From a virus: a stretch of 36,003 bases of DNA. Made by a program: the position numbers and the translations under genes. Positions 1 through 36,003 of the stretch are shown here, one piece after another. The notes under the pieces were generated by a model that made no database searches, was not told where the DNA came from, and saw only the letters and a program-made list of their open reading frames with translations. The DNA lies in the IMG/VR virus record IMGVR_UViG_3300020427_000005, positions 1 through 36,003 of that record, one strand, 5' to 3'. The number at the start of each line of letters is the position of its first letter. Within the stretch, counting starts at the first letter, position 1.

Positions 1-133
1 TGCCGATATTGGCGCTGTAGCCACTGCTGCCGATCTTGGCGCTGTCGCCACTGCTGCCGATATTGGCGCTGTCGCCACTGCTGCCGATATTGGCGCTGTA
101 GCCACTGCTGCCGATATTGGCGCTGTAGCCGCT
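1..133. repeat. 27-bp in-frame tandem repeat, about five copies
   Basis: The 27-bp unit reads ggcgctgtagccactgctgc plus cgatatt on the plus strand. It recurs head to tail with one or two base changes per copy (gta/gtc, ata/atc). The period is nine codons of the leftward gene, so the repeat is a protein repeat. There are no unique spacers, so this is not a CRISPR array. The array continues past the left edge, and its true copy number is unknown. Confidence 0.9.
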
Positions 134-472
134 GTCGTCTTTTCTAAACGCCTCGTCTACCAACCAATCAACAGCCAGATTGATGAACGCGCCCATCGAC
201 ATTTCGGCCCCTATCGTGATCCGGCCAGCGGCGATCTTGCTGTCGCCGTGGTGCGTCCTGGTCTCGCCGGATAGCGATACCCCGCAGAAACGGCTGCCGA
301 AGGGACCGTAGTAGGACCAGACATCGAAGGGGTTCAGGCAGGCGTGGAAACCGCTTACGCAAGCCTCCACCTCGCCATCATGCTCATAGGTCCTGCCGAC
401 CTCATATTGGTATCCCCGGCATTTCAAGTCGGCATCGAAGCCCTTGAACGCCTTTATCGGTGCATCTGTCAT
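1..472 (-). CDS. DUF7666-like phage protein with nonapeptide repeats, 3' end outside window
   Basis: An open leftward frame runs from an ATG at 472 past position 1 with no stop, giving 157 residues. The first 60 or so residues (KGFDADLKCRGYQYEVG, then FHACLNPFDVWSYYG) match the N-terminal pattern I know from phage proteins labelled DUF7666. No biochemical role is known to me. From about residue 114 the protein becomes a nine-residue repeat of the type SSGYSANIG, with variants GDSANIG and GDSAKIG, which suggests a solenoid or fibrous tail. The start is set by GGGAGA about seven bases upstream. A promoter with an operator in its spacer lies at 549-577, giving a leader of about 70 nt. The gene probably belongs to the leftward early operon under repressor control. 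Confidence 0.75.
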   Translation of the reverse strand, partial: MTDAPIKAFKGFDADLKCRGYQYEVGRTYEHDGEVEACVSGFHACLNPFDVWSYYGPFGSRFCGVSLSGETRTHHGDSKIAAGRITIGAEMSMGAFINLAVDWLVDEAFRKDDSGYSANIGSSGYSANIGSSGDSANIGSSGDSAKIGSSGYSANIG

Positions 473-548
473 GTGTCTCTCCCGTGTGATCCGCGATCTG
501 CCCGCGTTGCCGGTCTGGCGGTTCGGGCGTCTTCGGCGGTATGGGAGG

Positions 549-577
549 AATGTATCCACCAATTGTGGATCATGCAA
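549..577 (-). promoter_or_regulatory. Leftward promoter with repressor operator in its spacer
   Basis: On the minus strand, -35 TTGCAT (572-577) and -10 TACATT (549-554) are separated by 17 bp. The spacer is filled by the palindrome ATCCACCAATTGTGGAT (554-570), whose 6-bp arms are perfect. This is the same operator type as in the repressor/Cro intergenic region. The start of transcription would be near 542, about 70 nt before the DUF7666-like gene. Confidence 0.7.
554..570. promoter_or_regulatory. Operator, ATCCAC-N5-GTGGAT family
   Basis: ATCCACCAATTGTGGAT is a 17-bp interrupted palindrome with perfect arms. It shares both arms with the site at 4900-4916 and the CAATT spacer with the site at 4875-4891. 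Binding by the phage repressor is inferred from sequence identity. Confidence 0.7.
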
Positions 578-584
578 GCAGTAA

Positions 585-601
585 ATTCACACGAGGTGGA
601 T
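585..601. promoter_or_regulatory. Second left operator, one arm mismatch
   Basis: ATTCACACGAGGTGGAT has one mismatch between its arms. It lies 31 bp centre to centre from the 554-570 site, about three helical turns. It sits just upstream of the possible rightward promoter of the RelA/SpoT gene, so a repressor bound here could act on either direction. Confidence 0.5.
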
Positions 602-606
602 TTTTC

Positions 607-637
607 TTGCGCTGCCCCTTCGCCCCCGTGCTACATT
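607..637 (+). promoter_or_regulatory. Possible rightward promoter of the RelA/SpoT gene
   Basis: TTGCGC (607-612) and TACATT (632-637) are 19 bp apart, a weak pair. No better pair is seen before the ATG at 647. The -10 box ends nine bases before that ATG. Confidence 0.3.
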
Positions 638-646
638 GCCGGGGTC

Positions 647-1403
647 ATGAACGAAGCTTCCTTGCCGAATCTCCCGTCTGCTGATCCGATCCCTGGTGAA
701 GATTGGGGAGTCGGCATGGCTGAATGGTCAAAGCGAGAGCACTCGAAGCGGACCATCAAGAACGCGGGCTATCTGCTTGCTGGACGGCTCGCCTATAACG
801 CGGATGCAATCGAGGCGTTCAGGATCGCGCACAATTGGCGCATGGCTCACGCCTATCCGATGATGAGGGAAAGGGTGTTGCTGTCGCGCGCCTGTTCGGG
901 CGCGGGCGATACGGCGGGTCGGATCAAGCGAATGGACTCGATCCGCAAGAAGTTGCGCCGATCGAGCATCACCCTGGACAGCATTCAGGATCTAGCTGGC
1001 ATCAGGGCAATCTTGCCTGACATGGATGCCGTTGCGTCTGTCGTGGCGAAGTATCAGGCGGGTTACGGCCAGTCCACCATTCGCAGGGTCGATGATTACA
1101 TCACCAGTCCCAAGTCTGGTGGCTATAGAAGCATTCATCTGATCCGCAGTTTTGCGGGCGGTGGGCATGGTGAAAACTATCGGGGGCAGCGGGTTGAGAT
1201 TCAGATCAGAACGCGCTTGCAGCACGTGTGGGCAACAGCGGTTGAGGCGGTGGGTGCCGTTCGCGGGGAGGACTTGAAGGCCGGTGAGGGAAGCAGGGAT
1301 TGGCTGCGCCTGATGGAATTAATGTCAGCAAATTTCGCGACACTGGAGGGTCAGCCGGTCGGAGGCTATGTTCAGGTTTCCAAAGCTGAAAGGCTGGAGG
1401 AAT
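647..1403 (+). pseudogene. RelA/SpoT-domain protein, 5' fragment interrupted by IS66
   Basis: This fragment encodes a (p)ppGpp synthetase-like (RelA_SpoT) domain, about residues 90-215, without the HD hydrolase domain of long Rel proteins. Visible motifs are DLAGIR (115-120), YRSIHL (160-165) and VEIQIRT (183-189), which includes the conserved synthetase glutamate. The native frame is cut after residue 252 by the IS66 element. The reading frame then continues 12 codons into the element (CKRDVAPLCGEA) and stops at 1439-1441. The start is either ATG 647, with almost no leader, or ATG 716, which has GGGGAG five bases upstream. Joining 1403 to 3940 restores a seamless protein of 375 residues from 647, or 352 from 716. 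Phage and prophage RelA-like proteins are known as toxins and superinfection-exclusion factors, but that role is only an inference here. Whether the truncated domain is active cannot be read from sequence. Confidence 0.85.
1396..1403. repeat. IS66 target site duplication, left copy
   Basis: GGAGGAAT directly precedes the left end of the element and is repeated at 3932-3939. Eight bp is the duplication length typical of the IS66 family. Confidence 0.95.
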
Positions 1404-1423
1404 GTAAGCGCGACGTTGCGCCC

Positions 1424-3019
1424 CTATGCGGCGAGGCTTGACGGCTGTTTGAAGCGCCATGGCATTAGGTCTTCGATGTCGCTTTTGGGGTGACCGTTGA
1501 GGATGGCGCGCAAGGTGGCGGCGATGTAGTCGACCGGGTTGACATCAGCCAGCTTGCAGGTGGCGACGAGCGAGGCCAGCATCGCCCAGTTTTCGGCACC
1601 GATCTCGTTCCCGGCGAAGAGCGCGTTCTTGCGGGTCAACGCGATGGGCCTGATCTGGTTCTCGACCGGATTGGTGTCTAGCTCGAGCCTGCCGTCGTCG
1701 AGGAAGCGGCTCAGGCCAGGCCAGATTGCCAGCGTGTAGCGGATGTCCTCGGCCAGCCGGGACTTGCCGGGGATGCGCGACAGCTGGGCCTCAAGCCAGG
1801 GCTTGAGGGCTGCGATGATCGGGGCGGCATGCTCGCGGCGGGCGGCGAGACGAACTGCGGGAGGCTTGCCACGCACGCTGTCTTCGACCCGATACAGGGC
1901 CGCGATCCGGCGCAGCATTTCCTCGGCAATCGGCGAGCGGTCGCTCTCGAAGCGCTTGACGAAGCGGCGGCGAACATGGGTCCAGCAATGGACCAGTTGC
2001 CATGGTCTGTTGCCGCGCGTGACCTCGGTCATCGCGTTGTAGGCCGGGTATGCGTCGCATTGCAGGAATACCCCCTGATAGCCCTCGAGGAACTTCAGCG
2101 GATGCTCCTTGCCGCGGCCGGGGGCGTAATGGAACAACACGATGGGCGGGTCGGTGCCGCCATGGCCGCGATCGTCGGAGACCACCGCCCAGAACCAGCC
2201 GTTCTTTGTGGCCCCGCGCCCCGGGTCCAGCACCGGGGCGCGGGTCTCGTCGACGAAGATGCGATCGGCCTTGCGTAGGTGGGCCTGCATATGCCGGATG
2301 ATCGGCAGCAGATGGAAGCAGGCGCGCCCCGTCCAGTTGCCGAGGGTGCCGCGGTCGAGATCAAGCCCCTGGCGCCGGAAGATATCGGCCTGGCGGTAGA
2401 ATGGCAGATGGTCGCCGAACTTCGAGACCATGATCCACGCAATGAACTGCTCGGTCGGCAGCCCGCCCGGCACGATATGTTCGGGTGCATGCGCCTGCGC
2501 CATGCCCTGCGCGCAGCGCCGGCAGGCATACTTCGGGCGGCGTGTGACCAGCACCCGGAACTGGGCGGGGATCACATCCAGCCGTTCGGAGACGTCTTCG
2601 CCGATCCGGGCCATCTCGCCGCAGCCACAGGGGCAGAGCGTGCTGGCGGGCTCGATCACCCGCTCGATGCGGGGCAGATGCGGCGGCAGATGTCCGCGGT
2701 TACGCCGGGGCTTGCGGGGGGCATCCGTGCCCCTGGCGGCCCGTAGCGCCGCCTCGGCCTTTTCTTGCGCCGCCTCGAGCACGCCCTGCGCCAGTTCTGC
2801 ATCCTCGAGCGGCAGGTTGAACTGATCCGGCGACAGCTTTTCGGAGCTTTTGCCGAACCTCTCTCGCCGTGCCGCGCGCAGGATTTCCTCCAGCCGACGA
2901 TTGGCATCCTGAACTTCGGCCAGCTGCGCTTCGACCTCGGCAAGGCGGGCGCTCAGACGGGCGTTTTCACGGGCAAGAGCAGCGGCTTCCATGGGGTGAA
3001 GTGAATCACGTCCTCCCAT
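1424..3019 (-). CDS. tnpC: IS66 transposase TnpC
   Basis: This is the DDE transposase of the element. In order, the protein shows an N-terminal coiled coil rich in Glu, Arg and Leu, the RRERFGKSSEKL segment typical of IS66, a zinc-binding part (CPCGCGEM, then CRRC), and the catalytic core. Core markers are IFVDETR (first Asp), FLQCDAYPAYN (second Asp) and LDTNPVENQIRP (Glu), followed by the IS66 C-terminal segment with ENWAMLASL. The stop at 1424-1426 lies 20 bp inside the element. The frame is open back to a TTG at 3061, next to the tnpB stop, which would suit translational coupling. I give the ATG at 3019; ATG 2992 is also possible. Length (about 520-545 aa) is normal for the family. Confidence 0.93.
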   Translation of the reverse strand: MGGRDSLHPMEAAALARENARLSARLAEVEAQLAEVQDANRRLEEILRAARRERFGKSSEKLSPDQFNLPLEDAELAQGVLEAAQEKAEAALRAARGTDAPRKPRRNRGHLPPHLPRIERVIEPASTLCPCGCGEMARIGEDVSERLDVIPAQFRVLVTRRPKYACRRCAQGMAQAHAPEHIVPGGLPTEQFIAWIMVSKFGDHLPFYRQADIFRRQGLDLDRGTLGNWTGRACFHLLPIIRHMQAHLRKADRIFVDETRAPVLDPGRGATKNGWFWAVVSDDRGHGGTDPPIVLFHYAPGRGKEHPLKFLEGYQGVFLQCDAYPAYNAMTEVTRGNRPWQLVHCWTHVRRRFVKRFESDRSPIAEEMLRRIAALYRVEDSVRGKPPAVRLAARREHAAPIIAALKPWLEAQLSRIPGKSRLAEDIRYTLAIWPGLSRFLDDGRLELDTNPVENQIRPIALTRKNALFAGNEIGAENWAMLASLVATCKLADVNPVDYIAATLRAILNGHPKSDIEDLMPWRFKQPSSLAA

Positions 3020-3061
3020 CTTTGGCCAGTAAAAGCAGAGATTTCTTGCGCATTTCGCCAA

Positions 3062-3415
3062 TCAACCGGCAAGCGGTGGACGGCGCGCCCGCTCCGGCCG
3101 GACGAGGCGCCAATCCAGCCCCTCGAACAGCGCTGCCAGTTGCGCTGACGACATCCGCATCACCCCGTCCCGCACCTGCGGCCAGACGAACTTGCCGCCC
3201 TCCAGACGCTTGTGCGCCAGCACCATCCCGGTCTGGTCCCAGAACAGCAGCTTGATCCGATCCGCGCGCTTCGAGCGGAACACGAAGACGGCACCGCAAA
3301 ATGGATCAAGGCCGAACATCTCCTGCACCGCCAGCGCAAGCCCGTCGATGCCCTTGCGAAAGTCGATCGGGCGCGTCGCCACGAAGACCTTCGTGGGACT
3401 GCCTTGCCCGAACAT
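3062..3415 (-). CDS. tnpB: IS66 accessory protein TnpB
   Basis: The 117-residue protein has the family signature: VFVATRPIDFRKGIDGLA near the N-terminus, then FVFRSKRADRIKLLFWD, then KRLEGGKFVWP. TnpB is needed for IS66 transposition, but its biochemical role is not settled. Its ATG (3415) overlaps the tnpA stop in a TGATG arrangement, so translation is probably coupled. Its stop at 3062-3064 directly precedes the region where tnpC begins. Confidence 0.93.
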   Translation of the reverse strand: MFGQGSPTKVFVATRPIDFRKGIDGLALAVQEMFGLDPFCGAVFVFRSKRADRIKLLFWDQTGMVLAHKRLEGGKFVWPQVRDGVMRMSSAQLAALFEGLDWRLVRPERARRPPLAG

Positions 3416-3876
3416 CACGAGGCCGCCGCCCGGGCCGCGCGGATGGCGCGTGTCAGCCGCGCCTCGTCAGCTTCAGCTCCGACCCGGATCACGACATCGC
3501 CCACAACAATTTCCAGATCGAGCCTGTCGCGGACCGGCTGCGCAGGCAGCTCTGGGGCCTCGACGACCAGTTCGGCAAAGGCAGGCAGCCCGGCCATGCT
3601 CTCGGAAACCACCAGGTTCCCTTTGCGCAACTGCTTGCGCCAGTCATAAATCTGCCAGCGGGTCGTGCCGTGCTGGCGCGCAACATCCGCGACCGTCACC
3701 CCGGGCATCATGCTTTCCACTGCAATCCGCGCCCGCTCGGCTTTACCTCGCCGCCGCCGACCGCTCGGCCCCTCAATCACCTCAAGCCGCGAAACTCCGC
3801 TGGTGATCGAGCCGTCCAAATGGACGCCCATTTTGCCGTCTATTTCCAAGTCCAACCCTCCGCTCCGCATCTGCAT
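3415..3876 (-). CDS. tnpA: IS66 accessory protein TnpA, HTH type
   Basis: The 153-residue protein carries an HTH segment of the IS3/IS66 Orf1 kind (GVTVADVARQHGTTRWQIYDW, about residues 59-79) after a basic stretch SGRRRRGKAERAR. It is expected to bind DNA and help transposition. It is the first gene of the tnpA-tnpB-tnpC operon, reading leftward. The start is uncertain: ATG 3876, the ATG two codons later and ATG 3831 are all possible, and none has a clear ribosome binding site. The C-terminal half (LDLEIVVGDVVIRVG) is typical of the family. Confidence 0.88.
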   Translation of the reverse strand: MQMRSGGLDLEIDGKMGVHLDGSITSGVSRLEVIEGPSGRRRRGKAERARIAVESMMPGVTVADVARQHGTTRWQIYDWRKQLRKGNLVVSESMAGLPAFAELVVEAPELPAQPVRDRLDLEIVVGDVVIRVGAEADEARLTRAIRAARAAAS

Positions 3877-3931
3877 GCAGAATGCGCGGCTCAGATCAGA
3901 AATGGCAGGAGGGGATCGGCGTGGCGCTTAC

Positions 3932-3939
3932 GGAGGAAT
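3932..3939. repeat. IS66 target site duplication, right copy
   Basis: GGAGGAAT is identical to 1396-1403. Removing the element and one copy restores a continuous reading frame. Confidence 0.95.
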
Positions 3940-4310
3940 TACAGTCTCTGGCTGAGGGGCTGGATGCCGTCGCGGTTCTCTCGACATTCCGAACAGTGGT
4001 GAAGGCATCCGAAAACAGTGCCTACAGGCACTTTCTGATACGTCTCGACGCGAAAGCAGGTGAGGTCGAGATCATCGCCCGGCCTACGTTTTCTGCGCAA
4101 AGCGAACAGTATATGGACGCGAACAATGAACCAGAAAACGCCCCTGCGGTGCTGGTTTCCGCAGATAGCATCGAGGTGCTGCGGCGCGCATATCCCAACT
4201 ATTTCCTGGACGTGGGAGAGTTCGTTGCCCGACTGAGAGAGGCCCTTGGCAAGGGGCCTTACATTGATCGGGTGAACACTGATTTTCTCAGGCGTTGGAA
4301 AAATCGCTGA
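3932..4310 (+). pseudogene. RelA/SpoT-domain protein, 3' fragment after IS66
   Basis: This is the C-terminal remainder of the gene that begins at 647 or 716. It begins with the right copy of the 8-bp duplication (3932-3939), and native coding resumes at 3940 in the correct frame (LQSLAEGLDAVAVL). The 123 residues after the break show RHFLIRLDAKAGEVEI and AVLVSADSIEVLRRAYPNYF, a pattern I know from the C-terminal domain of stand-alone bacterial RelA/SpoT-domain proteins of this size. It has no cysteine pairs, so it does not look like a zinc finger. A frame upstream reaches into the element (ATG 3882), so a chimeric peptide could be made, but no promoter or ribosome site supports that. Confidence 0.85.
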
Positions 4311-4402
4311 GCGTCAAAAGGCGTCCGTAGAATTTTACTACCACATCTAGGGCCGCACCGATTCGCCCACAGGAACTTGCGGTCAACCTGTCTTTCTAGG
4401 GG

Positions 4403-4432
4403 TTGCAGTATCGGCAATTTCCTGCCTACGTT
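4403..4432 (+). promoter_or_regulatory. Possible promoter of the small gene at 4472
   Basis: TTGCAG (4403-4408) and TACGTT (4427-4432) are 18 bp apart. The predicted transcript would start near 4439 and run toward the 3' end of the repressor gene on the other strand. Confidence 0.35.
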
Positions 4433-4471
4433 CATGGTATGTTCTGGAATCGTGCGCGACTTGGAGGAGCT

Positions 4472-4645
4472 ATGAAGGTTGTTGATAAGCGGCTGGACAG
4501 AATGATCGAGATTGCAGATTTGCTTGATGTGCCGCTGGACCACGTTGTCCAGCACATGGGCCGGTGCGATCAAAGCACGTTTCTGATGCTGTCGGGCAAC
4601 CCGGACAAATTGCCGCGATACACGAAGTCCAGTTTCAACCCGTAA
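4472..4645 (+). CDS. Small hypothetical protein converging on the repressor
   Basis: The 57-residue frame has a near-perfect Shine-Dalgarno, GGAGGAG at 4463-4469, before its ATG. The protein (MKVVDKRLDRMIEIADLLDV, then CDQSTFLMLSGNPDKLPRY) is acidic to neutral and probably helical in its first half. I recognise no family. It overlaps the last 76 bp of the repressor gene in opposite orientation, so its transcript would be antisense to the repressor's 3' end. The strong ribosome site is the main support. Confidence 0.5.
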   Translation: MKVVDKRLDRMIEIADLLDVPLDHVVQHMGRCDQSTFLMLSGNPDKLPRYTKSSFNP

Positions 4646-4839
4646 AGGTCGCAGAGACGCTCAGCTTCATCGACGGTGATGCGCCTCGACCCGTTCTCCC
4701 AGTTGTTATACTGGGTAACGCCGAAACCATGCTTCAACGCCCACTCTTTCTGGGACATTGACGACTCCCCCTCTCGGATCGCGCGCAGGCGATTGCCGAT
4801 GGCAGAGTAGGGCATGTCTTTTTCAGCGGCTTTTCTCAT
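4570..4839 (-). CDS. XRE-family phage repressor, short form
   Basis: This 89-residue HTH protein is divergently transcribed from a Cro-like gene across three operators, the layout of a phage immunity region. The HTH is at about residues 28-55 (MSQKEWALKHGFGVTQYNNWENGSRR read in order), followed by a helix, ITVDEAERLCDLYGL. There is no C-terminal S24/LexA-like peptidase domain, so RecA-driven self-cleavage is not expected; induction must work another way. The ATG at 4839 has no Shine-Dalgarno, but a -10 box ends six bases upstream, pointing to a leaderless mRNA. A start at 4815 (MPYSAIG) is possible but would need a leader. It overlaps the convergent gene at 4472-4645 by 76 bp. Confidence 0.82.
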   Translation of the reverse strand: MRKAAEKDMPYSAIGNRLRAIREGESSMSQKEWALKHGFGVTQYNNWENGSRRITVDEAERLCDLYGLKLDFVYRGNLSGLPDSIRNVL

Positions 4840-4845
4840 GGCGCG

Positions 4846-4875
4846 AATGTTCACAAATTGTGAACCAATGTGCAA
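4846..4875 (-). promoter_or_regulatory. Repressor promoter, leaderless type
   Basis: On the minus strand, -35 TTGCAC (4870-4875) and -10 AACATT (4846-4851) are 18 bp apart. Six bases separate the -10 box from the ATG at 4839. The operator at 4849-4865 covers part of the -10 box and most of the spacer, so autorepression is likely. Confidence 0.6.
4849..4865. promoter_or_regulatory. Immunity operator, repressor-proximal
   Basis: GTTCACAAATTGTGAAC has perfect 6-bp arms and a 5-bp spacer. It overlaps the repressor's -10 region. The arms differ from the ATCCAC consensus at two positions, so its affinity may differ from the other sites. Confidence 0.7.
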
Positions 4876-4891
4876 ACCACCAATTGTGGGC
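4875..4891. promoter_or_regulatory. Immunity operator, middle
   Basis: AACCACCAATTGTGGGC keeps the CCAC/GTGG core and the CAATT spacer seen at 554-570. It lies between the two divergent -35 boxes. Centre-to-centre distances to its neighbours are 26 and 25 bp. Confidence 0.65.
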
Positions 4892-4921
4892 TTGCTAGAA
4901 TCCACCTGATGTGGATATAGT
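4892..4921 (+). promoter_or_regulatory. Early rightward promoter, leaderless type
   Basis: -35 TTGCTA (4892-4897) and -10 TATAGT (4916-4921) are 18 bp apart. The -10 box ends six bases before the ATG at 4928, so transcription should start at or beside the A of the start codon. The operator at 4900-4916 fills the spacer. Confidence 0.7.
4900..4916. promoter_or_regulatory. Immunity operator, Cro-proximal
   Basis: ATCCACCTGATGTGGAT has perfect 6-bp arms identical to those of the site at 554-570. It lies between the -35 and -10 boxes of the early rightward promoter, a position that blocks RNA polymerase. Confidence 0.75.
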
Positions 4922-4927
4922 GCCGTC

Positions 4928-5176
4928 ATGAGCACATCCGACGAATTGGCAGAAGCCCTTGGGCGCAAGAACATCGCTGACGCCGTTGGCGTCGGCCTGA
5001 CGGCTGTGAGCAATGCGGTCGTGCGGGGCTGGTTCCCGTCATCGTGGTTCCTCGCGGTTAAGTCACTAGCTGACACAAGGGGGCAGGATTGCCCTCCTGA
5101 ACTCTTCAAAATGCGCGGCGCGCCTACACCAAATGTGGATACGTCACGCGCCCGTCAAGATGGGGGGTCGTCATGA
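4928..5176 (+). CDS. Cro-like HTH protein
   Basis: This 82-residue protein has a short HTH (NIADAVGVGLTAVSNAVVRGW, read in order, about residues 15-35) in the style of phage Cro and YdaS-like regulators. It is the first gene of the rightward operon, faces the repressor gene across three operators, and probably shuts off repressor synthesis after induction. The start at 4928 has no Shine-Dalgarno and sits six bases after the -10 box, so the mRNA is predicted to be leaderless. Its stop overlaps the next start in an ATGA. A degraded operator-like sequence, CTACACCAAATGTGGAT, lies inside the gene at 5124-5140. Confidence 0.78.
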   Translation: MSTSDELAEALGRKNIADAVGVGLTAVSNAVVRGWFPSSWFLAVKSLADTRGQDCPPELFKMRGAPTPNVDTSRARQDGGSS

Positions 5177-5589
5177 GCGCGCCCGCCATCGACACCGACC
5201 TGATCGCAATGTCATGGCCTGACCGTCTCCGCTACGCCGCCGATCACGACATGGGAGTGAGCGACCTGGCGCGCGCTGTGGGTGTATCAAAGACTGCCGT
5301 TAGCAGGCAGGCCAGGCGGCACGGCGTCAGGCTGACAGACCAACGCAAGTCGGCAGCCCACGCCGAGCGGATGCGGACGCTGAACGCGGACCCGGAATTT
5401 GCCGCCGCGAATGCCGAGCGGTCGCGGGCAAGGATGCGGACGCTGAACGCGGACCCGGAGTTCAACCCGCTCGCTACGCTGACGGAAAGAGAGCGCGCGG
5501 ACTACGATACCCTCAAGCGGGCCGGGTATGCTCGGAACGAGGTGTTCGCGATGATCGGTCGTGATGATCTGATCGGGGGTGCCGCATGA
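5173..5589 (+). CDS. HTH protein with a duplicated 21-residue unit
   Basis: The 138-residue protein begins with a basic HTH (VSDLARAVGVSKTAVSRQAR, about residues 29-48). Two copies of a 21-residue unit follow, each starting RMRTLNADPEF. The first continues AAANAERSRA and the second NPLATLTERE. The C-terminus (KRAGYARNEVFAMIGRDDL) is a second possible helical unit. It is presumably a DNA-binding regulator of the early operon; I know of no experimental role. ATGA overlaps couple it to both neighbours (5173-5176 and 5586-5589). Confidence 0.75.
   Translation: MSAPAIDTDLIAMSWPDRLRYAADHDMGVSDLARAVGVSKTAVSRQARRHGVRLTDQRKSAAHAERMRTLNADPEFAAANAERSRARMRTLNADPEFNPLATLTERERADYDTLKRAGYARNEVFAMIGRDDLIGGAA
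5369..5459. repeat. Two exact 28-bp direct repeats, 63 bp apart
   Basis: The 28 bases at 5369-5396 (beginning ggatgcggacgctgaacgc) recur exactly at 5432-5459. The offset is 63 bp, or 21 codons, so the repeat is in frame. Identity at third positions points to recent duplication. Confidence 0.9.
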
Positions 5590-5870
5590 GCGCGCCCAGC
5601 CCCGAGGACCGCGACCACATGCAGGCCGCAGCATGTCGCCGCCTGTGGTCTGCCGTGGCGCTGACCGTGTTCAGCGATAGCTGGTCCGCCATCGAGGCGG
5701 GCACGATCAGCCGGGAAGACGCCCGCAGGAAGGCGCTGCGCTATTTCCGCAGCCGCGACGGCCGGAGCGTTATGGATCTCGCCGGTATCGACGTGGACCC
5801 TGATCGCCTCGCGAATATTGCAGCCGACCCTGCCATGCGCGAGCGGACGAAGCATCGGGAGGCGGAGTGA
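5586..5870 (+). CDS. Hypothetical phage protein
   Basis: The 94-residue protein has SVMDLAGIDVDPDRLANIAA in its second half, preceded by ALRYFRSRDGR. This layout is common in small early proteins of alphaproteobacterial phages and prophages, but no function is known to me. It is probably helical and cytoplasmic. The ATG overlaps the previous stop (ATGA), and its own stop overlaps the next start (TGATG). Confidence 0.7.
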   Translation: MSAPSPEDRDHMQAAACRRLWSAVALTVFSDSWSAIEAGTISREDARRKALRYFRSRDGRSVMDLAGIDVDPDRLANIAADPAMRERTKHREAE

Positions 5871-6214
5871 TGGCCAGGCCCGGACCGAAATCACGGGTCG
5901 ACCCCGACCAGCTGCGCGTCCTGTGGGAAGCAGGTGTTCCGACATCTGTGATCGCGAAGACTTTCGGCATGAGCGATACGTCTGTTCTTAGGGCAGCCAA
6001 CCGCTGCGGGCTGCCGCGCCGTCTGCGAGGAGCGCCCGGCCATGTCGGCGCGAAAAAGAGCGACCCCATTCCAGAGCCGCCAGCACCGCGTCCGCTGACC
6101 GGCATCGCAGCGACCGGGGGCCGATACGCCGAACTCGCCGCCTATGCCGAGGCCGAGGGCATCACCCTCATGCGCGCGCAGCAGGAATGGCATCGGTATC
6201 GGGTGGGGGCGTGA
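5870..6214 (+). CDS. Small HTH protein
   Basis: The 114-residue protein starts MARPGPKSRVDPDQLRVLW and has an HTH of the resolvase/IS630 style (GVPTSVIAKTFGMSDTSVLR, about residues 23-42). A proline-rich linker follows, then a C-terminal helix (LAAYAEAEGITLMRAQQEW). It is probably a sequence-specific DNA-binding protein of unknown target. The ATG at 5870 shares its A with the previous stop. A GTG one codon earlier is less likely. Confidence 0.7.
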   Translation: MARPGPKSRVDPDQLRVLWEAGVPTSVIAKTFGMSDTSVLRAANRCGLPRRLRGAPGHVGAKKSDPIPEPPAPRPLTGIAATGGRYAELAAYAEAEGITLMRAQQEWHRYRVGA

Positions 6215-6215
6215 C

Positions 6216-6413
6216 ATGAACGCGCCGATCCAGACACCGCCCGGACCCAGCGTCCGCATCGAGGCCGGAATGGCGGTCATACGTATTCCGATTGATCAGA
6301 TCCATGGGCTCCGCGTCGCCCTTGCCGAGTGCCCATGCCGCGCCACGAAATCAACCGCAACGCGCAGCATCCGGCAGAGGCTGGAACGCGCGCTTGGGAT
6401 GCTGGGGGCGTGA
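6216..6413 (+). CDS. Small hypothetical phage protein
   Basis: This is a 65-residue frame with GGTGGGGG upstream as ribosome site. The sequence (SVRIEAGMAVIRIPIDQIHG, then IRQRLERALGMLGA) suggests a short beta part and a C-terminal helix. No family is recognised. It sits in the coupled chain: its stop TGA overlaps the ATG of the DUF1064 gene. Confidence 0.6.
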   Translation: MNAPIQTPPGPSVRIEAGMAVIRIPIDQIHGLRVALAECPCRATKSTATRSIRQRLERALGMLGA

Positions 6414-6763
6414 TGAAGATCGCCGCACGCCGGAAATACCGGAACCAGCCGACAATCATGGACGGCATCCGATTTGACAGCGCGCGCGAGGCTCATCGCT
6501 GGGCGGCGCTGCGTCTGCTGCAAAAGGGTGGTCTGATCCGCGACCTTCGCCGGCAAGTCCGCATCCCCCTGCGCGGCGAGAACGGCGAGCCGCTGCGGTT
6601 TATCCCGTCAGGTCGCGCAGCCTTTTACGTCGCCGATTTTGCCTATCACGACATTCCGAAGGGGCTGGACGTGATCGAGGACGCCAAGGGCTTCGAGACG
6701 AAGGAATTCAAACTGAAACGAGCGATCCTTGCAGCGCAAGGCGTGGAGATCATCCTGACATGA
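6413..6763 (+). CDS. DUF1064 family nuclease-like protein
   Basis: The 116-residue protein fits DUF1064, a small phage family that looks like a PD-(D/E)XK nuclease. Visible motifs are FDSAREAHRWAAL (acidic residue in the first helix), YVADFAYHD (Asp) and VIEDAKGFETKEF (E-x-K type pair). LKRAILAAQGVEIILT closes the fold. A role in DNA recombination or Holliday-junction handling during replication is plausible but unproved for the family. The start at 6413 overlaps the previous stop, and its own stop overlaps the next ATG. Confidence 0.78.
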   Translation: MKIAARRKYRNQPTIMDGIRFDSAREAHRWAALRLLQKGGLIRDLRRQVRIPLRGENGEPLRFIPSGRAAFYVADFAYHDIPKGLDVIEDAKGFETKEFKLKRAILAAQGVEIILT

Positions 6764-7581
6764 CGCAACTGGTGAAATACGACGCCGCGTGCCGCGCTGT
6801 GGCCGAAGCCGTCAGCATCGACGAGGCTAAAGAGTTTCGCGACCAAAGCGAAGCGATGCGGGCGTATGCCAAGCAGGCGAAGAACAAGCAGCTTGAGGTT
6901 CAAGCGGCGGAAATTCGCATTCGGGCAGAGCGGCGCATTGGCGAACTGATGGCGGCGCAGCGGGATGCTGGCGGGTTGGCGAAGGGCGGTCAGCCGCACC
7001 AGTCTACCGGGTTGCAGCACAACCCAGTAGCGCCAGCCCCGACGTTGGCAGAGGTCGGCATCGACAAAAACCTTGCAGATCGCGCGCGAAAGTATGCTGC
7101 GATCCCAGAGGATGAATTCAACGGCATCGTCAGCGACTGGAAAGGGCGAGTCGAGCAAGAAAATCAGCGCGTCACGGTAAATCTGTTGGCCGCAGGCGAC
7201 CGCGCCGCTGAGAAGGCGCAGCCGGTCGATGAAGCGGAATCGGACCTGGAAGCAGCTAAGCTGCGCCGCGAGATTGGCAAGCTGACCCCCGACGCGATGA
7301 TTGACGAGATCATCGGACTGCGCGCCGATCTGGCCGAGCGCAAAGAGCAGATCAAGGCACAGAAAGCCGAGATCCTATCCCTCAAAGACGAGGTTGGGCT
7401 TCTGCGGCAAGACAACCTCGGCCGGGCGCTTGGGAACGAGAAGCGCCGCGCCGACGCTGCCGAGGGCCGTATGCGTGAGCATCAAGCCACCGCCGCCCGG
7501 CTGCAACGGCAGGTAAACGCGCAGAAATCCGAGATCGAGCGCCTCAAGCGCGAGGATGAAAAACGGATGATCCCGCTGTGA
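6760..7581 (+). CDS. Phage protein with long C-terminal coiled coil
   Basis: The 273-residue protein begins with helical segments (AYAKQAKNKQLEVQAAEIRI, then AERRIGELMAAQRDAGG) seen in many phage proteins near replication genes. In the middle is a short conserved-looking part (LAEVGIDKNLADRARKYAAI). From about residue 165 it is a highly charged coiled coil with heptad-like Leu, Ala and Arg spacing. I recognise the N-terminal type but not a proven function. Possible roles are replication accessory or DNA-binding scaffold. It starts in an ATGA overlap and its end overlaps a GTG start. Confidence 0.7.
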   Translation: MTQLVKYDAACRAVAEAVSIDEAKEFRDQSEAMRAYAKQAKNKQLEVQAAEIRIRAERRIGELMAAQRDAGGLAKGGQPHQSTGLQHNPVAPAPTLAEVGIDKNLADRARKYAAIPEDEFNGIVSDWKGRVEQENQRVTVNLLAAGDRAAEKAQPVDEAESDLEAAKLRREIGKLTPDAMIDEIIGLRADLAERKEQIKAQKAEILSLKDEVGLLRQDNLGRALGNEKRRADAAEGRMREHQATAARLQRQVNAQKSEIERLKREDEKRMIPL

Positions 7582-7832
7582 CGCCGATCCTCGACAGAAT
7601 ACGCGCCCGTGGCGGCGAGGTGATCCGCGACCAGTGGCGGATAAGCCTGCGCAAAGGGCGGCTGACTGAGGATGCGGTCAAGTGGATCGGCCAGCACAGG
7701 GACGCGCTCATGGCGGAGGTCTGGCCGGAATATGACCGCTGGATAGAGCGCGCCGCGATCCGTGAATTCTGCGGCAGCCAGCGCCGAGAGGACGCCGAGG
7801 CCGCAGCATATGACGAGGTGATGAATGCGTGA
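7578..7832 (+). CDS. Small hypothetical phage protein, GTG start
   Basis: The 84-residue protein (DRIRARGGEVIRDQWRISLR, then DAVKWIGQHRDALMAEVWPE) is of a kind seen just before helicase genes in Rhodobacterales phages. The GTG at 7578 overlaps the previous stop (GTGA), which decides the start. It overlaps the helicase gene by 8 bp. Function is unknown; a helicase or replication accessory role is suggested only by position. Confidence 0.68.
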   Translation: MTPILDRIRARGGEVIRDQWRISLRKGRLTEDAVKWIGQHRDALMAEVWPEYDRWIERAAIREFCGSQRREDAEAAAYDEVMNA

Positions 7833-9387
7833 TTTTTTCGACACCCCTTCCGTTGATGATCTGATTTTGCGGGATTATCAGACGGACGCCATTGAGGCGC
7901 TGCGTGACGGCATCCGTCAAGGCATGAAGCGACAGGTTCTTGTTGCCCCGACCGGTGCGGGCAAGACGGTGATAGCCTCGCATCTTCTGCGAGAGGCTGA
8001 CCGAAAGGGCAGCTACGCGCTGTTTCTGGTTGATCGTGTGTCACTCGTGGACCAGACCAGCGCCACGCTGGACCGATATGGCATCAGCCACGGCGTGGTG
8101 CAGGCGTCTCATCCGCGATGGGAGCCGCGCCTGAATGTGCAGGTCTGTTCGATCCAGACGCTGGCCCGTCGCAGCCTGCCGCGATCGCCGTCCCTCATTT
8201 GTTACGATGAATGTCACGTCCGTTTCGGCGCGACCATGAGGTATATGGACAGCCTGCCGGACTGCGTTCGGATCGGTCTGACGGCGACGCCGTTCACGAA
8301 GGGGATGGGCGCCGATTGGGATCAAGCGGTCAACGTCCGCACGACGCGTAGCCTGATAGACGGCGGGCATCTGGTCGAGCCTAAAATCTACATCGCCAAA
8401 TCTCCGGACGATGCCGAATTCGGGCTGAACAGCTACGGCGAATTTTCGGACAGCAGCGCGACCGCCGCGGGGATTCAGATCGTCGGTGATGTGGTCCAGG
8501 AATGGATTGGCAAGACGGCCGAGCATTTCGGCGGGCCCGTCAAGACCATCGTGTTCGCCGCGACCGTTGAGCACGGCCGGGAACTCTGCGCGGCCTTCAA
8601 CGCGGCCGGGTTCAATTTCCAGCAGATCAGCTACATGGACAAGGATGACGCGGAGCGGGCCGAGAAGATCGCGGAATTCCGCCGCCCTGACAGCGTGATC
8701 GACGGGCTGGTGTCATGCGGCGTCCTGACGCGCGGCTTTGACGTGCCGGACGTGCGCTGTGGTATTTCGTGCCGCCCCTACCGCAAGAGCCTGTCCAGCC
8801 ACATGCAGGAGATCGGTCGCGTTATGCGGCCGCACGGGGAAGGCAAGACGGCGATCTGGCTTGACCATTCCGGCAATATCGAGCGTTTCGGCCTCGATAT
8901 GTTCGACGTGTGGGAACACGGCGCGGGCGAGCTTGACCAGTCATCGAAGCTGGACGCCAAGCCGCGCGAACGCAGCGAGCAGGTCCGCGAGAAAATCAAG
9001 TGCCCGGAATGCGCGGGCGTACTGCGCGGCAATACCTGCCTGTCCTGCGGCTGGGAGCGCCCGGCACGATCGGGCATCGTCAACGTCGAGGGCGAGATGC
9101 GTGAATTCGCGCCGCCGTCCATGCAGGCACGTGACGGGCTGCGCGCCGAATGTCTGGCCGATCCGCGCAAGATATGGGACGCGGCGCTTCTATACACGTC
9201 CGAGCGCACCAGGAAGGGGCCTGACCACGCCGTTCGGTGGGCAAAGGGGATCTTTCGCGGCATCTACCCGAATGACTGGCCGTCCCGGAACTGGGGTGAC
9301 ACCCCGCCGTGCATGGTGGACCAGAACGCCTATTCCCTGATCGATCGCGAGACGCGGCGGTTCAGGAAAAACCGGAGGGCGGCATGA
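7825..9387 (+). CDS. SF2 DEAD/DEAH-box helicase
   Basis: The 520-residue protein is a superfamily 2 helicase that should unwind DNA using ATP in phage replication or recombination. Walker A is APTGAGKT (41-48), motif II is DECH (128-131) and motif III is LTATP (152-156). The second RecA-like domain shows GVLTRGFDVPDVRCGISCRP and QEIGRVMRP (motifs V and VI). After the helicase core a zinc ribbon (CPEC, then CLSCGW, about residues 393-410) suggests nucleic-acid contact. The gene lies directly before the Toprim primase gene with an ATGA overlap, so the two probably work together. Confidence 0.9.
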   Translation: MRDFFDTPSVDDLILRDYQTDAIEALRDGIRQGMKRQVLVAPTGAGKTVIASHLLREADRKGSYALFLVDRVSLVDQTSATLDRYGISHGVVQASHPRWEPRLNVQVCSIQTLARRSLPRSPSLICYDECHVRFGATMRYMDSLPDCVRIGLTATPFTKGMGADWDQAVNVRTTRSLIDGGHLVEPKIYIAKSPDDAEFGLNSYGEFSDSSATAAGIQIVGDVVQEWIGKTAEHFGGPVKTIVFAATVEHGRELCAAFNAAGFNFQQISYMDKDDAERAEKIAEFRRPDSVIDGLVSCGVLTRGFDVPDVRCGISCRPYRKSLSSHMQEIGRVMRPHGEGKTAIWLDHSGNIERFGLDMFDVWEHGAGELDQSSKLDAKPRERSEQVREKIKCPECAGVLRGNTCLSCGWERPARSGIVNVEGEMREFAPPSMQARDGLRAECLADPRKIWDAALLYTSERTRKGPDHAVRWAKGIFRGIYPNDWPSRNWGDTPPCMVDQNAYSLIDRETRRFRKNRRAA

Positions 9388-10301
9388 GCCTGCAATCCGC
9401 CATGCTGGAAGCCTGCGCCGCCGTGCAGATCGTGCCGCCGCGCTACACCAGGCCGGGCCAGTGGGTCCAGTGCCCCGCAAAAGGCAAAGCCGCGTCCAAT
9501 GGCGCCGGGCGTGTGCTGGTTTTCGATGACGGCAAAGGCGGGATCGCGTGGAACTGGGTGACGCAGAAGCAGCAGCGGTTCTCGGCCGATGGGCTGGCGG
9601 GTCAGCATGAGGTCAAGGCGCCTGCGCGCGACCCGGAGAGGGAGCGCGAGGCCGAGGCAGAGCGCCGCGAGGTCGTCGCGACATGCGAGCGGATCGCGAG
9701 AGCCTGTGAGGCGGCGCAGCACCCCTATCTGGCGAGAAAGGGCTTCCCGGACGAGCTTGGCATGGTGATCGAGGATCCCCGTCCCCTGATGCCGCAGACC
9801 CGGCTGGGCGAGGCCATGGCGGCGGCGCTGCCCGAGAGCGACGGCCCGCTGCTGGTCATCCCCGGCAGGATCGCGAAAACCATCACCACGCTGCAATTCA
9901 TCACCGCCGATGGCGCCAAGAAAAATATCCTGCGCGGGCAGATGAGCGGCGCCAGCCACAGGATCGCCACAGGGCGCGAGACGTGGGTTTGCGAAGGGAT
10001 AGCCACGGCGATGACCATACGCGCCGCGCTGCGCCTGCTGGGGCGCTCTGCGACGGTGTTGAGCGCCTTCTCGGCAGGCAACGTGGGCAAGGTCGCGAGC
10101 GGTCTGCACGGATCGGTCGTCGCTGCTGATCACGACGCCCCGCAGGAGACGCTGGGCGGGCTGGGAGCGGGTGAATACTTCGCCGTCAAGTCTGGCCGCA
10201 AATGGTCGATGCCGCCGCGCATGGGAGATTTCAACGACATGCAGGAAGCTAGCGGCATTCGCTCTGTGGCCCTGCATCTCAAGGAGGCCGCGATGGGGTG
10301 A
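9384..10301 (+). CDS. Toprim-domain primase-like protein
   Basis: The 305-residue protein resembles phage and plasmid primases of the Toprim_3 type. The N-terminal part has CPAKGKAASNGAGRVLVFDD, like the CHC2/DUF7146 region but with few cysteines. The middle has HPYLARKGF and LLVIPGRI. The C-terminal Toprim part has VCEGIATAMTI near residue 203 (acidic metal-binding residue) and VVAADHD near residue 245, then GDFNDMQEASG. It should make RNA primers for replication and is coupled to the helicase gene by an ATGA overlap. The frame is open upstream, but the ATG at 9384 is the natural start. Confidence 0.88.
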   Translation: MSLQSAMLEACAAVQIVPPRYTRPGQWVQCPAKGKAASNGAGRVLVFDDGKGGIAWNWVTQKQQRFSADGLAGQHEVKAPARDPEREREAEAERREVVATCERIARACEAAQHPYLARKGFPDELGMVIEDPRPLMPQTRLGEAMAAALPESDGPLLVIPGRIAKTITTLQFITADGAKKNILRGQMSGASHRIATGRETWVCEGIATAMTIRAALRLLGRSATVLSAFSAGNVGKVASGLHGSVVAADHDAPQETLGGLGAGEYFAVKSGRKWSMPPRMGDFNDMQEASGIRSVALHLKEAAMG

Positions 10302-10645
10302 TGGCAAAGAGTAACCCCGCGCACTCGAAAGCGGCGGGGCCGGTCTTGGGGACGGTTTTAACGACAGTGGCCCAAGATGCAGGAAGCCTACCACGGGGCG
10401 GGATCAAAGGCAAAGCGCAGTCCGAAAGAGAGAAGCGCGATCCCCGGCACAGTGACGAAAGTGCCGCAAGTAGCTCTCAACGATCTGGCGAATGTCACGC
10501 GACCAGATCGGCCCTAGGCGGCGGCCCGGCTCCGGCCAGCAAGATCGCTCAGGGCATAGGGGCTAACTCCGGCAATTTGCTGGGGCTAGTCGTCCTATGC
10601 CCTGACAGCAACCCTCTCCAACCAGCAACACCAGTAGTGGAGTAG
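10301..10645 (+). CDS. Doubtful open frame over a structured region
   Basis: A 114-codon frame starts TGATG-coupled to the primase stop. It is unusually rich in Ala, Ser, Gly and Pro, shows no domain, and has a lower third-position GC than its neighbours. The same DNA holds four hairpin-forming inverted repeats (10344-10604). A 47-codon frame starting at 10378 in another phase is no better. I think this stretch is more likely regulatory or replicative than coding, but a real protein cannot be excluded. Confidence 0.3.
   Translation: MAKSNPAHSKAAGPVLGTVLTTVAQDAGSLPRGGIKGKAQSEREKRDPRHSDESAASSSQRSGECHATRSALGGGPAPASKIAQGIGANSGNLLGLVVLCPDSNPLQPATPVVE
10344..10604. other. Array of four inverted repeats after the primase gene
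   Basis: H1: TCTTGGG (10344-10350) with CCCAAGA (10371-10377). H2: CGGCAC (10445-10450) with GTGCCG (10461-10466). H3: CGATCTGG (10481-10488) with CCAGATCG (10503-10510). H4: CAGGGCATAGG (10550-10560) with CCTATGCCCTG (10594-10604), all perfect. H4 encloses a second hairpin of eight pairs (10567-10574 with 10578-10585, one G-U and one U-G pair). GGGGCTA is repeated at 10559 and 10582 inside H4. The position next to helicase and primase suits a replication origin with single-strand hairpins, or a structured RNA leader for the gene at 10648. Confidence 0.6.
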
Positions 10646-10647
10646 AG

Positions 10648-10995
10648 ATGAACGCGACGACCGAACAAACCGCAGACTGGCGCATGGCCGTATTCCGCAC
10701 CGCCATCCCGCTCACCGACGCCATGCAGGACGTGATCCGCAAGGACATGACCGCCCGCGCCGCGAAGATGCGAATGCACCATCACAAGAACGGCGCTGCC
10801 CTCGATGGCGGCTCATACGAAGCGATGGCCGAAAAGCGCAGGCTGGCCGGTCAGCGGAACCGCGCTTCGCTGTGGCCGAAGATCAAGCCGCTGCGCGAGC
10901 AAGGGCTGTCGGCTACTGCGATCGGTGCCAGGCTTGGCATCAGCGCGTCCACGGTTCTGCGTGCCGAGGGCGAATTGGGCGGGTTGGCGCAATGA
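10648..10995 (+). CDS. HTH protein
   Basis: The 115-residue protein has a C-terminal HTH (REQGLSATAIGARLGISAST, about residues 83-102, then VLRAEGELG). The N-terminal half (MAVFRTAIPLTDAMQDVIRK, then MRMHHHKNG) is unassigned. It is probably a DNA-binding regulator. The start has GTGGAG five to ten bases upstream. It is the first gene after the hairpin array, whose last stem ends about 40 bp before the ATG. The stop overlaps the next start in an ATGA. Confidence 0.72.
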   Translation: MNATTEQTADWRMAVFRTAIPLTDAMQDVIRKDMTARAAKMRMHHHKNGAALDGGSYEAMAEKRRLAGQRNRASLWPKIKPLREQGLSATAIGARLGISASTVLRAEGELGGLAQ

Positions 10996-11186
10996 GCAAG
11001 CATCGCATTCGCCACGAGAACGCTTTCCGCGCCGGTGCCAGAGAGGGCATCCGCGACTTTCTCGCTGACCTGCTGGCCCTGACGCCGCCCGAGGCTCACG
11101 GCAACCTACGCAAGCTGGCCGCGTCTGTCTCTGAGCGTCCGAAATATCAGCGTATCGAGAAGGCGTTCGGGGAGGCAGCCGAATGA
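10992..11186 (+). CDS. Small hypothetical phage protein
   Basis: The 64-residue protein (MSKHRIRHENAFRAGAREGI, then FLADLLALTPPEAHGNLRK) is basic and helical. No family is recognised. Its ATG overlaps the previous stop and its stop overlaps the next ATG (11183-11186), which supports a real gene in the coupled chain. Confidence 0.62.
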   Translation: MSKHRIRHENAFRAGAREGIRDFLADLLALTPPEAHGNLRKLAASVSERPKYQRIEKAFGEAAE

Positions 11187-11830
11187 CCTGGCTTATCGCT
11201 TGCGAACGATCAGGCGCAATCCGTGATGCCATGATTGCCGCCGGTATCGACGCGGTATCCTGTGACCTGGAGGAAACGCGCGCGCCCGGCCCGCACATCA
11301 TCGGGGATGCTCTTGAGCAGATCGAACGCCGCTGGGCTGGCGTGATCGCTCACCCGGTCTGCAAGTTCCTGACCAACGCCGGGGCAAAGCACCTGTACAT
11401 CGATGGGCGCAAGGAAAACGGGCCGTTTCAGCCGCGCTGGTCAGACATGCGGAAAGGTGCGGCGTTCTTCAACGCATTTAAGCGCGCCAATGCCCCCCGC
11501 ATCGCCATCGAAAACCCCATACCGCACGCCCATGCCCGTGCGCTGATCGGAGCGCCGACGCAATACGTCCAGCCGTGGTGGTTTGGTGATCCATTCTTCA
11601 AGGCGACCGGCTGGTGGCTGATCGGCCTGCCGAAGCTGGTCGCGACGGACAAGCTGACGCCGCCGAAGCCCGGCACCGAGGAACATAAGCGTTGGTCAAT
11701 GATCCACCGCTGCCCGCCCGGCCCTGATCGTGAGGAAATCCGCAGCAACACGTTCCCCGGCCACGCGCGCGCCATCGCAACGCAATGGGGGCGCGGTGAC
11801 ATGGTTCAGCAGATGGAGGCAGCTGAATGA
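11183..11830 (+). CDS. DNA cytosine methyltransferase-like phage protein
   Basis: The 215-residue protein has the layout of a SAM-dependent DNA methyltransferase of the C5 type in a divergent phage family. WLIACERSGAIRDAMIAAGI and AVSCDLEE look like motifs I and II. HPVCKFLTNAG stands at the motif IV position, with Cys in place of the usual PCQ context. IAIENPIPH resembles the ENV motif VI, followed by QPWWFGDPFFKATGWWLIG. It could modify phage DNA to evade restriction, or be a non-catalytic relative. It ends with a 20-bp sequence repeated at 12323-12342. Confidence 0.68.
   Translation: MTWLIACERSGAIRDAMIAAGIDAVSCDLEETRAPGPHIIGDALEQIERRWAGVIAHPVCKFLTNAGAKHLYIDGRKENGPFQPRWSDMRKGAAFFNAFKRANAPRIAIENPIPHAHARALIGAPTQYVQPWWFGDPFFKATGWWLIGLPKLVATDKLTPPKPGTEEHKRWSMIHRCPPGPDREEIRSNTFPGHARAIATQWGRGDMVQQMEAAE
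11811..11830. repeat. Left direct repeat flanking the reversed cassette
   Basis: AGATGGAGGCAGCTGAATGA matches ACATGGATGCAGCCGAATGA (12323-12342) at 17 of 20 positions. It covers the last codons and stop of the methyltransferase-like gene. Confidence 0.65.
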
Positions 11831-12022
11831 TTATTGGTATGGTTCAAGGCGGTGCAGCAGCGCGCGGCAAGCGAGTGCCGTGCGTCGGTCTGCTCCATTC
11901 TTTTTCATTGCCACAACGGCGTTGGCAGACTTCCCCAGCAATCGAGCGCATTCAGCGTCTGAGTGTGCAAGTCCAGAAGCCCGCATTTCGCCAAGCCATC
12001 GACAGAAATCATCGCCTGTCAT
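11831..12022 (-). CDS. Small HTH-like protein, paralogue of the 14193 gene
   Basis: The 63-residue protein starts MTGDDFCRWLGEMRASGLAH and ends TALACRALLHRLEPYQ. It matches the 63-residue rightward protein at 14193-14384 in length and in the pattern W-x3-M, SxxxCAxxLG, N, R-x-ALAC-x-ALL-x-R. The middle (DAECARLLGKSANAVVAMKK) looks like an HTH. It is therefore probably a small DNA-binding regulator. It is the second gene of a two-gene leftward unit, coupled by an ATGA at 12019-12022. Its stop lies immediately after the stop of the convergent methyltransferase-like gene. Confidence 0.65.
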   Translation of the reverse strand: MTGDDFCRWLGEMRASGLAHSDAECARLLGKSANAVVAMKKNGADRRTALACRALLHRLEPYQ

Positions 12023-12252
12023 TGCAACGCCGCAGCATAAGCCGCGTAGAGCGCTTTCCCCTCCGGGGATATCGTCGGCATTCTTTGGGCGGCCAGAGCC
12101 AAAGACTTGCGGGCTTTTTTGCTTTTTGTTTCTCGCTCCATTGTAGCAATCGTGTGTCGAACATTGGCTTCCGTCATAGGGATGCCGTCTCTGGCTTCCG
12201 AGTTGCATCTTTCGATCTGCGGCCCGGAAAGTATCTCCGCGATAGTCTGCAT
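12019..12252 (-). CDS. Hypothetical protein of the reversed cassette
   Basis: The 77-residue protein (MQTIAEILSGPQIERCNSEA, then TKSKKARKSLALAAQRMPTI) is helical and basic in the middle. No family is recognised. The ATG has a perfect AGGAGG seven bases upstream, the best ribosome site of the early region. It is the first gene of a leftward pair inside the rightward operon, so it needs its own promoter, probably within 12260-12320 near the palindrome at 12275-12292. Confidence 0.62.
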   Translation of the reverse strand: MQTIAEILSGPQIERCNSEARDGIPMTEANVRHTIATMERETKSKKARKSLALAAQRMPTISPEGKALYAAYAAALQ

Positions 12253-12274
12253 GGTTTCCTCCTATCCATCAATG

Positions 12275-12292
12275 ATGATATACAAGTATCAT
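12275..12292. promoter_or_regulatory. Palindrome upstream of the reversed cassette
   Basis: ATGATATACAAGTATCAT has perfect 6-bp arms around a 6-bp centre, in an AT-rich stretch unlike the surroundings. On the minus strand TTGCCA followed about 16-17 bp later by ATACTT or TACTTG may be the promoter. The palindrome would overlap its -10 region and is a candidate operator for the cassette's own HTH protein. Confidence 0.45.
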
Positions 12293-12322
12293 GTATGATC
12301 GACCGTGGCAAGCGTATAAGAA

Positions 12323-12342
12323 ACATGGATGCAGCCGAATGA
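12323..12342. repeat. Right direct repeat flanking the reversed cassette
   Basis: ACATGGATGCAGCCGAATGA resembles the end of the methyltransferase-like gene and supplies the ATG of the next rightward gene at 12339. Confidence 0.65.
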
Positions 12343-12518
12343 CCACCGAACGCCATCAGCGCAAGGCGTCCTATGCCCGCGCAGTCAGCGAATACAACCG
12401 CGCCGGGGTGGACGCTGCCGTAGCCGCGCTAGGAGCCGGTGACGCCGAGGATTGGACCCAGGACAGCCCAGAGGATGCCAAGCGGCGTTTGCGGGCGGAA
12501 AAGGAGGGACGGGAATGA
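12339..12518 (+). CDS. Small hypothetical phage protein
   Basis: The 59-residue charged protein (MTTERHQRKASYARAVSEYN, then EDAKRRLRAEKEGRE) is probably helical. No family is recognised. Its ATGA start lies inside the right-hand copy of the cassette's direct repeat. Before the cassette arrived it may have been coupled directly to the methyltransferase stop. It ends just after the start of the next gene. Confidence 0.58.
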   Translation: MTTERHQRKASYARAVSEYNRAGVDAAVAALGAGDAEDWTQDSPEDAKRRLRAEKEGRE

Positions 12519-12793
12519 GCGACGAACAGTGGGGGCCGTGGGTGGATGGGACAATTTGCCCGAAAAAGGGAACATCATTGCAGATGGAGATAGTCGAAGA
12601 ACGGGGACCGCGACGATTTCTCCATGAGTGCGTCTTTGTTGGTCTGATGGGTGACGGGCTTTGCATCGTGCCCATGATGCCACGCCTTAAGGGTGCGTGG
12701 ATCGTGGACAGATGGCGTGAACGCAAGCCCCGCGGCCTGACCATGCTCGAACGCATCGCCGCCGATCCCCACCCCGTGAAGGAGGATGCGTGA
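12515..12793 (+). CDS. Hypothetical phage protein
   Basis: The 92-residue protein (MSDEQWGPWVDGTICPKKGT, then CVFVGLMGDGLCIVPMMPRL) looks beta-rich in its first two thirds. The W-P-W-DGT start resembles small phage proteins of unknown role. GGAGGGA precedes the ATG by about five bases. The frame is open further upstream, but the ribosome site fixes the start. Confidence 0.62.
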   Translation: MSDEQWGPWVDGTICPKKGTSLQMEIVEERGPRRFLHECVFVGLMGDGLCIVPMMPRLKGAWIVDRWRERKPRGLTMLERIAADPHPVKEDA

Positions 12794-12993
12794 TGGAGTG
12801 GCAACCGATTGAGACAGCGCCGAGGGATGGGACTGAATTCCTGGCTTTCTGGTCCAATGCCTATGGCAAGTTCAAATTCATTCAACCGATGATGTGGCTG
12901 AATAATCGGTTCGTCGTCACGTGGGACCACGATGATGATGTGAAACCCACACACTGGATGCCACTACCTCAACCGCCGGAGGACACCGCATGA
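12793..12993 (+). CDS. DUF551-like phage protein
   Basis: The 66-residue protein begins MEWQPIETAPRDGTEFLAFW and ends THWMPLPQPPEDTA. The W-P-I-E-T-A-P-D-G-T start and the T-H-W-P-L-P-P-P end are the DUF551 signature, a widespread small phage protein of unknown function. The ATG at 12793 overlaps the previous stop (TGATG). The stop overlaps a possible 15-codon frame at 12990. Confidence 0.75.
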   Translation: MEWQPIETAPRDGTEFLAFWSNAYGKFKFIQPMMWLNNRFVVTWDHDDDVKPTHWMPLPQPPEDTA

Positions 12994-13037
12994 AAGCCCA
13001 CGGCAAGAAACAAGCAGCAGCGCGAGGGACGGCATGA
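12990..13037 (+). CDS. Possible 15-residue coupling peptide
   Basis: ATG at 12990 overlaps the stop of the DUF551-like gene (ATGA). The 15 codons (MKAHGKKQAAARGTA) end at 13037 in another ATGA with the next gene. Such a frame could carry ribosomes across the 40-bp gap between its neighbours. It may have no peptide function, and chance cannot be excluded. Confidence 0.3.
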   Translation: MKAHGKKQAAARGTA

Positions 13038-13555
13038 GCAGAGCAAAACGGGCACGCAAGGCGCAATCGCGGAAAGAGATCACGGTCGCGACCCCGCCGT
13101 GGGATCAGGGCGCAATGGGACCGGCAAACCGGCATCGCCTACGCGAAGAACCGGCCACCGAGATTGACCCGGAGACGGGCAAGGAGACTCCGAACCCTAA
13201 CAACGTCCGCAGGTGGCGGCGGGACAGCCACGTCGCGTTGTTCGCCAAGGCGGGAAAGCTGGACCACCGGCAGGCAGCGGCGGCGGAGAAGCTGGTCTTG
13301 GCGGCAGAGGGATTGAAGGACCGCGATCCGCTCGCCGCACTGGATGAAATCCGCGTTCGTGGCGGTGGCGATCCGCAGGCGGCGCGTGTCGATGCGAGGC
13401 GCTATTTCCGGCAGCTATGGGATGACGTGCCAACCGCCTCGCGGCCAGTGATCGAACGCGTGGTGCTGGACGACAAACCTCTTTGGCACGGCAATCCTGC
13501 ACAGCGCGAACGCCATATGCAGCGGTTGCGTGATGGGCTTGACGCTATCGCATAA
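13034..13555 (+). CDS. Hypothetical protein, last gene of the early operon
   Basis: The 173-residue protein has a basic N-terminus (MSRAKRARKAQSRKEITVAT), a middle NPNNVRRWRRDSHVALFAKA, and a C-terminal part with YFRQLWDDVPTASRPVIERV. The layout (Arg-rich motif, helical region, late W-D pattern) recalls alphaproteobacterial phage proteins found just before the late genes, but I cannot name a family. Lambda's antiterminator Q occupies this position, so a late regulator is a reasonable guess. AGGGACGGC lies upstream of the ATG. Confidence 0.65.
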   Translation: MSRAKRARKAQSRKEITVATPPWDQGAMGPANRHRLREEPATEIDPETGKETPNPNNVRRWRRDSHVALFAKAGKLDHRQAAAAEKLVLAAEGLKDRDPLAALDEIRVRGGGDPQAARVDARRYFRQLWDDVPTASRPVIERVVLDDKPLWHGNPAQRERHMQRLRDGLDAIA

Positions 13556-13582
13556 TTTTTTCGGTGGGCTGCGCTTTTCCTC

Positions 13583-13610
13583 TTGACTATCCCCGCAATG
13601 GGGATATATT
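13583..13610 (+). promoter_or_regulatory. Strong promoter with a palindrome in its spacer
   Basis: -35 TTGACT (13583-13588) and -10 TATATT (13605-13610) are 16 bp apart. The spacer is the palindrome ATCCCCGCAATGGGGAT (13589-13605), with perfect 6-bp arms around five bases. The geometry equals that of the immunity operators, but the arms differ (CCC for CAC), so another HTH protein may bind. The -10 box ends six bases before an ATG at 13617. Confidence 0.72.
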
Positions 13611-13616
13611 GAGGAT

Positions 13617-13652
13617 ATGGAAACGGGCAGAGGCTCAACGGGAGACAGGTAG
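13617..13652 (+). CDS. Possible 11-codon leaderless leader peptide
   Basis: ATG at 13617 lies six bases after the -10 box. It opens METGRGSTGDR and stops with TAG at 13650-13652, directly abutting the ATG of the next gene in the same frame. It could couple translation of the 13653 gene to initiation at the mRNA's 5' end. Chance remains possible for so short a frame. Confidence 0.35.
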   Translation: METGRGSTGDR

Positions 13653-13847
13653 ATGACCGCATACACCACAAACCAGCACGGCATCCGCTTCTACATCGAG
13701 ACGGCGATGGACTTTGCAGACGACGGGCGCGTAATTGAGGGGCGCGGTGTGTTTGCGGGACTCGTTCAGGGCAATGACGAACTCGGCGGGGTTTGGTTTG
13801 CAGACGAACATTCGGCTCGGGCTGCGATTGCTGAGTATCGTGGCTGA
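13653..13847 (+). CDS. Small hypothetical protein
   Basis: The 64-residue protein (MTAYTTNQHGIRFYIETAMD, then GGVWFADEHSARAAIAEYRG) is acidic, with a beta-then-helix feel. No family is recognised. GGGAGACAGGTAG precedes the ATG and supports the start. It is the first full gene after the strong promoter at 13583-13610, so it is probably under control of whatever binds the spacer palindrome. Confidence 0.6.
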   Translation: MTAYTTNQHGIRFYIETAMDFADDGRVIEGRGVFAGLVQGNDELGGVWFADEHSARAAIAEYRG

Positions 13848-13848
13848 T

Positions 13849-14145
13849 ATGCGGCTAGGATGGAACAGGGCAGAGGACGGCGTAATAACCGTCTATGCCC
13901 ACACGCATGACGGCCGCGTTGCGGACATTGCAGACTTTTGGCTTCGACCGATGGTCGAACGCTTCGGCGTTGAACGCGAAACTGCGTTGCGTTGGCAGGA
14001 GGAATTTGCGTTGATGCTGGTGGAAAGCCACAACAATCTGTTTAGTAAAGCGGGCGTCTTTGATTGCGCGGGCGACGCCCAAGCCCTCGATAGGCGCGAC
14101 CGGGGAATGTCCAATCCTGACGCTCAAAAGAAAGATACCATATAA
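13849..14145 (+). CDS. Hypothetical protein
   Basis: The 98-residue protein (MRLGWNRAEDGVITVYAHTH, then ADFWLRPMVERFGVERETAL, then FALMLVESHNNLF) is unrecognised. It starts one base after the previous stop, without a clear ribosome site, so coupling is likely. The last 25 residues are low in structure. The frame is also open upstream within the previous gene, where no start is supported. Confidence 0.55.
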   Translation: MRLGWNRAEDGVITVYAHTHDGRVADIADFWLRPMVERFGVERETALRWQEEFALMLVESHNNLFSKAGVFDCAGDAQALDRRDRGMSNPDAQKKDTI

Positions 14146-14192
14146 CTCCTGCCGCTTTCAACGCTAGATGTCGACGGATGTGAGGTTCTGGA

Positions 14193-14384
14193 ATGACCCC
14201 TGACCAGTACGCCCGCTGGGTCGCAGACATGATCGACGCGGGGCGGGCCAGATCGGCCCGTCAATGCGCGATGATGCTGGGCTATGCTGACAAACATGCC
14301 AACCGGCTCAAGGATCGCGGCGGTGATTATCGGCTGGCGCTCGCCTGCGCTGCGCTACTCAACAGGGTTGATGCCTATGAGTGA
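14193..14384 (+). CDS. Small HTH-like protein, paralogue of the 11831 gene
   Basis: The 63-residue protein starts MTPDQYARWVADMIDAGRAR and ends LALACAALLNRVDAYE. It matches the leftward protein at 11831-12022 in length and in spaced residues (W, M, CAxxLG, N, ALAC, ALL). The middle (ARQCAMMLGYADKHANRLKD) looks like an HTH. It is probably a DNA-binding regulator, encoded just before the promoter at 14394-14421. The ATG has GAGG about nine bases upstream. Confidence 0.65.
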   Translation: MTPDQYARWVADMIDAGRARSARQCAMMLGYADKHANRLKDRGGDYRLALACAALLNRVDAYE

Positions 14385-14393
14385 TATGCGTCA

Positions 14394-14421
14394 TTGACAG
14401 GATCAGCGAACAGTGTATTTT
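14394..14421 (+). promoter_or_regulatory. Near-consensus promoter, candidate late promoter
   Basis: -35 TTGACA (perfect, 14394-14399) and -10 TATTTT (14416-14421) are 16 bp apart. Transcription should begin near 14428. It is the strongest-looking promoter in the window and lies at the junction between early genes and the HNH/terminase operon. Confidence 0.72.
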
Positions 14422-14427
14422 TACTTT

Positions 14428-14525
14428 AATCGCCAGAGGCGTGCAGCGGGCCGGTCTGGCAGGATCAGCCCGCATTTTGTTCCCGAGGGACAACAGCCCG
14501 CCCGCAGAGATGTAGGCGGGTTTCT
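14428..14525 (+). ncRNA. Candidate folded leader RNA or small RNA of about 100 nt
   Basis: Between the promoter at 14394-14421 and the terminator-like hairpin no ribosome site or long frame is seen. GCCAGA (14432-14437) pairs with TCTGGC (14455-14460). GCGGGC (14446-14451), inside that loop, pairs with GCCCGC (14468-14473), so the two stems form a pseudoknot or alternative folds. TTGTTCCC and GGGACAA (near 14478-14493) make a third hairpin. The layout recalls the lambda 6S leader RNA. Confidence 0.5.
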
Positions 14526-14527
14526 CC
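14497..14527 (+). terminator. Terminator-like hairpin before the late operon
   Basis: CCCGCC (14497-14502) pairs with GGCGGG (14515-14520). Inside, after one mismatch, GCA pairs with TGT (one G-U) around a GAGA tetraloop of the GNRA type (14507-14510). TTTCTCC follows, a short T-tract. It could end a 100-nt transcript or act as an attenuator. Confidence 0.55.
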
Positions 14528-14596
14528 ATGCGAGGGACAGTGATCTACTTCGCCGCCTTCATCATCGGATGCTGGATCGCGACGGAAACGAGGTGA
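14528..14596 (+). CDS. Possible 22-residue membrane peptide
   Basis: ATG at 14528 opens 22 codons: MRGTVIYFAAFIIGCWIATE, then TR. The hydrophobic stretch VIYFAAFIIGCWIA is long enough for one membrane span, with charges at both ends. Only the right arm of the terminator-like hairpin (GGCGGG) could serve as ribosome site. It ends five bases before the HNH gene, and its 3' end contains that gene's GAGGTGA ribosome site. Confidence 0.35.
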   Translation: MRGTVIYFAAFIIGCWIATETR

Positions 14597-14600
14597 CGCT

Positions 14601-15020
14601 ATGGCTCGCCGCAACAAGGGCGATGCCACGTTCTACCAGACACAACGCTGGCTGAACCTACGGCAAGCCATCCTCAAGCGTGACAGCTTCACCTGCCAGA
14701 TGTGCGGCGCCATGCTGCGAGAAGGCAGAAGCGACAAGGCCAACACCATTCTGCGCCCCGCTGTGGTCGATCACCTGGAGCCGCACCGAGGCGACCAGTC
14801 GCTGTTCTACGATCAAGACAACCTGTGGGCCATTTCGTCCGATATGCACGACAGCGTGTGTCAGGCGATTGAGGCCAAGTATGCAGATGATCCTTTGCGC
14901 ATCGTGGCGGAGAAGCTGAAATATCGGTTCATTGGCTGGGATGGGTATCCGGTATCGCCCCCTGAAAGGTGGGTTGATAGGCATTGGGCTTCCAAGCTGA
15001 TTCGGTATGGGGTAAAATAA
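14601..15020 (+). CDS. HNH endonuclease next to the terminase genes
   Basis: The 139-residue protein has the HNH layout of terminase-associated phage nucleases. WLNLRQAILKRDSFTCQMCG (first zinc knuckle) leads to VVDHLEPHRGDQSLFYDQDN (catalytic DH and structural N) and MHDSVCQAIEA (last His). In HK97-like cos phages such a protein helps the terminase cut DNA at cos. GAGGTGA lies six bases before the ATG. It is the first full gene after the candidate late promoter and leader. Confidence 0.85.
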   Translation: MARRNKGDATFYQTQRWLNLRQAILKRDSFTCQMCGAMLREGRSDKANTILRPAVVDHLEPHRGDQSLFYDQDNLWAISSDMHDSVCQAIEAKYADDPLRIVAEKLKYRFIGWDGYPVSPPERWVDRHWASKLIRYGVK

Positions 15021-15025
15021 GATCA

Positions 15026-15057
15026 GGCCGCGTGGTGCTTCCAACACCAGCGCGGCC
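15026..15057. other. Strong hairpin between the two HNH genes
   Basis: GGCCGCGTGGTG (15026-15037) pairs with CACCAGCGCGGCC (15045-15057) with a single bulged C, leaving a 7-nt loop. No T-tract follows, so it is not a standard terminator. It may protect or process mRNA, or mark the border of the second HNH insertion. Confidence 0.5.
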
Positions 15058-15087
15058 CTAACCACAGACGAACGTGAGAGGTTCGAT

Positions 15088-15894
15088 ATGGCTGATGCCA
15101 TCTCTACATGCGCCGTATGTGGCGATCAATTCCCATTTCGGAGTGGGAAGAAATATTGCTCTCACACATGCAGAAATAGCCGACCCCGCGCTAAGAGATC
15201 AGCATACACGGCGGCGGCCAAGTGGATTACCGATTGTGCGGTGTGCGGGAAAGAGTTCCGACCTAAGCGCAAGGAGAACGCGACTGCCTGCTCGCGGGAG
15301 TGCGGGTTCGTTTGGAAGGCGGCTAAGGCATCAGCCATCTCTAGTGGTGGAAAGGTTTCCTACACCGTTCTTCGCAATAAGTGCGAAACTTGCGGCGCAA
15401 GGTTCGAGCGCAAGGGCATGTATTGTTCAGCGGACTGCACACCCAAATGGTATAAGCCGGTCACGGCAGCGAATTGCAGGAAGTGCGGCAAGGAATTCAA
15501 CCGGACGGACGCAGGCTCTAGCCGGTTTATGTGTTCTGAGGCATGCAGGGATGCCGCGGCTTTCGAGGCTAGGCGCAGAGCAAAGAGAACGCCAGCAGCA
15601 AGGGCAGATAAGAAGCTACGCAAAGCATTGGCCCGAGGGGCAAAGGGTGGTGAGAAGGTTGACCCCACCCAAGTATTCGAGCGGGACGGATACCGATGCG
15701 GCATCTGCGGCAAAAGGACTGCGAAGGGGAAGCGCGGCACGACGCACGGCAATGCGCCTGAGTTGGATCATATCATCGCGTTGTCTATGGGTGGATCACA
15801 TACCTATGCGAATGTGCAGTGCGCGTGTCGGTCCTGCAATCTAACGAAGGGCGCAGGCGTGATAGGCCAGTTGCATCTGTTCCCTGATGGGTGA
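15088..15894 (+). CDS. Second HNH endonuclease with multiple zinc knuckles
   Basis: The 268-residue protein carries a series of Cys-pair motifs: CAVCGDQF and CSHTCRN, then CAVCGKEF and CSREC, then CETCGARF and CSADC, then CRKCGKEF and CSEAC. The C-terminal HNH domain (about residues 193-262) reads VFERDGYRCGICGK, ELDHIIALSMGGSHTYANVQ and CACRSCNLTKG. The zinc knuckles probably contact DNA. It could be a free-standing homing endonuclease, or the real terminase partner, since it lies directly before terS. GTGAGAGG lies upstream of the ATG. An overlapping frame at 15074-15844 lacks any such motif. Confidence 0.85.
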   Translation: MADAISTCAVCGDQFPFRSGKKYCSHTCRNSRPRAKRSAYTAAAKWITDCAVCGKEFRPKRKENATACSRECGFVWKAAKASAISSGGKVSYTVLRNKCETCGARFERKGMYCSADCTPKWYKPVTAANCRKCGKEFNRTDAGSSRFMCSEACRDAAAFEARRRAKRTPAARADKKLRKALARGAKGGEKVDPTQVFERDGYRCGICGKRTAKGKRGTTHGNAPELDHIIALSMGGSHTYANVQCACRSCNLTKGAGVIGQLHLFPDG

Positions 15895-15895
15895 T

Positions 15896-15909
15896 GGCCC
15901 GGGGGGGCC
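15896..15909. other. Candidate cos-region palindrome upstream of terS
   Basis: GGCCCGGGGGGGCC is an interrupted palindrome (GGCCC, four G, GGGCC) just after the second HNH stop and 90 bp before terS. The G-run and place fit a cos site of an HNH/P27-type phage, but nothing in the sequence proves cutting here. The rest of 15895-15999 holds no gene. Confidence 0.3.
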
Positions 15910-15999
15910 TCTAGGTCCGAAAGGAAGAACGCCATCAGGACCCGTGTCGCCCCTTAATTCTCACAGAGATCAAATTTCAAACAGGGGTAGGCCATTCCA

Positions 16000-16428
16000 A
16001 TGCGTAAGCCTGACTACAAACGCGCCTATCGCGAGTGCGAGGATGGCGATGAGCGGGCGGAATTGGCGTCTGCGGAATGGGAATCCATCAAGGCGCACCT
16101 GGCCGAACGCGATCTTCTGACTGATCGGCGGATGAAGATCGCTGACCGGCTGGCGCGTGAGGTTGTCGAATATGAGTTCCTGTTCCCGACTGTGGCGGCG
16201 GAAGGCGCTGTTCTCGTCGGCGGCGGGGAAAATGCCGGTGAGTATTTCAACTACCGCTTCTCGGCGCTAAAGAAACATCAGGCGGAAATCCTCAAGCTAG
16301 AAGAAGCCCTGCAGATCACAGTGAAGGGTGGCGATGGCAAAGGCAAAGAGCCGGAACGCCCCAAAGTCGCGGCGGACAGATACCTCAGCGGCGGACCCGA
16401 CCAGCGAATACGCGCGCCGCGTCATTGA
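16000..16428 (+). CDS. terS: Terminase small subunit, P27 family
   Basis: The 142-residue protein has the P27-type pattern: an N-terminal helical part (MRKPDYKRAYRECEDGDERA), then MKIADRLAREVVEYEFLFPT, then GEYFNYRFSALKKHQAEIL. It should bind the cos region and hand DNA to the large subunit for packaging. It overlaps the large subunit gene by 95 bp, which is common for this pair. It lies directly after two HNH genes, as in HK97-like cos phages. Confidence 0.82.
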   Translation: MRKPDYKRAYRECEDGDERAELASAEWESIKAHLAERDLLTDRRMKIADRLAREVVEYEFLFPTVAAEGAVLVGGGENAGEYFNYRFSALKKHQAEILKLEEALQITVKGGDGKGKEPERPKVAADRYLSGGPDQRIRAPRH

Positions 16429-18142
16429 TGGCGAGATTGTCGCTGGTAAGTTCGTCCGTCTGGCGTGTGAGCGTCATTTCGAGGATCTGACGGCAGGAGC
16501 GGCAAGGGGTCTGTATTTCGACCAAGAGGCCGCACTGGATGCGATAGAGTTCTTTCCGGCCATGCTTTCGATTACGGACGGGCCATTGGCGGGACAGCCT
16601 TTCGAGTTGCTGGATTGGCACAAGTTCGTCGTCGGATCGCTCTTTGGTTGGTATAAGGACGGGCGCTTGCGGTTCCGCGAGGTTTTCGTTGAAACGGGAA
16701 AGGGGCAAGCCAAGTCGCCGCTGATGGGCGGGATCGCGCTATACGTCGCGGGCTTCATGGGCATCCAGCGGGCGCAGACGTATTTCATCGCGGCAAAGCT
16801 TGATCAGGCGAAAATTCCGTTCAAGGATGCTGCGGCATTCGTGCGGGCAGAAATCCCTGGCAGGGGTGAGACACTGGAAAGCCGGGGCGATGTGTTCGTT
16901 TCTGGGTCCGGCGAGAACGCATGGCGGATCGAGTTTCGCGAACAAGGTTCGTTTCTGGAAGCCAAGGCGACGACTGACAGCCTGTCAGGGCCGCGTCCTG
17001 ACGCTGTGTTTGCTGACGAGGTGCATGAGTTCGCCAAGGCCAAGCCCATCGAGTTGTGGAAGGCTGGCGTCAACAAGAAACACGGTTCAGCGTTTCTGTT
17101 CCTCGGGACGAACACCCCGGCGGCGGATCAGATGGTCTGCACCGACATTTCGGAGCGCAATCAGCGCATGCTGGAAGGCGTATTCGAGGATGACACCTCA
17201 TTCGCGTATATCGCGCGGGTGGACGAGGACGACGATCCGTTCAACGACGAAAGCTGCTGGATCAAGGCTCTTCCGGCTCTGGGGATCACCTTCCCTATTG
17301 CCAACATTCGGGAGCAGGTAAACGCTGCCAAGACCGACGCGGGTGCGCGGCTGACGGTTTCGCGGCTGTATTTCGGCATTCCGGTTGGCAGTTCTGGGTT
17401 CTGGGTTGACGAGGCGGCTTGGCGGGCGGCGATGAAGCCGGTTCAGATTGACGCCAGCCTGCCTTGCTATCTGGCTCTGGACCTGTCCGAAAAGAACGAC
17501 CTTACGGCGCTGGCCGGGGTCTGGAAGGACGCTGACGACAAGCTGACGGCGCGGGCGTGGTATTGGACGACGCCAAGCGGGCTAGAGCGCAGATCGGCAC
17601 AGGACAAGATTCCGTATAGCAACTACGTCGAGCGGGGAGAGCTGACAGTCACGCAAAGCGCCGTCATTGACTACGAATTCGTGGCTATGCGGATCAAGGG
17701 AATCGTTGCTGCGAACAACGTAGACAGTCTAACGATTGACCCCGCGTTCTGGGAGAAATTCCGCGATGCCTGCGAGAAGATCGGGCTTGCGGTCTGGGTC
17801 TATGAAGGGCCGGACAAGCCGGAAGGGCAGGGGCTGAAGGTCGTGAGGCACAGCCAAGGGACGAGGATCGCGTTCGGTGAGCGCAACCTTTGTATGCCGC
17901 ACTCGATCAGCCGCCTGACGGATAAGATTTTGGCGGGCGAGATCGCTATCGAGGATAACCGGTTGACGCAATACTGCGCTGCAAACGCGGCTCTGAAGCC
18001 TGACGCGATGGGCAACAACATGTTCGTCAAGCCGCGTCAGCATGGCCGGATTGACGGGATTGTGTCGATTGCAATGGCTGTCGGCGCGTCCGAGGGCATC
18101 AAGACCAAGCCACCCAAGAAATACAAGATTCTGGTTCTATAG
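16334..18142 (+). CDS. terL: Terminase large subunit
   Basis: The 602-residue packaging motor has an N-terminal ATPase and a C-terminal nuclease, the Terminase_1 kind found in HK97-like phages. The Walker A-like loop is ETGKGQAKS (about 120-128) and Walker B is AVFADEVHE (224-232). FLGTNTPAADQM follows as a coupling motif. The nuclease begins near residue 380 with YLALDLSEKNDLTALAG (metal-binding Asp). MFVKPRQHGRIDGIVSIAMA near the end contains the last acidic residue. A GTG two codons upstream is a possible alternative start. Confidence 0.95.
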   Translation: MAKAKSRNAPKSRRTDTSAADPTSEYARRVIDGEIVAGKFVRLACERHFEDLTAGAARGLYFDQEAALDAIEFFPAMLSITDGPLAGQPFELLDWHKFVVGSLFGWYKDGRLRFREVFVETGKGQAKSPLMGGIALYVAGFMGIQRAQTYFIAAKLDQAKIPFKDAAAFVRAEIPGRGETLESRGDVFVSGSGENAWRIEFREQGSFLEAKATTDSLSGPRPDAVFADEVHEFAKAKPIELWKAGVNKKHGSAFLFLGTNTPAADQMVCTDISERNQRMLEGVFEDDTSFAYIARVDEDDDPFNDESCWIKALPALGITFPIANIREQVNAAKTDAGARLTVSRLYFGIPVGSSGFWVDEAAWRAAMKPVQIDASLPCYLALDLSEKNDLTALAGVWKDADDKLTARAWYWTTPSGLERRSAQDKIPYSNYVERGELTVTQSAVIDYEFVAMRIKGIVAANNVDSLTIDPAFWEKFRDACEKIGLAVWVYEGPDKPEGQGLKVVRHSQGTRIAFGERNLCMPHSISRLTDKILAGEIAIEDNRLTQYCAANAALKPDAMGNNMFVKPRQHGRIDGIVSIAMAVGASEGIKTKPPKKYKILVL

Positions 18143-18151
18143 GAGGCGGGC

Positions 18152-18799
18152 ATGGATATGTCAGTCCGCGCTTATGCGCTGTTCGAGACGAAGGCGATTG
18201 ACGAAGGTCGCCGCGTGTTCAAGGGCTGGGCGACGACGCCGACCCCGGATCGCGTGCAGGACACCATCGACCCGATGGGGGCGACGTTCAAGAACCCGCT
18301 GGTTCTGCTGCATCAGCACAAGCATGACATGCCCATCGGGACCGTGACCTTCGACGCGCCGACTGCGAAGGGCATCCAGTTCACCGCCGAGATCCCTGTC
18401 ATCTCGGAGCCGGGCACGCTGAAAGATCGCGTCGATACGGCATGGGGTGAGATCGCAAATGGCATGGTTCGCGCCGTGTCGATTGGCTTTCGCCCGATGA
18501 AATACGCCTACCGAGAGGATGGCGGCATCGACTTCCAGGAGGTCGAGATTTACGAGCTTTCCACGGTCAGTGTTCCCGCGAACGCGGAGGCCGTCATCAG
18601 TGCCGTCAAAAGCCTTGATCGGGCAGCGATGGCGAAAGAGGGCATCGATCCGGATCCGGTTCTGCCTGAAACCAATTCCGCTGAACCCACGCCTGCCGCG
18701 TCTGGCAAGAAGTCGCGTGCGGTCAAGCTGAATGCACCGTCCCGCGTTCGGGAACCCTTTCAACTCCTTCATGTGAAGCGGGCGCTGCCCGGTTCCTGA
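18152..18799 (+). CDS. HK97-family prohead protease
   Basis: The 215-residue serine protease (peptidase family U35) matures the capsid by cutting the scaffold part of the major capsid protein. The catalytic His lies in HQHKHDMPIG (residues 54-63) and the Ser in RAVSIGFRP (Ser110). VEIYELSTVSVPANAEA is the typical end of the fold. The last 60 residues are linker-like. GGAGG precedes the ATG. The gene follows terL directly, with no portal gene between, which is unusual. Confidence 0.93.
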   Translation: MDMSVRAYALFETKAIDEGRRVFKGWATTPTPDRVQDTIDPMGATFKNPLVLLHQHKHDMPIGTVTFDAPTAKGIQFTAEIPVISEPGTLKDRVDTAWGEIANGMVRAVSIGFRPMKYAYREDGGIDFQEVEIYELSTVSVPANAEAVISAVKSLDRAAMAKEGIDPDPVLPETNSAEPTPAASGKKSRAVKLNAPSRVREPFQLLHVKRALPGS

Positions 18800-18817
18800 A
18801 CACAAGGAAACATCACA

Positions 18818-20233
18818 ATGGCAAAAGCCACCTACGCGGAGCAGATCGCTGCCTCCGAACAGAAGCGCGCGGCCACCGTTGCCGCGATGGATGAAATCAT
18901 GACGAAGGCGGCGGACGATCAGTCCACGCTGGATGCCGAGCAGCAGGAGCAATTCGATGACCTGCAATCGGAGATCGCTGAGATCGACGGCCACATCAAG
19001 CGCCTCAAGCTGATGCAGTCGGTGCAGGAAAAGGCTGCGAAGCCGATCGATGGCGGCACGCAGAAGGATGCGACCGCATCGCGTGCTGGCGTGCAGATCA
19101 AGCGCACCGAGAACCTTGATCCCGGCATCGCGTTCGCGCGGATCGCCAAGGTCAAGGCGCTGGCGCGTCTGGACGGCGAAAGCGTCCGCGACGTTGCCAA
19201 AAGCCTCTACGGCGAAGATTCGTCGGTCTACGGTCACTTCGTGAAAGCTGCCGTTCCGGCGGCGAACACGGAAAACGCCGGCTGGGCTGGAAACCTGATC
19301 ACGGATGGTGGAGCCTTTGCCGACTTCGTGGAATTCCTGCGTCCGATGACCATTCTCGGCAAGTTTGGCACCGGCAACATTCCGTCGCTGCGCCAGATCC
19401 CGTTCGATACGCCTGTGCTGATCCAAAGCACCGGCGGTCAGGGCTATTGGGTCGGCGAGGGCAAAGCCAAGCCGCTGACTAGCTGGACCACTGCACGCAC
19501 GATCATGACCCCGTTGAAGGTTGCGACCATCGCCGCCGTCACCGAGGAAATGCTGCGCCGTTCGTCCATCGTTGCTGACGCTTGGATTCGCGATGAACTG
19601 GCCCGCGCCGTTACGGCTCGGATCGACCAGACCTTCATCGACCCCGCTGCGGCCGCTGTTGCTGGCGTGTCGCCCGCCTCGATCACGAACGGCGTCACGC
19701 CGATCATTTCGAGCGGAACGACTGCCGACAATATCCGCGCTGACATGCTGGCCCTGTCTGCGGCTTATCGCGCTGCGAACAACAGCACGAGCGGCACCGT
19801 CTGGATCATGCCGGAAGGCACGGCCGAGGCGCTGGCGATGATGGTCAACCCGCTGGGTCAGGCCGAATTCCCCGGCATCACCGCCGAGGGCGGTTCGTTC
19901 ATGGGCAAGCCGGTGATTACCTCCGAGTATGTCCCGAGCGATTACGACCCGGACGATGCTGGCGCTGCGGAAGCCGGTGCGCTGGTCGTTCTGGCGAAGG
20001 CTCAGGACATCTTCTTCGGCGACGAAGGCGGCGTTCAGGTTGATTTCAGCCGCGAAGCCTCGCTGGAAATGGCCGACAACCCGACCGGCAGCAGCATCAC
20101 GCCGACCGGCTCGCAGCAGGTGTCGATGTTCCAAACCAACAGCGTTGCGTTCCGCGCCGAACGCGCGCTGAACTGGATGAAGCGCCGCCCCGAGGCGGTC
20201 GCGGTTCTGGCAAGCGTGAATTGGGGCGCCTAA
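18818..20233 (+). CDS. Major capsid protein, HK97 fold
   Basis: The 471-residue protein begins with about 100 residues of charged coiled coil (AEQQEQFDDLQSEIAEIDGH), equivalent to the delta domain that the protease removes. The HK97-type body follows, with GNIPSLRQIPFDTPV, GYWVGEGKAKPLTSW, TEEMLRRSSIVADAWIRDEL and a C-terminal VDFSREASLEMADNP. It forms the shell. ACAAGGAAAC lies before the ATG. The gene is followed by a hairpin at 20241-20270. Confidence 0.95.
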   Translation: MAKATYAEQIAASEQKRAATVAAMDEIMTKAADDQSTLDAEQQEQFDDLQSEIAEIDGHIKRLKLMQSVQEKAAKPIDGGTQKDATASRAGVQIKRTENLDPGIAFARIAKVKALARLDGESVRDVAKSLYGEDSSVYGHFVKAAVPAANTENAGWAGNLITDGGAFADFVEFLRPMTILGKFGTGNIPSLRQIPFDTPVLIQSTGGQGYWVGEGKAKPLTSWTTARTIMTPLKVATIAAVTEEMLRRSSIVADAWIRDELARAVTARIDQTFIDPAAAAVAGVSPASITNGVTPIISSGTTADNIRADMLALSAAYRAANNSTSGTVWIMPEGTAEALAMMVNPLGQAEFPGITAEGGSFMGKPVITSEYVPSDYDPDDAGAAEAGALVVLAKAQDIFFGDEGGVQVDFSREASLEMADNPTGSSITPTGSQQVSMFQTNSVAFRAERALNWMKRRPEAVAVLASVNWGA

Positions 20234-20240
20234 GCCCTCT

Positions 20241-20270
20241 TGGGTGGGGCTTAACGGCCCTGCCCACCCA
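20241..20270. other. Hairpin after the major capsid gene
   Basis: TGGGTGGG (20241-20248) pairs perfectly with CCCACCCA (20263-20270) around a 14-nt loop. No T-tract follows. It lies eight bases after the capsid stop and ends just before the ribosome site of the next gene, so it could stabilise the capsid mRNA. Confidence 0.45.
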
Positions 20271-20287
20271 TGAAATCGGAGGCTTAT

Positions 20288-20530
20288 ATGGCCGGATACA
20301 TGACCCGCGCGATGAAGTCGAAAGACCTGCGCTTCGCCCGCATCCTGTCGAAACTAGGCTATGATCGTCGTGATATGGTTGCCGATCAGGCCCCGGCTGC
20401 GGACGAAACCCAACAGGATGACGAACTGACGCAAGCCCGCGGCGACTATCAAGCCGCGTTGGACAAGAAGCCCTATCACGGCTGGGACGTGGAAACCCTG
20501 CGCGCCAAGATCGCAGAAGCCAAGGAATAA
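20288..20530 (+). CDS. Small head-region protein
   Basis: The 80-residue protein (MAGYMTRAMKSKDLRFARIL, then DYQAALDKKPYHGWDVETLR) is common next to capsid genes of alphaproteobacterial HK97-like phages. The C-terminal half resembles the part of several head proteins ending in a KKPYHGWD-type motif, but its role is unknown to me. CGGAGG is five to ten bases before the ATG at 20288. An ATG at 20270 inside the hairpin is less likely. Confidence 0.7.
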   Translation: MAGYMTRAMKSKDLRFARILSKLGYDRRDMVADQAPAADETQQDDELTQARGDYQAALDKKPYHGWDVETLRAKIAEAKE

Positions 20531-20533
20531 CGG

Positions 20534-21868
20534 ATGCTCGGGCTGTTTCGGCGCAAGACGGACAAGGCGCTCAGCCAGCCCAGCAATCGGGGCGGCTGGC
20601 TGCCCATCGTTCGCGAAAGCTATGCAGGGGCGTGGCAGCAAAACGTCACCGTAAACCGCGACACCGCGCTGACCTATTTCGCGGTGTTCTCCTGCATGAC
20701 GTTGATTGCACGGGATATCGCCAAACTGCGCGTGCGGCTGGTTCAGAAGGATCAGAACGGCATCTGGACCGAGATTGAAAGCCCCGCGTTTTCTCCGGTC
20801 CTGCGCAAGCCCAACACGATCCAGAACCGCATCCAGTTCTGGGAAAGCTGGTTTCTGTCAAAGCTGTCGAACGGCAACACCTACGCGCTCAAGGTCCGCG
20901 ACAACCGCAACGTCGTGGTGCAGTTGCAGATCCTCGACCCGCAAAGGGTGCAGCCGCTCGTTTCCCCAGAGGGCGCGGTGTTCTACCGCCTCTCCACAGA
21001 CAATGTCGCGGGTATCGAAGAAGATATCACTGTTCCGGCTTCGGATATCATCCACGATCGTATGAATTGCCTGTTTCACCCGCTGGTGGGGCTGTCACCC
21101 ATCACGGCAGCGGGCCTTGCTGCAATGCAGGGTTCCGCGATCCAGAACGACAGCACGACTTTTTTTGCGAACCGGGCGGTTCCGGGAGGCATCCTGGCGG
21201 CTCCGGGCGAGATTGCCGACGACACGGCATCCCGGCTAAAGCAATACTGGGAATCGAACTTCACCGGAAACAATGCAGGCAAGATCGCGGTCGTCGGTGA
21301 TGGGCTGAAATTCGAGCCGATGCGGGTTGTGGCGACCGATGCCCAACTTGTCGAGCAGCTTCAATGGACGGCGGAAGTCGTCTGTTCGGTCTTTCACGTT
21401 CCGCGCTACAAGATCGGCATTGGCGAAATGCCGACCTATAACAACATCCAGTCGCTCAACATCGAATATTACTCGCAGATCCTCCAGGGTTTGATGGAGG
21501 AGGCTGAACTGTGCGTGGATGAAGGGCTGGCGACGCCTGCCGGTATGGGGATGGAATTCGTCCGCGACGATCTGTTGCAGATGGACAGCCTGAGCCAGAT
21601 CGAATTTGTCGAGAAGGCGCTTGGCGCTGGCGTAATGGCCCCGAACGAAGGCCGCAAGCGGTTTGACCTGAAACCAGTCAAGGGCGGCGAAACGCCGTAT
21701 TTGCAGCAGCAGAATTACAGCCTCGCGGCGTTGGATGAGCGGGACCGTCAAAGCCCGCTGATCGCGCCGACCCCGGTCCCGGCCTTGCCTGCGCCGGATC
21801 CCGAGGCAGAGGATAAATCTGCCGCGCTGCTGGAAAAACACATGCGAGGGCTTCTGAATGCTCACTGA
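20534..21868 (+). CDS. Portal protein, HK97 family
   Basis: The 444-residue protein forms the dodecameric portal at the vertex where DNA enters. Typical parts are SCMTLIARDIAKLRVRLVQK, RIQFWESWFLSKLSNGNTYA, LQILDPQRVQPLVSPEGAVF and PTYNNIQSLNIEYYSQILQG. The C-terminal tail is low complexity (PTPVPALPAPDPEAE). It comes after the capsid gene and not before the protease, so the head genes are permuted relative to HK97. It overlaps the next gene by 11 bp. Confidence 0.94.
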   Translation: MLGLFRRKTDKALSQPSNRGGWLPIVRESYAGAWQQNVTVNRDTALTYFAVFSCMTLIARDIAKLRVRLVQKDQNGIWTEIESPAFSPVLRKPNTIQNRIQFWESWFLSKLSNGNTYALKVRDNRNVVVQLQILDPQRVQPLVSPEGAVFYRLSTDNVAGIEEDITVPASDIIHDRMNCLFHPLVGLSPITAAGLAAMQGSAIQNDSTTFFANRAVPGGILAAPGEIADDTASRLKQYWESNFTGNNAGKIAVVGDGLKFEPMRVVATDAQLVEQLQWTAEVVCSVFHVPRYKIGIGEMPTYNNIQSLNIEYYSQILQGLMEEAELCVDEGLATPAGMGMEFVRDDLLQMDSLSQIEFVEKALGAGVMAPNEGRKRFDLKPVKGGETPYLQQQNYSLAALDERDRQSPLIAPTPVPALPAPDPEAEDKSAALLEKHMRGLLNAH

Positions 21869-22493
21869 GAAAGCCATCGCTGATGTGACCGTCTCGATCC
21901 TGAAAGAATACACCGCACCGCTTCTCAGCCGCATTGCTGAGTTGGAAAAGCAACTGGCCGAAATGCCGACCCCCAAGGATGGGAAAGACGGAGCGGATGG
22001 GAAGGACGGCGTCGACGGCAAGGATGGCGTTCCGGGCGCTGATGGGGCAAACGGCGCAGATGGCCGTGACGGCGTCGATGGGAAGGACGGAGAGGCCGGG
22101 AAAGACGGCAGCGACGGCAAGGATGGCCGCGACGGGCAGCCGGGCCGCGACGGGCGCGATGGTGCCGATGGCGAGGACGGCAAAGATGGTGCCCCCGGCG
22201 CTGACGGGAAAGACGGCCTCGGCTTTGACGATATGTCGATGGAGTATGACGGCGAACGCCGTCTGTCGCTGATCTTCGCCAAGGGCCAGGATGAGCGGGT
22301 CTTTTCGTTCGATCTGCCGATGATGCTGGATCGCGGCATTTTCTCGGAAGAACGCGGCTACTCACGCGGCGACACGGTGACGGCTGGCGGATCCATCTGG
22401 ATCGCGCAGAAGGATGCGCCCGAAGGCAAGCCCGGCATGTCGGATGATTGGCGTCTTGCGGTCAAGAAAGGCCGCAACGCGAGGGGCGCATGA
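21858..22493 (+). CDS. Collagen-like phage protein with C-terminal carbohydrate-binding-like domain
   Basis: The 211-residue protein has three parts. Residues 1-39 are a helical, coiled-coil-like start (ILKEYTAPLLSRIAELEKQ). Residues 40-122 contain 27 uninterrupted G-x-y triplets dominated by KDG and ADG. Residues 125-211 form a globular end with GYSRGDTVTAGGSIWIAQKD and DDWRLAVKKGRN, similar to small chitin- or carbohydrate-binding modules of phage fibres. It probably forms a trimer with a triple helix. Its gene lies between portal and head-tail connector, so a head- or neck-attached fibre is plausible. Confidence 0.8.
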   Translation: MLTEKAIADVTVSILKEYTAPLLSRIAELEKQLAEMPTPKDGKDGADGKDGVDGKDGVPGADGANGADGRDGVDGKDGEAGKDGSDGKDGRDGQPGRDGRDGADGEDGKDGAPGADGKDGLGFDDMSMEYDGERRLSLIFAKGQDERVFSFDLPMMLDRGIFSEERGYSRGDTVTAGGSIWIAQKDAPEGKPGMSDDWRLAVKKGRNARGA

Positions 22494-22780
22494 TGCTGGT
22501 AGATTTGGATACGTTCAAATTTCGCGCCCGCGTCGATTTCGCCGGGGATGATGACAAGTTGCAGTCGATCCTGACCGATGCCGAAAGCGCGGTTATCGAC
22601 TACCTCAAGACGCCCGATCATGGATGGACGGATGCGACGGTTCCGGGCGAGGTTCGTCACGCGATCATCCGTGTCGCGGCGCTCATGTTGGACCAGAACA
22701 CCGCAGACGGTCACGCGGTCTATATCGACAACGGCGTGAAGTCGCTTCTGATGCGCCACCGCGATCCGGCGCTGAAATGA
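22490..22780 (+). CDS. Head-tail connector protein, gp6-like
   Basis: The 96-residue protein (DLDTFKFRARVDFAGDDDKL, then DAESAVIDYLKTPDHGW, then ALMLDQNTAD) has the all-helical pattern of HK97 gp6-like adaptors that ring the portal. The ATG at 22490 overlaps the previous stop in ATGA; the next codon is also ATG. It is followed by the stopper and tail terminator genes in the standard order. Confidence 0.8.
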   Translation: MMLVDLDTFKFRARVDFAGDDDKLQSILTDAESAVIDYLKTPDHGWTDATVPGEVRHAIIRVAALMLDQNTADGHAVYIDNGVKSLLMRHRDPALK

Positions 22781-23091
22781 GGCTGAACGCACGCGCCACG
22801 TTCCAGAAGCCGACGAAGGGTCGGAACGAGGATGGGCAGATCATCACCGATTACCCCGACCAGTTCACGGTCTGGTGCAACGTGAAGCGGCTGCGCGGCG
22901 GTGAGGCTGTCTTGCAAGCTCGCTTGGCATCGCGGGCCCCGGCGATCCTGACGGTGCGGAAATCGCCCGACACTGCCCAGATCACCAGCGAATGGCGCGC
23001 TGTCATTGACGGCAAGGTTTACGACGTGAAAGAGGACGCTGCCGAAACCGATAATCGGCTGTATATCGAAATGCTGGTGGAGTCGGTTTGA
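22777..23091 (+). CDS. Head closure (stopper) protein
   Basis: The 104-residue protein (MRLNARATFQKPTKGRNEDG, then FTVWCNVKRLRGGEAVLQAR, then EWRAVIDGKVYDVK) fits the small beta-barrel head closure family (SPP1 gp16 or HK97 gp7 type). It would seal the portal after packaging and receive the tail. It starts in an ATGA with the connector gene and ends in a TGATG with the next gene. Confidence 0.8.
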   Translation: MRLNARATFQKPTKGRNEDGQIITDYPDQFTVWCNVKRLRGGEAVLQARLASRAPAILTVRKSPDTAQITSEWRAVIDGKVYDVKEDAAETDNRLYIEMLVESV

Positions 23092-23483
23092 TGAGAGCGG
23101 GCCGGGAACTGCGCCGGATCATCATGGATCGGATCATCGCTGAGGTTCCGGCGCTGTCTGGTCGGGTCTTCGACAAGGCGGCAGAGGATACAGCATTCCC
23201 CTACGTGACGCTTGGTTCGTCCTATTGGAACGACGAAAGCACGGATTGCTTCGCGGCCCGCAGCATAGTTGTGCGGGTGGATGTGTGGCACAAGGCATCG
23301 AACAAGGGCGAGTGCGAGGATCTGGCAGACGATATCGCGACTGCCTTGGACGGCTACGCTGACACCGGCCGGCTGACGATGCACCCGATGCAGGTTCCGC
23401 TCGTGCGGGTGACGGATGATCCGGACGGCCTGTCGGTTCATGGCATCGTGCAGGTCGAAGCGAACGTTGAGAGCGATGGTTAA
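23091..23483 (+). CDS. Tail terminator, DUF3168 family
   Basis: The 130-residue protein (MRAGRELRRIIMDRIIAEVP, then AFPYVTLGSSYWNDES, then VVRVDVWHKASNKGECEDLA) has the DUF3168 pattern of tail completion proteins that cap the tail tube. The ATG at 23091 overlaps the previous stop. Its own stop overlaps the next gene by 8 bp (ATGGTTAA). Confidence 0.83.
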   Translation: MRAGRELRRIIMDRIIAEVPALSGRVFDKAAEDTAFPYVTLGSSYWNDESTDCFAARSIVVRVDVWHKASNKGECEDLADDIATALDGYADTGRLTMHPMQVPLVRVTDDPDGLSVHGIVQVEANVESDG

Positions 23484-23886
23484 CGGTATCCCGCAGGTTC
23501 GCGCCATGTTTCGCCGGAAGGCTGCCGCAGTGGCGGTGCAAGCCAAACTGGCAGCCCGTCAAGGCGGCGAGGAAGTCGCGCAGGCGATGCGCTACCTTGC
23601 CCCGAAAGACGAGCGCGAACTTGTGGATTCGATCAGGGTTGAGGACGCGGCTTCTATTTCGACCAGCAAAGGCGAGCGAGGCTTTATCGGGGTTGTCGTG
23701 AAAGCGGGCGATGAAACGACGATTGTGACGAATTCCAGCGGCGGGCGGTTTCAGAACGCCAAGCTGCAAGAGGACGGCACGAAGAATATGCCCGCAAACC
23801 CCTACTTCAACCCGGCATGGCGGGCGAACCGGACACGGGTGCGCGGGAAGATTACTCGGGCAATTCGGAAGGCTTGGACGAACTGA
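23476..23886 (+). CDS. HK97 gp10-family tail or neck protein
   Basis: The 136-residue protein (VRAMFRRKAAAVAVQAKLAA, then LAPKDERELVDSIRVEDAAS, then NPYFNPAWRANRTRVRGKIT) has the HK97 gp10 pattern, a neck or tail-completion protein of siphophages. Here it precedes, rather than follows, the terminator's usual neighbour. In most relatives the tail tube gene comes next, but here 1.1 kb of accessory genes intervene. Its 3' end overlaps the leftward gene at 23852 by 35 bp. Confidence 0.82.
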   Translation: MVNGIPQVRAMFRRKAAAVAVQAKLAARQGGEEVAQAMRYLAPKDERELVDSIRVEDAASISTSKGERGFIGVVVKAGDETTIVTNSSGGRFQNAKLQEDGTKNMPANPYFNPAWRANRTRVRGKITRAIRKAWTN

Positions 23887-24214
23887 CCAGATCGCGGCAA
23901 TCGGAAACCGCTGAAAGTAGGGAATCCGATGTTAGCGTGCTTCCTGTTGATGTGACGCGCTGGACGAAAGCGAATGTCTCGTTCTGCTCATCGTATGCCC
24001 GAAGATCGGCGGCGCAGGCATCAACTTTCTTCTGCTCCTCGGCGCGCTCTACTTGGGCGCGGGCTTCCGCACGGGAGCGGGCCATCATCTCGGAAAGCTC
24101 ACGTTCTGCGGCTTCTCGATCCGCCATTTCTTTGCGGTCCATCAGGAATATCGTTCCGCAGGCAATAACGACAACGCAGGCGACGGCGACGAGAAATTGT
24201 AACGGTCGGTTCAT
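23852..24214 (-). CDS. Membrane-anchored coiled-coil protein, i-spanin-like or moron
   Basis: The 120-residue protein has an N-terminal membrane segment (LQFLVAVACVVVIACGTIF, about residues 5-23). A charged coiled coil follows (MADREAAERELSEMMARSRA, then RAQVERAEEQKKVDACAADL) and then a Ser-rich tail. This is the topology of Rz-type i-spanins, and also of several superinfection-exclusion and unknown moron proteins. GGAGG lies seven bases before the ATG at 24214. It reads against the surrounding late genes, so it must have its own promoter. No lysis genes are visible nearby, so the spanin reading is weak. Confidence 0.65.
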   Translation of the reverse strand: MNRPLQFLVAVACVVVIACGTIFLMDRKEMADREAAERELSEMMARSRAEARAQVERAEEQKKVDACAADLRAYDEQNETFAFVQRVTSTGSTLTSDSLLSAVSDCRDLVSSSKPSELPE

Positions 24215-24232
24215 TCGGGCCTCCATTGCTGC

Positions 24233-24260
24233 AAGATAGGCATTTGCGATGCCAAAGCAA
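24233..24260 (-). promoter_or_regulatory. Possible promoter of the leftward membrane gene
   Basis: On the minus strand, TTGCTT (24255-24260) and TATCTT (24233-24238) are 16 bp apart, about 20 bp before the ATG at 24214. The leader would be short but would include the GGAGG site. Confidence 0.4.
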
Positions 24261-24407
24261 AGACGATGGCTGGTGCTGGCTGACTTTGAATGGTCGCCAC
24301 GGCGCGGCGTGATCATGTCCTTCAAAGCCGGGCAAATCCACCCCGGTTTAACGCGGGCCTGCCGCGCAAAGGCGGGCGACCGCATCAAAGAGATCAGGGA
24401 CCGATGA
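24249..24407 (+). CDS. Small hypothetical phage protein
   Basis: The 52-residue protein reads MPKQRRWLVLADFEWSPRRG, then VIMSFKAGQIHPGLTRACRA, then a basic end. The F-x-W-S-P and F-K-A-G-Q patterns recall short head- or tail-region proteins of phages. GATAGG lies about ten bases upstream. It may be the original gene after gp10, with the leftward gene added behind it. Confidence 0.5.
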   Translation: MPKQRRWLVLADFEWSPRRGVIMSFKAGQIHPGLTRACRAKAGDRIKEIRDR

Positions 24408-24413
24408 GCTAAC

Positions 24414-24442
24414 TTGCTGCAAAAACTGCACAATGATATAAT
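24414..24442 (+). promoter_or_regulatory. Promoter of the free-standing HNH gene, leaderless type
   Basis: -35 TTGCTG (24414-24419) and a perfect -10 TATAAT (24437-24442) are 17 bp apart. The -10 box ends five bases before the ATG at 24448 and there is no Shine-Dalgarno. The HNH gene therefore carries its own promoter, and its mRNA should start at the AUG. Confidence 0.7.
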
Positions 24443-24447
24443 TCAGC

Positions 24448-25035
24448 ATGGTTAAAAGCACAGGATTTGTGGGGTCAGAGTTTACGTGCCCAGACTGCGG
24501 CGCAACGGCGATACGCACAGGGTCAAAAGTTATCCGCTGCAAACCATGCCAAGCGAAAGAGCGAAAAAATCACTACAAGCGGCACATCGAGAACAATCGA
24601 GAAAAGCGCCGTGAAATCGACCGCGCAGCCGGTATCAGGAGAAGGTCTTCGCCTGAGTATCGGGAGTGGTATCGAGAATATTCAAGGAAATGGCACAAGG
24701 ATCGAAGGGCATCCCCTAGAGGATCTTTGGACCACAGAATGTCCACTGCCATACGGCTTTCGCTCACCGGCGGAAAGAGACGAAAGAAGTGGGAAGACGC
24801 CGTCGGATACACGGTTGATGAACTAAAATCCCATATCGAGCGACAATTCTTGTCGGGCATGTCTTGGGACAACATGGCCGATTGGCACATAGACCACATC
24901 GTTCCAAAGTCGAGTTTTGTATATTCGTCCGCAGAGGATGAAGATTTCAAGGCCTGCTGGGCCTTGACGAACCTTCGACCACTCTGGGCGAAGGACAACT
25001 TGAGCAAGTCAGACGCTCGCACTCATCTGATCTGA
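24448..25035 (+). CDS. Free-standing HNH homing endonuclease
   Basis: The 195-residue protein begins with a zinc ribbon (CPDCGATAIRTGSKVIRCKP, then C) and a basic helical linker (RHIENNREKRREIDRAAGI). The C-terminal domain has YTVDELKSHIERQFLSGMSW, DWHIDHIVPKSSF and WALTNLRPLWAKDNLSKSD, the pattern of phage homing HNH enzymes. It lies between neck and tail-tube genes with its own promoter, as expected for a mobile gene in a late operon. Codon and base use (ATA, AGA, TAT) is less GC-rich than the neighbours, a sign of transfer. The likely homing target is the uninterrupted junction of the flanking genes. Confidence 0.85.
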   Translation: MVKSTGFVGSEFTCPDCGATAIRTGSKVIRCKPCQAKERKNHYKRHIENNREKRREIDRAAGIRRRSSPEYREWYREYSRKWHKDRRASPRGSLDHRMSTAIRLSLTGGKRRKKWEDAVGYTVDELKSHIERQFLSGMSWDNMADWHIDHIVPKSSFVYSSAEDEDFKACWALTNLRPLWAKDNLSKSDARTHLI

Positions 25036-25060
25036 CGCCCAGAAAACGGAGTAACATTCC

Positions 25061-25507
25061 ATGAAACCGACGACTTATGTTGGGTCGAACGTCGCGTTCT
25101 ATATCGAGGATGCGAACAGCCCCGGCACTTTTCTGCGCCCTTGCGGCCTGACCAGCCACACTTTTTCGTTCAGCAAGAACACGCAGGACGTGAATGTTCC
25201 TGATTGCGACGATTACGAGGCAGCCGCATGGGTCGAACGCGGCGTTGAAAGCCTCGATTTCAGCGGCAACGGGTCTGGCATCTTGGCGGCCGAGGCGGTC
25301 GAGGACTGGTGGGCAGTGTTCAACAGCACAGCCAGCATCAACGGCCGGCTGTATATCGGCGCCAACACCGACACGACCAATGGCCACTATTGGGACGGGA
25401 AATTCCATATCACCGGGTTCGAGGTCAATGGCGAGCGCGGCGGCAAGGCGAACATTACCGTCTCGATGGTTTCGGACGGGGAACTCACCTTCAACACGGT
25501 GACCTGA
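25061..25507 (+). CDS. Major tail tube protein
   Basis: The 148-residue protein (VGSNVAFYIEDANSPGTFLR, then LTSHTFSFSKNTQDVNVPDC, then GKFHITGFEVNGERGGKANI) has the TP901-1/GTA-like tail tube pattern. It polymerises around the tape measure protein to form the tail shaft. CGGAG lies about ten bases upstream of the ATG. Its stop overlaps the chaperone start. Confidence 0.88.
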   Translation: MKPTTYVGSNVAFYIEDANSPGTFLRPCGLTSHTFSFSKNTQDVNVPDCDDYEAAAWVERGVESLDFSGNGSGILAAEAVEDWWAVFNSTASINGRLYIGANTDTTNGHYWDGKFHITGFEVNGERGGKANITVSMVSDGELTFNTVT

Positions 25508-25881
25508 TGGAGCCTTTCAAGGCGAACTGGCCTTGCGGGGAGGATGACTTTCTTCTTCGCATCGGGGAACTGGAAGCCTTGGACGATCTGACGGCAGCGG
25601 GGGTTCTGGATCTTCGCTACCGCCTCGCCCAAGGTCAGCAGCGCGGCAGTCTTGCTTATTCGCCTGTGAAGGTCCGCGAAATAATGGCTTGCCTGCGCCT
25701 TGGCCTCATTGGGGCCGGTATGGATCGCGGGAAAGCCGAATTGAAGGCGAAGCAAGCCTTCATCGAAGGCGACGTTTCAGAACTGAACCTGCTGGCCTTC
25801 TCGATCATCAGCAACTCGCTCAAGGGCAAGGAGCATGACGAGGTGGGGGAGGCAGGGGCGGCGGAAAACCCGCCCGAATGA
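25507..25881 (+). CDS. Tail assembly chaperone, GTA gp10-like
   Basis: The 124-residue protein (FKANWPCGEDDFLLRIGELE, then AGVLDLRYRLAQGQQRGSLA, then VREIMACLRLGLIGAGM) fits the alphaproteobacterial gene transfer agent chaperone family. It should coat the tape measure protein before tube assembly. The ATG shares bases with the tail tube stop. The next small gene is in the -1 frame relative to it, as in lambda gpG/gpGT, but no classic slippery site is seen. Confidence 0.82.
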   Translation: MEPFKANWPCGEDDFLLRIGELEALDDLTAAGVLDLRYRLAQGQQRGSLAYSPVKVREIMACLRLGLIGAGMDRGKAELKAKQAFIEGDVSELNLLAFSIISNSLKGKEHDEVGEAGAAENPPE

Positions 25882-26102
25882 AGTTTTCCCAGCTTTACGG
25901 CAGCGGGGCGGCGATGGGTTTCCCGCCTCGTGAAGTGAAGCTGATGACGCTGTGGGAATACATGGCCTGCATCAAGGGCTGGAACCGCGCGCAGGGCGGC
26001 GGCCACGCCCACAACGGCGATCCCATGACGGATGAAGAATATGACGCGCTGGTGGCGCTAGGCGAGAGGTGGAGCAATGGCGGAAGCGGAAGCCGGTCTT
26101 GA
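25878..26102 (+). CDS. Second tail assembly chaperone
   Basis: The 74-residue protein (MKFSQLYGSGAAMGFPPREV, then LMTLWEYMACIKGWNRAQGG, then MTDEEYDALVALGERW) matches the small second chaperone that precedes the tape measure gene (Phage_TAC type). The ATGA overlap with the first chaperone suggests coupled translation. It overlaps the tape measure gene by 26 bp. Confidence 0.75.
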   Translation: MKFSQLYGSGAAMGFPPREVKLMTLWEYMACIKGWNRAQGGGHAHNGDPMTDEEYDALVALGERWSNGGSGSRS

Positions 26103-28095
26103 ACTACCGATCGGTCTGACCGAGCAGAAGTTTTTGCAGCAGTTGGCGCGGATCGAGGCGAAAGCGATAAAGTCGGCGCAGCGCGCAGAGCGTGGCTTTG
26201 TCCAAGGCAATCAGCAGATCGCTAAATCGTTCGATGGCATGTCGCGGCGCGCTACGGGGAACCTGCAAAACGTCAGCTTTCAGTTACAGGATATCTTCGT
26301 CCAGATTGCTGGTGGGCAGGGCGTTACCCGCGCTTTGGGCCAGCAGTTGCCGCAGCTTCTCGGCGGGTTCGGTGCCTTGGGTGCGGGAATCGGTGTCGCC
26401 ATTTCCGCCATGCCGCTTCTGATCGGATACTTCACTGACGCTGGTGACGAATCCGAGGACTTCAAGAAAACGCTCGAAGGGTTGGAAACGGCCTTGCGTG
26501 ATTTGGAAACCGCACAGAAGGACCTGGCAACGCCCGTTGACGATCTGATCGAGAAATACCGCACCTTGTCCGGGGTGATGCGCGAAGCCTATGCGGAGCA
26601 GCTTCGCGGGGCAGAGCGTGCGCTGAAATCGAGCAGCGCGGATGTGCTAAAGGGCATCACCGACCAGATCGACGTGGGGTCACAGCAATCCAACGCCGAC
26701 GCCTACCAGCAGACAATCGACGCCGTGACGCGCGCGCTTGAGCAGGGAATCATCACCCAAGAAGAATATAACGCGAGGGTCGCGGACCTTGGCGCGAACG
26801 CCGCCCCAACCGTCTCGCTTCTCGATGAACTCGACGCGGCGCTAAAGTCTGTCGCTGACGCGCAAAGCCTTGAGGATTACGCGAGGGCTTGGGCAGACGT
26901 GCGCGATTTCATTGCGGCCAATCGCAGCGTTCTGGAGGACAACGGTGTTGCGGTTGATGCGCTGATCGACCAGGCCAACGATTTGACGATCCAGTTTGGC
27001 GACGCCAATGCTGCGGCATCTGAAATCGCCGGGGCGCTGGACGTGGCGAGCGGTGCGGCGGTTGGGTTGCAGAGCGCTATGGCTGGCGTCGCGGATAACG
27101 CGCGGGCTGCCGCTGCGGCAATCCAGCTAGCGGTTGGGGCGTCCACTATGGCCCCGAGCCTCGACCGCTTCGGCAACGGCGAGGATATCACGCGGCGGGC
27201 TGGCGGGCTGGACCTTCAAGAGCAGCAATCGTTCCGATACAATTGGATCAATCAACTGGATAATATCCCTACACCTGCGCGGGGGGGCAGTAGTAGCAAG
27301 CGGTCTGGTGGCGGGGGCAAGCGTTCCGGTGGTGGATCGGGACGGGCGGAACGCCCCTTCTTCGATGATATCGAGAAAGACCTGACCGACCTGCAACGCC
27401 AGATCGACCTGATCGGCAAATCCAACGAGGAAGTGGCGACGGCCAAGGCCCGCTGGGAACTGCTGGACGAGGCGAAGAAACGCGGGATCACGGTCAACGA
27501 CACGCTGAACGCGCAGATCGACGCGCAGGCGGCGCAAGTGGGTCGGCTGACGGCGGAACTGGAACGCGGCGAAATCGCGCAGCAGCAATTCGAGGATGCC
27601 ATCGACGGGGTGGCGGAATCGATAAGTGGCGCGCTGGTCGCGGGTGAAAGCCTGCGCGATGGGCTGGCCCAGGTATTCAAGCAGATCGCGGCTGATATCC
27701 TGTCGAGCGGCATCAAGAGCGCGCTGATGGGTCAATTCGGCGGTGGTGGCGGGAACATCTTCGGGAATATCCTCGGCAGCGTTTTCGGCGGTTTCCGCGC
27801 GGCTGGTGGCCCGGTTTCGACGGGCAAATCCTACATCGTCGGGGAGAATGGCCCCGAGTTGTTCAGCCCGAACGTCAACGGCGCGATCCTGAACGCTTCG
27901 CAGGTCGCGGCGATGGGCAGGAATCAGTCAGGCGGCGGCAACTCCATGAGCATCAACGTCAACGTGACCGGCGCGAATGGCGACCAGCACGTTATATCGC
28001 TCGTGAAGCAAGGCGTGGCCCAGGGCCTTTCGTCCTATGACAAGGCGCTGCCGGGCCGCGTTCAGGGCATCAACGCCAACCCGAGGAGGCGCTGA
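26077..28095 (+). CDS. Tail tape measure protein
   Basis: The 672-residue protein sets tail length and helps DNA entry. The N-terminal part is helical (FLQQLARIEAKAIKSAQRAE). A hydrophobic stretch lies at 93-119 (GALGAGIGVAISAMPLLIGY), then a long helical body. A Gly/Ser/Lys linker near residues 405-425 leads to a second coiled coil and a Gly-rich end with AAGGPVSTGKSYIVGENGPE. At about 1.5 angstrom per residue the tail should be near 100 nm. Confidence 0.92.
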   Translation: MAEAEAGLELPIGLTEQKFLQQLARIEAKAIKSAQRAERGFVQGNQQIAKSFDGMSRRATGNLQNVSFQLQDIFVQIAGGQGVTRALGQQLPQLLGGFGALGAGIGVAISAMPLLIGYFTDAGDESEDFKKTLEGLETALRDLETAQKDLATPVDDLIEKYRTLSGVMREAYAEQLRGAERALKSSSADVLKGITDQIDVGSQQSNADAYQQTIDAVTRALEQGIITQEEYNARVADLGANAAPTVSLLDELDAALKSVADAQSLEDYARAWADVRDFIAANRSVLEDNGVAVDALIDQANDLTIQFGDANAAASEIAGALDVASGAAVGLQSAMAGVADNARAAAAAIQLAVGASTMAPSLDRFGNGEDITRRAGGLDLQEQQSFRYNWINQLDNIPTPARGGSSSKRSGGGGKRSGGGSGRAERPFFDDIEKDLTDLQRQIDLIGKSNEEVATAKARWELLDEAKKRGITVNDTLNAQIDAQAAQVGRLTAELERGEIAQQQFEDAIDGVAESISGALVAGESLRDGLAQVFKQIAADILSSGIKSALMGQFGGGGGNIFGNILGSVFGGFRAAGGPVSTGKSYIVGENGPELFSPNVNGAILNASQVAAMGRNQSGGGNSMSINVNVTGANGDQHVISLVKQGVAQGLSSYDKALPGRVQGINANPRRR

Positions 28096-28700
28096 TGGCT
28101 CTCTCCTATCCCTACAGCGTCGATTTTCTAGCGAAGTGTCTTTCCGGGCCTCGTATCCCTCTGGCCTTGCAGCGCTTCGAGGAAATGTCGGGCAGCGGTG
28201 ATGGCCGCTTCTGGGCCACCCAACTCGCGCGCCCGCTGTGGGGCGCGACCTATGAACTTTACAGCCACAGCGCCGAAAAAGCCCGCGAGTTGAACGCAAA
28301 GATCTATGGCCTTGATGGTTCCAGCAAGACTTTCCTCTGGGCTGACCCGTATTATACCGGCGCGGTCAACGGTCCAGCGCCGAGCGGGATCACGGTTTCT
28401 GCCATTTCATCAGATCGCAACCGTATCAGCTTTTCGGGTGACTTCGACTTCACGGCTGGCGACTTTATCAGCATCACCCATTCGTCGGGGCGCTACTATT
28501 TCGGCACGCTTGTTGAGAATGGAACAACGGCGCTGGAAATCAGGCCCGCGCTTCACCTTGGGATAAGCGTCGGGGATACCGTTGAGGTAAACGCTCCTCG
28601 GTTCAAGGCTATCATCCCGCCCGGCGGCTTCACCCCCTTCGCCTCTTTCCGTGGGCGGTGGGGAGATAGCGCCTCCATCACGATCTTGCAGAAAATCTGA
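28095..28700 (+). CDS. Distal tail or hub protein
   Basis: The 201-residue protein (MALSYPYSVDFLAKCLSGPR, then RPLWGATYELYSHSAEKARE, then FASFRGRWGDSASITI) is beta-rich and sits directly after the tape measure gene, where distal tail proteins are encoded. The start overlaps the previous stop (TGATG). The exact family is not certain. Confidence 0.68.
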   Translation: MALSYPYSVDFLAKCLSGPRIPLALQRFEEMSGSGDGRFWATQLARPLWGATYELYSHSAEKARELNAKIYGLDGSSKTFLWADPYYTGAVNGPAPSGITVSAISSDRNRISFSGDFDFTAGDFISITHSSGRYYFGTLVENGTTALEIRPALHLGISVGDTVEVNAPRFKAIIPPGGFTPFASFRGRWGDSASITILQKI

Positions 28701-29317
28701 TGCGCTTTTTCGATGCCGATTACCAAGCGTCCCTCACGGCGGCGCGCGACGGAGGCATTGCCCCGGCTTACTTCTTGTGGGTCGTCGCCAAAGACCGCGA
28801 CACGGGCGCTGACAGGCCGATAGGGCTTTGGTCCGGTGACGAGGATATCAGCGTGAGCGTCATCTCGCCCTCGGGCGGTCTGGCAACGCGAACCTATATC
28901 GGCGGCGTGAACCTGATGCTGCCCGATGGCATCCCGTATGTTGCTGACCTGACGGACAACGCGGTTTCGGTATCGCTCTCGCAGATCGCGGATGCCACGC
29001 AGCAACTGATCCGGGGCTATGACGCGCGACTGGCCTACTGCGAAATCCACTCGACCACATGGACCGGGGGTCGGCTGACCAGCGCGCCCGATGTGGACTG
29101 GATCGGCGTCATCGACGCCGCATCGATTGAAACGCCGCAGGCCGACGGCGACGGCAATATCAGCCTGTCAATCCGGTCGGAGATCATGTCGCAACTAACG
29201 GCGACCAATCCGGTAAAATCGTCAGACGCCCACCAGAGGCGGCGCAACTCGGCGGACAGGTTCAGTGAATATTCAGGCAAGATCGGAAGCCGGGTGCTGC
29301 AATGGTTCAGGGAATGA
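28700..29317 (+). CDS. Tail tip protein between distal tail and peptidase
   Basis: The 205-residue protein (MRFFDADYQASLTAARDGGI, then WVVAKDRDTGADRPIGLWSG, then YDARLAYCEIHSTTW) resembles GTA-type tail tip proteins found between the distal tail and NlpC/P60-like genes. The C-terminal part is basic (KSSDAHQRRRNSADRFSEY). It ends in an ATGA overlap with the next gene. Function is inferred from position. Confidence 0.68.
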   Translation: MRFFDADYQASLTAARDGGIAPAYFLWVVAKDRDTGADRPIGLWSGDEDISVSVISPSGGLATRTYIGGVNLMLPDGIPYVADLTDNAVSVSLSQIADATQQLIRGYDARLAYCEIHSTTWTGGRLTSAPDVDWIGVIDAASIETPQADGDGNISLSIRSEIMSQLTATNPVKSSDAHQRRRNSADRFSEYSGKIGSRVLQWFRE

Positions 29318-29733
29318 AGCGCCTCGAAAACTGGCGCGCGCGGCTGTCTGATGAGATGGACCGGCAGCGCCTGACGCCCTTCGCATGGGGCGGGCATGAT
29401 TGCGGGCTTGGCTTCGCGGGCGGCATCGTTCTGGCCCTGACCGGAGAGGATGTCGCCGAGCCTTACCGTGGCCGCTACACGACGATGATTGGGGCAGCGC
29501 GGCTGCTAAAATCCGAGGGCTGTGACACCGTGGGCGATATGCTGGCCAAGCATTTCCGCGAGATCGACCCGGCGCAAGCGTCTGTTGGCGATCTGGGCAT
29601 TGTCGGAACGCCTGACGCATTGGGGCAGGGCATCTGCATGGTCGATGCCAGTTCACTGGTCGTGATGACCGAGAGCGGCCACGGGCGCAAAGCCCGATCC
29701 GAAATGATCCGAGCGTTTCGCGTCGGGGAGTAA
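29314..29733 (+). CDS. DUF6950/NlpC-P60-like tail protein
   Basis: The 139-residue protein starts MKRLENWRARLSDEMDRQRL and has PFAWGGHDCGLGFAGGIVLA, whose H-D-C resembles the catalytic Cys region of NlpC/P60-like peptidases, and GDLGIVGTPDA with ICMVDASSLVVM further on. In tails this family may cut peptidoglycan at infection. The ATG at 29314 overlaps the previous stop and is preferred over ATG 29302. Confidence 0.75.
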   Translation: MKRLENWRARLSDEMDRQRLTPFAWGGHDCGLGFAGGIVLALTGEDVAEPYRGRYTTMIGAARLLKSEGCDTVGDMLAKHFREIDPAQASVGDLGIVGTPDALGQGICMVDASSLVVMTESGHGRKARSEMIRAFRVGE

Positions 29734-29736
29734 GAT

Positions 29737-32700
29737 TTGCGCAATTTCCTGATTTTCGCTGCTGCGTTCTCGCTGGCGGCAGCCCCTGCACATGCCGGCC
29801 CCGCCGTAGCGGCGGTGGCGTCTTTTCTAACGCCGTTCCTTGGCGCAGCCACGGCCGGGTTTGCAGCGCAATTCGTTGTCGGGACGGGGTTGCAAATCAT
29901 CGGCGGACTGTTGGCCAAGTCGCGCATGGACAAGCCCAAGGTCGATGTTCAGACCGATTTGCAGGTTGGTGACGATCTACCTCTGTCGTTCTCGGTTGGG
30001 GAATATGCAACGGCGGGAAAGCGCAAGTATGTAAAATCATGGGGCAAAAACAACAGATATATCACGCAGATCATAGAGTTTAGCGGCCTTCCGCAGGGCT
30101 TTGGCGACATCTGGGTTGATGACGAACGCGCGACGTGGCGAGACGGGCGTGTCGGGGCGATTCCTGCCGCAAGTGGCCCTGGCGGTGTCGGTCCTATGGG
30201 AGATCGGGCGACGGGAGATATTCCGTCCGGATTTCTGCTGGTCGGAGATACCCTGGACAATTATCGCGAGAATGGAGATGGCGATGATCCGCGCATATGG
30301 GTCAATTCATATGATGGGATGCAGGCTGATGCTGATCCGTTCATGGTATGGGTCGCGGAAAATGACCCCGATTATCCCTGGGGTGACGCGCATATCGGCA
30401 TCGGGAAATCATACGCGATCATCACGACGCAATATGACAGCGAGACGCTGACGCAGGTTCCGCAGTTCCTGATCGAGCCAGAGGCGCTGCCGCTCTACGA
30501 CATTCGCAAGGACAGCACGAACGGCGGCAGCGGGGCGCATCGCTGGGGGCAATCATCGACCTATGAGCCGACCAGCAACCCGGCGGTGATCGCCTATAAC
30601 ATCATCCGCGGCATCTATTTCGGCAGCGAGTGGGTGTTCGGCGGGAAAAATCTCGCTGCATGGCGGCTGCCTCAATCAGAGTGGATCGCGGCTGCGAATA
30701 CCTGCGACGATCCGGTTACGCTGGCGGCGGGGGGGAGTGAGCCGCGTTATCGCTGCGGCATGGAAATCACCTGTGACATGCAGGCAGCCGACGTGCTGGA
30801 GGAAATCGGCAAGGCCGCGAACATGCGCTTTGCAGAAGTTGGCGGTCGCATCAAGCCGATGGTTGATTTGCCCGCGACGGTGGCATTCGCCATTACGGAC
30901 GACGATATCATCATCACCGAGGGGCAATCGTTCAAGCCGTTCTACCCTCTGTCCGAGACCTACAACGCCATCAGCGCGACCTATCCCGAGCGGGCCGAGA
31001 AATGGACCAACAGGGACGCGGTAGAATACATCGATGCAGAGGCCACAGCAGAAGATGGTGGGCGGTATCTGCCCACGTCGATGAGCTATGGCGCGGTGCC
31101 GTTCCGCAAGCAGATACGCCGGTTGCAGCGGTCGCAGCTGCGCGATTTCCGCAGGATGCGCCGCCACCAGTTCAGCCTGCCGCCCGAGGTTTTCGGGCTT
31201 GAGCCGGGAATCGACGTGGTTTCGTGGACCAGCCAGCGCAACGGCTATGTGAACAAGAAATTCCTCGTGGAAAGCGTCCAGCGCGCGCCGGGGATGAATG
31301 TCGCCGTGTCGCTGCGTGAGGTCGATCCCAGCGATTACGACGGGTCCAGAGATTTCGAGGCCCCGACGCCGGTCATCGTGCCGAAAAACCCGGTCGTTGT
31401 GATCCAGCCGATCCGGGGTCTGGCCTTCGTCGGCGTCATCATCGAGGACGAGGACGGCAATGCCCGCCGCCCGGCGATCCGCGTCACCTGCGATGGCGAC
31501 GAGGTAGGCGTCACCGAAATCCAAATCCAAGGCCGCGTGCTGGGTAAGGACACCAGCATCGACACCAAGCGCGATTTCGGCGGCGATCATACGTGGTTGC
31601 TGCGCGACGTGCTGCCCGCGACGGTCTATCAGTGCCGCGCGCGGCTGCTGACCAATGGCCGGGCGCGTCCGGTCTGGTCCCTGTGGTATGACGTGACGAC
31701 GCCAGATGTGCGCGCCTCTTGGGCCGATTTCGAGCAGGATCTGCGCGATGAGATCGAAGGGGCGTTGCAGGACGCTGCCGATGCCGCTGTCGCGGCAGAG
31801 CAGGCAAACCAGAATTACATCGAACTGCGCGGCGATCTGGATTCCGCAAGCTCAAGCCTGTCTGCCGATATTGCTGCGGCCGAGTCGCTGGCCAATGACA
31901 ACCTGAATATCGCAAAGGACTACACCGACACCGGCCTGCTGAACGAAAGCGCGCAGCGGCTGTCAGGCGATCAGGCCCTTGCGGCGCAGATCAAGACCCT
32001 GACAGCGGTCCTGAACAGCGAAAACTACCTTGAAAACCCGCGCTATTCTGACGGTCTGACAGGTTGGTCTGGCAATACCGCGCAAGCATCGGTCGTGGCG
32101 CAGGATGACCTGTCGGCCGATCCGATCGTTGCCAATGCCCCCACCGCGTTTTTTGCGAGCATTCCGGGTCGGTCTGACGCCACGACCGTGCTCTATCAGG
32201 ATTTCCCGATAGAATGGGAGGGTTCGGATGTCTTTCAGTGGCGGCTGCAAACAGCGTCTTCCGAGACGGGCCGCAGCACGACCGCAGAAGTGCGCTGGTT
32301 TGACAATGCAGGCTCGCAGATAGGCGGAGCGGTCACGACGGACGTCACCCCGCCCGCCGCCGATGAATGGAAGATATTCTCGGGTCAACATACCCCGCCC
32401 GCCGGGGCCGTTGCTGTCCGGTTCACCCAGCGGGTCGCGCAGGCGGCGGCGACTGCACCGGTGTTCTTTGCGGACACGTCCTTCACAAAGGTGGATCCAT
32501 CGGTCATCGCCCGGATCACTGATCTTGAAGTTGTTGTCGCCAACAACCAGTCGGCGTTCACGCTGCACGAAAGCGAGGCGACATCGCGTTTTGACGACAA
32601 TGAAGCCGCGATTACCTCGGAGGCGGCAACACGCGCGAATGCAGTCAGTTCTCTTTCGTCGCAAATCAATACCGTGTCGGCGACGGCCAATTCCAAGAAC

Positions 32701-34026
32701 CGGACGTTCCGGCAGTCGAGCGCCCCCAGCAGCCCGCAGACCGGGGATGTCTGGTATGATCTGAGCGACAGCCGCCGCCCGAAGCGGTGGAGCGGGTCTG
32801 CATGGGTCGATGTAGATGACACGCGGATTGCCAGCATTTCAGCGACCGTCACAACCCAGGCGACCGCCATTGCCGATCTGGAAGGCAACGCAACGGCCGG
32901 CTATCTGATCAGGGTCCAATCAGGCGGAGCGGTGTCGCTGATCGACCTCATCGCGGCCGATGGCAGCGGCCGGCAGCCTACGTCGATCATCAAGCTAAGC
33001 GCCGACAACATCATTGCGGATGGCACACTTTCCACGAAAAAGCTTATCGTCGCAGACTTTCAGAACTACTTCGATGGATGGTGGTCAAAGGATAGCAGCC
33101 CATTTGTCCCGACAGGATGGAATGGCGATTGGAGTGGCGTCACCTATGCCGAGAACGGCACCATCAAGGTTGATCCGTCCGGGCCGCTTGCTGAAAAATA
33201 TCGGCTGCGACCGGTCCAGGTAAAGCCGGGCGATCAATTCTACCTGTCCATATGGGTCGCGAGGTCTGGCAACTGGAACGGGACGAATACCAACAGCAAG
33301 TTGCGGATTGGGGATCAGGACAACGCGTTTCTTGCTTCGATCAACTATGATTCCAGTATTCCTCACTTCACGAACGGCTTTGAGCAGCGCGTTCTGAACT
33401 TCACCGTTCCGGCAGGGACCAATACGCTTAACATCACCCTGAACGGTGATGGGACCGATGGGGCGGTTTTCATCGGGGCCATGGAGATGCGGCGGAAAAA
33501 CGCCGGATCGGTCCTGATCTACAACGGCGGCGTTACCGCCGATCTCATCAACAGCGAAACCCAGCAGGCGATCAACGCCCGGTTCGTGAGCCTTGCCGCC
33601 GCAAATATCAGGGTTGCTAACGCTGAAATCGGCACCCTGATGCTGGACGGTGAATCGGTCACTGTCCCGGCCTCGCAGAACCTGTCGAACACGGTATCGG
33701 GGAATAATGGCTGGCAGAATGTGAGCAGCATCAATTTCACGCTCCCGTTCGCGGGCAATGTCACGATCATGTGGTTCGGCTCGCCGTCCTATTACAACAA
33801 CGAAACCAACGCGGCCCTCGGCCTGCGGATCAGGATCAACGGAAACATCGTCTCCGAGCGCCTGACTGACAGCGGAAATAGTGGTTTTGCAAACCAATGG
33901 ATGAGTTTCGGAATCGCTGAATATCTGCCCGCCGGAACCCATTCGATCCGGGCCGACTGGTTCGGCCAGAATGGCAACGTGCGTCTGCAAAACAGGACGC
34001 TCATGGTCACGGGGACGATGCGATGA
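29737..34026 (+). CDS. Tail tip attachment (host specificity) protein J
   Basis: The 1,429-residue protein is the central tail fibre or tip that contacts the host receptor. It starts with TTG, preceded by GGGGAG six bases upstream. The first 21 residues (MRNFLIFAAAFSLAAAPAHA, then G) look like a Sec signal peptide, odd for a virion protein. The order is then the J-type core (FSVGEYATAGKRKYVKSWGK, DIWVDDERATWRDG), a middle with FN3-like parts (LRDVLPATVYQCRARLL), helical segments (AAEQANQNYIELRGDLDSAS), NYLENPRYSDGLTGWSG-type carbohydrate-binding-like domains and a beta-rich end. It ends with an ATGA overlap. Confidence 0.9.
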   Translation: MRNFLIFAAAFSLAAAPAHAGPAVAAVASFLTPFLGAATAGFAAQFVVGTGLQIIGGLLAKSRMDKPKVDVQTDLQVGDDLPLSFSVGEYATAGKRKYVKSWGKNNRYITQIIEFSGLPQGFGDIWVDDERATWRDGRVGAIPAASGPGGVGPMGDRATGDIPSGFLLVGDTLDNYRENGDGDDPRIWVNSYDGMQADADPFMVWVAENDPDYPWGDAHIGIGKSYAIITTQYDSETLTQVPQFLIEPEALPLYDIRKDSTNGGSGAHRWGQSSTYEPTSNPAVIAYNIIRGIYFGSEWVFGGKNLAAWRLPQSEWIAAANTCDDPVTLAAGGSEPRYRCGMEITCDMQAADVLEEIGKAANMRFAEVGGRIKPMVDLPATVAFAITDDDIIITEGQSFKPFYPLSETYNAISATYPERAEKWTNRDAVEYIDAEATAEDGGRYLPTSMSYGAVPFRKQIRRLQRSQLRDFRRMRRHQFSLPPEVFGLEPGIDVVSWTSQRNGYVNKKFLVESVQRAPGMNVAVSLREVDPSDYDGSRDFEAPTPVIVPKNPVVVIQPIRGLAFVGVIIEDEDGNARRPAIRVTCDGDEVGVTEIQIQGRVLGKDTSIDTKRDFGGDHTWLLRDVLPATVYQCRARLLTNGRARPVWSLWYDVTTPDVRASWADFEQDLRDEIEGALQDAADAAVAAEQANQNYIELRGDLDSASSSLSADIAAAESLANDNLNIAKDYTDTGLLNESAQRLSGDQALAAQIKTLTAVLNSENYLENPRYSDGLTGWSGNTAQASVVAQDDLSADPIVANAPTAFFASIPGRSDATTVLYQDFPIEWEGSDVFQWRLQTASSETGRSTTAEVRWFDNAGSQIGGAVTTDVTPPAADEWKIFSGQHTPPAGAVAVRFTQRVAQAAATAPVFFADTSFTKVDPSVIARITDLEVVVANNQSAFTLHESEATSRFDDNEAAITSEAATRANAVSSLSSQINTVSATANSKNRTFRQSSAPSSPQTGDVWYDLSDSRRPKRWSGSAWVDVDDTRIASISATVTTQATAIADLEGNATAGYLIRVQSGGAVSLIDLIAADGSGRQPTSIIKLSADNIIADGTLSTKKLIVADFQNYFDGWWSKDSSPFVPTGWNGDWSGVTYAENGTIKVDPSGPLAEKYRLRPVQVKPGDQFYLSIWVARSGNWNGTNTNSKLRIGDQDNAFLASINYDSSIPHFTNGFEQRVLNFTVPAGTNTLNITLNGDGTDGAVFIGAMEMRRKNAGSVLIYNGGVTADLINSETQQAINARFVSLAAANIRVANAEIGTLMLDGESVTVPASQNLSNTVSGNNGWQNVSSINFTLPFAGNVTIMWFGSPSYYNNETNAALGLRIRINGNIVSERLTDSGNSGFANQWMSFGIAEYLPAGTHSIRADWFGQNGNVRLQNRTLMVTGTMR

Positions 34027-34574
34027 TCCGCTATGCAATTCTGTCCGATACCGGGCTCGTGGTCGGAACGGGTTCGGCGCAGACGGCCCTTGCCGCAGCG
34101 GAGGCATCGGTGGATTTCGGCAGATTCGTGCTGCTGTCAGAAGGCCAATTCCCGACAGCGAACCGGCATTATTTTGTCGATGATGAAATGTTTGATGCGG
34201 GCCCTGCGCCCGATCCTTGGTCGGCATGGGACGGCAGCGCGTGGGTTGATCCACGCACGGAGGCGGACCTTGCCGCAGAGATGCAAGCCCGACGCGATGC
34301 CGCGTCACTGACCAGGATGGAATTCATCATGGCCGCCATGGCCGTCAACCTGCTGGACCCAGCCGAGGCAGCCGCCGCGGCACAAGGGCTGATTCCTGAT
34401 TCCTTTCAGACCGCCGTCGCCACTCTGTCCGCCTATGAGCGGGATATGGTCGCGATTTTCTGGCCATCCGCTTCCGTGATCGAGCGTATGCACCCGATCC
34501 TGCTTGCCATCGCATCGGCCATGGGGATCCCCGACGAGACACTGGACGAGATTTTCGGATTGTCGGCCACATAA
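34023..34574 (+). CDS. Tail fibre-region protein
   Basis: The 183-residue protein (MIRYAILSDTGLVVGTGSAQ, then WSAWDGSAWVDPRTEADLAA, then RMEFIMAAMAVNLLDPAEAA) is of a kind encoded just after tip genes in alphaproteobacterial phages. The N-terminal half looks like a small beta domain and the C-terminal half is helical. It may be a fibre assembly or tip-associated protein. The ATGA overlap couples it to gene J. Confidence 0.65.
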   Translation: MIRYAILSDTGLVVGTGSAQTALAAAEASVDFGRFVLLSEGQFPTANRHYFVDDEMFDAGPAPDPWSAWDGSAWVDPRTEADLAAEMQARRDAASLTRMEFIMAAMAVNLLDPAEAAAAAQGLIPDSFQTAVATLSAYERDMVAIFWPSASVIERMHPILLAIASAMGIPDETLDEIFGLSAT

Positions 34575-34602
34575 CCCACACCACTAACCCACGGAGCAAA
34601 TC

Positions 34603-35055
34603 ATGCCGAACAAAGCCACTGTCAGCGGCTCGATGAGGGATGCCAGCACGGCACCCATCGCGGGCGGGAAGATCGTCGCAACCCTCAACGGGTCCGACTA
34701 TTTCGACGCCGGTATCAAGATCGTCACGCAGAGAGTCGAGACAACGACCGACGCGAATGGCGAATGGAGCCTCGATTTGATCGTGAACGGCGAGGGGGAT
34801 TTAGCCACGTCCTCATGGTCGATCGAGGGCTACAACAATTTCGTGACGAGCGTGTTCAAGTCAGCGAACCTGTTCATCGCGACCGCCGATCCCACGACAT
34901 TGAGCGATCTTGAGAAGATGAGCGCGGTGAATCTGGCCGCTGCGAAAAGCGCCGCTCTGTCCAGGTTCATCACCGTCTCCACGTTCGCGGAATACGAGGC
35001 GATCCCCGACGCGCAGAAAAAGCCGACCGACATCGTTCTGGTGACGGGGGTCTGA
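34603..35055 (+). CDS. Beta-sandwich fibre-region protein
   Basis: The 150-residue protein begins KATVSGSMRDASTAPIAGGK and has VETTTDANGEWSLDLIVNGE, a pattern of carboxypeptidase-regulatory-like or other prealbumin-like beta sandwiches common in phage fibres. The C-terminal half (AVNLAAAKSAALSRFITVST) is helical. The ATG has CGGAG about ten bases upstream. It probably forms part of a fibre or its base. Confidence 0.65.
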   Translation: MPNKATVSGSMRDASTAPIAGGKIVATLNGSDYFDAGIKIVTQRVETTTDANGEWSLDLIVNGEGDLATSSWSIEGYNNFVTSVFKSANLFIATADPTTLSDLEKMSAVNLAAAKSAALSRFITVSTFAEYEAIPDAQKKPTDIVLVTGV

Positions 35056-35056
35056 T

Positions 35057-36003
35057 ATGGCTGTGAAAACATACAACATAAGCCCGTCGCTGTTCGATGG
35101 CGTCACGGCGGTCTACTATGGCGGGCTGCCGGCGCAGCTTCTGGATTCCGCCGGGAACAGCCTGATCGGTGAATTACCACCTCCGCCCACGATCATCGGC
35201 AGTATCGCGGATCGGTCCTACTCGGTCGGCGGTGCCCCGGTCACGATCGACCTCGCGACGAAGTTCAGCGGCGCGACCAGCTACGCGATTGCCCCCACGA
35301 ATTTGCCGGGCGTGACGATCAGCGGCGCGGTTGTGACGATCGACCCGAACACGGCCATCGCAGAGACGACAATCACCGTCAGCGCGACCAACAGCGGCGG
35401 GACTGTCTCGCAGACGTTCGCTCTGACCGTATCTGCCGCTCTCGCCGCCCCTGCGGTCATCGCCGCCCCGACGATCGCCGGTGGCACGACCGAGGGCAGC
35501 ATCCTCACGCGGACGGCGGGGGATGCCAGCGGCAACCCGGCGCCCACGCGCGAAACCGTCTGGCTGCTGGACGGCGTGGCCATCGCCGGGCAGACCGGCA
35601 ACACGTTGGACACGACCGGCCGCGTCGGCGTGATCACGACGCAGGATATCTGGACCAACAGCGAGGGCACAGCAACGGGCACCTCGGACGCCGTGACCAT
35701 CCAGACCGATCCCATCGTGATCGCCGCTCGCGCCTATCCGACAGAGTTCGGGACGCTGGATTACAATATCTTCGACCAGATTCCGGGGGCGGAGAAGGCG
35801 ACCGGATGGACGGTCAGCGGATCGAACGCAATCACCGTCGCAGACGGTGTTATTACGTTCAACACCGACGCGATTGAGCCGGGCGCGCTGACTCTGACCG
35901 GCACGGCCAGCGGCGCGGACAACGAGGCCTGGACGCTGGCCGTCACCTTCGAGGCCATCGCCTTCAGCTATGACGGCACGGATTCGGTGATCGTGTCCTA
36001 TCC
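35057..36003 (+). CDS. Fibre or adhesin with repeated Ig-like domains, 3' end outside window
   Basis: An open frame starts at ATG 35057, one base after the previous stop, and runs 315 codons to the edge without a stop. The N-terminus (MAVKTYNISPSLFDGVTAVY) is followed by Ig-like or cadherin-like modules. One shows DLATKFSGATSYAIAPTNLP and GVTISGAVVTID, and a second WLLDGVAIAGQTGNTLD. The high Thr, Gly and Val content suits an extended beta fibre. Receptor binding is likely but inferred. Confidence 0.72.
   Translation, partial: MAVKTYNISPSLFDGVTAVYYGGLPAQLLDSAGNSLIGELPPPPTIIGSIADRSYSVGGAPVTIDLATKFSGATSYAIAPTNLPGVTISGAVVTIDPNTAIAETTITVSATNSGGTVSQTFALTVSAALAAPAVIAAPTIAGGTTEGSILTRTAGDASGNPAPTRETVWLLDGVAIAGQTGNTLDTTGRVGVITTQDIWTNSEGTATGTSDAVTIQTDPIVIAARAYPTEFGTLDYNIFDQIPGAEKATGWTVSGSNAITVADGVITFNTDAIEPGALTLTGTASGADNEAWTLAVTFEAIAFSYDGTDSVIVSY

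Follow-up and report, generated by a model that had tools for sequence, protein, structure and literature searches.

A candidate lambda pR'-tR'-like late switch and a regulator slot with mutually exclusive occupants upstream of the HNH-terminase operon of a phage

Background

LoaP or RfaH, which are specialised NusG paralogues, use a hairpin for loading. The presence of rfaH-like genes on prophages has already been noted (PMC7593976). GafZ of Caulobacter binds between the -35 and -10 elements in the promoter of the gene transfer agent (GTA); experiments support its action as an anti-terminator, likely together with NusA, NusG and NusE (PMC11150451), and a consensus -35 element freed the same promoter from its activator (PMC11150451). 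GafZ corresponds to the C-terminal half of Rhodobacter GafA (PMC11150451, PMC9638019), and GafA is annotated as DUF6456 (PMC9638019, PMC9765227).

The DNA analyzed here (the window) is a whole IMG/VR virus record of 36,003 bp, and its host group is probably the alphaproteobacteria. An earlier note had read the early/late junction of this record as a late switch of the lambda pR'-6S-tR' type, with a folded leader that could be an element like put of HK022 or a new riboregulator. In the present study, we compared this junction with those of related phages and with the described systems.

Results

The window contains a minus-strand repressor-like gene and an early operon that ends near 13,555, and the late genes begin at 14,601. 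The genes and promoters around the junction are as follows.

13034-13555, plus strand: p13034, 173 aa, proposed late regulator, tentatively DUF6456/phrog_21451-like
13583-13610, plus strand: second promoter, TTGACT-16-TATATT; its spacer contains the palindrome TATCCCCgcaatGGGGATA
14193-14384, plus strand: p14193, small protein of 63 aa, with its stop just upstream of the late promoter
14394-14421, plus strand: late promoter, TTGACA (14394-14399), 16-nt spacer, TATTTT (14416-14421)
14395-14407, plus strand: 13-nt repeat TGACAGGATCAGC over the -35 element and spacer
14540-14596, plus strand: small hydrophobic ORF of 18 aa with a GTG start
14601-15020, plus strand: HNH endonuclease, first large gene of the late operon (phrog_589, E 1.2e-18)
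16000-16428, plus strand: terminase small subunit (TerS; profile match)
16328-18142, plus strand: terminase large subunit (TerL; profile match)

Thus, the HNH-terminase operon that the earlier note had placed downstream of the leader was borne out, and so was the near-consensus promoter ahead of it. This promoter agrees with the consensus at 10 of 12 positions, a level reached in the whole window only here and at 13583; the stop codon of p14193 precedes it by 10 nt, the HNH gene follows about 200 nt downstream, and we infer a start near 14428. No operator-like palindrome of the repressor type is found at the promoter at 14394, unlike the promoters at 4892 and 13583, and its spacer contains no palindrome like ZBE (the GafZ site). 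The 13-nt repeat, of which a second copy (12 of 13 positions) is located in the leader at 14457-14469, is a possible factor site.

The spacer palindromes of the early promoter at 4892 (4892-4921; ATCCACctgatGTGGAT) and of the promoter at 13583 are alike, and the palindromes TCCACcaattGTGGA (555) and TTCACacgagGTGGA (586), within 553-600, lie upstream of the likely start (about 641) of a gene for a RelA_SpoT-domain protein (344-1441; PF04607, E 1.9e-20). Together, the palindromes at 4892, 13583, 555 and 586 look like one repressor regulon. Near the left end, a transposase gene cluster on the minus strand (1424-3876; phrog_688, phrog_623 and HTH_Tnp_1) is IS66-like as judged by its gene layout.

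The leader downstream of the promoter at 14394 has the following features.

14428-14530, plus strand: folded leader RNA, predicted, 103 nt
14432-14460, plus strand: stem 1 of the putative pseudoknot, formed by GCCAGA (14432-14437) and TCTGGC (14455-14460), which competes with a small hairpin at 14431-14441
14446-14473, plus strand: hairpin 2, which is also stem 2 of the putative pseudoknot, with the U-rich tail ATTTTGTT
14477-14493, plus strand: hairpin 3
14484-14492, plus strand: direct repeat CGAGGGACA (9 nt), copy 1
about 14495-14522, plus strand: hairpin 4, GC-rich, with a GAGA loop and the tail TTTCTCC
14531-14539, plus strand: direct repeat CGAGGGACA, copy 2, likely also the ribosome-binding site of the small ORF

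The predicted minimum free energy of the leader is -47.9 kcal/mol, compared with -36.6 kcal/mol for shuffled sequences (z -3.2), and a z as low as this occurs in 1.6% of 1,796 windows along the record. The minimum-energy fold is nested and consists of four hairpins in series, among them the third hairpin and the GC-rich stem with the GAGA loop that the earlier note had described. As for the terminator assigned to the latter stem, an ad hoc score of stem plus U-tract ranked hairpin 4 first and hairpin 2 sixth among 208 terminator-like candidates on both strands of the 36-kb record. However, the T-run of hairpin 4 is short, its d score is -4.9, and a simple terminator scanner called neither hairpin. 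The usual cut-off for E. coli terminators lies above the scores of both. Termination in the leader is therefore plausible, and we do not put it higher.

The proposed pseudoknot fared less well. The arms GCGGGC (14446-14451) and GCCCGC (14468-14473) of stem 2 interlock with those of stem 1, and two exact interlocking 6-bp stems were found, in a post hoc test, in only 0.2% of shuffled 51-mers and, among the 51-nt windows of the record, in 0.35%. Both complementarities are thus present and rare by chance, but forcing stem 1 costs 7.4 kcal/mol relative to the nested fold. In the nascent RNA, stem 1 is the most favorable fold until base 14471 is reached. Since the nested fold wins and stem 1 is favored before this base, the pseudoknot is at most a transient or alternative structure. 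Among relatives, interlocking stems before the HNH gene were not enriched (24 of 142, compared with 90 of 705 control stretches), and the idea that they are a general trait of these phages was rejected.

The leader DNA had no relative in searches of phages and plasmids or among all the terminase loci fetched in this study, and Rfam gave no match at the gathering threshold or at relaxed thresholds. A single relative, IMGVR_UViG_3300020415_000012 (L318), was found by a search of viral contigs with a pattern consisting of the arms of hairpin 2 and TCTGGC, which also gave five chance matches; Rhodobacterales genomes searched with the L318 leader gave just a 24-nt chance match. L318 and the window share early-region segments at 85-99% identity, and their HNH, TerS and TerL differ. 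L318 keeps hairpin 2 (28 nt identical), has a single CGAGGGACA copy and shares the start of the 18-codon ORF, likewise positioned before HNH-TerS-TerL. It lacks GCCAGA, the 5' arm of stem 1, and hairpins 1, 3 and 4, so that no two-stem element of the put type is conserved and the two stems of an H-type pseudoknot are not both kept. A scan found no consensus promoter before the L318 leader; the candidate CTGAAA-16-CATAAT, the spacing of which is in fact 15, was dropped.

Because this one relative has neither the first arm, nor a consensus promoter, nor the terminator hairpin, the put or riboregulator part of the earlier reading is unsupported. A cis-acting antiterminator RNA like put, or a pseudoknot riboregulator, would be in keeping with the rarity of the interlocking stems and with the preference of the nascent RNA for stem 1; nevertheless, with the arm missing in L318, the nested fold ahead in energy, no enrichment in relatives and no Rfam match, we regard it as very improbable. 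A trans-acting small regulatory RNA of 50-100 nt, released by termination, would account for the strong promoter and the stable fold; however, the whole RNA is not conserved, and such a function seems extremely unlikely.

The segment missing in L318 is exactly that between the two copies of CGAGGGACA, i.e., hairpin 4; therefore, hairpin 4 appears to be a 47-nt gain or loss between short direct repeats. The U-tract of hairpin 2 is poorer in L318 than in the window. These differences bear on another explanation, in which hairpin 2 and the small ORF form a structured 5' end that serves the stability or translation of the late mRNA; hairpin 4 would then be a neutral indel, and the late genes would be transcribed from an ordinary promoter that is not subject to control by termination. 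The absence of hairpin 4 between direct repeats in L318, the weak U-tracts, and the fact that the parts common to L318 are hairpin 2 and the ORF start agree with this explanation. On the other hand, hairpins 4 and 2, ranked first and sixth among the terminator-like candidates, stand in tandem, and the regulator slot described below holds transcript-elongation regulators in many relatives. We consider this explanation unlikely, though by no means negligible.

For the region upstream of the HNH gene, we collected relatives of TerL and HNH in genomes and viral contigs; in 143 of the loci, the terminase is preceded by a related HNH gene. A NusG-like gene on the same strand upstream of HNH was present in 38 of the 143 (median distance from HNH, 0.56 kb), and nine of ten such genes tested matched PF02357. 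Another 35 loci have a DUF6456-like (phrog_21451) gene at this place (32 at E<1e-3; median distance, 1.3 kb); members of this second family match phrog_21451 with E down to about 1e-70 and PF20057 (DUF6456) only weakly (3.6e-5 to 1.4e-2). No locus among the 143 has both (hypergeometric P 6e-7 to 1.6e-6). On the TerL tree, at least 16 changes of label between the two families are required, and phylogenetically independent pairs with a difference in both labels were the same in 0 cases and opposite in about 8 (median p 0.008). Because the two never occur together, have been swapped repeatedly on the tree and are always opposite in independent pairs, these sequence comparisons suggest that NusG-like and DUF6456-like genes replace each other in one role. 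DUF6362 as a third family of the slot was dropped, as it occurs at two loci only. Consensus promoters before HNH are at background in these relatives (1 of 35 with a DUF6456-like gene and 3 of 38 with a NusG-like gene; reverse-strand controls, 3 and 3), and the promoter of the window is therefore atypical of them.

In L318, the slot is occupied by a NusG-like gene (E 2.9e-7 with a profile built without the L318 protein), where the window has p13034 followed by three small ORFs. No ORF of the window matched the iterated NusG profile, and no match to the Q family in Pfam, PHROGs or NCBIfam was found among the early ORFs tested. For p13034 itself no confident family match was obtained, and its sole PHROG match is phrog_21451 (E 0.22). 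It is, however, the top ORF of the window for the DUF6456-like family of the slot (HMM E 0.004-0.04), and hhalign against this family gave a score of 26.8, compared with 17.5 for the best of 60 shuffled sequences, at a probability of only 20%. The distance from its end to HNH is 1,046 nt, near the lower quartile (1,056) of the DUF6456-like family. We tentatively regard p13034 as a distant DUF6456-like member. AlphaFold models of p13034 and of the L318 NusG-like protein were too poor to use, and matches of p13034 and p14193 in Sphingomonadales, which overlap other genes, were judged to be chance. In the GafA-like ORF of locus L324, the DUF6456 part looks C-terminal.

The earlier note had also counted the 14193 gene as a possible part of the switch. 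This was not upheld, as the gene is not conserved in the slot and none of its homologues (L013 and L299-L316) was seen with the leader of the window after it. In the viral contigs L303, L308 and L312, p14193 homologues adjoin a convergent NusG-like gene. In the Microcystis phage Mae-JY35, about 1 kb without annotated genes (L014:5430-6401, record 41429-42400) extends from the last early gene to the record end; it has hairpin-like repeats as seen by eye and no Rfam match. Homology of p13034 to this last early gene received no support.

A different conserved leader of 92 nt, GTGAGTAGCG...ACTGCGTAAGCAATTCCC, was observed directly before HNH-TerS-TerL in three NusG-bearing prophage loci of the roseobacter group (L015:5089-5181, L017:5042-5134 and L023:5035-5127). 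It is apparently structured and has no Rfam match; weaker instances are found at L116:3311-3393 and in L334 and L335, and the model R1 finds partial further copies. The phage NusG-like factor may load at this leader. In the manner of LoaP or RfaH, hairpin 2 as RNA, or the 13-nt CAGGATCAGC repeat as DNA, could be the loading site of the read-through factor (p13034 in the window, the NusG-like protein in L318) and not a terminator. Besides the leader common to the three roseobacter prophages, two observations speak for such a site: hairpin 2 is identical in two phages that differ in both regulator and late genes, and the 13-nt repeat spans the -35 element and recurs in hairpin 2. It would be awkward, however, for one hairpin to serve two unrelated factors, and hairpin 2 may be identical because of a recent exchange instead of selection, since the other shared segments are equally similar (94-99% identity). 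We consider a loading site in place of a terminator clearly improbable.

Discussion

The reading that we favor is a late switch like lambda pR'-tR' with a GafZ-like protein in the role of Q, a model for which we see about even grounds for belief and disbelief. The promoter at 14394, with its consensus -35 element and no operator-like palindrome, would fire by itself, but the majority of transcripts would end within the leader, at hairpin 4 (14495-14522) and perhaps already at hairpin 2 (14446-14473), as an RNA of about 50-100 nt. The late genes (the 18-codon ORF, HNH, terminase, head and tail) would be turned on by read-through, once a regulator encoded at the end of the early operon (p13034 is the most likely candidate) has been loaded onto RNA polymerase close to the promoter. 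In this model, the job of Q in lambda would fall to p13034 as a distant DUF6456/GafZ-like protein, and in sister phages probably to a NusG-like protein. We infer the start site, termination, read-through and the family and function of p13034 from sequence. The model is favored because of the promoter (10/12), the stability of the leader (z -3.2), the two hairpins ranked 1 and 6, and the exclusivity of the slot; the absence of hairpin 4 in L318, the short T-run and the weak family match of p13034 count against it. Thus, the lambda-like switch remains the best-supported part of the earlier reading (with the first-ranked terminator candidate, no repressor palindrome and slot exclusivity behind it), whereas its put or riboregulator part does not stand.

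The exclusivity of the slot is more informative and more interesting than the leader, which is itself a modest find. A broader reading, somewhat more doubtful than probable, is that a large group of alphaproteobacterial temperate phages with an HNH-TerS-TerL late operon carry interchangeable elongation regulators of late transcription at one slot, either a phage NusG paralogue or a DUF6456/GafZ-like protein, before a terminator-bearing leader, and that GafZ is a domesticated late antiterminator of phages. If this is true, late control of the lambda Q type would exist in alphaproteobacterial phages and be run by unrelated proteins, GafZ, the anti-terminator of the GTA, would be linked to late regulators of phages, and the NusG-like proteins of phages would gain a concrete target, the late leader.

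Among the described systems, HK022 put resembles the leader in being a folded RNA directly after a phage promoter; it differs in that no sequence or Rfam match was found, the fold of the window is not conserved and the pseudoknot is not favored. The lambda pR'-6S-tR'/Q system shares with the window a promoter at the early/late junction, a short leader, a terminator-like hairpin before the late genes and a regulator gene just upstream; however, no Q homologue was found, and the predicted leader is about 100 nt long. RfaH and LoaP are comparable to the NusG-like genes in the same slot of 38 relatives and of L318, for which a late-regulator role is suggested by position only; the window, in contrast, has no NusG-like ORF. 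With respect to the GTA, p13034 is only distantly DUF6456-like, the spacer at 14394 lacks the palindrome of the GafZ site, the -35 element of the window is the consensus, and the terminator candidate lies before the first large gene and not, as in the GTA, after it. Nevertheless, the Caulobacter GTA with GafY-GafZ and Rhodobacter GafA present the same combination of a head-gene operon of an alphaproteobacterial phage-like element and a DUF6456-type protein, and Caulobacter GafZ acts both at the promoter and in anti-termination, a role that p13034 would, as we propose, share.
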